64,000 bases of DNA from Prevotella sp. Lineage in GTDB: Bacteria > Bacteroidota > Bacteroidia > Bacteroidales > Bacteroidaceae. The notes beneath the pieces were generated by a model. The model searched no databases, was not told the origin of the DNA, and saw only the letters and a program-made list of their open reading frames with translations. Shown here piece after piece: positions 1 to 64,000 of this stretch. Within the stretch, counting starts at the first letter, position 1; each line of letters opens with the position of its first letter. The position numbers were made by a program, and so were the translations under genes. Location: positions 19,242 to 83,241 of the forward strand of contig JAFRPY010000113.1 of NCBI GenBank assembly GCA_017428925.1, written 5' to 3'.

Positions 1-238
1 CGGCCCGGGTTATATCGCCACTCCTCAGACGGCTCCCCTGCGTGAGCGTCAGCCCGACGGTAGCCGCCATCCGTTCGATTCGTTCATCTGCGCCAAGACT
101 CCCGCAGGCCGCTGGCTTGATCCTTCTGAGTTGGGAGGTCCCGCAGTGTTCCTTGCCTCGCATGCCTCTGATGCCGTCAACGGCCACGTGCTCTATGTGG
201 ACGGAGGTATCTTGGCTTACATTGGAAAGCAGCCTTGA
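1..238 (+). CDS. kduD: 2-dehydro-3-deoxy-D-gluconate 5-dehydrogenase, C-terminal part
   Basis: This is the last 78 codons of a short-chain dehydrogenase/reductase, cut by the window edge; the reading frame starts at base 2 and ends in TGA at 236-238. The sequence runs PGYIATPQTAPLRE, then AGRWLDPSELGGPAVFLAS, then a terminal VDGGILA. The pattern 'PAGRW-DP-DLGGPAVFLAS-AS-VNG--L-VDGG' is characteristic of KduD, which works in the pectin/uronate branch of sugar catabolism and interconverts 5-keto- and 2,5-diketo-deoxygluconate with NAD. The cofactor-binding glycine motif and catalytic Tyr/Lys lie outside the window. Another SDR is possible, but the spacing of the C-terminal motifs fits KduD best. 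Confidence 0.8.
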   Translation, partial: GPGYIATPQTAPLRERQPDGSRHPFDSFICAKTPAGRWLDPSELGGPAVFLASHASDAVNGHVLYVDGGILAYIGKQP

Positions 239-260
239 TTTCTTTCGACAGAACAAAAAA

Positions 261-298
261 GGGGGACTATTCCGGATTCCGGTGCAGTCCTCTTTTCT
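261..298 (+). terminator. Rho-independent terminator of kduD
   Basis: GGACT (264-268) pairs with AGTCC (286-290) around an inner CCGG-rich stem, and is followed by TCTTTTCTTG. It lies 23 bases after the kduD stop codon. Confidence 0.6.
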
Positions 299-324
299 TG
301 TTATTATTGTTGTTCGTTTCCAAA

Positions 325-358
325 CAAAAGACCTGCAAGAACTCTTGCAGGTCTTTTG
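325..358. terminator. Bidirectional terminator between kduD and HU
   Basis: Two 16-base arms (325-340 and 343-358) are perfect inverse complements, with A/T runs at the outer ends. The hairpin sits between convergent genes and can serve both, mainly the HU gene on the minus strand. Confidence 0.75.
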
Positions 359-380
359 TGAATTTCTTTTACAAAATTGA

Positions 381-650
381 TTAGAGAGCCTCAGCCAGCT
401 CAGCACCAGCCTTAAACTTAGCAACCTTCTTTGCAGGAATCTGGATCTTCTGCTTGTTAGCGGGGTTGATACCTTCGCGAGCGGGACGCTCGTTAACGCT
501 GAAAGTACCGAAGCCAATCAGTTGAACTTTCTCACCTGCAACCAATGCGCTCTTGATAGCTGCTGTGGTAGCTTCTAATGCTTTCTTAGCATCTGTTTTT
601 GTAAGACCAGCACCTGCTGCAATCTTCTCGATTAATTCTGTTTTGTTCAT
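381..650 (-). CDS. hup: HU family DNA-binding protein
   Basis: A histone-like nucleoid protein of 89 residues, the usual HU length. It begins MNKTELIEKIAAGAGLTKTD. The central GFGTFSVNERPAREG segment and the following NPANKQKIQIPA form the beta-arm signature that inserts into the DNA minor groove. It should act as a homodimer that bends and compacts DNA. It is a single-gene unit with its own strong promoter at 711-741 on the minus strand and a terminator at 325-358. The long 5' leader, about 50 bases, is A/T rich. A second, longer HU-like protein lies at 14230-14673. Confidence 0.95.
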   Translation of the reverse strand: MNKTELIEKIAAGAGLTKTDAKKALEATTAAIKSALVAGEKVQLIGFGTFSVNERPAREGINPANKQKIQIPAKKVAKFKAGAELAEAL

Positions 651-710
651 AAGTTTTAGAAATTTGTTGAAATATTAATGTTGAAATATGAGTTGTTCAG
701 ATTTTCTTCG

Positions 711-741
711 CAAATATACTGCAATCATTTCATAAATCAAA
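711..741 (-). promoter_or_regulatory. Promoter of HU gene
   Basis: On the minus strand TTTG (738-741) is followed after 19 bases by TATATTTG (711-718), an exact Bacteroidetes -33/-7 pair. Confidence 0.85.
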
Positions 742-800
742 CAAAAAAACAAAAAAAATTGAGAAATTAACGAAAAATAGTATCTAACGTGCCGATTTTG

Positions 801-831
801 TGTGAAATAATGGATATTTTTCGTACTTTTG
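801..831 (+). promoter_or_regulatory. Promoter of rhomboid operon
   Basis: TACTTTTG (824-831) matches TAnnTTTG. A weaker -33 element, TGTG (801-804), lies 19 bases upstream. Confidence 0.65.
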
Positions 832-902
832 CAGCCGAAAGCGTCATCATGGCGCTTTTGGTGTTAAACAATGATATGTAAACAGAAACTATAAAACAAG
901 GT

Positions 903-1829
903 ATGCGTAGTATTCCTACAATAACGAAAAACCTGCTCATCATCAACTTTTTGATGTTTGTGGCAACGTTTGTTTTTCAGCGGGGTGGTATCGACCTTAA
1001 TTATCTGCTCGGACTGCATTTCTTCATGGCGAGCGATTTCCATCTTTACCAACTGCTGACCTACATGTTTATGCATGGAGGGCTGCAGCATATATTCTTC
1101 AACATGTTCGCCCTGTGGATGTTTGGTTGTGTTGTGGAGAATGTGTGGGGACCAAAGAAATTCCTTTTTTATTACATTTCTTGCGGAATTGGTGCCGGTC
1201 TGATACAGGAATTGGTGCAATATATTTCCTATTTCGCCATTGACGGACTGAACAATTATGAATATGTGAATTTGAACGGTGTAAGCGTCACCGTAGACTA
1301 TTATCTGAACCAGTTGACCACGGTTGGTGCATCGGGTGCTATCTATGGCATCCTGCTGGCTTTCGGTATGTTGTTCCCTGAGGAGCGCATTTTCATCTTT
1401 CCACTCCCCGTTCCAATTAAGGCGAAGTGGTTTATACTGGCCTATGTGGGCATTGAACTGTTCTCAGCCCTTGGAACGTCGGGCGACGGCGTTGCCCATT
1501 TTGCCCATCTTGGCGGCATGCTCTTCGGCTTCCTGATGATTCGCTACTGGAAGAAACATCCCGACGGCGGTGGAGGTTACGGTCGTTCGGGAGGACAGCA
1601 GTTCTTCGACCGGCTGCGAAACAACTGGGAGAAACGTTCGCACAAGAAGGCTGACGACAACGGCGTGCACAGCCACACGGAAAGCGATAAGGATTGGCAG
1701 TATAACCAACAGAAGCAGGCCAATCAGAAAGAGATAGACGATATTCTTGACAAAATCCGTCGTTCGGGCTATGACAGCCTGACGGAAGAGGAGAAGAAAA
1801 AACTGTTCGACGCAGGAAAAAATAGATAA
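903..1829 (+). CDS. Rhomboid family intramembrane serine protease
   Basis: A 308-residue polytopic inner-membrane protein. The catalytic Ser144 lies in GASGAIYG and the catalytic His202 in AHLGGMLFGF, the two halves of the rhomboid dyad. The HGGLQHIFFNMFALW segment at 58-72 is the conserved His/Asn oxyanion region of loop 1 and TM2. After the last membrane segment (about 210) comes a hydrophilic tail of about 95 residues with a GGGGYG stretch and a charged C-terminus (DILDKIRRSGYDSLTEEEKK). That C-terminal motif is common in Bacteroidetes rhomboids. The protease cleaves membrane-embedded substrates; none can be named here. It is followed after 4 bases by an EEP-family gene, so the two are probably co-transcribed. 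Confidence 0.93.
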   Translation: MRSIPTITKNLLIINFLMFVATFVFQRGGIDLNYLLGLHFFMASDFHLYQLLTYMFMHGGLQHIFFNMFALWMFGCVVENVWGPKKFLFYYISCGIGAGLIQELVQYISYFAIDGLNNYEYVNLNGVSVTVDYYLNQLTTVGASGAIYGILLAFGMLFPEERIFIFPLPVPIKAKWFILAYVGIELFSALGTSGDGVAHFAHLGGMLFGFLMIRYWKKHPDGGGGYGRSGGQQFFDRLRNNWEKRSHKKADDNGVHSHTESDKDWQYNQQKQANQKEIDDILDKIRRSGYDSLTEEEKKKLFDAGKNR

Positions 1830-1833
1830 AGGG

Positions 1834-2919
1834 TTGAAGGGATTAAAGAAGTTCACGGTGAATATGATAGTGGGAGCCAACGTGGCTACCATTGTACTGA
1901 TGCTCTTGGTGGGATATAGCGACAGGCTTGACCCCACAGTTCATCCCATGCTTTCGTGTCTGGGACTGATTTTCCCCATCTTTCTTCTGCTGAATCTCTG
2001 TTTTCTGATATTTTGGTCATTATTCAGCCTGAAGCGGACGATTGTCCCGATAGCTGGTTTCCTGATAGCCTATTCACCTGTGCGCACTTATTTCCCACTG
2101 AATTTTGGGGAGAAGGAGAAGCCTAACCTGAAAATGGTGAGCTACAACACGGGCGGCTGTTCGGTCGACGAAAAAGGCGTCAGGGGAGGTGGCCTGAAGG
2201 GGGCACTTGACTATATCCAGCGTAGTGATGTTGACATTGCCTGCCTTCAGGAAGTGACGCTCTCCGAGAAAACCCGTGAAATGTTAGGCAACCGTTTCCC
2301 ATACTCGGCGTCCCTGTATTTCCGCTATTCCGACAGTGGAGTGACGCTCTTGAGCAAATATCCCATCATCAGGAAAGAAGTCATAGAATTTGAGAAAGGA
2401 AGCACCCAGAGCGCTGCCTTCTTTGTGGATGTCAACGGGACGGAAGTGATTTTCGTGAACAATCATCTGGAGTCGACAAGACTCTCCCTTGAAGAGCGCA
2501 ACGATTTCGAAAATATGGTTCATGGAGGGACGAAGAGCAGTACTGTCCGTGACGAGTCTAAGCGGCTGCTGGTGAAATTAGGCGACCGCAATGCCGTTCG
2601 TGCCCGCCAGGTGAAGGCCCTTTCCCGTTTCCTTGCTGAGCATGAAGGGGCACCAGTCATCCTTTGTGGAGATTTCAACGACTCGCCGATTTCCTATCCC
2701 CATTACGCAATGTCAAGACGACTGACCGACTGTTTCCGCGAGTCGGGCAACGGTCTGGGATGGACTTTCTTCCGCAATGCCATCCATGTGCGTATTGACC
2801 ACATTTTCTGCTCGTCCCATTTTGTGCCCTGCATGTGCAAAGTTGACACAAAAGTCACTTCAAGTGACCATTATCCGCTCCTTTGTAGCTTGAAAATGCA
2901 GGGAAAAACACAAAAATAG
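1834..2919 (+). CDS. Membrane-anchored endonuclease/exonuclease/phosphatase family protein
   Basis: 361 residues from a TTG start 4 bases after the rhomboid stop; an ATG at 1864 would shorten it by 10 residues. The TTG is preferred because it keeps the operon spacing and a Lys-rich N-terminus before the first membrane helix. Three hydrophobic segments (about 11-28, 40-65, 68-85) precede an extracytoplasmic EEP domain from about residue 98. Catalytic landmarks are VSYNTGG, LQEVT, GDFNDSP and SDHYPL, i.e. the Asn, Glu, Asp-x-Asn and Ser-Asp-His metal-binding set. The family includes nucleases and phosphoinositide phosphatases; the substrate cannot be assigned. Confidence 0.88.
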   Translation: MKGLKKFTVNMIVGANVATIVLMLLVGYSDRLDPTVHPMLSCLGLIFPIFLLLNLCFLIFWSLFSLKRTIVPIAGFLIAYSPVRTYFPLNFGEKEKPNLKMVSYNTGGCSVDEKGVRGGGLKGALDYIQRSDVDIACLQEVTLSEKTREMLGNRFPYSASLYFRYSDSGVTLLSKYPIIRKEVIEFEKGSTQSAAFFVDVNGTEVIFVNNHLESTRLSLEERNDFENMVHGGTKSSTVRDESKRLLVKLGDRNAVRARQVKALSRFLAEHEGAPVILCGDFNDSPISYPHYAMSRRLTDCFRESGNGLGWTFFRNAIHVRIDHIFCSSHFVPCMCKVDTKVTSSDHYPLLCSLKMQGKTQK

Positions 2920-2939
2920 TGCAAATATTGCACTTAAAT

Positions 2940-2970
2940 TTCGTTAAGTTGCGAAAAATGACTATCTTTG
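2940..2970 (+). promoter_or_regulatory. Promoter of secDF
   Basis: TATCTTTG (2963-2970) is preceded after 19 bases by TTCG (2940-2943), one mismatch from TTTG. The leader to the ATG is about 50 bases. Confidence 0.65.
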
Positions 2971-3024
2971 CACGCTATTTTGTGCATTTAATAAGAAATA
3001 TTATTTAAATAACATAACAAAAAA

Positions 3025-6000
3025 ATGCAAAACAAAGGTATCGTAATCTGCGTAGCCGTCCTTTTGACGCTCGCAAGTATCTTCTACCTGAGTTTCTCTG
3101 CAGCAACCAGCTACTTTGATTCTCAGGCAGCAAAGATCAAAGACCCGGTAGCACAGCAGGACTATAAGGATTCTGTGAAGTATCTGGGTGTCTACTCTTA
3201 CCAGAAATGCCTTGAGACACAGATTGGCCTCGGCCTCGACCTCAAGGGCGGTATGAATGTTATCCTCGAAATCTCTGTGCCCGATGTGGTAGAGGTTCTC
3301 GCCGACCACAAGACCGACGCGGCTTTCGTGAAGTCAATGCAAGAGGCTAAGAAGGAAGAGGAAACCAGTCAGAGTGATTTCATCACGCTGTTTATCAATG
3401 CTTACCACAAGAATGCCCCAGGTCATCGCCTGGCTGAAATCTTTGCCACTCAGCAGCTGAAGGGTAAAGTCAGCACACAGAGCACCGACAAGGAAGTGGA
3501 GAATGCTCTGCGCACTGAGGTGCAGTCGGCCATCGACAACTCGTTCAACGTGGTTCGCAACCGTATCGATAAGTTCGGCGTGGTTCAGCCAAATATCCAA
3601 AAGCTTGAAGGCCAGCAGGGCCGTATCATGGTTGAAATGCCGGGTATCCGTGAACCGGAGCGCGTGCGTAAGCTGCTCCAGGGTAGTGCTAACCTTGAGT
3701 TCTGGGAGACCTATAACAGCAACGAGGTGCTGCCTTACCTGAACCAGCTCGACCAGCGTGTTGCCAATGGCGGTCAGGTTGAGGAAAAAGACACTGTTGC
3801 CGTCGACACTGCTGCCGTGAAGGCTGAGATAGCCAAGGCTGAAGCTCAGAAACCGAAGTTCGAGGTGAAGAAGAACGACACGAAGGCCGCTGCCGAAAAG
3901 CCTGCCGTTGAAGATGAGAAGGCTCTCGAGGCTGCAAGACAGCAGCACCCGCTGCTCTCCAGACTGCAGACAATGGGTAACCAGCTCAGCCTGGTGGGTC
4001 TGGCAAACGTTCGCGATACTGCTGCCATCAATGCCATCATCTATGGCGACGTGGCTAAGCAGGTTCTGCCTTCTGATGTGAAACTCGTTTGGAGTGCCAA
4101 GCCTACAGACTTGGTTTCTGGCGGTAAGAACATCTTCGAACTTCATGCACTGAAGGTTACAGAATCCAGCGGTCGTGCTCCGTTAGAGGGCGACGTTATC
4201 GTGGATGCCAAGGATGAGTTCGAGCAGATGTCGGGCCGTCCCAGCGTTTCGATGAGCATGAATTCCGACGGTGCCCGTCGCTGGGCACAGCTCACCAAGG
4301 CCAATGTGGGCAAGGCTGTTGCCATTGTCCTCGACGGCGTGGTTTATTCTGCTCCCCGTGTGAACAGCGAGATTTCTGGCGGTAACTCTCAGATTACCGG
4401 TAACTTCACTATTGAAGACACGAAAGACTTGGCAACGACACTGAAGTCGGGACGTATGCCTGCGCCTGCACGTATCGTACAGGAAGAGGTGGTTGGTCCT
4501 ACGCTCGGTAAACAGTCTATTCAGCAGGGTATCTGGTCGTTCATCATTGCCTTCATTCTCCTGATGATTTACATGGTGGCTATGTACGGTCTTATCCCCG
4601 GTATGATGGCCAACTGCGCTCTTATCGTCAACCTGTTCTTTACGCTCGGTATTCTTACCTCGTTCCAGGCCGCACTGACCATGTCGGGACTTGCGGGTAT
4701 TGTGCTTACGTTGGGTACGGCTGTGGATGCCAACGTGCTTATCTATGAACGTATCAAGGAAGAGATGCGTAACGGCAAGGACATCAAGAATGCCCTGAAG
4801 GCCGGTTACAGCAATGCGTTCAGCGCTATCTTCGACTCCAACTTGACGAGTATCATTACTGGTGTCATCCTGCTCTACTTCGGTACAGGTCCTGTGAAGG
4901 GCTTCGCTACCACTTGGATCATCGGTATCTTCTGCTCGTTCTTCACCGCTGTGTTCCTGACACGTATTGTCTATGAATGGCGTCACAAGCACGACAAGTG
5001 GCTCGGTCTTACCTTCAGCACTCCGTTGTCGAAGAACCTGCTGCAGAATATGAAGATTCCTTTCATGTCGTTCTACAAGAAGACCTTCATCATCATGGCC
5101 ATTGCCGCCGTTATCTTCCTTATCAGTTTTGCTGTTCGCGGTCTCAGCCAGAGCATCGACTTCACTGGTGGTCGTAACTATGTGGTGGCATTTGAGAATG
5201 GTGTGCAGCCTGAGGAAATCCGTTCAATCATCGCCGAGGCTTATCCCGGCAGCAACACATCGGCTATCGCCCTTGGTACAGATGGCAAGACCATCCGTAT
5301 TTCTACGAACTATAAGATTGAGTCTAACCTCCCGACTACCGACGACGAGTGTGAGACCATTCTCTATAACGCCCTGAAGAAGCACGGCCTCGTCAGTCAG
5401 GCTGATGTGGAGTCGTTCAAGAATCCCGATGTACGCGAAGGCGGTTCTATTATTTCTTCGCAGAAGGTAGGTCCTTCTGTGGCTAAGGACATCACATACG
5501 GCGCTATCGTTTCCGTCATCATCGCCCTTATCGCCATCTTCCTCTACATCCTGCTCCGTTTCCGCAACGTAGCCTTCTCTGTAGGTTCTGTGGTGGCTCT
5601 GGCATGCGATACGCTCATCGTGCTCGGCCTCTATTCACTCTGCTGGGGTTGGATGCCGTTCTCGCTCGAGATAGACCAGACGTTCATCGGTGCTATCCTT
5701 ACCGTGATAGGTTACTCTATCAACGATAAGGTGGTGGTGTTCGACCGTATCCGTGAGAACCTCGGTCTCTATCCCAAGAAGGACAAGCAGCAGCTCTTCA
5801 ACGAGTCTATCAACCAGACACTGGCCCGTACCATCAACACCTCTGTCTCTACGTTGATCGTGCTCCTCTGCATCTTTATCCTTGCAGGTGCCAGCATCCG
5901 CTCGTTTGCTTTTGCAATGATTCTCGGTGTGATCTTCGGTACACTTTCTTCTATCTTCATCGCTTCTCCCGTTGCTTACCTTGTGATGGGTAGAAAGATT

Positions 6001-6033
6001 AAGGATAGCGACGTTGAGGTGGCCAAGAAATAA
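3025..6033 (+). CDS. secDF: Fused protein translocase subunit SecDF
   Basis: 1002 residues. It uses the proton motive force to help pull preproteins through SecYEG on the periplasmic side. TM1 (about 5-25) is followed by GLGLDLKGGMNVIL (68-81), the SecD hallmark, and a large periplasmic domain. That domain carries an Ala/Lys/Glu-rich low-complexity insert near residues 248-300, a typical variable linker. SecD TM2-6 contain TAVDANVLIYERIKEEM, with the Asp essential for proton transport. The SecF half starts near 675, with SIDFTGG and then TVIGYSINDKVVVFDRIREN. The fusion and the about 1000-residue length are normal for Bacteroidetes. It is monocistronic, with its own promoter and a strong terminator. 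Confidence 0.97.
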   Translation: MQNKGIVICVAVLLTLASIFYLSFSAATSYFDSQAAKIKDPVAQQDYKDSVKYLGVYSYQKCLETQIGLGLDLKGGMNVILEISVPDVVEVLADHKTDAAFVKSMQEAKKEEETSQSDFITLFINAYHKNAPGHRLAEIFATQQLKGKVSTQSTDKEVENALRTEVQSAIDNSFNVVRNRIDKFGVVQPNIQKLEGQQGRIMVEMPGIREPERVRKLLQGSANLEFWETYNSNEVLPYLNQLDQRVANGGQVEEKDTVAVDTAAVKAEIAKAEAQKPKFEVKKNDTKAAAEKPAVEDEKALEAARQQHPLLSRLQTMGNQLSLVGLANVRDTAAINAIIYGDVAKQVLPSDVKLVWSAKPTDLVSGGKNIFELHALKVTESSGRAPLEGDVIVDAKDEFEQMSGRPSVSMSMNSDGARRWAQLTKANVGKAVAIVLDGVVYSAPRVNSEISGGNSQITGNFTIEDTKDLATTLKSGRMPAPARIVQEEVVGPTLGKQSIQQGIWSFIIAFILLMIYMVAMYGLIPGMMANCALIVNLFFTLGILTSFQAALTMSGLAGIVLTLGTAVDANVLIYERIKEEMRNGKDIKNALKAGYSNAFSAIFDSNLTSIITGVILLYFGTGPVKGFATTWIIGIFCSFFTAVFLTRIVYEWRHKHDKWLGLTFSTPLSKNLLQNMKIPFMSFYKKTFIIMAIAAVIFLISFAVRGLSQSIDFTGGRNYVVAFENGVQPEEIRSIIAEAYPGSNTSAIALGTDGKTIRISTNYKIESNLPTTDDECETILYNALKKHGLVSQADVESFKNPDVREGGSIISSQKVGPSVAKDITYGAIVSVIIALIAIFLYILLRFRNVAFSVGSVVALACDTLIVLGLYSLCWGWMPFSLEIDQTFIGAILTVIGYSINDKVVVFDRIRENLGLYPKKDKQQLFNESINQTLARTINTSVSTLIVLLCIFILAGASIRSFAFAMILGVIFGTLSSIFIASPVAYLVMGRKIKDSDVEVAKK

Positions 6034-6048
6034 GTTCACCTAAATCAT

Positions 6049-6099
6049 AAAACAATTCGTCCGCAAGACTCTTTCAAGTTCTTGCGGACGAATTGTTTT
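6049..6099. terminator. Bidirectional terminator between secDF and deoD
   Basis: Perfect 20-bp arms (6049-6068 and 6080-6099) with an 11-base loop; the A-rich and T-rich outer ends give a U-tract on either strand. It serves the convergent secDF and deoD transcripts. Confidence 0.9.
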
Positions 6100-6116
6100 A
6101 TATCTGCTATAACTAT

Positions 6117-6827
6117 CTATACGATGCCGAAAGCCACATCCATCATCTTGGTGAAGCCTAATTGCCGCTCCTCGGCAGTGGTTGCCTCGCCCGTGATAAG
6201 AGAGTCGCTGATGGTGCAGATGCACAGCGCACGTGCTCCGCAGCGGGCGGCGTTCATATAGAGGGCGGCAGCCTCCATCTCTACGGCCAGCACGCCCATC
6301 TTCTGCCACTGTGGGGTGGCGGGGGTCTCATCGTAGAAAACATCAGAAGAATAGATGTTACCCACCATGTAGCGATGGCCTAACTTGTCAGCGCAATCGG
6401 CAGCGGCCCGCAGCAGCCCGAAGTCAGCGATGGGGGCAAAGTTGCCGGGTAGCTGATACTGGGCAGCATAGTTGCTGTTGGTGCAAGCACCCTGACCAAA
6501 GACGAGGTCGCCGATATGCAGGTCGGGACACATGGAACCGGCAGAACCAACGCGGATGATGGTCTTAACGCCGAAAAAGTTGAACAGCTCGTAGGAATAG
6601 ATACCCATTGAAGGCATGCCCATGCCGTGCCCTTGCACAGAGAGGGTTTTGCCCTTATAGGTTCCTGTGTAGCCTAACATTCCGCGCACATTGTTGTACT
6701 GTACGGGATTTTCCAGAAATCGCTCTGCCATGAATTTGGCACGCAGGGGGTCGCCCGCCATGATGACGGTCTCAGCAATCTCGCCATACTTGGCTCCGAT
6801 GTGCGGGGTTGGTGTTTTGTCTTTCAT
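6117..6827 (-). CDS. deoD: Purine-nucleoside phosphorylase, DeoD type
   Basis: 236 residues, the usual length of hexameric DeoD. It splits purine (deoxy)ribonucleosides with phosphate in purine salvage. Visible landmarks are MAGDPLRA (phosphate-binding Arg29), NNVRG (Arg48), IIRVGSAGS (Arg92), VEMEAAALY (ribose-binding Glu near 183-185) and TISDS (Asp208, which protonates the base). The start lies 14 bases after the CotH-kinase gene on the same strand, so it may be the last gene of that transcript, although the functions look unrelated. Confidence 0.95.
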
Positions 6828-6841
6828 AATGAATCGGATTT

Positions 6842-9295
6842 TTAGTTTTTTATCTTAATGCTCTCACTGCCCACTTTCAACACGTAGACACGGTGGGGGA
6901 TAAGTGGGAGCGTTATTTCTGTTCCGTTGCTTACAGATTCCGAAATGAGTACGCCTTGAAGGTCGTAGAGTGCCACACGGACACCGTCGGAAACATTGCT
7001 GACAGTGAGCTGGTTGCCCGTAGAACGCCACGACCACGGTCTCACTTCCTGTTGTTGGATGCCGTCGGCAGGTCCCAGTTTGGCATTGATGATCAATCTT
7101 GAACATGCCGGCATTGTGAAAGTGCAGGCAGAGCCTTCATAGTCGACGGTGGAAGTACCGTTATTGGTGATGATGACTGCTGTCCATCCAATAACTTGCT
7201 GCCCGTCTGCGTGAGTACCTTCCAGCTTCACCTCTCTTCCCTGGAAGAACTTACCGTCGAAATAGCCCTTTGTCAGTTTGATGCCGTTAAAGCTAATATC
7301 CAGGTTGGCAAGGGTAGAGTTGATAACCATTTGAATGGTACTGCCAAGTTTGTAGTAATTTTTGAGGTGCTCGTAGAAATAATCGGTACGCTTTTTCAGC
7401 CAGTTACGCGAATTGTTCAGTTCCTCAGAATAGTTGGGCCACCACTTGTTGAAGAGCTCACGGTGGTAGGGATATTCGGTTTTAATCATGTTGTACATGG
7501 GATCCCAGATGGCTCGCACGCTTTTTTCGTTAAGGAAATCGCCCATGTATATGGCGCAGCGGTCGATGAACTCTCGCTTCAGGTTGCTGTCTTCCATCAT
7601 TCGGCGGAACAGGCGTGTGCCCGACCATGCGTTTCCCCAGCCATTGTGGTCGTTGTCGTAACCGTCTTCATTCACCCATGCTATGGTATTATAGTTGGGA
7701 TTGGCCCCGTAGAGTCCGAGACCAAAATCAGTGTCCTTAGCTATCCAGCGCCATTTGCCGTTTTCCGTACGCGGACGCCACATGACGATGTTGTTGCACG
7801 GGAAGTCCTCGTTGTCGAAGTAGAGGTTCATGATCATCAGGTTGAAGAACTCCTCCCAGTCCATCCACTGTGCATACTCGGCCAGTGTGTGGTTGTGTTC
7901 GGCATAGAACTCCTTGAATGCATTGTAGTTATCCCACGTGCCTTCCTTCAGCTCGTTCCAGTTCTCAAACATGTCGATGTCTTCCAGTCCGTCGTAGTTG
8001 GTGTAGATGTTGTCCTCGTTGGAGCGCTCGCGAATGTTAAGCATGCCGCGGTATTTACCATTGATATAGATAATGGCAGGGCGCCATGCTTGCCAGTCGA
8101 GGTCTGCGTTTTGGGCCATGGCGCGCTGGATGATGGCATCTCGGTTGTAGAGATAGTCGAAGTCGTTGCCCGAATTGCGGAGCACGAGCGACTTGAATTC
8201 GATTAGTCCCGGCTTTTGGTCGGGGAAGAATTCGTAAGTGAACCGTTTGGTGCCAAAGCGCTTATTGGCGTAGATGGCCAGCGACTTCAGTTTGTTGCTA
8301 CGCGTAGCACCGCCTTGTATGCGGGTTTCGCATAGTTGGTTGATAAAACTCTGCTTTCCTGCTGTTTCGAACATCTCGATATTAATCGGACGGCGCCAGT
8401 TGAATTCGTAGTTCTTTTTTCCGTTCTGATATGTCCCATCCACATAGATGCCTATCATTGCATCGTTTAAATAGCGGTCGTTCGTCATGATGGAGATGAC
8501 GGGAAGTGTCAGCTGACGGTTGGTGGGGAAGAAGATGTACGAGTGACAAGTGGAACGGGGCGACAGATAGCCGTCGCAGAAAAGCTTGGCCCGAACCACC
8601 TTGGTGTCTTCGATGTAGAAGGAACTGAAGATGTCGCTTGTAGCCGTAGGCTCTGAACCGTCGGTAGTGTAGCGAATCACCGTACCCTCAGGAGCACCCT
8701 CTGGCAGTGATATGTCCAGCCGGAATTTTGTGCCGTTCTCAAACACCTGGCCCGTCTTGCTGAATACGGGCATGCCGAGGAGGTTCTTTGCATCGCAAAT
8801 TTCCCCTGTATTGGCCTTGCCGGGTGTCGGCGTGAGCTGATAGCCCCACTCGTCGGCACCGTCGGTCTTGCGTCCGTAGGCGATGTTGGGGGCGGGCTGC
8901 TTCTTCATCTCAGCCTTGTCAACGAGTGTGTTGTCTTGAAACAGGTAGGCTCCGCCTTTTCCTGAGTCTATTCGGAAGTCCGTGTGCAGTCCGCTGGCTT
9001 CTTTGTCACAATAAATCAAGACATATTGTTTGGGTTGCACGGTTTGGCTGGGCAACTGCCAGGCCCCATTGGCATTTTCGCTGAGGCCAAGTTTGTATTG
9101 GTTGAGATTCACCGACGTGGAACCAGCATTATACAGTTCCACCCAAGAGTCGGGAAAATCGTTGAGATCGTCCATTATGCAGTCGATGTTCGACTGCATC
9201 AGCTCGTTGATAACCAGTGTCGGGGTTTCGTTAGCAGCATGCGTAAACGATGCTGCTAACGATAAGACAGTTAAAAGAATAATGGACGGTCTCAT
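6842..9295 (-). CDS. CotH-kinase family secreted protein with lamin-tail domain (copy A)
   Basis: 817 residues with a signal peptide (about 1-20, ending AASFTHA). Domains in order: a lamin-tail-like domain (about 27-165; [25 protein letters not shown]), a chitobiase/FN3-like domain (about 185-255; [15 protein letters not shown]) and a CotH kinase-like domain (about 265-640; [25 protein letters not shown] with the metal-binding Asp). A beta-rich region and a C-terminal sorting-like tail ([10 protein letters not shown]...VYVLKVGS) follow. CotH is an atypical protein kinase in spore coats; the substrate of the Bacteroidetes proteins is unknown. The next gene upstream is a close paralogue 11 bases away, with long near-identical DNA stretches, so this is a tandem duplication. 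Confidence 0.88.
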
Positions 9296-9306
9296 TCTGT
9301 TCGGAT

Positions 9307-11769
9307 TTATTTTGAAATAATCTTTTTTCCTTTCGTAATATAGATTCTGCCGGCCTGCGGGGTGTTCACCTTGTTGCCCAACAGGTCGTAGACAGCCGAT
9401 GGGTCAATCTTCGATGATGACTGCTCAATGGTCTGGATGCCGGAAGCATCGCCGATGATGGGTTCAATGGTCAATGCGCTCGATGTCATCTGAAGTGTCA
9501 GTTCGCTGCCTTCCACCTCTTCGTTCTTTCCGCCGGTGAGTTTCCAGCCAGTTACTACTTTTCCTTCAGGAGCCGTACCCGTGATGGTGAGCTCGCGGTT
9601 GGGGAAGAACTTGCCGTCGAACGTGTTCTTCGTCAGTTTGATATCGTTCATGGTGATGTCGACATCCTGCTTGGTCTTGTTAATGGTCAGGGCGACAGGT
9701 GTGCCCAGGCTCCATTGCTGGCCAATGTATTTGTAGAAGTAGTCCGTACGGGGATCGTATTTTGTGGTAGTACCACCGCCGCCCCAAGGCCAGCCGCCCC
9801 AACCTTGCTCTTCATATCCTGCCATCCATTTCTTGGCATTTTCGAACTTGTTGTTGATGTCACTGCGGTTATCACCCCATGGGTTGTATTTGTCGCGGTG
9901 GGCCACAAACTCCTCGATGGCTTCTGCCTTGATGGCATCAATCACTTCGCCCGTTCCCTCGGCGTTCATGAAGTCGCCCATGTAAACGCAGCACTTGTCG
10001 ATGAACATCTTCAGGATATCCTCATCTTCCAGCATGTTTTTAATCAGGCGCGTCGCCGGTTCGGTGAAGGCCCAGTTGTCGCCACCATGGTTGTTGGGGT
10101 TGTAGAGCAGATCGATGGTGTTGTAGTCCGGCTTTCTGCCATAGAGTCCGAGTCCGAAGTCGGTATCCTTAAGGATGAAACGCCATCTCTTGGGCAGGCC
10201 TGAATCTGTGTCGTCGTCGTTGGGACGCCAGAACACGATGTTGTTGCCAGGGAAGTCGATGTTGCCGTAGAAGAGGTTCAGGATCATCACGTTCAGGTAT
10301 TCGCTGACATCCATCCATTGCTCGTATTCAGCCAAGGTGTGTCCCTTCTCGCTGTAGAAAGCCTTGAAAGCCTCATAGTTGTCGGCAGTACCTTCTTTCA
10401 ACTCTTCGATGAACTGATCTACGTTATCCACTTTTTCATGGCCAATCTCAACCATGTCGATATCCTCCAGTCCGCCGTAGTTGCTGTAGATATTGTCTTC
10501 GTTGGAACGTTCGCGAATGTTCAGCATACCCATATACTCACCGTTAATATAGAGCACAGCCGTATGGCCGGCCTGCCAGTCAAGATCCACGTTCGGTCCC
10601 ATCGTGCGCTGAATGATAAGATCGCGGAAATACAGGTCGCCGAAGTCGTTACCGCCGTCGCGCAGCGAGAACGACTTGAACTCCGTGACACCCGGCTTCT
10701 GGTCGGGGAAGAACTCATACGAGTAACGCTTGTGGTCGGGATCGAAACGCTTGTTGGCATAGAATACCATCGACTTCAGCGCATTCGAACGCGACTGTCC
10801 GCCCTGGATGCGGGTTTCACCTAACTGGTTGAAAACACTCTCCGTACCTGCGGCGGTGAACATCTCGATGTTGACGGGGCGGCGCCAGTCATGTGTCTTC
10901 TTGTCTTCCTTACTGTTGTTATTCGCAAAAAGTCCAAGTTCCTTGCTGTTCAGATACCTGTCGTCGGTCTGGACCGAGAAGATGGGAACCGTCACGGCCC
11001 TTGGGTGGAAGATATACGACTGGGCGGTGCTGACGGGCGAGAGCCAGCCGTCGCAGAACAGTTTGGCCCGAATCACCGTGGTGCTCTCCATGAAGATGGC
11101 CTTGCTGAAAATCTCGCTCGATGCCGTAGGCTCTGAACCGTCGGTGGTGTAGCGAATCACCGTACCCTCAGGGGAATTTTCGGGCAGCGAGATGTACAGC
11201 CTGATTCTCTTGCTGTTCTCATATACCTGCCCAGGTAAATTGAATACGGGAGCACCCAAGATGTGTTTCGCATCGCAAATCTCGCCCGTATTGGCCTTGC
11301 CAGGTGTCGGTGTGAGCTGATAGCCCCACTCGTCGGCACCGTCGGTCTTACGGCCGTATGCAACGTCGGGAGCCGGCATCTTGGCCATAGTTTCCAGTTT
11401 GTCGACGACTTCGCCACCCTTGAAGAGATAGAGATTGCCGTCCTTGCCCGATTCCAGGCGGAAACTGGTGTGAAGACCGTTCTCCTCCTTGTCGCAATAG
11501 ATCACGACATAGCCACCGGCAGGTATCGACTGGTCGGGCAGTTGCCAGGCCTTCTTTTCCTTGTTCTTGTTACTGATCTTGTAGTCAGCCAGGTTGATGG
11601 CTGCATCAGTCGGGTTATACAATTCCACCCACGAATCGGGAAACTCATTCAAGTCATCCATTATGCATTCCACATTCGACTGCATCAACTCGTTAATCAC
11701 TAACTGGGCATGGCCGGGTACGGCCATGCCTAACAATACTACTGCAAGTACATTCTTTAAAAAACTCAT
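9307..11769 (-). CDS. CotH-kinase family secreted protein with lamin-tail domain (copy B)
   Basis: 820 residues, with the same architecture as copy A: signal peptide ending VPGHA, lamin-tail domain, chitobiase/FN3-like domain, CotH kinase region with [13 protein letters not shown], and a C-terminal tail with AVYDLLGNKV and RIYITKGKKII. It differs by a loop near residues 445-470 (a helical EIGHEKVDNVDQFIEEL insert) and by a Trp/Gly-rich stretch near 660-680 (EEQGWGGWPWGGGG). The two copies share blocks such as the whole [18 protein letters not shown] region. It is the first gene of a probable CotH-B / CotH-A / deoD transcript. No clear -33/-7 pair is visible in the 69 bases between it and the gene upstream. 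Confidence 0.88.
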   Translation of the reverse strand: MSFLKNVLAVVLLGMAVPGHAQLVINELMQSNVECIMDDLNEFPDSWVELYNPTDAAINLADYKISNKNKEKKAWQLPDQSIPAGGYVVIYCDKEENGLHTSFRLESGKDGNLYLFKGGEVVDKLETMAKMPAPDVAYGRKTDGADEWGYQLTPTPGKANTGEICDAKHILGAPVFNLPGQVYENSKRIRLYISLPENSPEGTVIRYTTDGSEPTASSEIFSKAIFMESTTVIRAKLFCDGWLSPVSTAQSYIFHPRAVTVPIFSVQTDDRYLNSKELGLFANNNSKEDKKTHDWRRPVNIEMFTAAGTESVFNQLGETRIQGGQSRSNALKSMVFYANKRFDPDHKRYSYEFFPDQKPGVTEFKSFSLRDGGNDFGDLYFRDLIIQRTMGPNVDLDWQAGHTAVLYINGEYMGMLNIRERSNEDNIYSNYGGLEDIDMVEIGHEKVDNVDQFIEELKEGTADNYEAFKAFYSEKGHTLAEYEQWMDVSEYLNVMILNLFYGNIDFPGNNIVFWRPNDDDTDSGLPKRWRFILKDTDFGLGLYGRKPDYNTIDLLYNPNNHGGDNWAFTEPATRLIKNMLEDEDILKMFIDKCCVYMGDFMNAEGTGEVIDAIKAEAIEEFVAHRDKYNPWGDNRSDINNKFENAKKWMAGYEEQGWGGWPWGGGGTTTKYDPRTDYFYKYIGQQWSLGTPVALTINKTKQDVDITMNDIKLTKNTFDGKFFPNRELTITGTAPEGKVVTGWKLTGGKNEEVEGSELTLQMTSSALTIEPIIGDASGIQTIEQSSSKIDPSAVYDLLGNKVNTPQAGRIYITKGKKIISK

Positions 11770-11838
11770 CTTTTTCCTTAATTATTATTCTATCCTTAAT
11801 TTGGTCAGTCTATGAAGACGATTCATCGTTTCTGCTGA

Positions 11839-13422
11839 TTATTTTCCTTTCGTCAAATTACCCAAAATGTCGCGGGTGAGTTCCTTGGTGATCGAGCGGG
11901 TGGCTGCCGACGTGGCGTTCTTCACCACACGGCCGGTGGCCGAGGTCGACGATTTGGTCTTCTTGCCCGTCACCTTGTTCGAAACCCATGTGCCCAGTAT
12001 GGTGGCCAGCGTTCCGGTGATGGCCGTCATAATGGCCTTCGATACCTTCGAGAACATGCCGGGTTTCTCCTTCTTGCCTTTCTCAGCCTTCTCGGCTTCG
12101 GCAGCGGCTTTCTCGGCCTCGGCCTTCTGCAGTGCCTGCTCATTCTCTTTTTGAAGAATCTCGTAGGCACTTTCGCGGTCTACCATCGTGTCGTATTTGC
12201 CATAGATGCGGCTCTGCTTGATGATGTCAAGACGCTGCCCCTCGGTCACGGCACCTATCTGCGACAGTGGGAACAGGATTTTTGCGCGCTCCACAATCGA
12301 GGGCGCACCCTTCTCGTCGAGGAAACTCACCAGTGCCTCGCCGGTCTCAAGGTTCATGATAGCCTCGTCGGTCTTGAATTCGGGATTGGCGCGGAATGTG
12401 TCGGCGGCGGTCTTCACGGCCTTCTGGTCTTTCGGTGTGTAGGCGCGCAGGGCGTGCTGCACACGGTTGCCCAATTGTCCGAGGATGTTCTCGGGAATGT
12501 CCGTTGGACTCTGTGTGATGAAATAGATGCCCACACCTTTCGAGCGGATCAGACGAATCACTTGCTCAATTTTGTCGAGCAGGGCCTTGCTGGTGCCTTC
12601 GAAAAGCATGTGGGCCTCGTCGAAGAAGAATACCAGTTTGGGCAGCGGCAGGTCGCCAACCTCGGGCAATGTGGAATAGAGCTCTGACAGCAGCCACAGC
12701 AGGAAAGTGGAGTAGAGCTTCGGCTGCATCATCAGTTTGTCGGCAGCCAGCACGTTCATGATGCCCTTTCCGCCTTCGGTCTGCATCAGGTCGTAGATGT
12801 CGAATGCAGGCTCGCCGAAGAACTGGTTCGCGCCCTGGGCTTCCAGTTGCAGCAGGGCACGCTGGATGGCACCCACCGATGCAGCCGAAATGTTGCCGTA
12901 TTGGGTGGTGTAGTCCTTCGCATTTTTCGAGACATAGTCGAGCATCGACCGCAAATCCTTCAGGTCAAGTATGAGCAGACCGCGCTCGTCGGCAATGCGG
13001 AAAACAATGTTCAGCACGCCGTCTTGCGTCTCGTTGAGTTGCAGCAGGCGTGAGAGCAGCTGCGGGCCCATCTGGCTCACGGTGGCGCGCATGGGGTGAC
13101 CTTGCTCACCGTAAACGTCGAAAAACCTGACGGGGCACGATTGGAATTCGGGGTTTTCGATACCAAATTCGGGCAGTCGTTTCTCGATGAAACCGCTCAT
13201 TTTGCCCACTTGTGAGATGCCCGAGAGGTCACCCTTCATGTCGGCCATGAAGCAGGGTACGCCTACCTGACAAAAGGATTCGGCAATCACTTGCAGGGTT
13301 ACGGTCTTACCCGTTCCGGTGGCACCGGCAATGAGTCCGTGGCGATTGGCCATCTTTCCGTTGATACTCAGCGCACCGTTGGCGCAATGGGCGATATAGA
13401 GCCCGCGTTCTTTGTCGTACAT
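11839..13422 (-). CDS. HerA-like ATPase (DUF853 family)
   Basis: 527 residues. Walker A GATGTGKT (33-40) and Walker [13 protein letters not shown] (about 263-274) mark a FtsK/HerA-class ATPase of the DUF853 (YjgR-like) type. Other family landmarks are [27 protein letters not shown] and [26 protein letters not shown] (sensor/arginine-finger region). The last about 90 residues form an Ala/Glu/Lys-rich helix ([13 protein letters not shown]) followed by a basic, Thr/Ser-rich tail. HerA pumps DNA with NurA in archaea, but no nuclease partner lies next to it here, so its role is unknown. It has its own promoter. Confidence 0.88.
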
Positions 13423-13465
13423 TTTCTTATAGGTTTAGGTTTTTGATTATTCGATTTTACGAGCA

Positions 13466-13497
13466 CAAAGATAGGAAAAAAAAGGCATTAATCCAAA
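13466..13497 (-). promoter_or_regulatory. Promoter of HerA-like gene
   Basis: On the minus strand TTTG (13494-13497) and TATCTTTG (13466-13473) are separated by 20 bases, a full consensus match. Confidence 0.8.
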
Positions 13498-13538
13498 TAA
13501 AACGGGTTTTATTTGCGGTGTCTGTTAGGAAAATCGGT

Positions 13539-14219
13539 TTATCTGTTATTTTTGGCCTCAATCACTTTCAGACAGTCCCCTTCCACACGGAAACGGATGT
13601 CGACGCCACAGAAAGTCAGGCCATATTCTTTTCCGGCATCGTCGTGATAATGCGGCCGGGGGTCCAGTTCCAGTATTCTTTTTAGTGTTGAAATTTGTGT
13701 GGAGGTGAAAAAATCGCCCATTTCATCGGGAATTTTCACATTCAGCAAGTTCCATTGGCGTTCTTCGGTGAAGCCGCCTCGGGCATCCGGGTGGCTGTCC
13801 ACGTATGGCAGATAGGGTTTCAGGTCGTAGATGGGCGTCCCGTCCATCAGGTCGGCGCCCAGAACCTTCACAACCGGGCCGTCTGTTGCTTCATAGTCGA
13901 TACCCGAGAGTCGAACGGAGGAAAGCCCCAGGTTGTTAGGGCGGAAGGGCGAGCGCGTGGCAAACACGCCCATGCGCCGATTGCCTCCCAGCAGGGGAGG
14001 GCGCACCGTGGCTGACTTTTTTGCCCCGACATGCTCCGAGAATCCCCAGATGAGCCAGACGTAGTCGAAATCTTCAAGTCCGCGCAGTGCCTCTGCCTTG
14101 CGCCATTCGGGCACAAGGAAAATTTCTCCTTCCAGTTCCTCCACCAGTCCGCTTTGCCGTGGAATTCCGAATTTTTGGGCGAATGGAGAGCGGAAAAAAC
14201 CTATGGGCTGTATCTCCAT
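13539..14219 (-). CDS. trmO: tRNA (N6-threonylcarbamoyl-A37) methyltransferase TrmO
   Basis: 226 residues of the TsaA/TrmO family, which uses S-adenosylmethionine to methylate t6A37 in tRNAs that read ACY codons. The core is visible: PIGFFRSPF at the N-terminus, then the signature FATRSPFRPNNLGLSSVRL (about 107-125), then DLMDGTPIYDLKPYLPYVD. The C-terminal about 80 residues form the additional domain of longer TrmO proteins. It starts 10 bases after the HU-like gene on the same strand, so the two are likely co-transcribed. Confidence 0.93.
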   Translation of the reverse strand: MEIQPIGFFRSPFAQKFGIPRQSGLVEELEGEIFLVPEWRKAEALRGLEDFDYVWLIWGFSEHVGAKKSATVRPPLLGGNRRMGVFATRSPFRPNNLGLSSVRLSGIDYEATDGPVVKVLGADLMDGTPIYDLKPYLPYVDSHPDARGGFTEERQWNLLNVKIPDEMGDFFTSTQISTLKRILELDPRPHYHDDAGKEYGLTFCGVDIRFRVEGDCLKVIEAKNNR

Positions 14220-14229
14220 TTCGAAACGC

Positions 14230-14673
14230 TCAGCCCTTCAGTTTTTTCAGTTCGTCCTTCCATTTCGGGTTCCAGGTCCACTTCACGTTTTCCAGGAAAT
14301 TGCGCACGATGCGGCGGCCCAACTGCTGATTGCGTCGGCCTGCCGGAGTGAACTTGCAGAAAGGTTTGCGCACATGCCGCTTCAGGTCGAACTGTTCGGG
14401 ACTGTCCACCCCGTCGCTGTGCACGGCAATATAGAACGAGCCGAAATCGTCGAGCACCACTTTCTGCCCGTCCTGCAACCGCTGTTTCATTTCCTCCACC
14501 AGTGCCGTAATCACGCCCTCCACGTCGGCCTTCGTGAATGTTGCCGAGTCGCTGATGCTCTTTGCCAGGTCCTCCGTATGTGCCGTCATCAGCGGTGTCG
14601 CCTTGGCATACCACTTCCCCGCGGTCTCCCGCGTCTTGAAGTTCTTCTGTTCCATTTTCAAGAAAATGCTCAT
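14230..14673 (-). CDS. HU-like DNA-binding protein (HU-HIG type)
   Basis: 147 residues, much longer than the 89-residue HU at 381-650. The N-terminal stretch (METRETAGKWYA-like, residues 7-30) and the core FTKADVEGVITALVEEMKQRL - GQKVVLDDFGSFYIAV match the HU/IHF fold, with the 'FGSF' turn of the HU signature. The C-terminal about 60 residues are basic (KRHVRKPFCKFTPAGRRNQQL) and end in a Trp/Lys-rich tail. This matches the Bacteroidetes HU-HIG group (an HU domain with extra modules). It starts about 200 bases from a 22-bp-period array of palindromic boxes (14870-15092), which could be its binding region; that link is inference only. An in-frame ATG 15 bases further in could be the true start. 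Confidence 0.82.
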   Translation of the reverse strand: MSIFLKMEQKNFKTRETAGKWYAKATPLMTAHTEDLAKSISDSATFTKADVEGVITALVEEMKQRLQDGQKVVLDDFGSFYIAVHSDGVDSPEQFDLKRHVRKPFCKFTPAGRRNQQLGRRIVRNFLENVKWTWNPKWKDELKKLKG

Positions 14674-14869
14674 TTTCTCCTTATTATAATAGGTTAATAT
14701 TAATTATGTCGGCTAAGTTTTTTATATCTGTCGCCCAATGGTTTTAAGATTACGGGCTATCGTATTTCAGAAAAACAACTGCATCCTTTGTGTTACAAAG
14801 GGCCGAAGCCATTCTGTTCCCATAACGCCCCCGCCCCGCATTTATTGCCTTTTCAATCCAAAATTTTCT

Positions 14870-15092
14870 ATTATTTTAGTCTAATTTAATGTTTCATTTA
14901 GTCTGAATCCTATTCTCTTTTAGTCTGAATTATTTTCTCTTTTAGTCTAAATTACTTTCTTTTTTAGTCTAATTAATTTTTAATTCAGCCTAATCTTAAA
15001 AGTAATTTAGTCTAATTTACAAAGTAATTTAGTCTAAATTGAAAAGTAATTTAGTCTAATTTACAAAGTAATTTAGTCTAAATTACTTTTTC
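14870..15092. repeat. Array of ten TTTAGTCTAA boxes at 22-bp period
   Basis: TAGTCT occurs at 14877, 14899, 14921, 14943, 14965, (degenerate CAGCCT at 14986), 15008, 15030, 15052 and 15074: steps of exactly 22 bases with one step of 21. The core box TTAGTCTAA is an odd palindrome (TTAG-N-CTAA). The 12-13 bases between boxes vary in the left half and are nearly constant (spacers containing AAAGTAA or AAAAGTAA) in the right half. The array occupies the middle of the 695-base gap between divergent genes (14673 minus, 15369 plus). The rest of that gap holds a promoter at 15283-15314 and no evident gene. Confidence 0.9.
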
Positions 15093-15282
15093 GCCGAAAA
15101 TCCTTAAGATGACAGGGCAAAATGATGGGTCAAAAACTATCCACCCTCTTCCGAATCTTCAGATGACTTGATTTGGAAAACCATTTTGTGTTTTTCTTCA
15201 TTCATGAAATACCGTATTTCTTTGTTTTTTTTCGATTTTGAGCGAATTATTACCTTGGATTTTTTCATTTTCCGGCAAATTA

Positions 15283-15314
15283 TTTGTTTGGATTATTTTA
15301 TTTTTATATCTTTG
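15283..15314 (+). promoter_or_regulatory. Promoter of first DUF4143 ATPase
   Basis: TTTG (15283-15286), 20 bases, TATCTTTG (15307-15314). Confidence 0.8.
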
Positions 15315-15368
15315 CGCCATGAATTCACGGTGCTGGCCTCGGCGGTGCCTCAGTAACAGGAATGATTT

Positions 15369-16745
15369 ATGTATTACGAACGAATTATTGATCATCATCT
15401 TAGCGAGTGGGCTGCACGTTCAAGCCACAAACCCGTGTTACTACGAGGTGCCCGACAAGTAGGAAAATCTACTGCTGTGAAGCATCTGGGAGAGCAATTT
15501 AAGTACTTCGTTGAAATTAACTTGGAGAAACAGCCCGGCTACAAGACCTTGTTCCAACCAGATCTTGACATAAAGCGTATCGTGCCTCAAATGGCCGCTA
15601 TGCATGGTACGCCCATCATTCCAGGTCAGACGCTTCTGTTTATCGATGAGATTCAAGATTGTCAAGAAGCCATCATGGCCCTGAGATTCTTTAAGGAAGA
15701 TATGCCCGACCTGCATGTTGTTGCTGCAGGTTCGCTTCTGGAGTTCGTATTAGACGATATACCGACATTTGGCGTAGGCAGAATTCATTCGATGTATATG
15801 TATCCAATGACTTTCGATGAATTCCTTTTGGCTAATGGTGAAAAAATTCTGATGGATGCCCGTAATCAGGCATCACCGGCATCACCATTGCCAATACCTC
15901 TACACGACAAGTTAATTAGTCTATTGCGTACCTTCATGTTGGTAGGTGGCATGCCGGAATCTGTAGCAAAATGGGTGGAAACGCACGACTATCTGCAATG
16001 TCAGGAAGTTCAGGATGACATCATCACTGGTTATGAGGCCGACTTCCCCAAATATAAGAAAAAGGTAGATCCACAACTGCTGAGAATGACCATGAGGAGT
16101 GCCGCCCGGCAGGCCACAAAGAAGTTTATGTATTCTCAGGTGCCAGGCGAATATAAGACGGCCGACGTGAAAAAAGCCCTCGATTTGCTCATTAAGGCCA
16201 ACATCATTATTCCTGTCACTCATACTAACGCCAACGGTCTGCCTTTGGGTGACGAAAGAGACGACAGTGTCCGCAAGATGCTGTTGCTTGACACGGGATT
16301 GATGCTGCGCCTATTGAATATGCTAATGGGCAACATCACGGAGATGACGACACATATTCTAACCTCTACTGCTGCCGATTTGGTTAATAAGGGGCCGATG
16401 GCTGAGATGTTGGCAGGTCTCGAACTTTTACATTATCGCACTCCGAATCTGCAACACGAGTTGTTCTACTGGGTACGCCAAGCCAAGAATGCAACTGCCG
16501 AGGTAGATTATGTCATGCCCCATGATATGCATATTCTGCCGTTTGAAGTAAAGGCGGGTGTCCAAGGCGGCATGAAAAGTCTGTGGGATTTTATGCGCGA
16601 GAAAGAACTCTCGCAGGCCATCCGCTGTTCATTGGAAAATTATGGAGAGTTCGACTATACGGACGAGAAGGCTGCTGGAGCCATCAGGCACGTTAGCATA
16701 TTCCCTTTATATGCGATACAAACTGCCATTTGCTCGATATTTTGA
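15369..16745 (+). CDS. AAA_14/DUF4143 ATP-binding protein (first copy)
   Basis: 458 residues. Walker A GARQVGKST (about 26-34) and Walker B LLFIDEIQDC (about 88-97) belong to the AAA_14 domain; VVAAGSLLEF follows as the sensor region. The C-terminal DUF4143 half contains AEVDYVMPHDMHILPFEVKAG (about residue 378 on), with the D-x(n)-E-x-K spacing of a restriction-endonuclease-like core. These P-loop proteins are abundant in Bacteroidetes and their role is unsettled. It stands alone behind a consensus promoter and beside the 22-bp array. A second, diverged member lies at 35294-36550. Confidence 0.9.
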   Translation: MYYERIIDHHLSEWAARSSHKPVLLRGARQVGKSTAVKHLGEQFKYFVEINLEKQPGYKTLFQPDLDIKRIVPQMAAMHGTPIIPGQTLLFIDEIQDCQEAIMALRFFKEDMPDLHVVAAGSLLEFVLDDIPTFGVGRIHSMYMYPMTFDEFLLANGEKILMDARNQASPASPLPIPLHDKLISLLRTFMLVGGMPESVAKWVETHDYLQCQEVQDDIITGYEADFPKYKKKVDPQLLRMTMRSAARQATKKFMYSQVPGEYKTADVKKALDLLIKANIIIPVTHTNANGLPLGDERDDSVRKMLLLDTGLMLRLLNMLMGNITEMTTHILTSTAADLVNKGPMAEMLAGLELLHYRTPNLQHELFYWVRQAKNATAEVDYVMPHDMHILPFEVKAGVQGGMKSLWDFMREKELSQAIRCSLENYGEFDYTDEKAAGAIRHVSIFPLYAIQTAICSIF

Positions 16746-16848
16746 ATAGATTTCTTGCATTCGGGAAGAATTTCTCGCTTGATTGAAATTTTGCACTAAC
16801 TTTGGATAAGTTACTCCATCTCTGCAAAAAATAAACGAGATTTTTTGT

Positions 16849-16877
16849 AACTTTACGTTGCTCCGCACCGTGAAGTT
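16849..16877. repeat. Conserved intergenic hairpin, copy 1
   Basis: AACTTTACG (16849-16857) pairs with CGTGAAGTT (16869-16877) around the 11-base loop TTGCTCCGCAC. Two copies with matching compensatory changes lie at 34081-34109 and 34171-34199. All three have an 11-base loop, and copies 1 and 3 are followed by AGGCTGCAT. Confidence 0.7.
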
Positions 16878-16910
16878 AGGCTGCATCTCAACAAAAAAAG
16901 AAACTTTTTC

Positions 16911-16941
16911 TTTGTTTTGTCTTCGATTTGCACTAACTTTG
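16911..16941 (+). promoter_or_regulatory. Promoter of metG
   Basis: TTTG (16911-16914), 19 bases, TAACTTTG (16934-16941). It fixes the metG start at 16962, because upstream in-frame start codons fall inside or before the promoter. Confidence 0.85.
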
Positions 16942-16961
16942 CACCCAAATTAAGATTTTCT

Positions 16962-19031
16962 ATGGAAGAGAACAAGAAATTCAAGCGCACTACCGTGACT
17001 TCGGCACTGCCCTATGCAAACGGCGGTGTGCATATCGGACACTTGGCCGGTGTGTATGTTCCGGCTGACATCTACGTGCGCTACCTCCGGCTGAAAGGTG
17101 AGGAAGTGATGTTTATCGGCGGCTCCGACGAGCACGGCGTGCCCGTGACCATGAGAGCGCGCAAGGAAGGCATTACGCCGCAGGATGTGGTGGACCGCTA
17201 TCATAAGATGATCAAGGACTCTTTCGAGGAGTTCGGCATCTCGTTCGACGTGTATTCACGAACCACTTCGAAGACTCACCATAAGTTTGCCAGCGACTTC
17301 TTCCGCAAACTCTACGACGAGGGAAAGTTGGTGGAAGAGACTTCCAAACAGTATTACGACGAAGAGGCCAAGCAGTTCCTGGCCGACCGCTATATCACCG
17401 GCGAATGTCCTCATTGCCACAATGAAGGCGCCTACGGCGACCAGTGTGAGAAATGCGGCCGCGACCTTTCGCCCACGGAACTCATCAATCCGAAGAGCAC
17501 CATCAGTGGTTCTCAGCCTGTGTTGAAGGAAACCAAGAACTGGTATCTGCCGCTGAACGACTATCAGGAATGGCTGAAGCAGTGGATTCTGGAAGGTCAT
17601 AAAGAGTGGCGCCCGAATGTGTATGGGCAATGCAAGAGTTGGCTGGATATGGACTTGCAGCCCCGTGCCATGACGCGTGATTTGGACTGGGGCATTCCCG
17701 TTCCCGTAGAGGGAGCAGAGGGCAAGGTGCTCTATGTATGGTTTGATGCGCCCATCGGTTATATCTCCAATACGAAGGAACTCTGCGAGAGTAATCCCGA
17801 ACGCTGGGGTACGTGGCAAAAATGGTGGCAGGACGAGGATACCCGGCTGGTGCATTTCATCGGAAAGGACAATATCGTGTTCCATTGCCTTATCTTCCCC
17901 GTGATGATGAAAGCCCACGGCGGCTATATCATGCCCGACAACGTGCCGGCCAACGAGTTCCTGAATCTGGAGAACGACAAGATTTCCACCTCCCGCAACT
18001 GGGCCGTCTGGCTTCATGAATATCTGGAGGAAATGCCCGGCAAGCAGGATGTGCTGCGCTATGTGCTGACGGCCAATGCCCCCGAGACAAAGGACAACAA
18101 CTTCATGTGGAAGGATTTCCAGGAGCGCAATAACTCTGAACTGGTGGCTATCTACGGAAACTTCGTGAACCGTGCCCTGCAACTGACAAAGAAATACTTC
18201 AACAGCATCGTTCCCGAATGCGGCGAACTGCAGGGCATCGACCGTCAGGCCATTGAGGAATTCAAGGACGTGAAACAGAAGGTGGAGCAGTTGCTCGACC
18301 AGTTCAAGTTCCGCGATGCCCAGAAGGAAGCCATGAACCTGGCCCGTATCGGCAACAAATACATTACTGACTGTGAGCCTTGGAAGGTAGCCAAGACGGA
18401 TATGAAGCGCGTGGAGACCATCCTCAATATTTGTCTGCAACTTTCGGCAAACCTCAGTATTGCCTTCGAACCATTCCTGCCTTTCTCTTCGAAGAAACTC
18501 CGCGACATGCTCAACTTGAAGGAATGCAACTGGGAGGAATTGGGCAACACCGATATCCTGCCGGCAGGCCATCAACTGGGTGAGCCTTCGCTGCTCTTCG
18601 AGAAACTCGAGGACGATGTCATCCAGAAGCAAATTGATAAATTGGAAGCCGCCAAGAAAGCCAACGAGGCTGCCAACTTCAAGGCTGCGCCCGTGAAGGA
18701 AAACGTTTCGTTCGAGACTTTCGAGAAACTCGATATCCGCGTGGGACTCGTCAAGGAGTGTCAGAAAGTGAAGAAGTCGAAGAAACTCCTGCAGTTTACC
18801 CTCGACGATGGCAGCGGCACCGACCGCACTATCTGCTCGGGTATTGCCACTTTCTATGAGAATCCCGAGGAACTCATCGGCAAGCGCGTGCTTTTTGTAG
18901 CCAACTTCGAGCCGCGCAAGATGATGGGCATCGAGAGTCAGGGTATGATCCTCTCTGCCGTTGACAGCGACGAGAGTCTTAGCGTGGTCACTACCACCAA
19001 GGACGTGAAGCCCGGCAGTCAGGTGGGGTAG
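16962..19031 (+). CDS. metG: Methionine--tRNA ligase
   Basis: 689 residues from the ATG at 16962 ([20 protein letters not shown]). It charges tRNA-Met. The class I signature appears as [10 protein letters not shown] (HIGH) and the KMSKS counterpart as [10 protein letters not shown] zinc knuckle with four Cys is visible in [20 protein letters not shown]. The anticodon-binding helical domain follows (about 395-550). The C-terminal about 110 residues are an EMAP-II/Trbp111-like tRNA-binding domain ([20 protein letters not shown]), which supports dimerisation. In the longest open frame the start would be 45 bases upstream, but that precedes the promoter -7 box. The gene is followed after 8 bases by a tRNA-Arg with no terminator between. 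Confidence 0.97.
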
Positions 19032-19039
19032 CTTAGAGG

Positions 19040-19111
19040 GGTCCTATAGTTCAATGGATAGAACAAGTCTCTCCTAAAGATTAGATCCGAGTTCGATTCT
19101 CGGTGGGACCA
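19040..19111 (+). tRNA. tRNA-Arg (anticodon CCT)
   Basis: The 72-base cloverleaf folds fully: acceptor GGTCCTA/TGGGACC with discriminator A, D stem GTTC/GAAC, anticodon stem AGTCT/AGATT with loop CTCCTAA (anticodon CCT, reads AGG), and T stem CCGAG/CTCGG with loop TTCGATT. The 3' CCA is not encoded. It lies 8 bases after metG and probably shares its transcript. Confidence 0.95.
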
Positions 19112-19197
19112 CAATCCGAAACCACTACTATTATCAAAAAACTAATCCGTTATTAAACTTTTCCGCTCGAATACTGCTTGCTGTTCGAATTTTTTTG

Positions 19198-19205
19198 TAT
19201 ATTTG
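19198..19205 (+). promoter_or_regulatory. -7 element of DUF4450 gene
   Basis: TATATTTG lies 24 bases upstream of the chosen ATG. No good -33 TTTG is seen at 19-21 bases. It rules out in-frame starts upstream. Confidence 0.5.
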
Positions 19206-19228
19206 TGCTCAAAACGACAGAAGTACTC

Positions 19229-22200
19229 ATGGGAAGAATGTTTTTAGGGGTTTTGCTGGCCGTTATGGCTGTGCTGACAGCACATGCCGACAACACTAAC
19301 GGCAACACGGACGCTCCTGCCGACCGGATGGTGGCAAGGGAGATGCAGTATATGCCACACTACGACGTGGTGGTGTGCATGAATGGCAACAACCGCTATA
19401 CAAGGGCACTTTACGGAGGCACGTCGGCCTACCGGCTGGAAACCAGTGATCGTCCTGTTTTCGCCCTGTTCCAAGATTCCCGCAACTGTCGGAACATTAG
19501 TTTCAAACTCACTTACAAAGGGCATACCGTGGCGCTCGACAGTACAACCACCTGCGAGGCAAGATATGCCCGTGGACAGCGGTGGTACAAAATAGAGGAC
19601 CGGCACTGGGGCGGCGCAAGTTTGTTGCTTGACGTGTGCTGCCTGGTGGATGCCGACCGGGCCGCCTGGCACTTCTGGACGGTGGGCTTCACCGAAATGC
19701 CCCAGATTGAAGCCATAGTGACGGGCGTCAGGGAAAAGCGTCTCTCACGCAATGGCGACATCGGTGTTGATTCCAAAGGATGTCTGGAAAGCGACGGCGT
19801 GGTGCATCAGCGAGTTCGCCTGAATTGGGAGAAAAGGGGATTTGGCCAGCTGATGAGCGACAGCCTGCGGTTGGAGAATGTGGAGTGGACGATGTTCTGC
19901 CGACGCATGAAGGCCACCGAGGAAAAGATAGAGGAATACGGCCGGCAAATTGTTTTTCATACTCCTGATGCCTTCTTCAACCCGTTGGGCTCGGCCATCG
20001 TAGCGGCTGCCGACGGGTCATGGGACGGACAGACCTGGCTGCATGGTGCCGTGGGGTGGCGTATGCCATTGGCAGGATGGCGCGCCGGTTATCTGGCCGA
20101 TGTGCTGGGATGGCCGGATCGTGCCCGAAGTCATTTTGATGCATACGCTGCCAGTCAGGTGACCACTGTCCCGCCCACTATTCCCCATCCCTCGCAGGAT
20201 GCGTCGATGAACATGGCACGATCGGAGAAGAAATGGGGAACACAGATGTACAGCAACGGCTATATCTGCCGCAATCCCAACCGCAACGACCAGATGCACC
20301 ACTACGACATGAACCTGAACTACATCGACGAACTGCTGTGGCATTTCGAATATGATGCCGATACGGCCTATATGCGGAAGATGTGGCCAGTCATTACCCG
20401 ACATCTGGAATGGGAAAAGCGAAATTTCGACCCCGACGGCGACGGGCTCTACGATGCCTACTGCTGCATCTGGGCGAGCGATGCGCTCTACTATAGCGGT
20501 GGTGCCGTCACTCACTCTTCAGCCTATAACTACCGCGCCAACCGATTGGCAGCAAAGATTGCCAATATGATTGGTGAAGACGGGAAACGCTATGAGGCGG
20601 AGGCCAACCATATTCTGACGGCGATGAACAGCCGGCTATGGCTAAAAGACAAGAACCATTGGGCGGAGTACCAAGACCTGATGGGACTGAAGCGCGTGCA
20701 CGAAGATGCTGCCCTTTGGAGCATCTATACGCCCATCGACTGCGGTGCCTGTTCTGAACAGCAGGCTTTTGATGCGACGCACTACGTTGACTCCTTTATC
20801 CCGCACATCCCGCTGAAATACACCATCCCGAAGAAATATACATGGCAGAAGGCAGCACTGACCGAGACCTTCCGCCAACAGCAGTTCTCGACGGTGAGCA
20901 CGAGCGACTGGATGCCATACGTCTGGAGCATCAACAATGTGGCTACGGCAGAAGACCTGAACATGTCGCTTGCCTATTTCAAGGCAGGACGTCCGCGCGA
21001 GGGTTTCCAGCTGCTGAAGGCAACGGTGCTCGACCAGATGTATCTGGGCAGCAGTCCGGCAAACTTCGGCCAAATCAGTTATCTCGATGCGGCACGGGGA
21101 GAGTGCTATCGCGACTTCTCAGACTGTACGGGAACGGCGGCCCGTGCACTGATTCAGGGCCTTTATGGCATTGTGCCCCATGCGCTCGACAGCGTTTGCA
21201 TCATCCGTCCGGGATTCCCCATCGAGTGGGACCAGGCCACCATCCGCACGCCTTATTTGTCATATTCTTACCGAAGGGAGGCCGGTGAGGACATCTACCA
21301 GATTGAGCAGAACTTCCGCCAGCCGCTGAAAATCATCCTTCGGCTGAATATCGGAAACGGAAAATACGTGGATCATGAAGGCACCGACCGCAAGGTACAG
21401 GAATTCAGGATGCCGGCAGCCATTCTGGAGGAATACGGCTATGAGTCGGCATACGCAAAGATGGGACTGAAACACGACATCGGCCAACTGTCGGAAAAGG
21501 GATATAAATGGGAATCTACGGTCAGCAGATGCCCATATTCTGCCGAGCAGTTGGGGCTTGCCGAACCGTCGGAAGGCAATAAGGCAAAGCGCTACCCAAT
21601 AACCATCGGCAAGCAGTTGAATGCCAGTGTCAGTGATATCTTCAAGCAGCGATATCTGAAACCACGACCTCAGGTGACCACCTTGCAGATACCCTCACAA
21701 GGTGTGGGCGAATGGTGCCATCCGGATTTTTGTCCGGTCATTAACGACAGTGTGATGCGAACAAAGGTAAAGAATAACCGGATTTATGTGGCGGGGGTTC
21801 CATTTGAGACGGTGCGACAGGGCAAGAACATTGCCTATACGTCGCTTTGGGAAAACTATCCCGACGAAATCACGTTCAAGTTGAAGGGTATGCCCAAGGA
21901 GAAGCCTGCCGGGGGTGTGAAGGGCGGTTTCCGTTATGCCTACCTGCTGATGGCGGGTAGCACCAACCACATGCAGACACATATAGACAATGCCGTTGTC
22001 ATTGCCATGTATAAGGACCATACCACCGACACGCTCCACCTGATGCCGCCCTACAACTGGTGTCCGATAGAGCAGGACTACTATGTCGACGGCATGGCCT
22101 TCAGCACTATGGAACCCCGTCCCTATCGCCTCAGTCTAGGCACGGGCGATGTAAGTCGCGATTTGGGCAAGACGTTAGGCATCGAGGGCGTATATGGCCG

Positions 22201-22333
22201 CGAAATTCCTGGAGGCGCAGCCCAGATGCTGAAGATGCCGCTCAACCCGAAGAAAAAACTGAAATCCATCTCCCTCCGCACCCTCTCCAATGACGTTGTC
22301 ATAGGATTAATGGCGGTGACGCTGGAAAATTGA
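19229..22333 (+). CDS. DUF4450-type secreted glycosidase-like protein
   Basis: 1034 residues from the ATG at 19229, chosen because it opens with a clean signal peptide (MGRMFLGVLLAVMAVLTAHA) and follows the -7 box. The N-terminal part carries the family pattern NRYTRALYGG and a beta-sandwich region. The middle (about 240-640) resembles a six-hairpin (alpha/alpha)6 glycoside hydrolase: HPSQDASMN, NLNYIDELLWHFEYD, DGDGLYDAYCCIWASD, TEDLNMSLAYFKAG. A C-terminal beta region follows. DUF4450 proteins occur in Bacteroidetes polysaccharide-utilisation regions; the substrate is not known here. The next gene is an esterase 41 bases away, which suggests a pair acting on an acetylated plant glycan (inference). 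Confidence 0.75.
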   Translation: MGRMFLGVLLAVMAVLTAHADNTNGNTDAPADRMVAREMQYMPHYDVVVCMNGNNRYTRALYGGTSAYRLETSDRPVFALFQDSRNCRNISFKLTYKGHTVALDSTTTCEARYARGQRWYKIEDRHWGGASLLLDVCCLVDADRAAWHFWTVGFTEMPQIEAIVTGVREKRLSRNGDIGVDSKGCLESDGVVHQRVRLNWEKRGFGQLMSDSLRLENVEWTMFCRRMKATEEKIEEYGRQIVFHTPDAFFNPLGSAIVAAADGSWDGQTWLHGAVGWRMPLAGWRAGYLADVLGWPDRARSHFDAYAASQVTTVPPTIPHPSQDASMNMARSEKKWGTQMYSNGYICRNPNRNDQMHHYDMNLNYIDELLWHFEYDADTAYMRKMWPVITRHLEWEKRNFDPDGDGLYDAYCCIWASDALYYSGGAVTHSSAYNYRANRLAAKIANMIGEDGKRYEAEANHILTAMNSRLWLKDKNHWAEYQDLMGLKRVHEDAALWSIYTPIDCGACSEQQAFDATHYVDSFIPHIPLKYTIPKKYTWQKAALTETFRQQQFSTVSTSDWMPYVWSINNVATAEDLNMSLAYFKAGRPREGFQLLKATVLDQMYLGSSPANFGQISYLDAARGECYRDFSDCTGTAARALIQGLYGIVPHALDSVCIIRPGFPIEWDQATIRTPYLSYSYRREAGEDIYQIEQNFRQPLKIILRLNIGNGKYVDHEGTDRKVQEFRMPAAILEEYGYESAYAKMGLKHDIGQLSEKGYKWESTVSRCPYSAEQLGLAEPSEGNKAKRYPITIGKQLNASVSDIFKQRYLKPRPQVTTLQIPSQGVGEWCHPDFCPVINDSVMRTKVKNNRIYVAGVPFETVRQGKNIAYTSLWENYPDEITFKLKGMPKEKPAGGVKGGFRYAYLLMAGSTNHMQTHIDNAVVIAMYKDHTTDTLHLMPPYNWCPIEQDYYVDGMAFSTMEPRPYRLSLGTGDVSRDLGKTLGIEGVYGREIPGGAAQMLKMPLNPKKKLKSISLRTLSNDVVIGLMAVTLEN

Positions 22334-22374
22334 GAAAAATCGACGCGAAAGAGTCAAATTGAGAAAATGAGAAA

Positions 22375-23532
22375 ATGAGAAATGTGGGTCTTCTTCATAT
22401 CGTTCTTTTTTGCCTGCTGACAGCCACGACGGCATCAGCCCAAGAGAGACGCGAGAAGTATGAGTTTATGCGCAATCTGCCTGTCTATGCCGACTCGCTG
22501 ATAGCCGACATGGACTATCCCCTGGCTTGGGGAAACAGCGACATCAAGGATTTTGAAGAATGGAAACGTGTGGCCCGTCAGAAAGTATTTGACTGTATGC
22601 TGACACCTCCGCCATCACCTGCCGACGGCTACAATGCGAGGGTGCTCTTCGAGGAACAGCGAGAGGGCTACAAAGCCCGCAAGATAGAAATCCGTCTGTC
22701 GAAATACTATGCAGTTCCTGCATACGTTCTTGTACCTGATGGAAAGGGTCCCTTCCCTGCTATTAATGTCCTGCACGATCATGGTGCCCACCTGTTTATA
22801 GGCAAGGAGAAGGTGATACGTCCCCTGGCTTGTGAGGATTCAACGGTGATTAAGGATGCTGAGGCGTGGTCTGCAGGCTACGAAGGCCAGTTCTTTGGCG
22901 ACTATTTAGCTCAGCATGGCTATGTGGTATTCTCTGCTGATGCCCCCATGTGGGGTGAGCGTGGACAGAAGGAAGGCCCTCTCCGCGACCGTTACGACAT
23001 GATAGCTGGCAATATGATGATGTACGGCATCGACCTTTCCGCCTATATGACCTACGACGACATTGCCGGTACAGAGTTTCTGGCCACGATGCCAGAAGTG
23101 GATGCCAGTCGCATCGGCTGCACAGGATGGTCGATGGGAGGTTATCGTGCCTGGATGCTGTCTGCACTGAGCGATAGGATTAAAGCAGGCGCATCCGTCT
23201 GCTGGATGGTGACAACCGACGAACAAATGACGTTCAAGTACAGCCGGACGGAGAATGGAGGCTTTGCCAATTGCTATCCTGGCCTACGTCGTTGGCTCGA
23301 CTATCCCCATGTGGCCAGCATCGCCTGTCCTAAGCCCATGCTCTTCATCAACGGTTCTCAAGACAAACTCTTCCCTGTGGCTGGTGTTGAAAAGGCATTT
23401 AGCATCATGCATGACACGTGGAAGAGCCAAGGTGCCGGCGACAAGCTCCAGACAGAACTCTGGGAGATGCCTCATAGCTGTGGCAAGAAGTCGCAGAAAC
23501 GCGTGTTGGATTTCTTCAAGAAGTATTTATAG
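22375..23532 (+). CDS. Secreted acetyl-xylan-esterase-like alpha/beta hydrolase
   Basis: 385 residues with a signal peptide ending ATTASAQ. The alpha/beta-hydrolase core shows PFPAINVLHDHGAH (oxyanion region), the nucleophile elbow GWSMGGYR, NGSQDKLFPV (catalytic Asp) and MPHSCGKK (catalytic His). The GWSMGG and long N-terminal region resemble the dienelactone-hydrolase/AXE1 (CE7- or CE1-like) secreted esterases of Bacteroidetes. It probably removes acetyl groups from a glycan handled by the neighbouring DUF4450 protein. The start overlaps an AATGAGAAAATGAG repeat; ATG 22375 gives the best signal peptide. Confidence 0.8.
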   Translation: MRNVGLLHIVLFCLLTATTASAQERREKYEFMRNLPVYADSLIADMDYPLAWGNSDIKDFEEWKRVARQKVFDCMLTPPPSPADGYNARVLFEEQREGYKARKIEIRLSKYYAVPAYVLVPDGKGPFPAINVLHDHGAHLFIGKEKVIRPLACEDSTVIKDAEAWSAGYEGQFFGDYLAQHGYVVFSADAPMWGERGQKEGPLRDRYDMIAGNMMMYGIDLSAYMTYDDIAGTEFLATMPEVDASRIGCTGWSMGGYRAWMLSALSDRIKAGASVCWMVTTDEQMTFKYSRTENGGFANCYPGLRRWLDYPHVASIACPKPMLFINGSQDKLFPVAGVEKAFSIMHDTWKSQGAGDKLQTELWEMPHSCGKKSQKRVLDFFKKYL

Positions 23533-23578
23533 CACCCCGTTCCATATCATCCATATATAGTTAATTTTTGTATTAAAT

Positions 23579-23609
23579 TTTGATTGCAAGGATATTTTTT
23601 ATATATTTG
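23579..23609 (+). promoter_or_regulatory. Promoter of peptide/giant-protein operon
   Basis: TTTG (23579-23582), 19 bases, TATATTTG (23602-23609). Confidence 0.8.
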
Positions 23610-23677
23610 CAACCAATACAATCTTGCCCGTTTATATCCGGCATTTGGAGGGATTTTTAATTGAGTTTATCAGACTA

Positions 23678-23932
23678 ATGACAAGAAAAAGCATAACGAA
23701 AAGAAGGTATGCAAAGCCATACATCCAACTGAAAGAAATTTCCGTGGAGCCGTTTCTTACGAACACGGAAACACTGCCTTTTGACAGAGAAGATCAGACC
23801 GGAGAAGCGCTGTCGAAGGGAGGCAGCATTTGGGACGATTTCATCCTAAAGGACTCCATCGGCTTCTCAGTGGATTTTGATGAAATGATAGAAAAAACGT
23901 TTAATAACATAAGCTTATCCCCAAATGAATAA
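23678..23932 (+). CDS. Small conserved-type peptide (84 aa), first gene of operon
   Basis: Starts MTRKSITKRRYAKPYIQLKE and contains GGSIWDDF. The ATG at 23678 is preferred over an upstream TTG (23624), which would leave only about 15 bases after the promoter and add an atypical N-terminus. The 'KR-Y--P-I-L' opening and the internal 'WDD' recall the 61-residue product at 57682-57867 (RNYIAPVVESVKI... LWDDEE). Such short proteins with this opening and a WD-rich end are frequent in Prevotella and have no known role. There is no signal peptide. Its stop overlaps the start of the next gene by 8 bases (ATG at 23925 inside AAATGAATAAG), so translation is probably coupled. Confidence 0.65.
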   Translation: MTRKSITKRRYAKPYIQLKEISVEPFLTNTETLPFDREDQTGEALSKGGSIWDDFILKDSIGFSVDFDEMIEKTFNNISLSPNE

Positions 23933-26900
23933 GATACACATGTTTTCCCGATTGCAGCTGCTGGTGCTGCTTTCGCTTTTCGGCACCATGGCACAAGCGC
24001 AAGACTTTAAGCTCTACTTTGCCAACAACGTCACCGATGTGAAAGACTTCACGAAGATTGAGGACGCCTCGTCTCCGCTCATGTGGCGCGAAGTGAAGAA
24101 CAAGGACATTAGCGGCAACCTGGCCGAGGTGGTTGAGGTGAGGAAGATGTTCGACTCGAAGGAGATGAAGTTCAGAAAAGAGCAACGGCAGTTCTGGACC
24201 ATGCGCGACCATTGTCTACTCTGTTTCCGCATCAACGACGGCCAGGGGAAGACTGGCAGCTACGTGGTTGAGGTGCAGGACAATGCCACCAAGTCGCCAC
24301 AGATACTGACGGTGAGCCGCTATTTCTATGTGAATGCGCCGCGTCAGGGTGAGGATGTGAAAATAAAGGTCTATAAGACCGACAACGAAACCGACAGCAT
24401 CGCGTTTAAATACAGCGTGCACGACTGGGACGATGACAACCTCTACATCTTCCAACTCGATTCGAAGCGTCAGCTCGCCAAGGAGGAATATCGTCTGCAG
24501 TATGTGCTCGGACATACCGACGAGGAGGGAACGTTACAACGCGACACCACGACGCTTGCCCTGCGTGACAGTACGTTCCAGAGTTTCTACGTGAACGACG
24601 GACAAGACCTGATGGACGTGTTCCTCATTAGCGGCGACCCCAACTATCCTCAGGAGGAGCACAAATTGCGACTCAACAAGGCGCGGCTGCATACGGGCGT
24701 GACGCTGGACCCCGACTACAGCCATACGACGCTTACCTCAACCTTCCAGCTGGACAAGCATGAGAACCGTGAGCTGGTGAATTTCAACTGGATTGGTTCT
24801 GGTCTGTATGAGCGCTACGACACGCTCTACGTAAAACTGCTGAACAGTGAGGGTGAAGACATTACACGCGCCACGTTCCATATTGAGGCTATCGACGAGA
24901 AAGGAGAGCGCATTCCCAATACTGACGGAATGAAGTATATCAGCTACGACCGCAAGCTTAAACAGCATAAACTGCTCACCTATGGGCGTCCCGCTTACAC
25001 GGAGGTAGTGGCCTCAGGCTATGTGCCCAGGCTCTTCAAATACCCCGGTGCCGCCGACCCCGTGACGCGCATCGTTGATGAGTCGCTCTGCTCTGCCACC
25101 ATGCAGTTGCTCACCAACCGCAATGCCGACGGCAGCATCGCCATGAGCAGCACACACGTGGAGGTTCTGCACGACACGAAGAACGTAATCTACATCTATG
25201 AAGACGATCATGCTGTGTGCGACATCGAGGATTTCGACATCACCTTCCGGCCCACCGCCGACACGCTCTACTATGTGCAGGATGCAGGTCACCAGTATCC
25301 GAAGGTGCTGTACAACGGCGAGATTGAGAAATACGCCAAGATAAACCTGTCGTTTGCCATTCCAAGGGGACAGTCCATTAGTTCGGTGAAACTTTTCGGC
25401 AAGGATGTGGGCTCGGGTAAGGAGTACGAGTTCGACCGCCCCTATTCGAAGACGGTGGACATCTCGGACTTCCCCTCGTTCACCTACAACTATGTGGATA
25501 TGAGGTTCGACATGGAAGACGTTCTGCCCCTGAACAAACTCTGCCGGCTGAACATGAAGGCAGGCAACTACGAGTATGCCGAGTTCCCCTATTTCTACCC
25601 CCTCTACATCGACCGCAAGAAAACCAGGGAGGAGGTGGAAAAGAAAGCCAACGAGCATGTGCCCGGTGTTGACAACAATGAACGCAACGCGTCGTTTGCC
25701 GATGCGGGCTTTAGCTTCAACCTGCCGGCCAACTTCACGCTGAACTTCAAACCCATCTCGGTATCCACGTCGGTTAATGTCGACTTCAGAAGGCAGGTAC
25801 TCAGCGCGTTGACAACAATGGCCTGGGGAACACAGGGCGGTAGCGAGGTGGGCAAAACGCTGCGCGAAGAGGCGAAGCAGTTCCACGGTAACGGCAACCA
25901 GATGCTTTGGCAAAGAGACGAAGACCATTTCCTCATCCACAATGCAAAGGGAACGGTGCAGCTCGAAGACTGGATTATGGCCGAGATGGATGACATCTTC
26001 ACCTACAATCCTGCAGCTATAGGAATGGGCATCACGTTTAGTGGATCACTGGGCATGTCGATGCCATTCGGCCCCGATGCAGGAACGGACGGCAACTACT
26101 TCATCCTCGACCAGCTCAACCTGAAGGGAGGCTATGGTCTCTCGATAGCCTCGCCCGACCTGATGAAGAGCTACTTGGGTGCTGGCGGATTTGGTGGAAT
26201 CTTTAGGAAACTTCCCTTCTTCCACATTGGTTTCGGTCTCGACATTCATGCCGAGGTGGAAGGTGGCGCCAAGATGTACGACCAAAGTGGAGAGACCTTC
26301 AACTGGGACAGTTATGGCTACTACGGCCAGGTGTCGCTCAAGGCAAAGGTGGGGGCATGGGCCGAGTTCTCTACACCACCCAACCCGATTCTGCACTTGT
26401 CGGCCGGTGTCAGGGGCGGATTCAAGTTTGGCATCGGATATGGATTTGCAGGACCTTTGAAGGCACAGGCGCCCGACCACGGCGGCTATTTCCTTGTTGT
26501 GGGAGGACTACAGGCTTATGCCAATATCCACACCTTCCTGTTCAACTGGTCGGGACGCGCCGGCCTCAACTTTGGCAAGAGGTGGCTCTTCCCGAGAAAA
26601 GACAACCACAACCCCTTCCATAGTGAATATCCCTGGTGGGTTTCAAAGAATCCGAGTGCAAAGACCGTGGCTGAGAGCTACCGACGCATGCCCACACTCG
26701 GCGCCTCGACATTCGGTCAGACACTCATCGGCGATGTGGCTGCCGATGCCAACCCACACTTCCTCGACGACACCCATGTGGTGTATAACGACCTAAGGAA
26801 TCCTTCCGACTACAACGACGACTGCGTGACGGTGCTGAACATGGGTGACAACACGACACTCAACCTCTCGCAATCGGACAAGACCACCATGAACCACATG

Positions 26901-28919
26901 CGCTCGAAGCGCGGTGAGCATGAGATTGTGGTATATGAAGAACTAGCTCGCAAGGTGGAGACCAGCGAAGTGGAGGCCGAGACGGCTGTGGAGAAGAACA
27001 ATGAACTCTCGGCCCGCACCTTCCTTGCAGCTTCCATCAAAAACGGGAATAACGGCCAGTGGAAAAAGACTGTCATCACCACCGACGACGGAATCGTGGA
27101 CAGCAAGCCCGTGGTGACCATGCAGGACGACGGCAAGGCTGCCTGTGTGTGGCAGCGCGGAAACCTGTATCTGCTCGATAAGGAAGTGCCCAACGACACG
27201 CTCTACAACAATGCCTTGCGCGGCAACTTGGTGCTCTCTATCTACAACGGAGAAAAATGGAGTAGCCCCGTGTCGCTCTTTAGCATCGATGAAGACCATG
27301 TGGCAGCCGAGTACGACCTCATCATGCGCAACGATACAGTGCTCGTGGGATCCCGTATCGTGGACTTTCCGCAGGATTCTCTGCGCATAATGCCTCACTT
27401 CAGCTATGCATCTGTCGATGAAGCGACAAAGCGCGTGAGCATCGTCAAGGATCCGATAACGCCAATCCACTTCTTCATGAACCGCGTGGGGCAACACGGT
27501 GTCATTGCCATGCTCTATGAGAAAAACGACTCCACGCGCGACATCTATGTGAAGACGCTGGCCATGAGCGGTCGCGACAACGGCATTGCTGGTAGCGATA
27601 TCGGGGCAAACCTGGTTTCGCCTAACCGCGTGAAGATTATTTGTGACCGTGCGGTGGAGAATCAGAACGATTTCGCCATCCTCTGGACAGAGATGGACAA
27701 CGTGGCGCATAACAGCGGCGAGGCCAGTACAAAGACTGACGAGGTGCGACTGATGCTCAACGCCTCGCGTGTCAGCCTGTATCCAGCGCCCCACATCACG
27801 GCGCCCATCACCCTGGGTTGTGAACGCGACAGCCTGATTATGACCGACTTTGACGGATTCCTCGACGATGCACGTATCAAGGTGGTGTATTCGCTTTCGG
27901 ACATTGAAACGGGAGCCGCTGTCATCATGAGCAACGAAAAATATTTCACCAACAGCTTCGAATACGATTTATCCTATCCGAGGGGAACGATGCTGTCCAG
28001 CAACAAGCTGCCGCTGAACCTCGAGGTGCGCAACACAGGAACGTCGGGCATCCGACAAGTGACGGCTACCATCAACGGCAGCGAGTTCGTTATCGAAGAT
28101 TCCTATGTGCCGCCGCTTCGTGCGCGTTCGTTCGTGGTGAATTATCCCATCGACGAAAAGTTCGACGGATATATTTCCAGTGATGTTGTCGTCGACTACG
28201 ACAATGTGTTCCGTGCCCAGCATCATCCTAAGCGCAGGAATATCAGTTTCCGTCGTCAGATGAAGTCGAAGGAGCTCACCAACGTCTCGACAGAAGATGT
28301 GGAATGTCGTCTTATCGGTCACAGCGTGGAGAACGGAGTGAACAACTTCGTGGTGGAACTGATCGACCATTCTGTCAGGGGAATGCTGCCGCGCAACTCC
28401 GTCCATGTGGGCATCTATGCACACCCGTCCAACATGGAGACGCTTCTTGACAATGCCAAGACCATCGTCAAGGCCGAAGACTTCACGGAAATCGGTGGAC
28501 AGCGAAAGGCTTACGCCACGGTACGCGTGGCCGACATTAAGGAACCGATGCGTGCATATCTCTCTACGCAGGTGTTCAGCACTATCGAGGCGGAAAACCT
28601 CTCCGACTATTATGTTGAGAACCGTAGCGCCAGCGGCAATGCCCATTACATCACGCTGTTGCCTCACAACAGTCCGACTGTCATTGAACAGCTTAGGAAA
28701 AACGGCGGACAAAACGAAGTTTCGTTCGCGGTGAAGGCCGAAGACCACGGTCTGCGCATCAGTGGTCTGAAGCGAGGCACCCACCTGCGCGTCTATGGTG
28801 TGAACGGCGTCCAGATATATAGCAACAAGAATGTTGGTGAAGAGGTGTTCGTGCCCCTGAAGTCCGGTGCCGTGTACATGATCAGCGACGGAAAGGATGT
28901 GCTGAAGTTCGCTTTGTAA
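23925..28919 (+). CDS. Giant secreted protein of unknown function (1664 aa)
   Basis: Not recognised as a named family. The N-terminus is a signal peptide (to about residue 25, FGTMAQAQ); an ATG at 23940 is an alternative start. About residues 30-620 read as consecutive beta-rich domains with many Asp/Glu, such as HDTKNVIYIYEDDH. About 690-900 is Gly/aromatic-rich (GAGGFGGIFRKLPFFHIGFG, HLSAGVRGGFKFGIGYGF) and looks like a membrane-associated or barrel-like segment. About 1290-1480 contains a CARDB-like part (LEVRNTGTSGIRQVTATING). The C-terminus (GLRISGLKRGTHLRVYGVNG... GAVYMISDGKDVLKFAL) resembles a type IX-style sorting domain. It lies between the small peptide (overlapping) and a GLUG/LRR protein (36 bases downstream). 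A surface-exposed or outer-membrane role is inferred. Confidence 0.75.
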   Translation: MNKIHMFSRLQLLVLLSLFGTMAQAQDFKLYFANNVTDVKDFTKIEDASSPLMWREVKNKDISGNLAEVVEVRKMFDSKEMKFRKEQRQFWTMRDHCLLCFRINDGQGKTGSYVVEVQDNATKSPQILTVSRYFYVNAPRQGEDVKIKVYKTDNETDSIAFKYSVHDWDDDNLYIFQLDSKRQLAKEEYRLQYVLGHTDEEGTLQRDTTTLALRDSTFQSFYVNDGQDLMDVFLISGDPNYPQEEHKLRLNKARLHTGVTLDPDYSHTTLTSTFQLDKHENRELVNFNWIGSGLYERYDTLYVKLLNSEGEDITRATFHIEAIDEKGERIPNTDGMKYISYDRKLKQHKLLTYGRPAYTEVVASGYVPRLFKYPGAADPVTRIVDESLCSATMQLLTNRNADGSIAMSSTHVEVLHDTKNVIYIYEDDHAVCDIEDFDITFRPTADTLYYVQDAGHQYPKVLYNGEIEKYAKINLSFAIPRGQSISSVKLFGKDVGSGKEYEFDRPYSKTVDISDFPSFTYNYVDMRFDMEDVLPLNKLCRLNMKAGNYEYAEFPYFYPLYIDRKKTREEVEKKANEHVPGVDNNERNASFADAGFSFNLPANFTLNFKPISVSTSVNVDFRRQVLSALTTMAWGTQGGSEVGKTLREEAKQFHGNGNQMLWQRDEDHFLIHNAKGTVQLEDWIMAEMDDIFTYNPAAIGMGITFSGSLGMSMPFGPDAGTDGNYFILDQLNLKGGYGLSIASPDLMKSYLGAGGFGGIFRKLPFFHIGFGLDIHAEVEGGAKMYDQSGETFNWDSYGYYGQVSLKAKVGAWAEFSTPPNPILHLSAGVRGGFKFGIGYGFAGPLKAQAPDHGGYFLVVGGLQAYANIHTFLFNWSGRAGLNFGKRWLFPRKDNHNPFHSEYPWWVSKNPSAKTVAESYRRMPTLGASTFGQTLIGDVAADANPHFLDDTHVVYNDLRNPSDYNDDCVTVLNMGDNTTLNLSQSDKTTMNHMRSKRGEHEIVVYEELARKVETSEVEAETAVEKNNELSARTFLAASIKNGNNGQWKKTVITTDDGIVDSKPVVTMQDDGKAACVWQRGNLYLLDKEVPNDTLYNNALRGNLVLSIYNGEKWSSPVSLFSIDEDHVAAEYDLIMRNDTVLVGSRIVDFPQDSLRIMPHFSYASVDEATKRVSIVKDPITPIHFFMNRVGQHGVIAMLYEKNDSTRDIYVKTLAMSGRDNGIAGSDIGANLVSPNRVKIICDRAVENQNDFAILWTEMDNVAHNSGEASTKTDEVRLMLNASRVSLYPAPHITAPITLGCERDSLIMTDFDGFLDDARIKVVYSLSDIETGAAVIMSNEKYFTNSFEYDLSYPRGTMLSSNKLPLNLEVRNTGTSGIRQVTATINGSEFVIEDSYVPPLRARSFVVNYPIDEKFDGYISSDVVVDYDNVFRAQHHPKRRNISFRRQMKSKELTNVSTEDVECRLIGHSVENGVNNFVVELIDHSVRGMLPRNSVHVGIYAHPSNMETLLDNAKTIVKAEDFTEIGGQRKAYATVRVADIKEPMRAYLSTQVFSTIEAENLSDYYVENRSASGNAHYITLLPHNSPTVIEQLRKNGGQNEVSFAVKAEDHGLRISGLKRGTHLRVYGVNGVQIYSNKNVGEEVFVPLKSGAVYMISDGKDVLKFAL

Positions 28920-28955
28920 TTAGAGAAAATAAATAACCACAGTTGACGAAAAGAC

Positions 28956-31900
28956 ATGAAGAAATCCATATTGTTGAGCCTCGTGCTGGCTCTTGCCATT
29001 ACCAATGCCAATGCCTACACCGAAATGGCTGGTTTCGACGGACCTACGTGGTACGATTATCGTGCCACCACTTATGCTGGTGGTAACGGCGATGAGAATA
29101 ATCCCTACCTGATATCCACGCCTGAGCAGTTGGCAAAATTGGCTTACGAAGTGAACGTTAACGGCGCAGAAGGCTACTATAAACTCACTGCCAATATTTC
29201 GTTGAATAAGCGCGTAGATGGTGAGCGTGTGCTTTGGGTGCCAATTGGCATCAGTAATGACAAACCTTTTAAGGGAACGCTGACCAACCCTGACCGTTAT
29301 GTCATCGAGGATATGATGATTAAGGCGAACAGCAAAGAAACAACAAGTTGCTTCGGACTCTTCGGTTATGTCAAAGAAGGAACAGTTGATGGTATCATTA
29401 TGAATGAGGCGGACATTACTGTCAGCGGCGTTAGCGGAGAGTATAATGCAGGATTGATGTGTGGCATTATGGAAGGCTATATGAGGCACTGTAATGTACA
29501 GAAGGGTTATATCACTGCAAATAGTGTGGATGGTAAAGCTTATATCGGTGGTTTGGTAGGCAGATGTTACACCATTTATTATCAAGGCCAAAAGACTGGA
29601 GAACTCCTTAGTTGTTTCACTCACGCTGAAATCACCATTATTGGAAACAACGATTCGGGAGAGGCAAATGCTGGAGGTGTGGCAGGATACACATCGGGCC
29701 CTATCAGCGACTGTCATGCAATCATCACGATGAAAGCGTCAAAACTCTCCACGTCAGACGCCAGTAAATGGAGTTGCCTCGGAGGTATCGTTGGTTCATG
29801 CTTTACTAATTCCAATGCGAACGTAGTACTGAAATATTGCTCTGCTGCAGGGGATATCATTGTGGAAAAAGGTTCACATTCCCGGACAGGTGGACTTGTG
29901 GGTAGCACGGAGTACTCAAATATCTTCAAAATGAGCTTTTGTTGCTCAACGGTGACGGTGAGTGGTGGTCATACAGTCGGTGGAATGATAGGCTATTGCT
30001 GGGTGAGGTCAGCCGATGGTACACAGCTGGCGAATAATGCAAGTAGTTCTTATGTAGATGCTCGTGATGCCACATATGCTGGAGGTTATTTTGGCTATTT
30101 ACAATTTGCAAAAGTAAATGTTAGTACTTATGATAATTACTCTTTGACAAGTGAAAGCTGGGGGGAATGCAATTATTTCTTGGGAACTATGGCTAAGCCT
30201 ACGTCCTCAAATTATTATGGAGTAATTTTTGGAAAATCTGAAAGAATCTCTAACCCCAAGAATCTTGGCTATTTGCATTATTTGGGAACGATGTGCGACT
30301 TCAAGACCAATGGAGATGGTTACAATTTAGAGAATAGTTCATCCTCTGGCGGCACTCTGCCTAACGACGATGGATATGGCTCTTTTGGTGTGGTTTGGGG
30401 GCATGTGAATAACGTAACGTTGTCGCATCCAGAAAACGAGGCCCTTGCAATGGATGGTATAGAAATGTGCTACACAGATATCTATATACTTGCTGACTTG
30501 TTGTTCTACATTACTAACGATAACAAGACACTATACCATACAACAGATGTCACCGTCGATTTCTCTATTGAGGATTTCAAGAACAGTTCCACAGGCGACC
30601 GATTGGCTGTCTTTGCTGTGCCCGACGACGTAGAGTGCGTGAAGGTAGTCGATAAGCACCTCTATCCCGTCGACCCGGGTGAGGTGGTAGTAACCATCAA
30701 GTGGAACGGTCTGCAGCGCAAGGTGCACCTTGACATCACGTATGGAAAGGAGTGGCAAGGTGTCTCGAACTATGACTATGACCACAGCTATAACAACGAT
30801 GGCACGGAATATTCCGATGGTTCAGAAGAAAAACCCTATCTCATCCACAATGCCGACCAATTAAACGGTGTACTGCGCTCTACTAAGTATAATAAAGCCG
30901 GTGTGCATTTAAAGCTTGCCAGCGACATCTTCTTCAATACCCATCTGTTGCAAGAAGATGGGACTCCGCGCAGCGATGCAATAGCATGGGAACCATGCGA
31001 TTTCAAGGGGCATCTGGACGGTAACGGGAAAACCGTCTACGGGCTGTACGTGACAAAAAACTCGCTGGGCGACGGGGAGAATTTGGGTTTTTTCAAAAAT
31101 CTCTACGGAACGGTGGAGAACCTGGCCATAGTGGATAGTAATGTTTCAACTGACGAAGTATCCAACCCCAACAGTTACGCTGGCCTGCTGTGCGGAACCT
31201 TGGCAGAGGGGGCATCGGTCAGCAACTGTCTGTTCCACGGACGTGTCAGTGCCGACAGCCATTGCAGCGGAATTGCCGGGCGTGCGGATGAAAGCAATAC
31301 GTCGATTACCGACTGCTTCGCCAATGTGCATGTCACGTATCCGGTCGCAAGCAGCAATTCCTTCACTGCAAGTGGCTTGTGTTACAATACACCTGCCGCG
31401 ATGGAATATTGCCTCTCTACGGGAAGGGTAGAGAATTTCATCATCAGATACGGCATCAGCGATGGTGCAGAAGGTTGTACGACCTGCCACTACGACAAGC
31501 AAATGATGGCAGGAGATGATTATAACCAGACAATGGGGAGCACCACCAGTGGGATTCTCTCTGGCAATCTTATGGGCGGCTCGAATGCTTGGCAGCAGGA
31601 CGATGAGCACTATCCTATGCTGAAGACCTTTGCGGGCACGCCGTACGGCAAAATGCTCACACTGCCCGTACTCTTCGATGGCAGCGATCGTGCCGGCAAC
31701 GTCAACTATATCTTTGAATTCCCTGTCGAGGATGTCACTTGGAGCGCACTCAACGGCCAGACCTATATCGACGTCATCAACGACTGCGGAGCCGCCTCGA
31801 TAGTGGAAAGGACGGACAATGATGTGGAAATACTCATTGCACAGGCCGAGAATGTGGAAAGCCAGTGCACCAGGGCCATGCGCACCTTGCCGCTCAACCT

Positions 31901-33314
31901 CCGCTCGGGACTCACCTCGTTCCGGTTTAAGGATCCCGTTGCACAGTCGGCAGCCTTCACGGCCTTCAACAAGGAAGCCCCCACGGATGTCCTCACCCTG
32001 CGCGAACTGGTGCAGGCTACGAAGTCGGACTTCGATGTGTTTAACAGCGAAGCCGCCGGACTGAAATGGTTCCCCGAGTTCCGCTACTTCACAACCATTA
32101 CGACGCTTGAGGAAGGCATGCTCTCGGGGCTCGACCAGCTCTGCGAACTGCAGCTGCCGAAGAAGCTGCAGACCATCGGCACCAATGCTTTCGACGGCTG
32201 TACCAGCTTGGAAGAAATCATATTGCCGCAAACTTTTGAAACCCTGCAGGAAGCCGGACTCTACGGTTCGGGCATCAAGAACCTGCTCGTCAACTACAAG
32301 CACCCAAGCATGCAGAGCATTGCCGGTATGCTCTTTCAGACCGACAACGACGGCAAGCTCCATCTGGTGGCCTATCCTCCGGGACGCGGCGAGGAAAACG
32401 CCACCGTCAGCACCCTGTTCCATTACATCGACGACTATGCGTTCTACAAGGTTCCCAACCTGAAGAACATCTATATCGACAACTGTCTGCCCGAAGGCAA
32501 TTTTGTTGATGCCGATGCTGAGTCCCCCATTGTCCCCGAGGATGGTACTGAGATTCTTGACATCTATGTCAACGACGGTTCTTATGGACTGGTAGGCAGT
32601 TCGTATGGGTCGCTGCTCTTCTCCGAGTATGAGGACGAGAACTCCTTCTGGGGCTATTATTACGAAGACCATCTCCATGTCTATTATCCGCTCAACATGA
32701 CGAGTGCTGGATGGGCCACGCTCTACATCGGTTTCCCCACCCGGCTGCCTGAAGGATTCAACGCCTACGTGGTCACCGTCAGCGACGACGATGCCAAGAT
32801 TGCCAAGCTGAAGAACATCGGTCGGGTGATACCCAAGACCACCCCCGTGGTCATCAAGAATGCGGCAGGACTCGCCCCCGGCATCTATCCGCTTACCCGA
32901 TGGGAGGGAGCCGTGCCTAACGTTCCGAAATACGACAACCGTTTCGTAGGTTCCTACATCGGACAAGAGGGCAAGTGGGGAATTGAGGTCAATCAGGAGA
33001 CTTCCATCACGGGAAGTGTTCTCACCCTGGGACGTAACAGCAAGGGCGTTGTGGGATTCTATAAGTATAATGGCGCCGTGATTCCTCCCTATCGTGCTTA
33101 CCTCACCTCTAACACCGTGATAGAAGGAGCCAAGGGATTCACGTTCGTCATCGATGACACCATCGACGAGACGCCCACATCCATCCAAAACGCCCCGTCT
33201 CTCCGCGAGGAACAATCCTCCGTCGTCTACGATATTACCGGCCGCGCCCTGCAGGGCACCCCCACACGTCCCGGTGTCTATATCAGAAATGGTAAGCGGT
33301 TTGTGGTGAAATGA
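28956..33314 (+). CDS. Giant surface protein with GLUG repeats and BspA-like LRR
   Basis: 1452 residues, signal peptide ending ITNANA. The N-terminal half holds GLUG-type repeats: AGLMCGIMEGYMRHCNV, YIGGLVGRCY, AGGVAGYTSGPISDC, GGLVGSTEYSN, VGGMIGYCWV, and a second block near 690-860 (NPYLI/KPYLIHNADQLNGV, ENLAIVDSNVS). Both blocks begin with a 'D-Y...GDE-NPYLIST-EQL' entry, as in other GLUG adhesins. Near 1040-1180 lies a BspA-like leucine-rich stretch (LDQLCELQLPKKLQTIGTNAF). The C-terminus (VVYDITGRAL ... RPGVYIRNGKRFVVK) is a typical Prevotella sorting-like tail. It probably mediates adhesion or matrix binding. Its terminator is at 33339-33372. Confidence 0.85.
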   Translation: MKKSILLSLVLALAITNANAYTEMAGFDGPTWYDYRATTYAGGNGDENNPYLISTPEQLAKLAYEVNVNGAEGYYKLTANISLNKRVDGERVLWVPIGISNDKPFKGTLTNPDRYVIEDMMIKANSKETTSCFGLFGYVKEGTVDGIIMNEADITVSGVSGEYNAGLMCGIMEGYMRHCNVQKGYITANSVDGKAYIGGLVGRCYTIYYQGQKTGELLSCFTHAEITIIGNNDSGEANAGGVAGYTSGPISDCHAIITMKASKLSTSDASKWSCLGGIVGSCFTNSNANVVLKYCSAAGDIIVEKGSHSRTGGLVGSTEYSNIFKMSFCCSTVTVSGGHTVGGMIGYCWVRSADGTQLANNASSSYVDARDATYAGGYFGYLQFAKVNVSTYDNYSLTSESWGECNYFLGTMAKPTSSNYYGVIFGKSERISNPKNLGYLHYLGTMCDFKTNGDGYNLENSSSSGGTLPNDDGYGSFGVVWGHVNNVTLSHPENEALAMDGIEMCYTDIYILADLLFYITNDNKTLYHTTDVTVDFSIEDFKNSSTGDRLAVFAVPDDVECVKVVDKHLYPVDPGEVVVTIKWNGLQRKVHLDITYGKEWQGVSNYDYDHSYNNDGTEYSDGSEEKPYLIHNADQLNGVLRSTKYNKAGVHLKLASDIFFNTHLLQEDGTPRSDAIAWEPCDFKGHLDGNGKTVYGLYVTKNSLGDGENLGFFKNLYGTVENLAIVDSNVSTDEVSNPNSYAGLLCGTLAEGASVSNCLFHGRVSADSHCSGIAGRADESNTSITDCFANVHVTYPVASSNSFTASGLCYNTPAAMEYCLSTGRVENFIIRYGISDGAEGCTTCHYDKQMMAGDDYNQTMGSTTSGILSGNLMGGSNAWQQDDEHYPMLKTFAGTPYGKMLTLPVLFDGSDRAGNVNYIFEFPVEDVTWSALNGQTYIDVINDCGAASIVERTDNDVEILIAQAENVESQCTRAMRTLPLNLRSGLTSFRFKDPVAQSAAFTAFNKEAPTDVLTLRELVQATKSDFDVFNSEAAGLKWFPEFRYFTTITTLEEGMLSGLDQLCELQLPKKLQTIGTNAFDGCTSLEEIILPQTFETLQEAGLYGSGIKNLLVNYKHPSMQSIAGMLFQTDNDGKLHLVAYPPGRGEENATVSTLFHYIDDYAFYKVPNLKNIYIDNCLPEGNFVDADAESPIVPEDGTEILDIYVNDGSYGLVGSSYGSLLFSEYEDENSFWGYYYEDHLHVYYPLNMTSAGWATLYIGFPTRLPEGFNAYVVTVSDDDAKIAKLKNIGRVIPKTTPVVIKNAAGLAPGIYPLTRWEGAVPNVPKYDNRFVGSYIGQEGKWGIEVNQETSITGSVLTLGRNSKGVVGFYKYNGAVIPPYRAYLTSNTVIEGAKGFTFVIDDTIDETPTSIQNAPSLREEQSSVVYDITGRALQGTPTRPGVYIRNGKRFVVK

Positions 33315-33338
33315 TGGTAGCAGATACTTATTAAGAAA

Positions 33339-33372
33339 ATTCGGGCCGTGAAGAATCTTCATGACCCGAATT
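33339..33372. terminator. Convergent terminator
   Basis: AATTCGGG/CCCGAATT outer arms with an inner GTGAAG/CTTCAT pairing, followed by TTATTTTTAG. It lies between the GLUG protein gene (plus) and the toxin gene (minus). Confidence 0.75.
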
Positions 33373-33401
33373 ATTTTTAGTGGATAAACAGAACTTATTG
33401 T

Positions 33402-33716
33402 TTATCGCGTTTGCCTTGCCTGGTTCTTCGGCTCACGGCGTGTGTCCCAGAAGGCAGCAATGTGGAGCGTGTCATCCTTAACGTAATAAACGACCTTATT
33501 CAGTTTACGGATGATAATGCTGCGGTACGTCTGATTTCGATGGGCGAAAAGTGGATCGAGTTTGCCTATCGTAGGCATTTCAGCCAAAGAGAGCACGGTT
33601 TGTTCCACCTCGTCCATGAATTCTTGACGAATACGCTCGCCAAAGTCACTCAGAACGTAGTCCTCTACCTGATGCAGTTGGGCGACGGCCCGTTTGTGCC
33701 AGCGTATCTTCAACAT
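33402..33716 (-). CDS. RelE/ParE family toxin
   Basis: 104 residues from the ATG at 33716 (MLKIRWHKRAVAQLHQVEDY); an ATG at 33734 would add six residues and overlap the antitoxin by 11 bases. The C-terminal YRSIIIRKLNKVVYYV followed by LHIAAFWDTRREP is the ParE/RelE beta-sheet core with its conserved Arg and 'WDTR-P' motif. RelE members cleave mRNA in the ribosome and ParE members poison gyrase; the sequence does not decide. It lies 8 bases downstream of the antitoxin. Confidence 0.88.
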   Translation of the reverse strand: MLKIRWHKRAVAQLHQVEDYVLSDFGERIRQEFMDEVEQTVLSLAEMPTIGKLDPLFAHRNQTYRSIIIRKLNKVVYYVKDDTLHIAAFWDTRREPKNQARQTR

Positions 33717-33723
33717 AGCTTTT

Positions 33724-33978
33724 TCATTTTGCATTCTCAGCCATGGTGTTCTTTTCATGGTGAAATACTTCGTCCTGAGAAAGGTATTCACCAGCCTCGA
33801 ATGCCGCTTCTGCCTCGTCAAGCATGTCGTCAATCTCCTCCATTGTGTAAGGTCGTAGCCGTTCTTCCTCCTCTTTCTTGGCATGCTCTATCAAGTGCTC
33901 GCCCACCCACCGCATATTGTTAATGCTGAGTGTGCCATAGAGATATTCAAGCAGACCTGATAATGCTTTTGTACTCAT
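33724..33978 (-). CDS. Antitoxin of RelE/ParE system
   Basis: 84 residues from the ATG at 33978 (MSTKALSGLLEYLYGTLSIN). The start is set by the promoter at 34011-34040. The N-terminal helix would contact its toxin or dimerise. A highly charged middle (AKKEEEERLRPYTMEEIDDMLDEAEAAFEAG) and a short tail follow. No classic DNA-binding domain is obvious, although the YTMEEI-DML-EAE pattern is common in Bacteroidetes antitoxins paired with ParE. It precedes the toxin in the usual order. Confidence 0.8.
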   Translation of the reverse strand: MSTKALSGLLEYLYGTLSINNMRWVGEHLIEHAKKEEEERLRPYTMEEIDDMLDEAEAAFEAGEYLSQDEVFHHEKNTMAENAK

Positions 33979-34010
33979 ATTATTTTCTATTAGATAATAA
34001 TTCGACGTTG

Positions 34011-34040
34011 CAAAGATACAATTTTTTTTCAAATACCAAA
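34011..34040 (-). promoter_or_regulatory. Promoter of toxin-antitoxin operon
   Basis: Minus strand TTTG (34037-34040), 18 bases, TATCTTTG (34011-34018). Confidence 0.7.
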
Positions 34041-34057
34041 AAAGAAAGTCTTTCTTT

Positions 34058-34210
34058 TCACTCAATCGAAATTTTGCACTACCTTTATGTCGCTTTGCGC
34101 CATGAAGGTACTTACGTTCGACAAACGCAAAAAAAAGTACTTTTTTTTGCGTTTGTGCTCACTTAATCGTACCTTTATGTTGCTTCGCATCATGAAGGTA
34201 GGCTGCATTC
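34058..34210. repeat. Intergenic repeat block: two hairpins and a 36-bp perfect palindrome
   Basis: Within the 354-base gap 33979-34332. Hairpin copies 2 (34081-34109, ACCTTTATG/CATGAAGGT, loop TCGCTTTGCGC) and 3 (34171-34199, same arms, loop TTGCTTCGCAT) match the metG-upstream hairpin. Between them 34121-34156 is a perfect 36-bp palindrome with no loop; each half contains CAAACGC followed by eight A. The box CTCAATCGAAATTTTGCACT occurs at 34061-34080 and again at 34298-34317, where it leads into the real promoter of the next gene. Confidence 0.85.
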
Positions 34211-34293
34211 GGGAAAAATCATAATTTATTTTGTTTTTCCACTCATTTTGATAAATTTCTCACGCTCAAGAGAGCAAATACATTTGCTTTCTC

Positions 34294-34324
34294 TTCGCTC
34301 AATCGAAATTTTGCACTACCTTTG
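34294..34324 (+). promoter_or_regulatory. Promoter of pyridoxal kinase gene
   Basis: TTCG (34294-34297), 19 bases, TACCTTTG (34317-34324). The ATG at 34333 is only 8 bases after the -7 box, so the transcript should be leaderless or nearly so. Confidence 0.75.
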
Positions 34325-34332
34325 CAGCCGAA

Positions 34333-35151
34333 ATGGCAAAGAAACAGATATTATTGATTAACGATTTGGCGGGCTATGGCAAAGTGGCCACGGCCGCCAT
34401 GCTGCCCATTTTGAGTTATATGGGCTACCCGATTTATAACATGCCCACGGCTCTTGTGAGCAACACGCTCGACTACGGGAAATTCAACATCATGGAAACC
34501 ACCGACTATATGCAGGGGGTGTTTCCGGTGTGGAAGGAACTGGGGTTCTCGTTCGATGCCATTGCCACGGGATTTATCTGCAGCGAACGACAGGCACGCA
34601 TGGTGGCCGACTATTGCAAGGAACAGGCACAACGGGGCACCATCATCTTCGTGGACCCCATCATGGGAGACGAGGGAAAACTTTACAACGGCGTGACGCC
34701 GGAACGCGTGGAGTGTATGCGAGAGATGGTGGCTGTGGCCGACCTGATTTTCCCGAACTACACGGAAGCAGCCTACCTGACGGATTCGGAATATCGCCCA
34801 GAAGGGGTGACATCAGATGAGGCTCGGCTGCTGTTGGACAAACTGCGCGCAATAGGCACGAAGAGTGCGCTGATAACAAGCATACCCGTTGAGGGCCAGC
34901 CATCGGTGGTGGGCTACAACCATTTCAAGGATACTTACTTCGAATTGTCTTACGATGAGATTCCCGTACACTTCCCCGGCACAGGCGACATGTTCTCGGC
35001 CATACTGATTGGTCATCTGCTCAACGGTGAGTCGTTACGAAAGAGTACGCGCGAGGCCATGGACGCCCTCTACCGGCTGATTGACGCCAACAAAGACAAC
35101 GAGGACAAAAACCGCGGCATCCCCGTAGAGCAGTGGCTGAGGTTGCTTTAG
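34333..35151 (+). CDS. pdxK: Pyridoxal/pyridoxamine kinase
   Basis: 272 residues of the ribokinase-like PdxK/PdxY family. It phosphorylates pyridoxal (or related B6 vitamers) with ATP in vitamin B6 salvage. Landmarks are LINDLAGYGKVA at the N-terminus, IIFVDPIMGDEGKLY in the middle, LIFPNYTEAAYL before the ATP site, and HFPGTGDMFSAIL with the catalytic Asp of GTGD. No assignment between PdxK and PdxY is possible by eye. Its last about 25 codons (35077-35151) recur, altered, at 36641-36716, beyond the next gene. Confidence 0.87.
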   Translation: MAKKQILLINDLAGYGKVATAAMLPILSYMGYPIYNMPTALVSNTLDYGKFNIMETTDYMQGVFPVWKELGFSFDAIATGFICSERQARMVADYCKEQAQRGTIIFVDPIMGDEGKLYNGVTPERVECMREMVAVADLIFPNYTEAAYLTDSEYRPEGVTSDEARLLLDKLRAIGTKSALITSIPVEGQPSVVGYNHFKDTYFELSYDEIPVHFPGTGDMFSAILIGHLLNGESLRKSTREAMDALYRLIDANKDNEDKNRGIPVEQWLRLL

Positions 35152-35217
35152 TGAGTTGTCGCCTCTGGGCGGAAATCGTTAAAACAGTGTCTTTCCACAG
35201 AAAAATAGACAGGTTGT

Positions 35218-35249
35218 TTTGCCGAATTAAAAAATATACCTTATCTTTG
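35218..35249 (+). promoter_or_regulatory. Promoter of second DUF4143 ATPase
   Basis: TTTG (35218-35221), 20 bases, TATCTTTG (35242-35249). Confidence 0.8.
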
Positions 35250-35293
35250 CAGTCGAGAAAAATGTGTCTTTACACAAATAAATCATTCCTTGC

Positions 35294-36550
35294 ATGGAGA
35301 TTAAACGTGATTATTATTTGCAAAAACTATTGAACAGTCGTAACAACGGTATGATAAAAGTAATCACCGGTATGCGACGAAGTGGCAAGTCGTATCTGTT
35401 GTTTAACCTGTTTGTTGATGCTCTTAAAGAGGAAGGTGTGCCTGACGACCATATCGTGACTGTTAATTTGGAAGATCGGAGAAACAGCAGGTTGCGAGAC
35501 CCGGATAACCTCCTCTCCTACATCGATGCACAATTGGTTGATGAGTGCATGTACTATATCTTACTTGACGAGATACAGTTGGTCGATGAGTTTGAGGACG
35601 TGCTAAACAGTTATCTGCATATCAAGAACGTAGATGTCTTTGTTACGGGGTCTAATGCTAAGTTCCTTTCAAAAGATGTTATCACAGAATTTAGAGGACG
35701 TGGCCAAAGTATCATGGTTCATCCGTTGAACTATGCAGAATTTATGTCTGCACAGCATAACCGTAGCAACTATGACACAAGTTTGCTGTTGGAATATCTA
35801 CAGTATGGAGGCTTGCCCAAGGTGGTGACAACCGATGATGAGAACGAGAAAAGAGAATATCTGCAAAGTCTGTTTGCACAGACATATCTGCGCGATATTA
35901 AAGAGAGGTATTCCATACAATTAGATCATGACTTGGAGGAACTGATAGATGTCATAGCAAGTGGCATAGGGTCTCTTACCAATCCACACAAAATACAACA
36001 TACATTCAAGTCAGTGAAGCAAAGCAGTATCACACAGGATACTATAAAGAACTATCTGGACTATATGCAAGATGCTTTCATCATCAACAAATCAGTGCGG
36101 TACGACATCAAAGGGCGACGCTATATTGATACCCCTGTAAAATACTATTTTGAGGATTTGGGACTTCGCAACGCGAGGCTAAGTTTTCGCCAGACAGAAG
36201 AGTCACACCTGATGGAGAATCTTATCTTCAATGAACTGTGTATCAGGGGATATTCTGTAGATGTAGGGCAACTGACAATCTTTGGCAAAGACAGTGACGG
36301 AAAAAGCGAACGTAGAACGTTAGAGGTGGATTTTGTGTGCAACAAAGGCTATGAACGCCTGTACATTCAGTCAGCCTTTGCTCTGCCCGCCATAGAGAAA
36401 CAACAGCAGGAATTTAACTCTCTTAGGCGCATCAACGACAGTTTCCAGAAGATTGTAATTGTTGGTGGCACGCAACCTACCTATAGGAATGACGACGGAA
36501 TACTGATTCTCAATGTTTTTGATTTTTTATTGGGGAAAGTAGTTTTATAG
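35294..36550 (+). CDS. AAA_14/DUF4143 ATP-binding protein (second copy)
   Basis: 418 residues. Walker A GMRRSGKSY (about 26-34) and Walker B YILLDEIQLV (about 88-97) mark an AAA_14 P-loop domain; VFVTGSNAKFLS is the sensor region. The C-terminal DUF4143 half includes YFEDLGLRNARL and LEVDFVCNKGYERLYIQSA. It keeps the 'EVDFV' strand, but where the first copy has FEVKAG it has YIQSAF, so the E-x-K of the nuclease-like core is missing. It is a different subgroup from 15369-16745. It is bracketed by the pdxK 3' end and a damaged duplicate of that end (36641-36716), suggesting arrival by insertion or recombination. Confidence 0.9.
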   Translation: MEIKRDYYLQKLLNSRNNGMIKVITGMRRSGKSYLLFNLFVDALKEEGVPDDHIVTVNLEDRRNSRLRDPDNLLSYIDAQLVDECMYYILLDEIQLVDEFEDVLNSYLHIKNVDVFVTGSNAKFLSKDVITEFRGRGQSIMVHPLNYAEFMSAQHNRSNYDTSLLLEYLQYGGLPKVVTTDDENEKREYLQSLFAQTYLRDIKERYSIQLDHDLEELIDVIASGIGSLTNPHKIQHTFKSVKQSSITQDTIKNYLDYMQDAFIINKSVRYDIKGRRYIDTPVKYYFEDLGLRNARLSFRQTEESHLMENLIFNELCIRGYSVDVGQLTIFGKDSDGKSERRTLEVDFVCNKGYERLYIQSAFALPAIEKQQQEFNSLRRINDSFQKIVIVGGTQPTYRNDDGILILNVFDFLLGKVVL

Positions 36551-36640
36551 GGACCTTCTATAAATTATCTTTCAGGAAATGTTGAGGATTTCCCTACAAG
36601 ATGGCTGTGCGGAGGGAGCAGTGCCGGGCATTCAGACCGA

Positions 36641-36716
36641 CTTATTGATGCCAACAAAGGACAACGAGGACAAAAACCGCGGCATCCCCGTAGAGCAGTG
36701 GCTGAGGCTATTGTAA
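36641..36716 (+). pseudogene. Duplicate of the pdxK 3' end
   Basis: Seventy-six bases matching 35077-35151, with a central 48-base block identical (from GACAACGAGG to TGGCTGAGG). Differences are an extra G after CCAACAAAG, which shifts the frame, two C/G-to-T changes near the start, and a different last 9 bases. No start or upstream kinase sequence is present. It is a remnant, not a gene. Confidence 0.85.
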
Positions 36717-36779
36717 TAACATCTTGCCATGAATCTGATTTTCAGCGAATTATTGGGTGCCTGTGGTGGTTATTAAGTA

Positions 36780-36878
36780 GTATTAAATAGTTTTGATAAG
36801 GAAAACTGGTAGTTTTAATGATTAGAACTGATAGTTTTACGGAGGAAAACTGACAGTTTTCTTTATTAGAACTGACGG
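36780..36878. repeat. Array of AAAACTGRYAGTTTT palindromes at 22-bp period
   Basis: Fifteen-base palindromic boxes start at 36802 (AAAACTGGTAGTTTT), 36824 (AGAACTGATAGTTTT) and 36846 (AAAACTGACAGTTTT). A half box AGAACTGA follows at 36868, and a degenerate upstream box at 36780 keeps AGTTTT in phase. All steps are 22 bases. It lies in the 455-base gap 36551-37005, which otherwise holds the pdxK remnant and no gene. Confidence 0.85.
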
Positions 36879-37005
36879 AAACAATAAATCTTCAAAAATC
36901 TGTAAATAATATAGATGTTGACATCTGGGAGTAAAGAGCAGTTTTATCCAACTGTCTTGTGGGATTTTTGTAGATTTTTGTCCACAGGATGGGGCGGAGG
37001 AAAGG

Positions 37006-38637
37006 CTAAAAATCGGGAGCTTTCTCGAATTCCATGATTTCACCTGTCAACGGATGGGTGAAAGAAAGGTATTCGGCATGGAGATATAGGCGGTCGGAAT
37101 GGAAACCGTAGAGGTCATCGCCCACGATGGGCATTCCCAGACCGTCTTGGTGGGCACAATGCACGCGCAGCTGGTGGGTGCGGCCGGTATGGGGCGTGAG
37201 CACAACGCGATAATACGGTCCTTCCTGACCAATGATTTCATAATCGGTCACCGCAGGTTTTCCCTCTTCGTAATCCACCACTTGTCGCGGACGGTCGAGG
37301 TAGTCGGGGGAGAGAGGGAGGGAGACCCTCCCCCGTCCCCTCCCTATAGGGTGGGGAGTAATATCCTTTTCCGCTTCAGAGGTAATTGCTCCCTCCCTAT
37401 AGGGAGGGCGGGGGGAGGGTCTGGTGGGTTTTGCGGCCTGTACCATCGCCACATACCGTTTCTTCACTTCGTGGTTCTCGAACTGCCGCTGCAACTGTTT
37501 ATAGGCGAACTCGGTCTTGGCCACCACCATAATGCCGCTGGTGGCTTGATCAAGCCGGTGCACCATCATGGGGCCTGTGGCATTGGGGAAACGCTGGCGC
37601 ATGATGTCGTAGAGTGAAATTTCCCCTGTCTTTCCTGGTACGGAGAGCAGTCCTTCGGGTTTTACCACTACGGCTATCTGGTCGTCGACAAAGAGGGTGG
37701 GGATAAAAAGACCCTCCCCCTTACCCCGCCCTATAGGGCGGGGAGTAATATCTTTATCCACTTCAGAGGTAATTGCTCCCTCCCTATAGGGAGGGCAGGG
37801 GGTGGGTCTGGATGGATTGAGGTTGGGTGTTAACATCCATGTTAGTATCGGTTTGCATTTGCCGTTGCAGGCGGGATAGAACTGGAAATGGTGTCGGATT
37901 TCACGCTTCGGACTTTCGCCCCACCAGAATTCGGCAACGGCCAGCGGCTCGAGTCCATGCTGAAAAGCATACTGGAACAGTTTGGGTGCGCAGCATTCGC
38001 CTGTACCGCCAGGGGGCAGCGGGAATTTGCGCAACAGTTTCGGCGAGTTGTGATAGTCGCGCCAGATATCCACCACATTGCGCACCTCTCCCTTATAATT
38101 CATAAGGTTGTATTGCTCGAAAAGCCATAGTAGCAGGTTGTTCGACATTTGCTTGCGCTGGTGTTTTAAGTCCAAAAGCCCACCCCTGCCCTCCCGAAGG
38201 GGAACCCACCCCTGACCCTCCCGAAGGGAGGGAGTTTCTAGTGTGGAATCGGAAGATTGAAGCTGTGCTTGTAGGGCTTCAATTTCCTTGTTTAGAGCGG
38301 AGATTTTTGCTTCGGTCTGTTTGAAATGGCCGTCGGGCTGTTGTGCATCAAAAATAGGTGGCACGAACCAGTCCCAGTCGTTTCGCCCTGCGAGCAGTCC
38401 GGCGTAGGCGGCGAGGAAACCAAGGCTCACACTCAATCCAGAACCCACCTTTACTATCAATACTCCGAACATTTCTCCTTTCTCGGCATCCTCCAGCAAA
38501 TCCTTGTGTGCGCGTACATATTTCTTTACCTCTTCTGCAGCCAACAGGCACAGCGGATGAGGCTCATAGTTGAAAGGGTTGTTCAACTGTGAGGGCGGTT
38601 TGATGTCGGTATGTAGCGGATGAATTGCCGGCTCCAT
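37006..38637 (-). CDS. RluA-family pseudouridine synthase with repeat-encoded insertions
   Basis: 543 residues, long for the family because three palindromic repeats are read through. The catalytic core lies in the C-terminal half: LFVDDQIAVVVKPEGLLSVPG, MVHRLDQATSGIMVVAK (catalytic Asp in RLD), then GRTHQLRVHCAHQDGLGMPI and GDDLYG. It makes pseudouridine in rRNA or tRNA. The N-terminal about 240 residues (WDWFVPPIFDAQQ, a coiled coil, VVDIWRDYHNSPKLL) are the extra region of large Bacteroidetes RluA proteins. Insertions: about 136-153 (PSLREGQGWVPLREGRGG), about 277-310 (PTPCPPYREGAITSEVDKDI...) and about 405-440 (PSPRPPYREGAITSEAEKDI...). The frame is intact throughout, so the gene is probably functional. 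Confidence 0.88.
   Translation of the reverse strand: MEPAIHPLHTDIKPPSQLNNPFNYEPHPLCLLAAEEVKKYVRAHKDLLEDAEKGEMFGVLIVKVGSGLSVSLGFLAAYAGLLAGRNDWDWFVPPIFDAQQPDGHFKQTEAKISALNKEIEALQAQLQSSDSTLETPSLREGQGWVPLREGRGGLLDLKHQRKQMSNNLLLWLFEQYNLMNYKGEVRNVVDIWRDYHNSPKLLRKFPLPPGGTGECCAPKLFQYAFQHGLEPLAVAEFWWGESPKREIRHHFQFYPACNGKCKPILTWMLTPNLNPSRPTPCPPYREGAITSEVDKDITPRPIGRGKGEGLFIPTLFVDDQIAVVVKPEGLLSVPGKTGEISLYDIMRQRFPNATGPMMVHRLDQATSGIMVVAKTEFAYKQLQRQFENHEVKKRYVAMVQAAKPTRPSPRPPYREGAITSEAEKDITPHPIGRGRGRVSLPLSPDYLDRPRQVVDYEEGKPAVTDYEIIGQEGPYYRVVLTPHTGRTHQLRVHCAHQDGLGMPIVGDDLYGFHSDRLYLHAEYLSFTHPLTGEIMEFEKAPDF
37324..37421. repeat. Palindromic repeat inside rluA, copy 1
   Basis: Ends are GACCCTCCCCC and GGGGGGAGGGTC. 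Inside are two hairpins built on CCCTATAGGG around a conserved centre (AGTAATATC... TTCAGAGGTAATTGCTCC). 98 bases. It is translated in the minus frame as PSPRPPYREGAITSEAEKDI and on. Confidence 0.85.
37710..37808. repeat. Palindromic repeat inside rluA, copy 2
   Basis: Ninety-nine bases, same ends and centre as copy 1, same orientation and same reading frame. It is translated as PTPCPPYREGAITSEVDKDI and on. Confidence 0.85.
38179..38232. repeat. C-rich repeat pair inside rluA
   Basis: Two tandem units, CCCACCCCTGCCCTCCCGAA and CCCACCCCTGACCCTCCCGA, each followed by GGG. It is translated as LREGQGWVPLREGRGG in the synthase N-terminal region. Confidence 0.75.
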
Positions 38638-38654
38638 GATGAAAGGTCTAATGA

Positions 38655-38687
38655 AAGAAGCCGCATCCTATGAAGGTGCGGCTTCTT
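38655..38687 (-). terminator. Terminator of enolase gene
   Basis: AAGAAGCCGCATC pairs with GGTGCGGCTTCTT around a seven-base loop. It lies between eno and rluA, both on the minus strand. Confidence 0.7.
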
Positions 38688-38704
38688 CTATGGGAAGTAA
38701 TGGA

Positions 38705-40024
<1,320 letters not shown>

Positions 40025-40103
40025 TTAAGTTTATGAGTATATGAGTTTATAAGTTTACAAAATTACATTTTGTGATTTTCGGACTTACAATCTTTTCATC
40101 GTG

Positions 40104-40111
40104 CAAAGATA
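40104..40111 (-). promoter_or_regulatory. -7 element of enolase promoter
   Basis: Minus strand TATCTTTG, about 90 bases before the eno ATG. No TTTG is seen at the expected -33 distance. Confidence 0.55.
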
Positions 40112-40116
40112 AAAAG

Positions 40117-40147
40117 AAAAAGGCAATAACGTGAGTGTTGCCTTTTT
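40117..40147 (-). terminator. Terminator of DUF2975/HTH operon
   Basis: AAAAAGGCAA (40117-40126) pairs with TTGCCTTTTT (40138-40147) around an 11-base loop, about 50 bases after the last open frame of the operon. The eno -7 box follows immediately. Confidence 0.8.
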
Positions 40148-40200
40148 CTCTTAATCTTTTTTAATACTATAACGGAATGATTGAAACCTTCAGTTTGCAA

Positions 40201-40368
40201 TTACTTCAACTTTATATGTTCGTTCAGCAGATTTAGAATCTCTTGTGGTTTCTTCGACAAGCCTGTCACGTAAATGTCGTATGGCGCATCAGGATGCAGA
40301 TTCTCGGGATAACGGATGCGGAAGATACGGTTGCTTTCAATCTCCTGGTTATTCGTCTCTGTATTCAA
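40201..40368 (-). CDS. Possible 55-aa protein overlapping the HTH gene end
   Basis: A minus-strand frame shifted by one relative to the HTH gene reads NRIFRIRYPENLHPDAPYDI and then YVTGLSKKPQEILNLLNEHI, ending in TAA at 40201. It looks protein-like (balanced composition, amphipathic C-terminal helix, and the codon third-base pattern of its neighbours). It has no ATG; a TTG at 40368 lies just before the HTH stop, allowing coupled initiation. Alternatives are a programmed or mutational -1/+1 frameshift joining it to the HTH protein, or a decayed gene. No family is recognised. Confidence 0.45.
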   Translation of the reverse strand: MNTETNNQEIESNRIFRIRYPENLHPDAPYDIYVTGLSKKPQEILNLLNEHIKLK

Positions 40369-40558
40369 GTATATCCCCAGGCTGGCAACCCAGTTCGCGG
40401 CAGATAGCCTCGAGAGTGGTGAAACGCACGGCCTTGGCCTTGCCAGTCTTCAGGATTGAGAGATTGGCCAGTGTCAATCCTACCCGTTCCGCCAACTCGC
40501 TGAGCGACATCTTGCGTTTGGCCATCTCCACATCGAGGTTTACTATAATCTTTCCCAT
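40349..40558 (-). CDS. Small XRE/Cro-type HTH regulator (YozG-like)
   Basis: 69 residues, a single helix-turn-helix domain: MSLSELAERVGLTLANLSIL is the HTH, then FTTLEAICRELGCQPGDILE, the signature end of YozG-like Cro/CI regulators. It follows a DUF2975 membrane protein by 6 bases. This DUF2975 + HTH pairing is widespread in Firmicutes and Bacteroidetes. Two TATCGN5CGATA operators flank the operon promoter and are the obvious binding sites, implying autoregulation (inference). Confidence 0.9.
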   Translation of the reverse strand: MGKIIVNLDVEMAKRKMSLSELAERVGLTLANLSILKTGKAKAVRFTTLEAICRELGCQPGDILEYRDE

Positions 40559-40564
40559 AGCCGT

Positions 40565-41029
40565 TTAAATGGTTAATTCCTGTTCCTCCCGCAATTTCAG
40601 GCCTACGGCAAACACCTCGGCCATAATCAGATTAAATACGCCAAAGATGAAGGCATCGAAGAAGTGCTCGTACACTTCAACAAAGCTACAACCAGTATAG
40701 AACTCATCGCCAGCTGATACAACGGCAAAAATCATCAAACCACAAGCTGTGAGGCGAAGCAAGTTGACGTTCTCCCAAACAAACACATTGTTGCGATTTA
40801 CGTTAAGGATAAATCGGATAAAACTGATGAACGACACCAGTGCTGCCACGACAGCAAACATCGCGACAATAAATTCCATGAACGATCCCCATTCTTTGAC
40901 TGCGCCACCATTTCTGCCATCATTCCAACCTTCCATAAAAGCATCAGCACCGGTTACGAACGTCATCACCACCTGTGTTGCCATCAGCAGCAACATCAAA
41001 ACACAGAAAAAATTCAGTCTCTTTTTCAT
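40565..41029 (-). CDS. DUF2975 domain membrane protein
   Basis: 154 residues with four hydrophobic segments: about 8-28, 50-72, 92-110 and 122-145. A conserved-type NNVFVWENVNLLRLTACGL segment precedes TM3, which is the DUF2975 hallmark (N--VF---N---L). A charged loop after TM1 contains WNDGRNGG. The function is unknown. It is the first gene of the operon with the HTH regulator, behind a full consensus promoter at 41073-41103. Confidence 0.85.
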   Translation of the reverse strand: MKKRLNFFCVLMLLLMATQVVMTFVTGADAFMEGWNDGRNGGAVKEWGSFMEFIVAMFAVVAALVSFISFIRFILNVNRNNVFVWENVNLLRLTACGLMIFAVVSAGDEFYTGCSFVEVYEHFFDAFIFGVFNLIMAEVFAVGLKLREEQELTI

Positions 41030-41055
41030 AATCTTATCGTTTTATTTTTAGAATT

Positions 41056-41070
41056 TATCGATTTTCGATA
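41056..41070. promoter_or_regulatory. Operator 1, TATCGN5CGATA
   Basis: TATCGATTTTCGATA lies directly downstream of the -7 box of the DUF2975/HTH operon. It is a perfect inverted repeat. Confidence 0.7.
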
Positions 41071-41072
41071 TG

Positions 41073-41103
41073 CAAAAGTAGATGTTTCTTCTGAAACCAC
41101 AAA
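41073..41103 (-). promoter_or_regulatory. Promoter of DUF2975/HTH operon
   Basis: Minus strand TTTG (41100-41103), 19 bases, TACTTTTG (41073-41080). Confidence 0.8.
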
Positions 41104-41121
41104 ATAATTTCAATAAAATTT

Positions 41122-41136
41122 TATCGAAAAGCGATA
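41122..41136. promoter_or_regulatory. Operator 2, TATCGN5CGATA
   Basis: TATCGAAAAGCGATA lies upstream of the -33 box. Same half sites and spacing as operator 1; the centres are 66 bases apart. Confidence 0.7.
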
Positions 41137-41170
41137 AATTTAACATTCGTTGTGTCTTTGGATGGTATGA

Positions 41171-41208
41171 GTTGCTACTCGGCCCCTTACTTTCTTAAAC
41201 AAAAATCT
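41171..41208. repeat. Dispersed repeat ending CTTTCTTAAACAAAAATCT, copy 1
   Basis: It begins GTTGCTACTCGGC and ends CTTTCTTAAACAAAAATCT. An inverted relative lies at 49046-49086 (GTAACTACTCAGC... same end). The following GATTTTTGAAGATTTTTGTCC has a look-alike near 36962-36982. Confidence 0.65.
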
Positions 41209-41217
41209 AAGCAATGA

Positions 41218-42219
41218 TTATTGTGAGATTTTTGAAGATTTTTGTCCAAAGCCTTTTAGGTATGTGCGGATGATGTTGCCGTCGACGAACTGCTCCTGCT
41301 GAAGCACGGCGTCGGCTGGCAGTTGGGGAGCAGGGGTGCCATTGGTAACGGTAATCGGTGACGTCTCGATGCGGATTTCGTCCCACATACCAGAATCGAT
41401 AAATGATTGCAGGGTGCATCGTCCGCCTTCGACTATAAGACTTTGAAGCCCCTCTCGTTCCCCCCAAAGGGGGGATGATAGGACAGATAATGAATCAATT
41501 TGGGCATTCTTTCCCAAGACGAGTCGTACAGGGTCTTTCCCGCTCCATTCGCGAACGTTCAGCTGGGGATGTTCGCGCTCGTCAGTAACACGCCCCACGA
41601 GGATGGCATCATATTCGCTGCGTAGCTTGTGGACCAGCATTTTGGTGTAGGGCGTGGAGAGGGCTATGGCCTTTCCGTGGTCGTCGATGATGGAATTTGA
41701 GGTTTGTGCCCATTTCAGCAGGATATAGGGACGGTGAAACTGGTGGAAGGTGAAGAAATGCCTGTTGAGTGACTGGCATTCTTTTTCCAGGACGCCGACG
41801 GTTACTTCGATGCCTGCCTCACGAATCTTCTGGATGCCACGGCCCTGAACTTCGGCAAAAGGGTCAACGCAACCCACTACGCATCGTTTCACCCCCTTAC
41901 GGATAATCAAATCGCAACAGGGCGGAGTCTTGCCATAGTGGGCACAGGGTTCGAGCGAGACATAGATGGTGGCGTTTTTCAGCAGGTGTTCGTTTTCGGG
42001 AAGCACCGAGGCGAAGGCATTCACTTCGGCGTGTCCTTCACCGCAGCGCACATGATAACCCTCGCCAATGATGAGGCCTCCCTCCGTCTTCCCTCTATAG
42101 GGGGAGGGCACAACGATTACTGCCCCAACCATCGGGTTGGGCTTGGCATTCTGCATACCGTTACGTGCCAGTTGCAGGCAACGCCTCATGTACATTTCAT
42201 CTATCTGCTGCTGATTCAT
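41218..42219 (-). CDS. ribD: Bifunctional riboflavin biosynthesis protein RibD
   Basis: 333 residues. It carries out the deamination and reduction steps of riboflavin synthesis. The N-terminal deaminase has GEGHAEVNAF (His-Ala-Glu) and EPCAHYGKTPPCC (zinc Cys pair). The C-terminal reductase has RPYILLKWAQTSNS, DAILVGRVTD, VREWSGKDPVRLVL and SLIVEGG. Two short insertions come from C-rich palindromes: PSPYRGKTEGG after the VIVV strand (about residue 36) and SPLWGEREG before LQSLIVEGG (about 248). Both sit in loops, so activity is probably kept. The C-terminal residues GQKSSKISQ derive from a dispersed intergenic repeat. Confidence 0.95.
   Translation of the reverse strand: MNQQQIDEMYMRRCLQLARNGMQNAKPNPMVGAVIVVPSPYRGKTEGGLIIGEGYHVRCGEGHAEVNAFASVLPENEHLLKNATIYVSLEPCAHYGKTPPCCDLIIRKGVKRCVVGCVDPFAEVQGRGIQKIREAGIEVTVGVLEKECQSLNRHFFTFHQFHRPYILLKWAQTSNSIIDDHGKAIALSTPYTKMLVHKLRSEYDAILVGRVTDEREHPQLNVREWSGKDPVRLVLGKNAQIDSLSVLSSPLWGEREGLQSLIVEGGRCTLQSFIDSGMWDEIRIETSPITVTNGTPAPQLPADAVLQQEQFVDGNIIRTYLKGFGQKSSKISQ
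41460..41474. repeat. Palindrome CCCCCCAAAGGGGGG in ribD
   Basis: Perfect six-base arms with an AAA loop. Translated within SPLWGEREG of the RibD reductase domain. Confidence 0.7.
42076..42110. repeat. C-rich palindrome in ribD
   Basis: CCTCCCTCCGTC and CTATAGGGGGAGGG form an interrupted palindrome, with the same CTATAGGG core as the repeats in rluA. Translated as PSPYRGKTEGG in the deaminase domain. Confidence 0.7.
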
Positions 42220-42291
42220 GGTGCAAAAATAAGCATTATCCGCCGAAATACAAAACCACCCCGTTAATTATGGTTAAATAAGTGGGAATTA

Positions 42292-42324
42292 TTTGGAAGA
42301 TAGCAAAAGAAAGGCATATATTTG
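42292..42324 (+). promoter_or_regulatory. Promoter of SPFH operon
   Basis: TTTG (42292-42295), 21 bases, TATATTTG (42317-42324). Confidence 0.8.
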
Positions 42325-42362
42325 CAATATCAAAATGATATCACTTTTAATTAGATAAGATT

Positions 42363-43310
42363 ATGGAAACAAAAGAATTTCAATTCCAAGGAATGGTACT
42401 AAATGGTATCTTGATGCTGATCATTAATTTGATTGCTTTCCTTGGCGGTATTGCATTGATAGGATGGAGCATTGCTTCGGAAAACTATGTGCCCGCATTG
42501 GCCGGTGTGCTGCTGCTGATAGCAGCTATACTGATTGCCTGTGGCTACTTCCTGATAGAGCCGGGTGAAGCGCGGGTCATCATGTTTTTTGGCAAATATC
42601 GGGGCACTTTCACGAAGGCAGGTTTCTATTGGGTGAATCCGTTCTTCACAACCAAGAAACTGTCGCTTCGTGCCCGCAACCTCGACGCCGAGCCTATCAA
42701 GGTGAACGACAAGACTGGTAATCCCGTGATGATTGGACTGGTGCTGGTGTGGAAACTGAGAGACACCTATAAGGCCATGTTCGAGGTGGATGTGCAGACA
42801 ATGGCTGCCGGTCGTGCGGGTCAGAACATGGGTGGCGTGAATGCCTCAATGATGATGACCGCCTTGGAGAATTTTGTGCGTATTCAGGCTGATGCGGCGC
42901 TCCGACAGGTGGCAGGTCAGTATGCCTACGACAACGAGGAGAACGAGGCCGAGATTACGCTTCGCGACGGTTCGGATGAAATCAACAAGGAACTGGAGGC
43001 AAAAATCGACGAGCGTCTGGCCATGGCCGGCATCGAGGTGGTGGAAGCCCGCATCAACTATCTGGCCTATGCCCCTGAGATTGCCGCCGTGATGCTGCGC
43101 CGTCAGCAGGCTTCGGCCATCATCTCCGCCCGTGAGAAGATTGTGGAGGGAGCCGTTTCGATGGTGAAGATGGCACTCGACAAACTGAAGGACGAAGGTG
43201 TGGTGGATCTCGATGAGGAGCGCAAGGCTGCCATGGTGAGCAACCTGCTCGTGGTACTCTGCGGTGAAGACAATGCCCAGCCGGTAGTCAACACCAGTTC
43301 TCTTTATTAA
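42363..43310 (+). CDS. SPFH/Band 7 domain membrane protein
   Basis: 315 residues. Two close hydrophobic segments (about 14-34 and 42-62) precede the SPFH domain (about 68-290): LIEPGEARVIMFFGKYRGTF, GFYWVNPFFTTKKLSLR, then the coiled EAEITLRDGSDEINKELEAKI and IEVVEARINYLAYAPEIAAVMLRRQQASA. It belongs to the stomatin/prohibitin group that builds membrane scaffolds; the partner protease or function is unknown. Followed after 39 bases by a small RHH protein, a linkage typical in Bacteroidetes. Confidence 0.92.
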   Translation: METKEFQFQGMVLNGILMLIINLIAFLGGIALIGWSIASENYVPALAGVLLLIAAILIACGYFLIEPGEARVIMFFGKYRGTFTKAGFYWVNPFFTTKKLSLRARNLDAEPIKVNDKTGNPVMIGLVLVWKLRDTYKAMFEVDVQTMAAGRAGQNMGGVNASMMMTALENFVRIQADAALRQVAGQYAYDNEENEAEITLRDGSDEINKELEAKIDERLAMAGIEVVEARINYLAYAPEIAAVMLRRQQASAIISAREKIVEGAVSMVKMALDKLKDEGVVDLDEERKAAMVSNLLVVLCGEDNAQPVVNTSSLY

Positions 43311-43349
43311 ATAAAAACAGGGTAAAACAACTTCCATAACGGTTTTTCC

Positions 43350-43535
43350 ATGCCAAAGGAAGAGAAGAAAACCAAGAGTTTCGTGCTTCGCATCGACTCG
43401 GATACGATGGATGCCATTGAACGTTGGGCTGCGGACGAGTTCCGTAGCACCAACGGACAGTTGCAATGGATCATCAACGAAGCCCTGAAGAAACATAAAC
43501 GGATGAAAAAGAAGAACGACGATGGAGAAAAATAA
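43350..43535 (+). CDS. Arc-like ribbon-helix-helix protein
   Basis: 61 residues: a basic start (MPKEEKKTKSFVLRIDSDTM), then AIERWAADEFRSTNGQLQWI and a Lys-rich tail. The strand KSFVLRID followed by two helices is the ribbon-helix-helix fold of Arc/MetJ DNA-binding proteins. It is downstream of the SPFH gene and probably co-transcribed; whether it regulates that gene is open. Confidence 0.82.
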   Translation: MPKEEKKTKSFVLRIDSDTMDAIERWAADEFRSTNGQLQWIINEALKKHKRMKKKNDDGEK

Positions 43536-43587
43536 TCTGAATGACGTGCGACTGCCACGTACCAAAGAAAGCACGATCTTTGAGTGA
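43522..43587 (+). CDS. Possible 21-aa micro-ORF
   Basis: MEKNNLNDVRLPRTKESTIF then Glu and TGA. It overlaps the end of the RHH gene by 14 bases in another frame, ahead of the terminator. It could be a real coupled peptide or chance; length alone cannot decide. Confidence 0.3.
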   Translation: MEKNNLNDVRLPRTKESTIFE

Positions 43588-43599
43588 CGACACCAAATA

Positions 43600-43631
43600 A
43601 AATGAGCAGTCCTTGTTTCGACTGCTCATTT
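43600..43631. terminator. Bidirectional terminator between SPFH operon and GH5 gene
   Basis: AAATGAGCAGTC (43600-43611) pairs with GACTGCTCATTT (43620-43631), followed by TTG; the A-rich side serves the opposite strand. Confidence 0.85.
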
Positions 43632-43664
43632 TTGTATAGTTCTTCTTGATACCGTTTCCTGTTT

Positions 43665-45374
43665 TTATTTGATGATAACCTTGCGGCCATTCTTAATGTA
43701 GATGCCCTTGGTAGGTGTCGTGGTACGGCGTCCGTCAATAGTATAGTAATATGGAGAAACTCCTGTGTGGGACAGGGCGCCAATGGCATGTATGCCTGAT
43801 GTCGCATTGGCTAACATCACCTTGTTCATGCGTATTCCGTGACCATGCATGACGATGCCTTTCTGGGCAAGGATGTTGTAGACAGCCTCTTCGAAGGTAA
43901 TGGTTGAGGTACAGTTTTCGCCGTTGCCTACACCGTGGACATCGCTGGGAACATATTCCTTGGTGAATTTTGCTCCGTTGATGATGAATGACGGGTTGGT
44001 GCTCCAGTCCCCGTAGAAAAATTGAATTATATTATAGTCTGTATAGTCAAGGGTGTATTGCAATATCAGCCTTACGTCCTTACCCATTGCCTCAAACTCT
44101 GTGTTAGGAATGTTGAGTTGAAAGCCGTTGCCCCAGTCCATCATAGCGTCGCCTTCCCAAATCACCGTTCCTCCGGTTGTGTCATCTCCGCCTGTGTCCT
44201 GTGGTCCGCTGTACTCAACACCGGCACCCTCGCAAATTCCTTTCAGGGCATAAGTGTTTCCGACGGATATACCAGAAGTGGAACGTTTGAAGATACCGAA
44301 TTTCTCCGTGCCATTGCCGAAAGCATTGTTGTCCCAAGCAAAGGCTGCATAGCCGTATTTACGGGCTTCACTGACCATAGTCTTGTAGTAGTACTGCAGA
44401 TTTTCCATCTGAGTTTGCTTGTCGTCGTTTTTATAGTGACAGGTGGCACCATATTCGCCCAAGACAACGCCCAGCCCTTTTTTCCACCAATCATAGAAAA
44501 TGCGCAGAAAATAGCTTGACAATGTCGACTCATCGCTCGTAGGAACGCTCTTTCCCATGTCCTTGTACTTCTTCCCCCAGTAGTAATAGGTGGCACCGCC
44601 GGCATATTCGTACGGGTCGTAGCAGTGGAACTCCACGCTCATGCGGCCCTCTACCACGTCGGTGGGCACAGTAAAGCCGTCGAGACCGTAGTTTCCATTG
44701 CAGGCATACGTCTGTACCACAAGGTGACGGTAGTAGTTCTTGCCGCCGGTAGCACGCACAGCATCCACAAACGCCTGGTTATAGCTGTTCTGAACGGCCT
44801 GCCATTCGGCTTCGGGCTTGCCCCAGTTCTCCTCCCCGTTTACAAGGGCTATTGTCTCGTTGGTTCCGGCAAAGGCCAGACGCTGGTCGTAATCGCGGAA
44901 AAAGGTGGCAATGCACTTCCAAAGTGCTTTCAGCTTCCTGTTGTTTTCTGCCTTTTTGGAATTGAAGGGATTGCGGTCGAGCCATGCCTCGTGGTGTACG
45001 TTGATGATGACGTACATGTCTTCTGTCAGACACCAGTCGACAATCTCCTTGACGCGGTTGAGCCATGTATCCTTCACCACCATGTTCGTCTCATCAGAGA
45101 GCTGTTCGGTCCATCTGACAGGTATTCGAATGGCATTGAAGCCTTGTGCCTTTACATACTTGATCATGTCCTGGGTAGTTTTTGGGTTGCCCCATCCTGT
45201 CTCTCCGCCGCTGCTCTCCAGCGAGTTGCCGAGGTTCCAGCCCATCTTCACATTCTTGTCCCATTCCTGTGCGCTCAAGGTCATACCTGTTTCGTCGGGA
45301 GCCACAGCGGTTGTTATTGCATGGGTAGCAAGTACAAACAATAGGGCACATGCTGTTGTCAGTAGTTTTTTCAT
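43665..45374 (-). CDS. Secreted GH5 family endoglucanase-like glycoside hydrolase
   Basis: 569 residues, signal peptide ending ATHA. The GH5 domain (about 30-380) shows MGWNLGNSLE (46-53), GFNAIRIPVRW, VIINVHHEAWLD, FAGTNETI with the acid/base Glu173, VEFHCYDPY (His250) and GVVLGEYGA with the nucleophile Glu307. The WNLGNSLE/WGNP opening fits the GH5_4/GH5_2 endo-beta-glucanases; cellulose, xyloglucan or mixed-linkage glucan are candidate substrates. After a Gly/Thr linker comes a beta domain (about 400-520), then the sorting-like tail (YTIDGRRTT... KGIYIKNGRKVIIK). It stands alone behind its own promoter, without SusC/SusD neighbours. Confidence 0.92.
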   Translation of the reverse strand: MKKLLTTACALLFVLATHAITTAVAPDETGMTLSAQEWDKNVKMGWNLGNSLESSGGETGWGNPKTTQDMIKYVKAQGFNAIRIPVRWTEQLSDETNMVVKDTWLNRVKEIVDWCLTEDMYVIINVHHEAWLDRNPFNSKKAENNRKLKALWKCIATFFRDYDQRLAFAGTNETIALVNGEENWGKPEAEWQAVQNSYNQAFVDAVRATGGKNYYRHLVVQTYACNGNYGLDGFTVPTDVVEGRMSVEFHCYDPYEYAGGATYYYWGKKYKDMGKSVPTSDESTLSSYFLRIFYDWWKKGLGVVLGEYGATCHYKNDDKQTQMENLQYYYKTMVSEARKYGYAAFAWDNNAFGNGTEKFGIFKRSTSGISVGNTYALKGICEGAGVEYSGPQDTGGDDTTGGTVIWEGDAMMDWGNGFQLNIPNTEFEAMGKDVRLILQYTLDYTDYNIIQFFYGDWSTNPSFIINGAKFTKEYVPSDVHGVGNGENCTSTITFEEAVYNILAQKGIVMHGHGIRMNKVMLANATSGIHAIGALSHTGVSPYYYTIDGRRTTTPTKGIYIKNGRKVIIK

Positions 45375-45405
45375 TTTTTTTCTTGTTTGTTATTATTTTT
45401 GGTTG

Positions 45406-45437
45406 CAAAGATACGTCTTCCTTTTGGTATATGCAAA
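45406..45437 (-). promoter_or_regulatory. Promoter of GH5 gene
   Basis: Minus strand TTTG (45434-45437), 20 bases, TATCTTTG (45406-45413). It overlaps the divergent promoter at 45423-45453. Confidence 0.8.
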
Positions 45438-45453
45438 CTTTTTTATATCTTTG
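45423..45453 (+). promoter_or_regulatory. Promoter of repeat protein/prmC operon
   Basis: TTTG (45423-45426), 19 bases, TATCTTTG (45446-45453). Confidence 0.8.
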
Positions 45454-45514
45454 CATACGATTTGGTTGCACTCGGCAAAATCTTTGCAACAAATAATCAT
45501 TAAAACCACTGACA

Positions 45515-45931
45515 ATGAAACACTTCAGACTGTTATTGATGGCTGTAGCCCTCTTCACCTGCACTACCTGCGTAAACGCCCAAAGCCTGCGCGATAAGAG
45601 CGGCAACAGCATCGGAAAGATTGAAAGCGACGGCACCGTGCGCAACAAGAGCGGAAACCGCGTAGGTCAAATAACCAGCAGTGGAGATATCCGCAACTCA
45701 AGCGGGAATACCATTGGGAAAATCGACAACAACGGCACTGTGCGCGACAAGAGCGGAAACAGCATCGGCAAAATTGAGAGCGATGGAACCGTGCACGACA
45801 AGAGCGGAAACCGAATGGGTAAGGTGGAAAGCGACGGCACAATCCGTAATGCCAGCGGCAACACCATCGGCAAGGCTCAAGGCGTAGACCGCCGATGTGC
45901 CGGCGCTTATTTCTTCTTTAATTACCCATGA
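45515..45931 (+). CDS. Secreted 17-residue-repeat protein ('5-fold beta-flower'-like)
   Basis: 138 residues. A signal peptide (ending TCVNA) is followed by about six units of 17 residues: RDKSGNSIGKIESDGTV and variants (SGN-hydrophobic-G-hydrophobic-x-x-x-G-x-hydrophobic-R), then GAYFFFNYP. Each unit would give two short beta strands, and the C-terminal aromatic stretch would close the fold. Bacteroidetes proteins with this pattern are, as I recall, named 5-fold beta-flower proteins, with no known function. Its stop codon overlaps the prmC start (ATGA), so prmC translation depends on this gene. Confidence 0.8.
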   Translation: MKHFRLLLMAVALFTCTTCVNAQSLRDKSGNSIGKIESDGTVRNKSGNRVGQITSSGDIRNSSGNTIGKIDNNGTVRDKSGNSIGKIESDGTVHDKSGNRMGKVESDGTIRNASGNTIGKAQGVDRRCAGAYFFFNYP

Positions 45932-46761
45932 CCTATCGTGAACTGTGGCAGCCCCTTGTTTCACGCTATACTGAGCAGGAAGCGAAGGCTGTGGCACGCT
46001 ATCTGTTGGAGGTAGGCTATGGTCTTTCTATGGCCGATATTCTCAGTGGGGCAGTAGAACGGATTTCTTCCGATGAAATGGGGAAAAATCGACGACGATT
46101 GCTCGATGGTGAACCCGTTCAATATGTTGTCGGTAAGGCTGAATTTGGCGGCCGGCTGTTTCGTGTGACCCCTTCAGTGCTGATTCCTCGTCCAGAAACC
46201 CTGGAACTGATAGAGTGGGAGGTTTCTGAAAGTTTTTCTTGCAATGAGCAGGAGCGTATTCTCGACATCGGCACGGGAAGTGGCTGTATTGCCGTCACCC
46301 TTGCCTTGGCACATCCCAATGCCTATGTAGAAGGATGGGATATTTCCGACGAAGCCTTGGAGATAGCCAGGCAAAACGCCCGTGACTTAAACGCTGAAGT
46401 TTCTTTTCGTCAAGTCGATGTGCTGGGAAAGTTTCCGACAGAAGTTGCAGCTTGGACCACCATCATTTCCAACCCGCCATACATTTGTAAAAAGGAAGCG
46501 GATGAAATGGAATCCCACGTGCTTGACCAGGAACCCCACCAGGCCCTTTTCGTTCCTGATGAAGACCCCCTGATTTTCTATCGCACCATTGCACAATATG
46601 GCAGAAAGGCATTGGCAGATGGCGGATGGCTTTACTTTGAAATTAACCCGCTCTTTTATCGGGAATTAACAAAAATGCTCGATGAAATGGGCTATTTTTG
46701 CATAGAAACCCGAAAAGACCAGTTCGGCAAAATTCGTTTCATGAGGGCAAAGAAACGCTGA
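45928..46761 (+). CDS. prmC: Peptide chain release factor N5-glutamine methyltransferase
   Basis: 277 residues. It methylates the GGQ glutamine of release factors RF1/RF2 with S-adenosylmethionine. Landmarks are GEPVQYVVGKAEFGG and VLIPRPETLELIEW in the N-terminal substrate domain, ILDIGTGSGCIAVTLAL (SAM-binding loop) and ISNPPYICKKEADEME (catalytic NPPY). It starts inside the stop codon of the repeat-protein gene, an unusual partner for a translation enzyme. Confidence 0.96.
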   Translation: MTYRELWQPLVSRYTEQEAKAVARYLLEVGYGLSMADILSGAVERISSDEMGKNRRRLLDGEPVQYVVGKAEFGGRLFRVTPSVLIPRPETLELIEWEVSESFSCNEQERILDIGTGSGCIAVTLALAHPNAYVEGWDISDEALEIARQNARDLNAEVSFRQVDVLGKFPTEVAAWTTIISNPPYICKKEADEMESHVLDQEPHQALFVPDEDPLIFYRTIAQYGRKALADGGWLYFEINPLFYRELTKMLDEMGYFCIETRKDQFGKIRFMRAKKR

Positions 46762-46769
46762 AACAGAAC

Positions 46770-47558
46770 TCAGACTTTTTCGCTTAGACGGTCACAATAC
46801 TGGTACACGATGGCCAGCATGTCGTCGGGCAGATAGCTCAGTGCCTTTTGGATAAGTTCCATCGGGGTTTCATAGAAAGCTTCGGCCAGCGTGCCCGTGA
46901 TGGCGGCCTTTGTGTCGGTATCGCCGTCGGCCATCACGGCATAGCGTATGGCGTCTTCGAAATTCTGGCTTTCCAGAAAACAGCGTATCGCCATGGGGAC
47001 AGTTTCCATGCATGTTCCGTCGAAATGATTCTCCGATCCTATCTTGTTGATTTCTCTTATGGTCGGGATTTCGTAGCCCCACATCTTCCACACCTTGTTT
47101 TCCACGTCGTCTTTTGTGATGCGACAAGTGCGAAGCCAGTAGGTAAGCGTGGCGATGCAGTCGGCCCCCTTCAGTCCCTCAGGATGGTTGTGTGTGGGCT
47201 TTGCCGTCAGTTTGGCCTGCTCCCTTACTTGATTGTAGTCACTAATCAGCCATGCCACGGGACTCACACGCATGGCAGCACCGTTGCCGAACGAACCGTA
47301 TGGCTTCGGATTGTCGGATTCTACCCATTGCCCGAACCTTCCTCCATAGCCACCCATCGGGTTAGGGTAGCGGCGGCACCAGTCGTGCAACGACTCACCG
47401 TAGTCGCGCCCGTTCATAATGGCATCGGCGATGGCGATGGTGCAGATGGTGTCATCGGTATAGTTACACTCTTCGGTGAAAAGCTTGAACCCCTTCTGGG
47501 GAGCAGGTCCGAATTCGAAACGACTGCCTACGATGTCTCCAATGATAGCTCCGAGCAT
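46770..47558 (-). CDS. ADP-ribosylglycohydrolase family protein
   Basis: 262 residues. Metal-binding motifs are YTDDTIC near residue 33 (first Thr-Asp-Asp) and DGDTDTKAA near residue 211 (the Asp-x-Asp-Thr pair). GAIIGDIVGSRFE at the N-terminus and GNGAAMRVSPVAWL complete the DraG/ARH fold. The family removes ADP-ribose from proteins or nucleic acids; the target is unknown. It is convergent with prmC, 8 bases away. A TATATTTG -7 box lies on the minus strand at 47605-47612. Confidence 0.92.
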   Translation of the reverse strand: MLGAIIGDIVGSRFEFGPAPQKGFKLFTEECNYTDDTICTIAIADAIMNGRDYGESLHDWCRRYPNPMGGYGGRFGQWVESDNPKPYGSFGNGAAMRVSPVAWLISDYNQVREQAKLTAKPTHNHPEGLKGADCIATLTYWLRTCRITKDDVENKVWKMWGYEIPTIREINKIGSENHFDGTCMETVPMAIRCFLESQNFEDAIRYAVMADGDTDTKAAITGTLAEAFYETPMELIQKALSYLPDDMLAIVYQYCDRLSEKV

Positions 47559-47630
47559 GGTAATAGCGTTTTAATCAGATGAATAGTTTTACTTAATAAC
47601 GCTGCAAATATAGTAAAAATTCTTTATGTT

Positions 47631-47663
47631 GTTGTCATTTACGCTTATTTTTTTGTAATTTTG
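47631..47663 (+). promoter_or_regulatory. Promoter of metallophosphoesterase gene
   Basis: GTTG (47631-47634), 21 bases, TAATTTTG (47656-47663). Confidence 0.6.
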
Positions 47664-47719
47664 CAGCACGTATAGATTTGTGATATGCTACGAGAATGAA
47701 ATTAGAATCGTAAAAAGGA

Positions 47720-48823
47720 ATGAAAATGGGTATGTTGATTTTCATGCTGCTGCCATTGGCTGCGTGCGGTTATGTGCTCTGGCACGTGTATCAGATATTG
47801 CCATCGTCGGCGTGGGCGAAATGGGCGGTCGTCGTGCTAATGGCGGCATCGTTCCTCATGCTCTTCGTAGGGTTTAGCAACCGGCTCGACGCTATGCCCA
47901 TGCCACTGGCCTCGGCCGTTTATGAGGTGGGCACCTCGTCGCTCATCATTTTGCTCTATCTCTTTATGCTTTTCCTCGTGCTCGATTTGGGACGCCTCTT
48001 CCATCTTGTTCCTTCATCGTTTCTGAAGGGCAGCTGGGCGGGAACAGCTTTTGTCACAGGCCTCATGCTTGTGGTGTTCGTTTACGGCAACCTTCACTAT
48101 CGGAACAAAGTGCGCCAGCCGTTGCAGCTGAGAACCGCCAAACATCTCTCCAAGCCCGTGCGCATTGTGATGATTAGCGACCTGCATTTGGGCTACCACA
48201 ACCGCCGTAGCGAACTCCACCGATGGATCGACATGCTGAATGCCGAAAATCCTGACCTCATCCTGATTGCCGGCGACATCATCGACCGCAGTATCCGTCC
48301 GCTGGAGGAGCAAAAAATGTGGGAAGAGTTCCACAGGCTGAAAGCCCCTGTAGTGGCCTGTCTTGGCAATCATGAATACTATGCGGGAGAACCCGGTTCG
48401 CTGGGTTTTTACGAGAAAGCTGGCATACGGCTGCTTCGCGACCAAGTGCTTATTATGGGCAACTTGGCCATAGCCGGACGTGATGACCGTTTCAAGCCTC
48501 GCCGCAAATCAGTGAAAGCACTTACAGCCCCCATCGACCGCAGCAAATACACCATTCTGCTCGATCATCAGCCTTACCATCTAGAGCATGCCGAGCAGGC
48601 TGGCATCGACTTCCAGCTGAGCGGCCATACCCATCACGGGCAGGTGTGGCCCATTTCCTGGATTACCGAGTCGGTTTACGAGAAAGCCTTTGGTCCCCAT
48701 TCGAAGGGCAACACCCAATACTACATCACTTCCGGAATAGGAATCTGGGGTGGAAAGTTCCGTATCGGCACCCGTTCCGAGTATATCGTGGCCGACATTA
48801 CCAGCAAGGTCTCTGACCGTTGA
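47720..48823 (+). CDS. Membrane metallophosphoesterase
   Basis: 367 residues. Four hydrophobic segments in the first 125 residues (about 4-25, 34-55, 68-92, 103-122) precede a calcineurin-like phosphoesterase domain. Metal ligands are visible in VMISDLHLGYH, LIAGDIIDRS, CLGNHEYY, ILLDHQP and LSGHTHHGQ, the complete set. YkuE/YaeI-like enzymes of this build hydrolyse lipid or nucleotide phosphoesters outside or at the membrane; the substrate is unknown. It is a single gene followed by a repeat-rich 348-base gap. Confidence 0.9.
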   Translation: MKMGMLIFMLLPLAACGYVLWHVYQILPSSAWAKWAVVVLMAASFLMLFVGFSNRLDAMPMPLASAVYEVGTSSLIILLYLFMLFLVLDLGRLFHLVPSSFLKGSWAGTAFVTGLMLVVFVYGNLHYRNKVRQPLQLRTAKHLSKPVRIVMISDLHLGYHNRRSELHRWIDMLNAENPDLILIAGDIIDRSIRPLEEQKMWEEFHRLKAPVVACLGNHEYYAGEPGSLGFYEKAGIRLLRDQVLIMGNLAIAGRDDRFKPRRKSVKALTAPIDRSKYTILLDHQPYHLEHAEQAGIDFQLSGHTHHGQVWPISWITESVYEKAFGPHSKGNTQYYITSGIGIWGGKFRIGTRSEYIVADITSKVSDR

Positions 48824-48881
48824 TTTCCCATGACGCAACCTATGGGCAAAAATCTACAAAAAACAATGAATGCGAATTATA

Positions 48882-48981
48882 CTCCCCTCCTTGAAAGGAG
48901 GGGCCAGGGGTGGTTGATGTTCAGTGGGCATAAACAAAGAGAAATCAACCCCACCTAACCTCCCCTTTCTAAGGGGAGGGA
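48882..48981. repeat. Intergenic C-rich palindromic element
   Basis: About 100 bases: a CCCCTCC/GGAGGGG hairpin (48884-48903), a long inverted pair GGGTGGTTGAT / ATCAACCCC (about 48908-48918 and 48943-48952), and a CCTCCCCTT/AAGGGGAGG hairpin (48959-48979). It has the same double-hairpin plan as the elements inside rluA but a different centre. The gap 48824-49171 also holds the repeat below and a promoter. Confidence 0.75.
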
Positions 48982-49045
48982 TATATTTGTCCACGCAAAA
49001 AGTTCCTTTTGAGCCCTAAAGGGAATATTTGTGTCAGATTTTTTA

Positions 49046-49086
49046 AGATTTTTGTTTAAGAAAGTGTAGGGGTGCTGAGTAGTTAC
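49046..49086. repeat. Dispersed repeat ending CTTTCTTAAACAAAAATCT, copy 2 (inverted)
   Basis: The inverse complement begins GTAACTACTCAGC and ends CTTTCTTAAACAAAAATCT, paralleling 41171-41208. Confidence 0.65.
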
Positions 49087-49131
49087 ATTTTTGTTTTAAT
49101 AAGCAAAAAAAACAAAAAAGAAAGCGCATAA

Positions 49132-49163
49132 GTTGTTTCTCTATAAATTAATATGTAATTTTG
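49132..49163 (+). promoter_or_regulatory. Promoter of O-acylation cassette
   Basis: GTTG (49132-49135), 20 bases, TAATTTTG (49156-49163). The ATG at 49172 is 8 bases after the -7 box, so the leader is very short. Confidence 0.65.
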
Positions 49164-49171
49164 CAGCACTT

Positions 49172-50401
49172 ATGCGCTTGAAAATCTGTGACTACCACCG
49201 TTTCATACATTCCTTACCGCTCAAATTAGGACTGTTGGCCGTCTGTTGTCTGTTGGCAACGGATGTCGCTTTTGCGCAAGAAAAAGGCAAGGCCTCTTAC
49301 TATTCCCGCCGTTCTACGGGAGCTTACACGAGCAGTGGCCGGCGTTTCCACAGCGACAGTTTGTTCTGTGCCCATCGCAAATATCTCTTCGGCACTTTGC
49401 TCAAGGTGACCAACATTTCAAACGGCAAGGAGGTTGTGGTGAAAGTGGTCGACCGCGGACCTTTCATCAAGGGTCGTATCATCGACCTTTCATACGCGGC
49501 AGCCAGCAAACTGGGAATGATTTCTCAAGGCGTGGGCTCGGTTGTGGTGACTCCCTACAAGCCCAACAAGGGCGTGCCCTACAAGTTCGATTCTGCCGAA
49601 GAGATGCCCGAGTTTGATTTCGAGACCACCGATGACGACGGCACCACTCCTGCCTGGATAAACAAGGGCCATCCCTCCATGAATGTTGTCCTTCTGGGCG
49701 ATTCCAACACCTTCCTTGGTGGTGAAGACTGCACCAATCCCCGTGGATGGAACAAGTGGTTTAATGACATCTTCAAGCCTGCCAGCTGCCGCAGCTATGC
49801 CCGCAGCGGTGCCACCTGGACCAATACGCCAAAGACGCGCCGAAACGTTCAGGAGAACATTCAGACGCTGGGTGACGACAATGTCATCTACAACCAGGTG
49901 GTCCGTCTCGACGATGCCGTTGGCCGTGGTCGCCAGCCGTCGCCTCAGCTCATCATCATCATGGCAGGCACCAACGACGCGTGGTTCCTCGACAAGCGTC
50001 CCCATGCCCTCGAGAAGACGGCACGACAGGTTTTTGCCGAAACCGGGTCGTTCAGCACCAAACTGCCCTCTGCCATGCTGACGCTGGCCGAAAGCATTCG
50101 CTACAATTGCGAGTTGCTGCACCGTTGTTTCCCGCAGTCGCAAATCATCCTGGTAGCCCCCTTGCAGTCGGTTCAGGCCGCCCGCCATCTCGATGCTGTC
50201 AACCAGCTCATCGAAGACTGTGGCCGCGAGATGAACATCGGCGTGATACGTCTCGACCGTGAGTCGGGCATCCGCAGCATTTCCGAGAATCAGAAAAAAC
50301 GATATACCACCGATGGCACCCACACCAGCGTCGAGGGTGCCAAGCGCTGTGGCCGTTGCATCGCCTCTGGCGTCGAACAACTCATAAAGGATAAAAAATA
50401 G
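49172..50401 (+). CDS. RlpA-like domain fused to SGNH hydrolase
   Basis: 409 residues from the ATG at 49172; upstream in-frame ATG 49133 precedes the -7 box and is rejected. Signal peptide ends DVAFAQ. Residues about 36-130 are an RlpA double-psi barrel: GKASYYSRRSTGAYTSSGRR, CAHRKYLFGTLLKVTN, VKVVDRGPF (catalytic-type Asp) and AASKLGMI. After a short linker comes an SGNH/GDSL domain: VVLLGDSNTF (block I Ser), SGATW (block II), MAGTNDAWF (block III Asn), DGTHTS (block V Asp/His). RlpA cleaves stem-less peptidoglycan in the septum, whereas SGNH enzymes move or remove O-acyl groups. Followed 2 bases later by an MBOAT gene. Confidence 0.88.
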   Translation: MRLKICDYHRFIHSLPLKLGLLAVCCLLATDVAFAQEKGKASYYSRRSTGAYTSSGRRFHSDSLFCAHRKYLFGTLLKVTNISNGKEVVVKVVDRGPFIKGRIIDLSYAAASKLGMISQGVGSVVVTPYKPNKGVPYKFDSAEEMPEFDFETTDDDGTTPAWINKGHPSMNVVLLGDSNTFLGGEDCTNPRGWNKWFNDIFKPASCRSYARSGATWTNTPKTRRNVQENIQTLGDDNVIYNQVVRLDDAVGRGRQPSPQLIIIMAGTNDAWFLDKRPHALEKTARQVFAETGSFSTKLPSAMLTLAESIRYNCELLHRCFPQSQIILVAPLQSVQAARHLDAVNQLIEDCGREMNIGVIRLDRESGIRSISENQKKRYTTDGTHTSVEGAKRCGRCIASGVEQLIKDKK

Positions 50402-50403
50402 GG

Positions 50404-51849
50404 ATGGTTTTTTCAGATTTGTTTTTTATCTTTGTCTTTCTGCCGGTCTTTCTGCTCTGTTATCTTTCGGCGTGGCTGGTCGACAAGAAATGGCAGGGCT
50501 CCCCTGAGCGTCCTTCCACGGCCGTGCGCAATGCCGTGCTCGTCGTCTTTTCCCTGATTTTCTATGCCTGGGGCGAACCCGTCTATGTGTTCCTCATGCT
50601 GGGCAGCGTCGTGGTCAACTATCTGGCCGGTCGCATCATCGACAATCAGGAGAATCATCGCCGGGCGGCCCTCGTCATGGGCATCACGCTGAACCTGCTC
50701 ATCCTCGGCACATTCAAGTATGCCGGCTTTTTCGCGCAGACGCTTTGCGATGCCGGCCTCGCGGTGCCCGTTCCCCAGATATCGCTGCCCATCGGCATCA
50801 GTTTCTACACATTCCAGTCCATTTCCTATCTCGTCGACGTCTATCGCCGCGAAGCCCCCGTACAGCGCCGCTTCGTCAACCTTTTGCTTTACATCTCCAT
50901 GTTCCCGCAGCTCATCGCCGGACCTATCGTGCGCTACGAAATAGTTGCCCTCGAGATTAACAACCGCCGTGTGACGCCCTACGACTTTGTTGAGGGATCC
51001 TATCGCTTCCTCATCGGACTGGGTAAGAAGGTGATTCTGGCCAATCAGCTGTCTGAAATCTCCGACCAGTTCCTGGCCAACAACCTCGACGGTCTTTCCA
51101 CCACAGGTGCATGGGTGGGCATAGCCGCCTTCACGTTGCAGATTTTCTTCGATTTCTCCGGCTACAGCGACATGGCCATCGGTCTTGGTCGCTGCATGGG
51201 CTTCCATTTTGCCGAGAACTTCACCCATCCCTATTGCTGTCGCACCATCACCGAGTTCTGGCGCCGCTGGCACATCTCGCTGGGCAGTTTCTTCCGCGAC
51301 TATGTTTACATCCCCATGGGCGGCAACCGTCGCCACCAGGCCCTGAATATCTTTGTCGTGTGGTTCCTTACCGGTATGTGGCACGGGGCCAGCTGGAACT
51401 TCATCATCTGGGGCGTCTATTTCGGTGTCATCGTGACGCTCGAGAAATATACCCTGCTTCGTGTCAAACGCTACATCCCGTCACTGCTGCTCCATGTCTA
51501 CAGCATGCTGCTCGTCATCATCGGATGGGGCATTTTCTATTTCGACGATTTCGGCAAAATGACGCGCTTTTTCCAGATCGGATTCGGTCAGACCGCCATT
51601 TTCCACGATTTCACCGTAGAGAGCGCACTGACCGACAATTTCTGGCTTTGGGTGGTGGCCATACTTTTCTGCCTGCCCGTCTACGATGCTGTGTCGCGGC
51701 TCTACCACCGCCTGTTCCGCCGCAACACCGCCCTGAAGAAAAACGTTGCCCTCCTCACGCGCCTCTCCGTCTCCGTCGTCCTGCTGCTGCTCAGTGTCGC
51801 CCTGCTGGTAGGTGCCACCAATAATGCGTTTATATATACAAGATTCTAA
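50404..51849 (+). CDS. MBOAT O-acyltransferase (AlgI/PatA-like)
   Basis: 481 residues with about ten membrane segments. The MBOAT core is clear: SYLVDVYRREAPVQRRFVNL, TEFWRRWHISLGSFFRDYVY, IPMGGNRRH and FLTGMWHGASWNFIIWG, with the catalytic His in MWHGAS. Such proteins carry acyl groups across the membrane to a periplasmic acceptor enzyme. It is translationally close to the RlpA-SGNH gene (2 bases) and precedes two DHHW genes, the AlgI-AlgJ/AlgX arrangement of alginate acetylation. Whether the target is peptidoglycan or another envelope glycan cannot be read from the sequence. Confidence 0.93.
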   Translation: MVFSDLFFIFVFLPVFLLCYLSAWLVDKKWQGSPERPSTAVRNAVLVVFSLIFYAWGEPVYVFLMLGSVVVNYLAGRIIDNQENHRRAALVMGITLNLLILGTFKYAGFFAQTLCDAGLAVPVPQISLPIGISFYTFQSISYLVDVYRREAPVQRRFVNLLLYISMFPQLIAGPIVRYEIVALEINNRRVTPYDFVEGSYRFLIGLGKKVILANQLSEISDQFLANNLDGLSTTGAWVGIAAFTLQIFFDFSGYSDMAIGLGRCMGFHFAENFTHPYCCRTITEFWRRWHISLGSFFRDYVYIPMGGNRRHQALNIFVVWFLTGMWHGASWNFIIWGVYFGVIVTLEKYTLLRVKRYIPSLLLHVYSMLLVIIGWGIFYFDDFGKMTRFFQIGFGQTAIFHDFTVESALTDNFWLWVVAILFCLPVYDAVSRLYHRLFRRNTALKKNVALLTRLSVSVVLLLLSVALLVGATNNAFIYTRF

Positions 51850-51899
51850 GGCCCACCCCCTGGGAAATTGAGCAATTAAGAAAATGAGAAAATGAGAAA

Positions 51900-52955
51900 A
51901 TGAAAAATAAGATAATGCAACAACCCTTAATAACGTCAGGTGTTCTGCGGTCGCACCGCAGAAAAACCACCATCCTTATCGCCGCCCTCCTGTGCCTGTT
52001 CCCTTTCGAGACAACGGCCCAGATTGCCCGTCAGGCCAAGAACGGCATCATCATCACCCGCCGCGGCGGCCACATTCGCGCCATGGAACCCTTCCGCGGA
52101 GTCGTCACCGGTGGTGGCGACTATGCCGGTGCACTGAACCGTTACCACGAAGCCCTCGGCCCCGATGTGCGCGTCTATAGCATGCTCATCCCCACCGCCG
52201 TAGAGTTCTACTGTCCCCCCGAGTGCGCCTCATGGAGCAACCGCGAGAAACCCGTCATCGAGAACATCAACAGCCGTTTCAGTCCCGAGATCACCGTCGT
52301 CGATGCTTACAGCGTGCTCAGCGCCCATCAGGGCGAGCAAATCTACGCCCGCACCGATCACCACTGGCTCCCCCTCGGTGCCTACTATTGTGCCGAGGCT
52401 TTTGCACAGGCTGCCGATGTGCCCTTCCTTGACCTCAGCCACTACGAACCGCGCACCGTCCATCAGTTCGTGGGCACCATGGCCAAGTTCTCAGGCGACG
52501 CTTCGGTCAGGCAAGACCCCGAGGAGTTCGTCTACCACGTTCCCCTCGATTCCAACTACGTCACCACCTACGTGGGCCACACCCTCGGCAAGAACCGCGC
52601 CGTCACCGGACTTACCGACCCCTTCGAGGGGCCGTTTTTCCTGAGCTACAAGGACGGCAGCTCGCAGGCCTACTGCACCTTCATGGGCGGCGACACCCGC
52701 ACCACCCATGTGCATACCACCACCGACAACGGTCGCCGGCTTCTCGTCATCAAGGACAGCTATGGAAACGCCGTTCCCGGCTACCTGTTCCATTCCTTCG
52801 AAGACATCTACGTGGTCGACTTCCGCTATTTCCAGAAGAACATCATCGCCTACGCCCGCGAGAAAGGCATCACCGACCTGCTGTTCGTCAACAATATGCA
52901 GCACGCCTACGCCCCTTCTACCACCCGCTATTTCATCAGCATGCTCAACAAATAA
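51900..52955 (+). CDS. DHHW family protein 1 (AlgJ/AlgX-like)
   Basis: 351 residues with a late hydrophobic segment (about 23-40, ending FETTAQ) after a basic N-terminus, acting as signal or anchor. RTDHHWLPLGAYYCAEAF (DHHW motif, catalytic Asp/His) and VIKDSYGNAVPGYL (the Ser of AlgX-type SGNH enzymes) are both intact. Compared with its neighbour it lacks the first about 130 residues of the family (EKRDLARFPEF...PFRD region). It is preceded by an AAAATGAGAAAATGA repeat, 50 bases after the MBOAT gene. It probably transfers acyl groups from the MBOAT protein to a glycan. Confidence 0.87.
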   Translation: MKNKIMQQPLITSGVLRSHRRKTTILIAALLCLFPFETTAQIARQAKNGIIITRRGGHIRAMEPFRGVVTGGGDYAGALNRYHEALGPDVRVYSMLIPTAVEFYCPPECASWSNREKPVIENINSRFSPEITVVDAYSVLSAHQGEQIYARTDHHWLPLGAYYCAEAFAQAADVPFLDLSHYEPRTVHQFVGTMAKFSGDASVRQDPEEFVYHVPLDSNYVTTYVGHTLGKNRAVTGLTDPFEGPFFLSYKDGSSQAYCTFMGGDTRTTHVHTTTDNGRRLLVIKDSYGNAVPGYLFHSFEDIYVVDFRYFQKNIIAYAREKGITDLLFVNNMQHAYAPSTTRYFISMLNK

Positions 52956-52982
52956 CACCTGCGAAAATCCGCTCTGTCCCCG

Positions 52983-54476
52983 ATGCTCCAGAACAAGATA
53001 TACATCGCCCTCGTATCGCTGCTGTTCATCACCTTTGCCGTGGTGCTCAACTTTTTCCCGCGCAGTGCCTGGTCAGCCCTCGAGAAGCGCGACCTTGCCC
53101 GCTTCCCCGAGTTCTCGCTCGACAGCCTCTTCAGCGGGACTTTCACCACGAGCGTCAATTCGTGGTATAGCGACAGCGAGCCCTTTCGCGACCGTTTCAT
53201 GGCCCTCAGCATGAAGCAGAAAGACCTGCTGCGCATCGTTATGGGCGACGACAACGTCACCTTCCATGCCGCCGCCGGACCTGTTGAGGAAGGCGAGGAT
53301 GAAGCCGACACCCAGGAGATGGACGAGCGCGACGTGGGTGAGTATCATAACAAACTGACGGCCGACGAGAACGCAAAAATTGCGCACAATGGCATCATCA
53401 TCGTCGGCAGCGGTTCCAATGTCAGGGCCCTCATGGCATTTGGCGGCAGTTCCCGTGGCGGTGTACAGTATGCCGAGGCTGCCAATGCCTACAAGCGCGC
53501 ATTTGGTTCCGCCGTCAACGTCTACTGCATGGTCATTCCCACCGCTGCAGATTTCTACTGTCCCGAAAAAGCCCGCCGGCGCTCTAATCCCCAGCAACCC
53601 ACCATCCGCAACATCTACAGCCATCTCGACCCCGATGTGCGTGCCGTAGATGCCTACACCGCCTTGGGCAACCATGCTGCTGAAGACATCTACCTGCGAA
53701 CCGACCACCACTGGGCCCCTCTCGGAGCCTTCTATGCTGCCGAGCAGTTCGCCCGCGTTGCCGGAGTACCATTCCGGCCCCTCACCTCCTACGAGCGCAA
53801 GGTCGTCCACCGCTTTGTGGGAAGCATGTATGGTTATTCGCAGGACATTGCCATCAAAAATGCTCCCGAGGACTTCGTCTACTACGTCCCCATGGGCATC
53901 GACTATACCACCACCTACACCGACTACACCATCAATGCCGACTACCAGATTACCGGCGAGCGGAAACCCTACAAAGGCATCTTTTTCTACAAATATAAGG
54001 ACGGCAGTGGCGGTGCCTACTGCACATTCATGGGCGGCGACACCCGCATCACCTGCGTGCGCACACCCACAGGAAATGGCCGCCGCGTGCTCATCCTGAA
54101 AGACAGTTTCGGCAACGCCCTCCCCGGCTACCTGTTCTATTCGTTCGAGGAGGTCCATGTCGTCGATTTCCGCTATTTCGCCAAGAACATGCGGGAGTAC
54201 GTCCGTCAGAACCATATCACCGACATCCTCTTTGCCAACAACATTTTCAACGCCTATTCCAGCAAGATATGCACCAAGTACGTCAAGTACCTCGACCAGC
54301 CCAATGGCGTCTATGCCCGTCCAACCGCCACAAAGAAAAAGACTGCGCCAGTCTCGAATCCTTCGCCGCAGCCTTCACAAACCACATCATCACCCGTCAC
54401 TCAGCAACCAGCCCCTGAACCCCCAACACCGGCACCCACGCCTCAGGAAACACCCGAGCCCGACGCAGGAGAATAA
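52983..54476 (+). CDS. DHHW family protein 2 (AlgJ/AlgX-like)
   Basis: 497 residues with an N-terminal membrane anchor (about 5-25), then the full family N-terminus: LEKRDLARFPEFSLDSLFSG and SWYSDSEPFRDRFM. An acidic insert follows (EEGEDEADTQEMDERD, about 101-116). The catalytic motifs are RTDHHWAPLGAFYAAEQF and ILKDSFGNALPGYL. The last about 55 residues form a Pro/Thr/Gln-rich tail (PAPEPPTPAPTPQETPEP). It is homologous to DHHW protein 1 across about 330 residues. It is the last gene of the cassette, with its terminator at 54551-54590. Confidence 0.88.
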   Translation: MLQNKIYIALVSLLFITFAVVLNFFPRSAWSALEKRDLARFPEFSLDSLFSGTFTTSVNSWYSDSEPFRDRFMALSMKQKDLLRIVMGDDNVTFHAAAGPVEEGEDEADTQEMDERDVGEYHNKLTADENAKIAHNGIIIVGSGSNVRALMAFGGSSRGGVQYAEAANAYKRAFGSAVNVYCMVIPTAADFYCPEKARRRSNPQQPTIRNIYSHLDPDVRAVDAYTALGNHAAEDIYLRTDHHWAPLGAFYAAEQFARVAGVPFRPLTSYERKVVHRFVGSMYGYSQDIAIKNAPEDFVYYVPMGIDYTTTYTDYTINADYQITGERKPYKGIFFYKYKDGSGGAYCTFMGGDTRITCVRTPTGNGRRVLILKDSFGNALPGYLFYSFEEVHVVDFRYFAKNMREYVRQNHITDILFANNIFNAYSSKICTKYVKYLDQPNGVYARPTATKKKTAPVSNPSPQPSQTTSSPVTQQPAPEPPTPAPTPQETPEPDAGE

Positions 54477-54550
54477 ATGATGAAGGCCTCTGTGATTTTT
54501 CCTGACAAAATCTTTTCCCGATTTTGATGAAAATAGAACGGGAAAAACGA

Positions 54551-54590
54551 AAAACGGGCGTTCGGAATTGAAATTTTCCGCGCCCGTTTT
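54551..54590 (+). terminator. Terminator of O-acylation cassette
   Basis: AAAACGGGCG (54551-54560) pairs with CGCCCGTTTT (54581-54590); the inner CGGAA/TTCCG extends the stem. Followed by A-rich sequence. Confidence 0.8.
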
Positions 54591-55137
54591 CAAAAAAATA
54601 GGGATTTGAACTGCAAATCCTATGCTTTTTGACTTCGAAAGATAAGAAATTAAAGTCAGAATAAAGAGCTTCTAGACTGCAACTGAGCCTCAATTACAGT
54701 CCAATTCCCTATCTTTTGAAAAAGCTGTATAGTGGAAATCATGTCAGAAAAGAAAGAAATTTGTCTTAACTTCTTTGTTTTCAGTATTTTGCGTCAGTAT
54801 GCGCAAAACTCGTGCATTTGCGTCCTACTTGGCAGTTACTGAGTAAAACGCGAAAAACAACCCCGTAAAAATCGAATAATTTTTTACAAGCTGCATTCAA
54901 TTACTCCCCGTTTGATGTCTCCTCCCCATGGTATCGCCTGTCGCGCTCCATAATATATGTATCAGCGCCCAATGAGTTTGGACGAAGCCATCCGATTCGA
55001 AACTCACTCATTGCAACATCGACACCAATAACCTTTTGCATGAGATTACCCGCTTTTCGCATATTTAACGCCATAATCACACCAAGTTTGCGAAATAAGT
55101 TGTATCTTTGCAGTCGTAACATCAAACATCACGCATT
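54591..55137. other. Gene-poor gap before MntA/HepT
   Basis: No convincing gene. A minus-strand open frame (54901-55074 from an internal ATG) has protein-like composition near its end (EFRIGWLRPNSLGADTY) but no promoter or recognised family, and could be a remnant. A TATCTTTG -7 box for the next gene lies at 55103-55110, without a good -33. Confidence 0.4.
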
Positions 55138-55434
55138 ATGAGCACCCAAGCAATGCAAAAGACCATCGCCGAATACTTCAAGACGCAGCCCGTGCTGAAG
55201 GCATGGCTCTTCGGCTCTTATTCGCGAGGCGAACAGCGGCCGTGGAGCGATGTTGACATACTCGTGCAGTACGACCGAAGCCGACCCATTGGTCTGATGA
55301 AAATAGCCGGAATGAAAGTGGATCTTGAGGATTTGCTTCACTGTGAGGTTGATCTTGTGGAAGACGGTACCCTGCGCCCGTGGGCCGTAGAAAGTGTAAA
55401 TAAAGACAGAAGGTTGATTTATGAGAGAGCATAG
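55138..55434 (+). CDS. MntA-type nucleotidyltransferase antitoxin
   Basis: 98 residues: a minimal nucleotidyltransferase with GSYSRGEQRPWSDVDILVQYD, the G-S-x(2)-R-G and D-x-D catalytic motifs. In characterised MntA/HepT pairs the antitoxin adds AMP to a Tyr of the toxin. Its end overlaps the HepT start by 14 bases. Confidence 0.92.
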   Translation: MSTQAMQKTIAEYFKTQPVLKAWLFGSYSRGEQRPWSDVDILVQYDRSRPIGLMKIAGMKVDLEDLLHCEVDLVEDGTLRPWAVESVNKDRRLIYERA

Positions 55435-55927
55435 CAGAGACCGTGGACGGCTGGAGGACATCCTGAAATACGCCCAGAACGTAGAGAAGATAATAGACGG
55501 TATCTCCTACGAAGTTTTCACCAAGGATATCCGTATCTATTATTCCGTCATGAAGAATGTTGAGGTCATCGGTGAGGCTGCCAACATGCTTACGCGCCAT
55601 TTCCGCGAGACGCATACAGAACTACCTTGGAGGCTGATTGTCAGTATGCGCAACGTGTTGGTTCACGGCTATGCCCAAGTCTCCGATATTGACCTGTGGC
55701 AGACGGCGACAAACGACATCCATCCGTTGTGCGAACAAGTGAAGCACTATCTCAAGGAAATCGACTGGGAAGACTGGCAGCAAGGTGAAGACCCCTATAC
55801 CGAAATTGACAATGCCGCTTACAAGCAAGCCGTAGAATCAGCCCATCGCATGAAAGTCAAGGGCTACGCCGTTGAGGATATTGCAGAGATTACGGGCCTG
55901 ACGACAGAGGAAATTGAGGGGCTGTAA
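55421..55927 (+). CDS. HepT-like RNase toxin with extra C-terminal tail
   Basis: 168 residues. The HepT core (about 8-110) carries RNVLVHGY, the R-x4-H-x-Y motif with the RNase Arg/His and the AMPylated Tyr. The usual length is about 110-120; here about 50 residues follow: PYTEIDNAAYKQAVESAHRM then VKGYAVEDIAEITGLTTEEI. That tail resembles the 'G-(S/A)VEDIAEITGL--EEI' helix-turn-helix-like ends of Bacteroidetes Rpn/PD-DExK transposase-type proteins. It could bind DNA for autoregulation. It overlaps the antitoxin by 14 bases. Confidence 0.85.
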   Translation: MREHSRDRGRLEDILKYAQNVEKIIDGISYEVFTKDIRIYYSVMKNVEVIGEAANMLTRHFRETHTELPWRLIVSMRNVLVHGYAQVSDIDLWQTATNDIHPLCEQVKHYLKEIDWEDWQQGEDPYTEIDNAAYKQAVESAHRMKVKGYAVEDIAEITGLTTEEIEGL

Positions 55928-56358
55928 GAGATAATAATGTGAAGTGAATTTCTCGAAACGTGACCTGTTTTCTGACACAATTCTCACCGTGGCTTTTGTC
56001 TGCGTAATCGTTTTTTGGATAGTTATGTGGTATTTTGTTGGTATTCCCCAAAAACAGCAAGGCAGAGAAGAGTAAATTCCATTTTTCTGTTCCCACTGAC
56101 AGCATGTGACACGCATACGCATGATTGTTTATCAGGTGGATGCCGACATCGTATGGTGCTGTCTTTGCAATCAAAATTGAATACAAAAAAAACTGGTATG
56201 TGGCATGGCGAAATCCGATTCTTTTGCTCACGAACACCTTCTTTTTGCCGTTTTTATTGTTTTTGCGTTTCAGCCATTCAGATATTTATCGTCAAAATAA
56301 ATTTTCAAAAAAAACAGGAGCTTTTAAAAAACGATTAGCGCGATTTCTCCAAAAATGC
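55928..56358. other. Gap with no evident gene
   Basis: About 430 bases with stop codons in most frames; open frames present have atypical composition (Cys/Phe-rich) and no promoter. Nothing recognised. Confidence 0.5.
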
Positions 56359-56389
56359 TTTGCCAAGTCAGCATTATTTCGTAATTTTG
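56359..56389 (+). promoter_or_regulatory. Promoter of secreted 381-aa protein gene
   Basis: TTTG (56359-56362), 19 bases, TAATTTTG (56382-56389). Confidence 0.8.
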
Positions 56390-56436
56390 CAGCGGTTTTT
56401 TTATAGTGCAATTAACAAATATTATACTAAAATGAT

Positions 56437-57582
56437 ATGAAACTGTTATTTATGAAATACCTCTTCCTCTCGTTATTGATGTTTGTGGCCGGGAATGTTG
56501 GGGCCGAAACCAAATGGGTGAAGACGGATCCCGCTGATCTGGAAGAAGGCGATGTGGTGGTTATTTATGACATGTATGATGGGTATGCCATGAAAAATGA
56601 TGGAGGAACTTCTACGCCAGGGGCTTTGAAAGTGACTTTAAGCACTGATAAGACTCAATTAAAATACGCACCGGCAACCAATATCCAGTGGACGGTGAAG
56701 CGTTCTGGTGATACCTATCAGTTTTATGCGACTGACGATACATGGTTGTATTGTCTTACAAATAACAATAATGGCTTGAGGGTTGGAACGAGTTCATACA
56801 AAAACTTCAACATACAGGTAGTTAATGATAGACAATGGCTGTACAATATCAATCAGTCGCGCTATGTAGTTCTAAATAATGCAGGTGAAACAATAGATTG
56901 GAGAAGTTATACTAATACTACTGGCAGCGCGTATAGGAACACCCAAATCGCTTTTTTCAAGAAAGAGACAGACGACTACGACGTAAACATATCCATCAGC
57001 GCCGTGGGCTATGCAACGCTCTACTACAGCGACCGCGCGCTGAAGGTGCCTATGGGAGTGACGGCCAAGACGTACAAGGTGACCGAAGGAAAACTTGCCG
57101 AGAGCAAGACGTATGCTGCAGGCAAGGTGATTCCTGAGGGTGAGGCTGTGGTGCTGAAGGGTTCGTCCGGCAGCTATACCTTCAAAGCCTCAACGACCAC
57201 GGAGCAGAAGGATGGCGACAATATGTTGAAAGGCTCTGACGAGGAAAAAACGACTACTGGCGGCAACTATTACTATGCCCTGCGAGCTAAGGCAAAGGAC
57301 GGCACCGGTGGGCCGGGATTCTACTGGATGGACAGCACGGGGTCGGCCTTCACGAACGGTGCGCACAAGGTCTATATGGCGCTTGAAGAGAAATTTGCCG
57401 AGGATGAGGAAGAGGGAAGTGCAAAGAGCTTCTTTCTCTTCGAAGAGGCTACAGGCATCAGCGATGTCAAGGCAGACGGCACAATCATAAAATCTCAGCA
57501 CTTCAACATGTCAGGCCAGCATGCAGGCAGCAATTACAAGGGAATTGTGATTGTGAACGGAAAGAAGTTCCTGGTAAAATGA
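56437..57582 (+). CDS. Secreted protein of unknown function with sorting-like tail
   Basis: 381 residues, signal peptide ending GNVGA. About 25-175 is a beta-rich domain (KWVKTDPADLEEGDVVVIYD, YGYAMKNDGG, WTVKRSGDTYQFY) of a type seen in Prevotella surface proteins. About 180-335 contains ISISAVGYATLYYSDRALKV and VIPEGEAVVLKG, a second beta domain also found before C-terminal tails of BspA-like proteins. The end, GISDVKADG...YKGIVIVNGKKFLVK, is a sorting-like tail. There is no enzyme motif. The 61-residue peptide gene follows after 99 bases. Confidence 0.78.
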   Translation: MKLLFMKYLFLSLLMFVAGNVGAETKWVKTDPADLEEGDVVVIYDMYDGYAMKNDGGTSTPGALKVTLSTDKTQLKYAPATNIQWTVKRSGDTYQFYATDDTWLYCLTNNNNGLRVGTSSYKNFNIQVVNDRQWLYNINQSRYVVLNNAGETIDWRSYTNTTGSAYRNTQIAFFKKETDDYDVNISISAVGYATLYYSDRALKVPMGVTAKTYKVTEGKLAESKTYAAGKVIPEGEAVVLKGSSGSYTFKASTTTEQKDGDNMLKGSDEEKTTTGGNYYYALRAKAKDGTGGPGFYWMDSTGSAFTNGAHKVYMALEEKFAEDEEEGSAKSFFLFEEATGISDVKADGTIIKSQHFNMSGQHAGSNYKGIVIVNGKKFLVK

Positions 57583-57681
57583 AGAACCAACGGTCGCTGG
57601 CCGAAGGGAAAAGCAAAATGAGAAATTCTAAATTGATAATCGCCGAAGGCGACAATTCTAAACTCTAAACTCAAAAGAAAA

Positions 57682-57867
57682 GTGAAACGAAATTATATAG
57701 CACCTGTCGTTGAATCCGTCAAAATCATGGCCGGCCAGGTGATGGCCGGCCAAAGCGGTGTGAGTGGAAACAACCAGGAGGGTGATGGGCCTCAACTATC
57801 CAAAGAGCACGACTACTTCGAACAACCGCAGCCTGAAAAGAACGGTCTCTGGGACGACGAAGAATAA
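57682..57867 (+). CDS. Small peptide with N-terminal RNYIAPVV and C-terminal WDDEE
   Basis: 61 residues from GTG. It opens KRNYIAPVVESVKI, contains a doubled MAGQ (IMAGQVMAGQSG) and ends NGLWDDEE. It has no signal peptide. It resembles the opening of the 84-residue product at 23678-23932. The last 128 bases recur at 61363-61490 with three mismatches. The function is unknown; frequent occurrence beside secreted-protein genes in Prevotella suggests a link to surface-protein expression or a peptide product (inference). Confidence 0.65.
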   Translation: MKRNYIAPVVESVKIMAGQVMAGQSGVSGNNQEGDGPQLSKEHDYFEQPQPEKNGLWDDEE

Positions 57868-57868
57868 A

Positions 57869-57925
57869 TTATTGAACGGTTCCATAGAATATCCTTTCAC
57901 CCTCATGGCCGTCTGGGCAGTACAG
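57869..57925 (-). pseudogene. Fragment of VWA-lipoprotein C-terminus
   Basis: Minus-strand residues PDGHEGERIFYGTVQ and stop match the end of the lipoprotein at 61596-63701 (PDGSIQGERIFYGTVQ); 34 bases (57870-57903 and 61597-61630) are identical. It abuts the 61-residue peptide gene directly. Confidence 0.75.
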
Positions 57926-58024
57926 AGTTACAAGAAGAACAACTAAAAAGAACCAGCCCCCGTAATTGATTGTCATTTTCCTTTTAGTAAAACTGGCACA
58001 CAGAAACAAAAAGAACCCCCGTTT

Positions 58025-58056
58025 CTTGCAAATATCAATTATTCTTTTTATCTTTG
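58025..58056 (+). promoter_or_regulatory. Promoter of Zeta-like kinase gene
   Basis: CTTG (58025-58028), 20 bases, TATCTTTG (58049-58056). It fixes the start at 58066. Confidence 0.6.
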
Positions 58057-58065
58057 CCTGCAAGA

Positions 58066-58641
58066 ATGAGTAAGAATCTTTATATCATCAGTGGTTGTAA
58101 TGGTGCTGGCAAGACAACAGCATCATACACGGTGCTTCCCGAAATCCTTGATTGCAGGGAGTTTGTGAATGCTGACGAGATTGCCCGTGGACTTTCCCCG
58201 TTCAATCCGGAAGGTATGGCAATTGAAGCGGGGCGACTGATGATCAGACGCATCGAAGAGTTGCTCAGTCGGGATGAGACGTTTTCTATAGAGACTACAC
58301 TCGCTACAAAGTCGTACTTGAATCTTGTTCGCCGTGCTCAGGCAAAGGGGTATCGCGTAAACATAGTTTTCTTCTGGCTGAGAACTCCAGAACTTGCAAT
58401 TCAACGCGTTGCAGAGAGAGTCCAGCATGGTGGGCATAACATACCTGAAGATATTATTAGACGTAGATACGAAGCAGGCATCAAGAACCTGTTCCGTCTG
58501 TTTATACCAGAGGTGGATTACTGGGGCATATACGATAACTCTGAGCAGCCACGCATAAAGATTGCAAGTGGTAGTAAAATGAAAGGTGTTGATGTTTTCA
58601 ATGAAGAACTATATAAATCAATTAAAGAATATGTCAGATAA
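58066..58641 (+). CDS. Zeta toxin-like kinase
   Basis: 191 residues from the ATG at 58066. P-loop SGCNGAGKTT (about 9-18), then FVNADEIARGLSPFNPEGMA with the catalytic-type Asp, FSIETTLATKSYL and VFFWLRTPELAIQRVAERV. These are the Zeta toxin fold landmarks. Zeta toxins phosphorylate UDP-N-acetylglucosamine or related sugars; chromosomal Bacteroidetes homologues are uncharacterised. Its end overlaps a small gene by 11 bases, so the order is toxin first. Confidence 0.85.
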   Translation: MSKNLYIISGCNGAGKTTASYTVLPEILDCREFVNADEIARGLSPFNPEGMAIEAGRLMIRRIEELLSRDETFSIETTLATKSYLNLVRRAQAKGYRVNIVFFWLRTPELAIQRVAERVQHGGHNIPEDIIRRRYEAGIKNLFRLFIPEVDYWGIYDNSEQPRIKIASGSKMKGVDVFNEELYKSIKEYVR

Positions 58642-58813
58642 AGAGTATAAGGAATTATCCAAGAAAATTGATAACGGTCTCCTGTTGGCCGAAAAGCGGA
58701 TGCTTCAAGATAAAGCATTGCGAGGCGAGAGCGTTGTCGTTTGCGACAAAAACAATAATATCCAGCACATCCCTGCCCAGCAGGTAATTGCTGAGAATAG
58801 TGTCTTTCAATAA
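58631..58813 (+). CDS. Small partner of Zeta-like kinase (possible antitoxin)
   Basis: 60 residues: MSDKEYKELSKKIDNGLLLA, then EKRMLQDKALRGESVVV and a C-terminal IPAQQVIAENSVFQ. The helical N-terminus and the 'D-G-I--IPA-+VI-EN' end are familiar from genes next to Zeta-like kinases in Bacteroidetes. It overlaps the kinase gene by 11 bases and is the likely antitoxin (inference). Confidence 0.65.
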   Translation: MSDKEYKELSKKIDNGLLLAEKRMLQDKALRGESVVVCDKNNNIQHIPAQQVIAENSVFQ

Positions 58814-58904
58814 AGAACTAACAGATTGTTGAACCTAAAAACTGAATTGCCTATGGGCTGAGAGAAATATAATTAAGGACATATAGGATGAACGTCCGCT
58901 TTTG

Positions 58905-59061
58905 ATTCTTGTTGTTCGTAAATCGGCAAAATTAACGACATCTATCAAGAACTGAAGTAGATGGTTCACGCCAAACGGCGTGGGCTTTTACTCGTTTAAG
59001 GATAGATAGGTGTTTGCCGATACCTCGAACAACGTAAGCGAAGTAATTTGCTCACGTTTTT
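58905..59061 (+). ncRNA. Candidate structured RNA with long-range stem
   Basis: GTTGTTCG (58911-58918) pairs with CGAACAAC (59026-59033) and ATCGGCAAA (58922-58930) with TTTGCCGAT (59013-59021). ATCTATC (58940-58946) pairs with GATAGAT (59001-59007), and an apical hairpin CACGCC-AAAC-GGCGTG (58967-58982) is followed by GGCTTTTA. The 3' end looks like a terminator (CGTAAGCGAA / TTGCTCACG, then TTTTTCTTTT). ATCTA of the inner stem could instead pair with TAGAT at 58958. It is either a small RNA or a leader of the gene at 59118. It could be the Bacteroidales-1 motif, but I cannot confirm that. It fills the gap 58814-59117. Confidence 0.6.
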
Positions 59062-59117
59062 CTTTTGTTCGTTTTCGAATGATATACATATTATTAACTA
59101 TCTAAACAATAACGACT

Positions 59118-61202
59118 ATGAGACAAAGACTACTTACCCTTTTGCTCCTCGGGGTACTTGCAGTCCTGAACATTCGGGCTGCAGAGGTTTACACCCACTT
59201 CGACCCTGAAACGGGCGTGCTGATGTACTACTACGACGACCTGCGGACGTCGCGCGGCGGTACGAACGAGCTTTATAACCCGAATTCATATCGCTTCGGG
59301 ACTTACTACCAAGATGTAAAGAAGGCCGTCATTCACTCTTCGATGAAGAACGCTCCCTTGACTTCGACGCGGTACATGTTCAATGGTAGCACCAACGGTG
59401 GCAAAGGAAGAGCCTTGGTTAACATGAGAAGCATAGAAGGCTTGGAGAACTTGAACACAACTAACGTGACGGATATGTACGGTATGTTCTACTACTGCGC
59501 GGCACTAGAGACTCTTGACCTGAGTTCGTTCAACATCTCTAAGGTGACGGATATGAGACTGATGTTTGCGTATTGTTTTAATTTAGAGACTATCTACTGC
59601 AACACCGACTGGAGCACCAGCAGTGTGTTGACACAGTCAACTTGGATGTTCAGAGACTGCAATGAACTGGTGGGTGGCAAAGGCACGACATATTACTATT
59701 TGAAAGATGAGAGCAATTCGGCAGACAAAACTTATGCCCGTCTGGACGGTGGAACATCTAAGCCGGGTTACTTCACGCAACCTATTGATAAGTCGAAGGA
59801 GGTCTATACCCACTTCAACTCCAGCACGGGTGTGCTGACGTACTATTATGATAACAAGCGGGCTTCGCGCAGTGGTATAACGGAGGATTATGCTCCAGAA
59901 CTTGGAAGTGCGTTAGTTCATTTCCAGTCCTACTATAATCAAATCACCAAGGCCGTCGTTGACCCGTCGATGAAAGATGCCCCTTTGACTTCGACGCGCT
60001 ATATGTTTAATGACGGCAACGGTAAACTTCTGGGTCATTTGACGGCCATTGAAGGATTGGAGAACCTCAATACTGCCATCGTAAGGGATATGGATAGGAT
60101 GTTCTCTGGCTGCTATGCACTTACCTCGCTTGACTTGAGTTCGTTCAACACCTCCAACGTGACGTATATGAGAAATATGTTCTATCAATGCACTTCGCTG
60201 GTGTCGTTGGACGTTAGTATGTTCAAGATTGAAAGAGTTCGGTATATGACTGGAATGTTCAGTTTGTGTAAGGGACTGAAGGCCATCTATTGCGACGACG
60301 ATTGGAGTGCAAGCACCAAGCTGCTGAATGCGGCAGGCATGTTCTCTGGCTGTACGGCACTGGTGGGCGGCAAGGGAACGAAATACGACAGTTCGGTGGC
60401 AGATGAGACCTACGCCCGTCTCGACGGCGGCACGTCGAGCCCGGGCTACTTCACGTCGTCGAGCGACAAGCCGGAAGTCTATACCCACTTTGAGCCCGAA
60501 ACGGGCGTGCTGATGTACTACTACGACAACCTGCGGACGAAGCGCGGCGGTACGAACGAGCTGTACGCCCCCGATGCCAATCGTTTCAAGGCCTGCTATA
60601 ATCTGGTCACCAAGGCCGTCGTTCACTCGTCGATGAAGCAGGCACCGCTGACCTCTACGGCGGGCATGTTCTGGGGCGGCACCGATCAGGAACTGATAAA
60701 CCTGACGAGCATCGAAGGGCTGGAGAACCTGAACATGTCGAACGTGACCAATATGAACTCGATGTTCAACCGATGCGCGCGGCTGGAGACGCTCGACCTC
60801 TCGACGTTCGACGTCAGCAAGGTGGAGTATGCAAGCTACATGTTCCGTGGCTGCGAGTCGCTGACGACCATCTACTGCGACAACGACTGGAGTACGAGCA
60901 CGGTGATGACGCAGTCGTACGGCATGTTCCAGGACTGCACGTCGCTGGTTGGCGGCAAGGGTACGGCGTTCGACAGCTCGGTACATTATTCGCTGCAGGA
61001 CAAGCGCTACGCCCGTCCTGACGGCGGTACCTCGAAGCCCGGCTACTTCACCTCGACGACTTCGAGCGGCATCCTGCCTGCCGTAAACGATAACCTTAAC
61101 GTTAACGATAGCTACTACACGCTTGACGGCCGGAAGCTGCAGGGCAAGCCGACACAGAAGGGTGTGTATATCCAGAATGGCCGTAAGGTCGTGATTAAGT
61201 AA
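59118..61202 (+). CDS. BspA-like surface protein with three DUF285-type repeats
   Basis: 694 residues, signal peptide ending LNIRAAE. Three tandem modules of about 215 residues begin at about 17, 229 and 453, each with YTHF-(P/S)-TGVL-YYYD, KAV-(H/D)-SMK-APLTST, IEGLENLN, MF--C--LE-LDLSSF, then TIYC--DWS and GGKGT...YARLDGGTS-PGYF. The MF--C---LDLS pattern is the BspA-type leucine-rich surface repeat (DUF285). The tail YTLDGRKLQ...KGVYIQNGRKVVIK is a sorting-like end. An adhesin role is likely. A Rho-independent terminator follows. Confidence 0.9.
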   Translation: MRQRLLTLLLLGVLAVLNIRAAEVYTHFDPETGVLMYYYDDLRTSRGGTNELYNPNSYRFGTYYQDVKKAVIHSSMKNAPLTSTRYMFNGSTNGGKGRALVNMRSIEGLENLNTTNVTDMYGMFYYCAALETLDLSSFNISKVTDMRLMFAYCFNLETIYCNTDWSTSSVLTQSTWMFRDCNELVGGKGTTYYYLKDESNSADKTYARLDGGTSKPGYFTQPIDKSKEVYTHFNSSTGVLTYYYDNKRASRSGITEDYAPELGSALVHFQSYYNQITKAVVDPSMKDAPLTSTRYMFNDGNGKLLGHLTAIEGLENLNTAIVRDMDRMFSGCYALTSLDLSSFNTSNVTYMRNMFYQCTSLVSLDVSMFKIERVRYMTGMFSLCKGLKAIYCDDDWSASTKLLNAAGMFSGCTALVGGKGTKYDSSVADETYARLDGGTSSPGYFTSSSDKPEVYTHFEPETGVLMYYYDNLRTKRGGTNELYAPDANRFKACYNLVTKAVVHSSMKQAPLTSTAGMFWGGTDQELINLTSIEGLENLNMSNVTNMNSMFNRCARLETLDLSTFDVSKVEYASYMFRGCESLTTIYCDNDWSTSTVMTQSYGMFQDCTSLVGGKGTAFDSSVHYSLQDKRYARPDGGTSKPGYFTSTTSSGILPAVNDNLNVNDSYYTLDGRKLQGKPTQKGVYIQNGRKVVIK

Positions 61203-61210
61203 GGAAACGC

Positions 61211-61251
61211 CCCTCTTCCTGTCATCGTTAGACAAGAAGAGGGCCTTTTTT
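61211..61251 (+). terminator. Terminator of BspA-like gene
   Basis: CCCTCTTC (61211-61218) pairs with GAAGAGGG (61236-61243), then CCTTTTTT. Confidence 0.85.
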
Positions 61252-61362
61252 GTTGATAAACTTTCGCTTATTTATTGTCGCTAATCAGGCTCTCACCCGT
61301 CATGTCGGCATCTATCTCCCTGGAAGTCGGCACATCTCTGAATCAAATATAGCTGGTCACGT

Positions 61363-61488
61363 ATGGCCGGCCAAAGTGGTGTGAGTGGAAACAACCAGGA
61401 GGGTGATGGACCTCAACTATCCAAAGAGCACGACTACTTCGAACAGCCGCAGCCTGAAAAGAACGGTCTCTGGGACGACGAAGAATAA
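61363..61488 (+). pseudogene. Truncated copy of the 61-aa peptide gene
   Basis: Bases 61363-61490 match 57742-57869 with three mismatches; the first 20 codons (RNYIAPVVESVKI region) are missing. An in-frame ATG at 61363 could still give a 41-residue product (MAGQSGVSGNNQ...), but no promoter is visible. It lies in the gap 61203-61595. Confidence 0.75.
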
Positions 61489-61501
61489 ATGAATAAAATG
61501 A

Positions 61502-61526
61502 GGGCACCGCTCAAATTGCAGTGCCC
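61502..61526. terminator. Hairpin terminator after the peptide fragment
   Basis: GGGCAC (61502-61507) pairs with GTGCCC (61521-61526), followed by TTTT. Confidence 0.65.
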
Positions 61527-61595
61527 TTTTGCCAGCAAAGCTAGCCCCACGGGAGCCACAGCCTGCAAGCAAGTTCATTTCTCTGGTTACACTAT

Positions 61596-63701
61596 CTATT
61601 GAACGGTTCCATAGAATATCCTTTCACCCTGTATGCTGCCGTCAGGCTGGAAGATGGTCAGTTTTATCTTGTGTGGCTTGCCGTCGAAGATATGGTTCAC
61701 GTCAGTGAAATAGATGAAGTTGGAGTGAGTCATGGCTCCAGTTACGGGCAGGTCTGCCAGTGAAACGCCTGTGAAATTACCGTTGGTGTAGAACGTAGTG
61801 CCGCCGGTGTATTCTGAAATGAGCCAGGGTTTTTCTTTATTGCCGGTCTCCCATGAATAGCTGGTAGAGCCGCTGTACACAGTATAGACAGTACCTTTCG
61901 AACTCGTCCAGTAATTTCTGAAGTATTCTACAGAGTATGTACTGTTTCCGTTAGGTTGGTTGGGTTCGTCGGTGAAGTTCACATAGACACGATTCACGCC
62001 TGTGCGGAAGTTGAAATTCCTGTCGGCAAAAAGAATGGCCATGGCACCGCATTCGTCTGACAATTTGTATGTTGATGTGTTAGCAGCATTCTGCAGTGTA
62101 GACGATGCGAATCCTACGGTGCGTGAAGTGCCGGTGCCTTGGTTAAGCCACGACGAGAGTGCCGTGGAGGTGGTCATGTCGATGGCACCATTGATAGTAC
62201 CGCTTACCGAATAGCCCACACAGCCGAAACGCGCGTCGATTCCGGCAGAGACGAGACTGTTGGCCCACTGTATGATGTCACGTGCCACCACATCGGCTTC
62301 CTCGCTCATACTGCCCGAGTTGTCGACCACGAACACAATGTCAATCTTCATGGTATTTGTCTCGGTAGGTTCAGAGACAATATTCCCTCGCGGTTCATCG
62401 TCAAGTTCCACCCATACATTATGGCCGGTGCGGTCGGTGCCCACAAGTTCGAGATACTCATATACGGTGTTACCTGTCTGGCTGTCAACGTAAGGAACTG
62501 CTATGCCAGGCAACTCTAAACGTCCATAGATTGATCCAGTTGTCGCGTCCTTGCCAAAACCTATAGTCACACTGCTGGGGATGGTAATGTTCTCGTTATG
62601 CAGGTAGGGGTTGCGGTGATATTCGTAGGGAATACCCAGGTTGGGATAGTCCTCGCAGATACCGCGTCCCACGTAGAAGCGGATGACCGTGCCGTCCATA
62701 AGAACCACTATGAGGTAATCGTTTTTCATCTCTACACTCTTGAAGAAACTCTTGCACTCGCAGTTGCCCGCGCTCATGGGCTTACCATCTTTATCCACGA
62801 TGTAGATGAAGGTGATGCCTCCGTCGAAGCTGATGGTCCAGTAGTTGTTCACATCCACCTTGATGATGGGTTGCACCCACGTCACGCGAATCTTGTTGCC
62901 GTTGGGGTCGAGGATGAAGGTTTTCACGTTGTTCACAATCTGTACCCAGTAATAATCGCCCTCATATATTTCAATGCTGATGTAGGGCGTGTCGGATGTG
63001 CCCATAATGCCGTCTTGGCCGTCTTGGCCGTTCCCGCCGTTTTCACCGTCTATGCCCCGGGCCGGCACCCCTGTGTCTTTGTCGCCAATCCACCAGTTTC
63101 CGTTTACGCCGATGAATGGAGTAAGACCATTCTTACCCAAGGCTGAGATGCCAGTGTCGGTGTCGCCCATCCACCAGTTGCCGTTACTTCCGATGCGAGG
63201 TGTCTCACCGTCCTTACCGTCGATGCCCTTGGCCGATACGCCAGTGTCCTCGTCGCCCATCCACCAGTTTCCGTTCTCACCGATATGGGGAGTAACGCCG
63301 TTGATGCCGTCCTTACCGTCGCGTCCGGCAGCCCTCACGCCAGTGTCTTTGTCGCCAATCCACCAGTTTCCGTTATCACCGATGGTGGGTGTAAGGCCGT
63401 CAGTTCCCCCTTTGTTAATGTTAATGACACGATTGTCTGAGAACATAATCTGGTAGCCCGCCACCGTTTCCACCACATTGGTTACATACACATTCTTCTG
63501 CATGGCATTGACCAGCACGTTGATGGCATTGATGTCGTTGTTCATGCGGCTCAGCGTACTCTCGATGGTGCTTACGCGCCGGTCGAGGTCGTTTACCTTG
63601 TTCCACAACTGTGTGTCGTCGTAGTTGTCGCTACTACACCCGGCAAGTCCTGAGAGGAATGTCAACAGGACAGCCCACAATAAAACTTTTCTAGTCTTCA
63701 T
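61596..63701 (-). CDS. VWA-domain lipoprotein with DUF4988-like repeats
   Basis: 701 residues. The lipoprotein signal ends LSGLAGC, with lipidation at Cys22. A coiled coil (about 28-75, DLDRRVSTIESTLSRM) is followed by four about 30-residue repeats (GxTPxIGxNGNWWxGDxDTGVxAxGxDGKDG, about 100-225), like the DUF4988/PL29 N-terminal region of Bacteroidetes surface lipoproteins. A beta domain is followed by a von Willebrand A domain from about 455, with the MIDAS motif FVVDNSGSMSE. It is an outer-surface adhesion or assembly protein (inference). An insertion sequence ends about 25 bases upstream of its start. Confidence 0.88.
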   Translation of the reverse strand: MKTRKVLLWAVLLTFLSGLAGCSSDNYDDTQLWNKVNDLDRRVSTIESTLSRMNNDINAINVLVNAMQKNVYVTNVVETVAGYQIMFSDNRVININKGGTDGLTPTIGDNGNWWIGDKDTGVRAAGRDGKDGINGVTPHIGENGNWWMGDEDTGVSAKGIDGKDGETPRIGSNGNWWMGDTDTGISALGKNGLTPFIGVNGNWWIGDKDTGVPARGIDGENGGNGQDGQDGIMGTSDTPYISIEIYEGDYYWVQIVNNVKTFILDPNGNKIRVTWVQPIIKVDVNNYWTISFDGGITFIYIVDKDGKPMSAGNCECKSFFKSVEMKNDYLIVVLMDGTVIRFYVGRGICEDYPNLGIPYEYHRNPYLHNENITIPSSVTIGFGKDATTGSIYGRLELPGIAVPYVDSQTGNTVYEYLELVGTDRTGHNVWVELDDEPRGNIVSEPTETNTMKIDIVFVVDNSGSMSEEADVVARDIIQWANSLVSAGIDARFGCVGYSVSGTINGAIDMTTSTALSSWLNQGTGTSRTVGFASSTLQNAANTSTYKLSDECGAMAILFADRNFNFRTGVNRVYVNFTDEPNQPNGNSTYSVEYFRNYWTSSKGTVYTVYSGSTSYSWETGNKEKPWLISEYTGGTTFYTNGNFTGVSLADLPVTGAMTHSNFIYFTDVNHIFDGKPHKIKLTIFQPDGSIQGERIFYGTVQ

Positions 63702-63726
63702 GGTCGTTTTTATTGTTTTAAAATAT

Positions 63727-64000
63727 TACTGTCCGCTAAACCTGCAATCCCATTCTGAACCTGCTTTGTAGTCAGCAACCCCAGAATTCCATACCGTTTC
63801 CAAGCCCCCGTAAGGCTATTCCTTGGCAGGGGGACTGCTTATAGCCTCCTCAATGGCCACCTCCCAGTCCTTTTCAGGGTGCTCGAGGAAGCCCATGATA
63901 TCGATGTAGTACATTAGCATGATCCTGACAATGGTTGCCAGGCCGGAGAAGCTCCAGGCATGTGTCACTCCTCTCTGCAGCAGCGTGAGCAGCAAGTTGG
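63727..64000 (-). mobile_element. End of an insertion sequence (partial)
   Basis: The likely terminal inverted repeat starts ACTGTCCGCTAAAC near 63728. The rest of the element, including most of its transposase, lies beyond the window. The exact border and any target duplication cannot be fixed without the other end. Confidence 0.55.
63816..64000 (-). CDS. Transposase, C-terminal fragment (partial)
   Basis: The last 60 residues of a minus-strand gene cut by the window edge: NLLLTLLQRGVTHAWSFSGL, ATIVRIMLMYYIDIMGFLEH, PEKDWEVAIEEA. The 'G-THA-SFSGL--I-R--LM-YI-I--FLE-PEK-W' pattern resembles the ends of Bacteroidetes DDE transposases, possibly IS4-like. The catalytic residues are outside the window. 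Confidence 0.5.
   Translation of the reverse strand, partial: NLLLTLLQRGVTHAWSFSGLATIVRIMLMYYIDIMGFLEHPEKDWEVAIEEAISSPPAKE

Follow-up and report, generated by a model that had tools for sequence, protein, structure and literature searches.

A four-gene cassette in a 64,000-nucleotide stretch of Prevotella DNA (the window) encodes an RlpA domain fused to an SGNH/GDSL domain, an MBOAT acyltransferase and two DHHW proteins, and the SGNH-MBOAT-DHHW(-DHHW) part of this arrangement is a real conserved cassette. The core, judged from its domains and motifs, would be a PatA/PatB1-like O-acylation module; the RlpA link is lineage-specific and lies outside the core. With a confidence just short of even, we propose that the cassette is a self-contained envelope-glycan O-acylation module, most likely acting on peptidoglycan, whose SGNH esterase is coupled to RlpA, as the conserved relay module, the repeated RlpA linkage and the adjacency to ape/pat genes in two relatives together favor peptidoglycan O-acetylation with RlpA-coupled de-O-acetylation.

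The four genes (Table 1) follow one another on the forward strand with intergenic gaps of 2, 50 and 27 bases, and the ORF coordinates and Pfam matches thus confirm the arrangement and gene identities given in an earlier sequence-only reading. That reading had also assigned the cassette one promoter and one terminator, for which we located a promoter-like site and a hairpin resembling a terminator, the latter absent from a generic terminator scan allowing loops of 3–8. The TTG-N20-TAnnTTTG pattern, which we take to be a Bacteroidetes promoter form, occurs seven times in the window (13466, 15284, 35219, 45406, 49133, 58026 and 61344) against 0.40 expected. As only 8 bases separate the promoter-like site from the ATG, the transcript would be nearly leaderless. 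A nucleotidyltransferase and HepT-like pair (55138-55927), whose two domains are those of an MNT-HepT type toxin-antitoxin, lies just downstream, followed by a Zeta-toxin-like kinase (58066-58641) with its own promoter-like site at 58026-58056 and a DUF285/leucine-rich repeat protein (59118-61202). Upstream are an ADP-ribosylglycohydrolase gene (46770-47558, reverse strand), a beta-flower protein (45515-45931) and a GH5 cellulase (43665-45374, reverse strand), the last 3.8 kb from the cassette.

Table 1. Features of the cassette and its flanks (window coordinates)
Feature	Position	Strand	Basis or detail
Promoter-like TTG-N20-TAnnTTTG	49133-49163	+	Pattern scan of window
Gene 1, RlpA(DPBB)-SGNH fusion	49172-50401	+	ORF, 409 aa from ATG
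RlpA/DPBB domain of gene 1	49280-49546, aa 37-125	+	Pfam; PDB 4avr match 1.8e-21
SGNH/GDSL domain of gene 1	49685-50359, aa 172-396	+	Motif starts GDSNT 176, SGATW 212, GTND 266, DGTH 381
Gene 2, MBOAT acyltransferase	50404-51849	+	ORF, 481 aa; MWHGASWNF histidine
C-terminal acyl-shuttle hexapeptide FIYTRF of gene 2	51829-51846	+	FxYxxF; Tyr478; motif as defined in PMC12148441
Gene 3, DHHW protein	51900-52955	+	ORF, 351 aa; TDHHW 152, KDSY 285, DFRY 307
Gene 4, DHHW protein	52983-54476	+	ORF, 497 aa; TDHHW 240, KDSF 373, DFRY 395
Terminator-like hairpin	54551-54590	+	Perfect 10-nt arms 54551-54560 and 54581-54590, 20 nt apart

The gene order is not a matter of chance, because the identical order recurs in relatives. 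The named loci, from Bacteroidales, were limited to the best 80 of 164 relatives among 200 matching stretches. In these best 80, the SGNH gene is followed by an MBOAT gene in 77 and then by at least one DHHW gene in 72 (two in 59), so that the proposal of a unit conserved together stands for SGNH, MBOAT and DHHW but, in most relatives, falls for RlpA, which lies upstream in only 3. The three loci lacking the MBOAT are L164, L184 and L195; five have an MBOAT and no DHHW (L136, L139, L156, L165 and L193), and at L136, L139 and L193 the contig stops inside or just past the MBOAT. Among the first 22 regions around SGNH matches, the MBOAT followed in all and DHHW came next in 21, the remaining one being a contig end. 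Relatives are mostly Prevotella-type, many of them labeled as rumen or gut samples; cultured carriers of the cassette include Xylanibacter rodentium (L181) and Prevotella pectinovora (L171). In a family-wide draw gene 1 matched 168 of 301 genomes at E ≤ 1e-5, and among the matches listed only the window's own covers both halves in full.

The MBOAT and DHHW genes carry the parts of an acyl relay. Gene 2 matches PF03062 (5.6e-22; 78.9 bits against a cut-off of 27), and the FxYxxF motif, residues of which are used by PatA (PMC12148441), stands at the extreme C terminus of all 74 complete cassette MBOATs. Genes 3 and 4, which are 51% identical over 314 aa, match PF14286 with 110 bits (2.1e-31) and 168.7 bits (3.2e-49), respectively, against a cut-off of 25; the match of gene 3 omits the beginning of the profile, and gene 4 appears to have a hydrophobic start and a Pro-rich tail. 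KDS, DxRY and TDHHW, which contain the residues used by PatB1 (PMC9487903), are all present in 129 of 129 complete DHHW relatives, and by sequence comparison the pair is nearer PatB1 than AlgJ. DHHW proteins are otherwise rare, matching in 17 of 295 genomes of the order (13 over the cut-off, the window genome included), and no second DHHW locus was found in the window genome, which is 85% complete. Conservation across Bacteroidales and these intact motifs lend support to the prediction, made in the earlier reading, of an MBOAT/SGNH-type module for envelope glycan O-acylation. By analogy with PatA/PatB and PatB1, the MBOAT would load a cytoplasmic acyl group, probably acetyl, onto Tyr478 of its FIYTRF tail, from which the two PatB1-like DHHW enzymes would take it onto the KDS serine and then transfer it to the glycan.

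Gene 1 matches both DPBB_1 (1e-18) and Lipase_GDSL (9.2e-11) and passes the NCBIfam rlpA model TIGR00413 (96.3 bits against a cut-off of 82.15); its N-terminal hydrophobic segment reads as a putative signal peptide. In a genus set of 398 genomes, 327 match gene 1 and at least 49 hold the SGNH half. Among the matches listed, RlpA is fused to the cassette or within its operon in 10 of 49 cassette genomes, and only two RlpA-SGNH fusions occur, that of the window (G000) and one in G652, which is 51% identical to gene 1 over residues 31–409 and has no MBOAT beside it and no DHHW detected (genome 81% complete). This rarity, together with a fragmented source assembly (3.56 Mb in 122 contigs, 85.05% complete), might point to an artefact of assembly or frame, an explanation that we regard as very improbable because gene 1 runs as an unbroken ORF within a contig of 83 kb and another assembly has a fusion of its own, in which the RlpA lineage is different. 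An obligatory place for RlpA in the cassette was rejected, as most of the relatives seen have it elsewhere.

In eight further genomes (L099-L106) a separate RlpA lies within the cassette operon, in the order alpha/beta-hydrolase, RlpA, propeller-type lipoprotein, alpha/beta-hydrolase, SGNH, MBOAT, DHHW, DHHW, with a divergent AsmA-like gene at seven of the eight. The hydrolases of this type of operon pass Pfam cut-offs; the propeller protein of L101 matches PQQ_2 and Beta-prop_ACSF4 below both cut-offs, its homologue in L117 passes PQQ_2, and the N termini suggest secreted lipoproteins. With the L101 query no propeller lipoprotein was found in the window genome (85% complete). At L117 (7147-8733) and L161 a propeller lipoprotein and a hydrolase-type match come after the DHHW genes, with no RlpA nearby. 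Unlinked RlpA genes often sit beside a gdhA-like gene, named glutamate dehydrogenase by reading of the neighbor (10 of 11 RlpA loci of the genus; 24 of 35 unlinked tree rows), and all 10 RlpA-linked genomes have a gdhA-like locus without RlpA within 1.5 kb. At that of the window genome (L225, G000:C36) an adjacent RlpA is missing, in contrast to 10 of the 11 RlpA loci.

In a tree of 46 RlpA domains, the operon RlpAs group with the G652 fusion (99/88) and four unlinked RlpAs with the window fusion (97/92). A single origin of both fusions, which would cost 24.65 log-likelihood units, was rejected (p-AU 0.0077). That RlpA was fused twice and joined the operon in one further lineage suggests a functional bond, although in G652 no MBOAT adjoins the fusion and no DHHW was detected, and its recurrence makes the linkage more than a one-off.

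The RlpA domain of gene 1 keeps His68 (CAH), Asp94 (DRGPF) and Asp105 (IIDLS), the last retained in all 46 aligned rows and a candidate for the catalytic Asp, since P. aeruginosa D168 falls on it or one residue away when placed by offset from the domain start in PMC9712689 rather than by alignment. Position 57, directly after T(A/S)SG and most commonly Glu (30 of 46 rows), is Arg in the window fusion and Val in that of G652. RlpA of E. coli is known to be inactive (PMC9712689), and the fused domain, too, may have ceased to be a lytic transglycosylase and serve only to bind glycan. We consider this doubtful, if far from negligible, since the His and both Asp residues are kept in 46 of 46 rows and the Glu is also missing from 14 of 44 unfused rows. 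For the latter reason a convergent inactivation of the fusions through Glu loss was rejected.

The sequence-only reading had the RlpA domain steer the enzymes to the septum, and this finds no support. The septal-glycan binder that has been described is SPOR: the SPOR domain of RlpA binds denuded septal glycan, and SPOR domains drive septal localization in FtsN and DamX mutants (PMC6895207). Searches at E ≤ 1 detected no SPOR domain in gene 1, in the G652 fusion or in two separate RlpA relatives. A second RlpA was likewise not found in the window genome (85% complete).

The SGNH serine of gene 1 is Ser178. Compared by sequence with the PDB, gene 1 matched strongly to nothing but DPBB chains. 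The fold of the SGNH domain comes closest to GDSL-type esterases or lipases, with PatB and Ape1 equally near, and does not show the direction of the reaction. The SGNH protein could then be a third transferase of the relay, with RlpA as a glycan-binding arm presenting the acceptor; its place at the head of the cassette and its nearness to PatB fit such a role, and the alpha/beta-hydrolases of the extended operon could be the esterases instead. We think this unlikely given that both DHHW proteins already have the full transferase motif set and that esterases or lipases head the fold matches, undirected as these are. In the esterase reading that we favor, the separate SGNH enzyme would trim the modification as an Ape esterase does, and the SGNH-RlpA fusion of the window genome would bring de-acetylation and glycan cutting or binding together in one place.

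From the analogies above we infer the acetyl group, the peptidoglycan substrate, the esterase role of SGNH and its coupling to RlpA, and the classical O-acetylation genes bear on the second of these. An account of the Bacteroides O-acetylpeptidoglycan (OAP) cluster appeared in 2005, and the peptidoglycan was measured as 69.4% O-acetylated in B. fragilis and 27.0% in B. thetaiotaomicron (PMC1199599); a review puts three Bacteroides species at 56–66% (PMC11382707). O-acetylation is regarded as governing lysozyme resistance and cell-wall self-cleavage (PMC1199599) and is reported to block lytic transglycosylases, one of which, LtgA of Neisseria meningitidis, binds and stimulates the esterase Ape1 (PMC7083599). 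Right behind the cassette in two genomes (G206 and G542), on the same strand, come an Ape1b-like gene (40% and 38% identity, respectively, to the Bacteroides-type Ape1b) and then a classical Pat (60% and 62% identity to the reference), the reference genes (L241, L242) being identified by ape1b-ape1c-pat order and SGNH/MBOAT content rather than by accession. The arrangement is seen at L037 (9912-12795). Cassette MBOATs of relatives are 39–44% identical to classical Pat over 315–355 aa; a search with the cassette SGNH profile at E ≤ 10 failed to bring up the Ape1b- and Ape1c-type proteins of L241 and L242. Taking classical Pat at E ≤ 1e-140 (with G540 counted by two fragments of 71% and 63% identity), we found both systems in 13 of 49 cassette genomes among the matches listed, and mutual exclusion of the cassette and the classical OAP Pat is therefore not supported. 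Among the same matches none of the 10 RlpA-linked genomes has a classical Pat, but most of these genomes are kin. The other MBOAT of the window genome (C30) adjoins a protein with a GSSH motif, seen by eye, and is not in an ape-pat arrangement.

The coexistence of the two systems would also suit an MBOAT-DHHW relay acting on another envelope or surface glycan, as in PatB1, AlgJ/AlgX and the proposed clostridial CcsH/CcsI, with the RlpA linkages as neutral relocations. PatB1 made no O-acetyl-peptidoglycan and is selective for the secondary wall polysaccharide (PMC9487903), the clostridial cellulose locus holds the MBOAT/DHHW pair CcsH/CcsI together with a GH5 enzyme (PMC7710045) as the window has its GH5 gene upstream on the opposite strand, and RlpA is unlinked in most relatives. 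Against this, the most recurrent non-core neighbor cluster reaches only 9 of 81 loci, and inspection by eye of the 30 commonest gene clusters at these loci showed no glycosyltransferase or polysaccharide-synthase family; moreover, ape-pat genes come straight after the cassette in two genomes, and RlpA was fused twice independently. We regard another glycan as possible, if on the doubtful side, and retain peptidoglycan as the preferred substrate.

Titles and abstract openings in mainly non-subscription literature describe neither RlpA joined to an SGNH enzyme nor a DHHW cassette in Bacteroidales; the accessible part of PMC12632261 says nothing of Bacteroidota O-acetylation, and those of PMC12419801 and PMC5697884 describe no DHHW cassette in Bacteroidota. 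At its fullest, the proposal gives Prevotella and its relatives an undescribed cycle of peptidoglycan O-acetylation, with DHHW proteins as its transferases and with the lytic transglycosylase RlpA gated by an SGNH esterase; gate and cutter would have been fused independently in two species as an 'unlock-and-cut' enzyme. Taken whole, this seems to us unlikely. If true, it would take the DHHW family beyond Gram-positive polymers to the walls of Gram-negative bacteria, and a single fused protein would allow a direct test of the idea that lytic transglycosylases are licensed by the O-acetyl state.

The closest characterized kin are PatA1/PatB1 and the OAP clusters, not AlgI/AlgJ. The cassette shares with PatA1/PatB1, which O-acetylate the secondary wall polysaccharide of Bacillus cereus, an MBOAT and DHHW proteins with KDS, DxRY and TDHHW, and the PatB1 structure is matched by sequence (2.6e-11); it differs in its Gram-negative hosts, its usual two DHHW genes and its extra canonical SGNH, with no S-layer genes recognized by eye. 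The ape1b-ape1c-pat clusters of Bacteroides (PMC1199599) likewise group an MBOAT gene with one or more SGNH genes in Bacteroidales, SGNH before MBOAT, but the cassette SGNH is not recognizable as Ape1b or Ape1c by sequence, and the cassette adds DHHW and, in some species, the RlpA link. In the clostridial cellulose locus, as far as PMC7710045 details it, the MBOAT adjoins a DHHW gene as in the cassette, but CcsH/CcsI sits with a cellulose synthase and no synthase was seen to recur around the cassette. Gene 1 resembles RlpA of P. aeruginosa and E. coli in a DPBB domain above the NCBIfam cut-off and differs in carrying an SGNH domain instead of SPOR, none of which was found. The Neisseria PatA/PatB/Ape1 and LtgA system offers enzymes of acetylation and de-acetylation, an esterase to which a lytic transglycosylase binds (PMC7083599), and the FxYxxF relay (PMC12148441). 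LtgA and Ape1 are, however, two separate proteins, whereas RlpA and SGNH form one chain in the window genome. LtgA belongs to another transglycosylase family than RlpA. By analogy, the RlpA-SGNH chain may embody the logic of LtgA and Ape1 in one protein.
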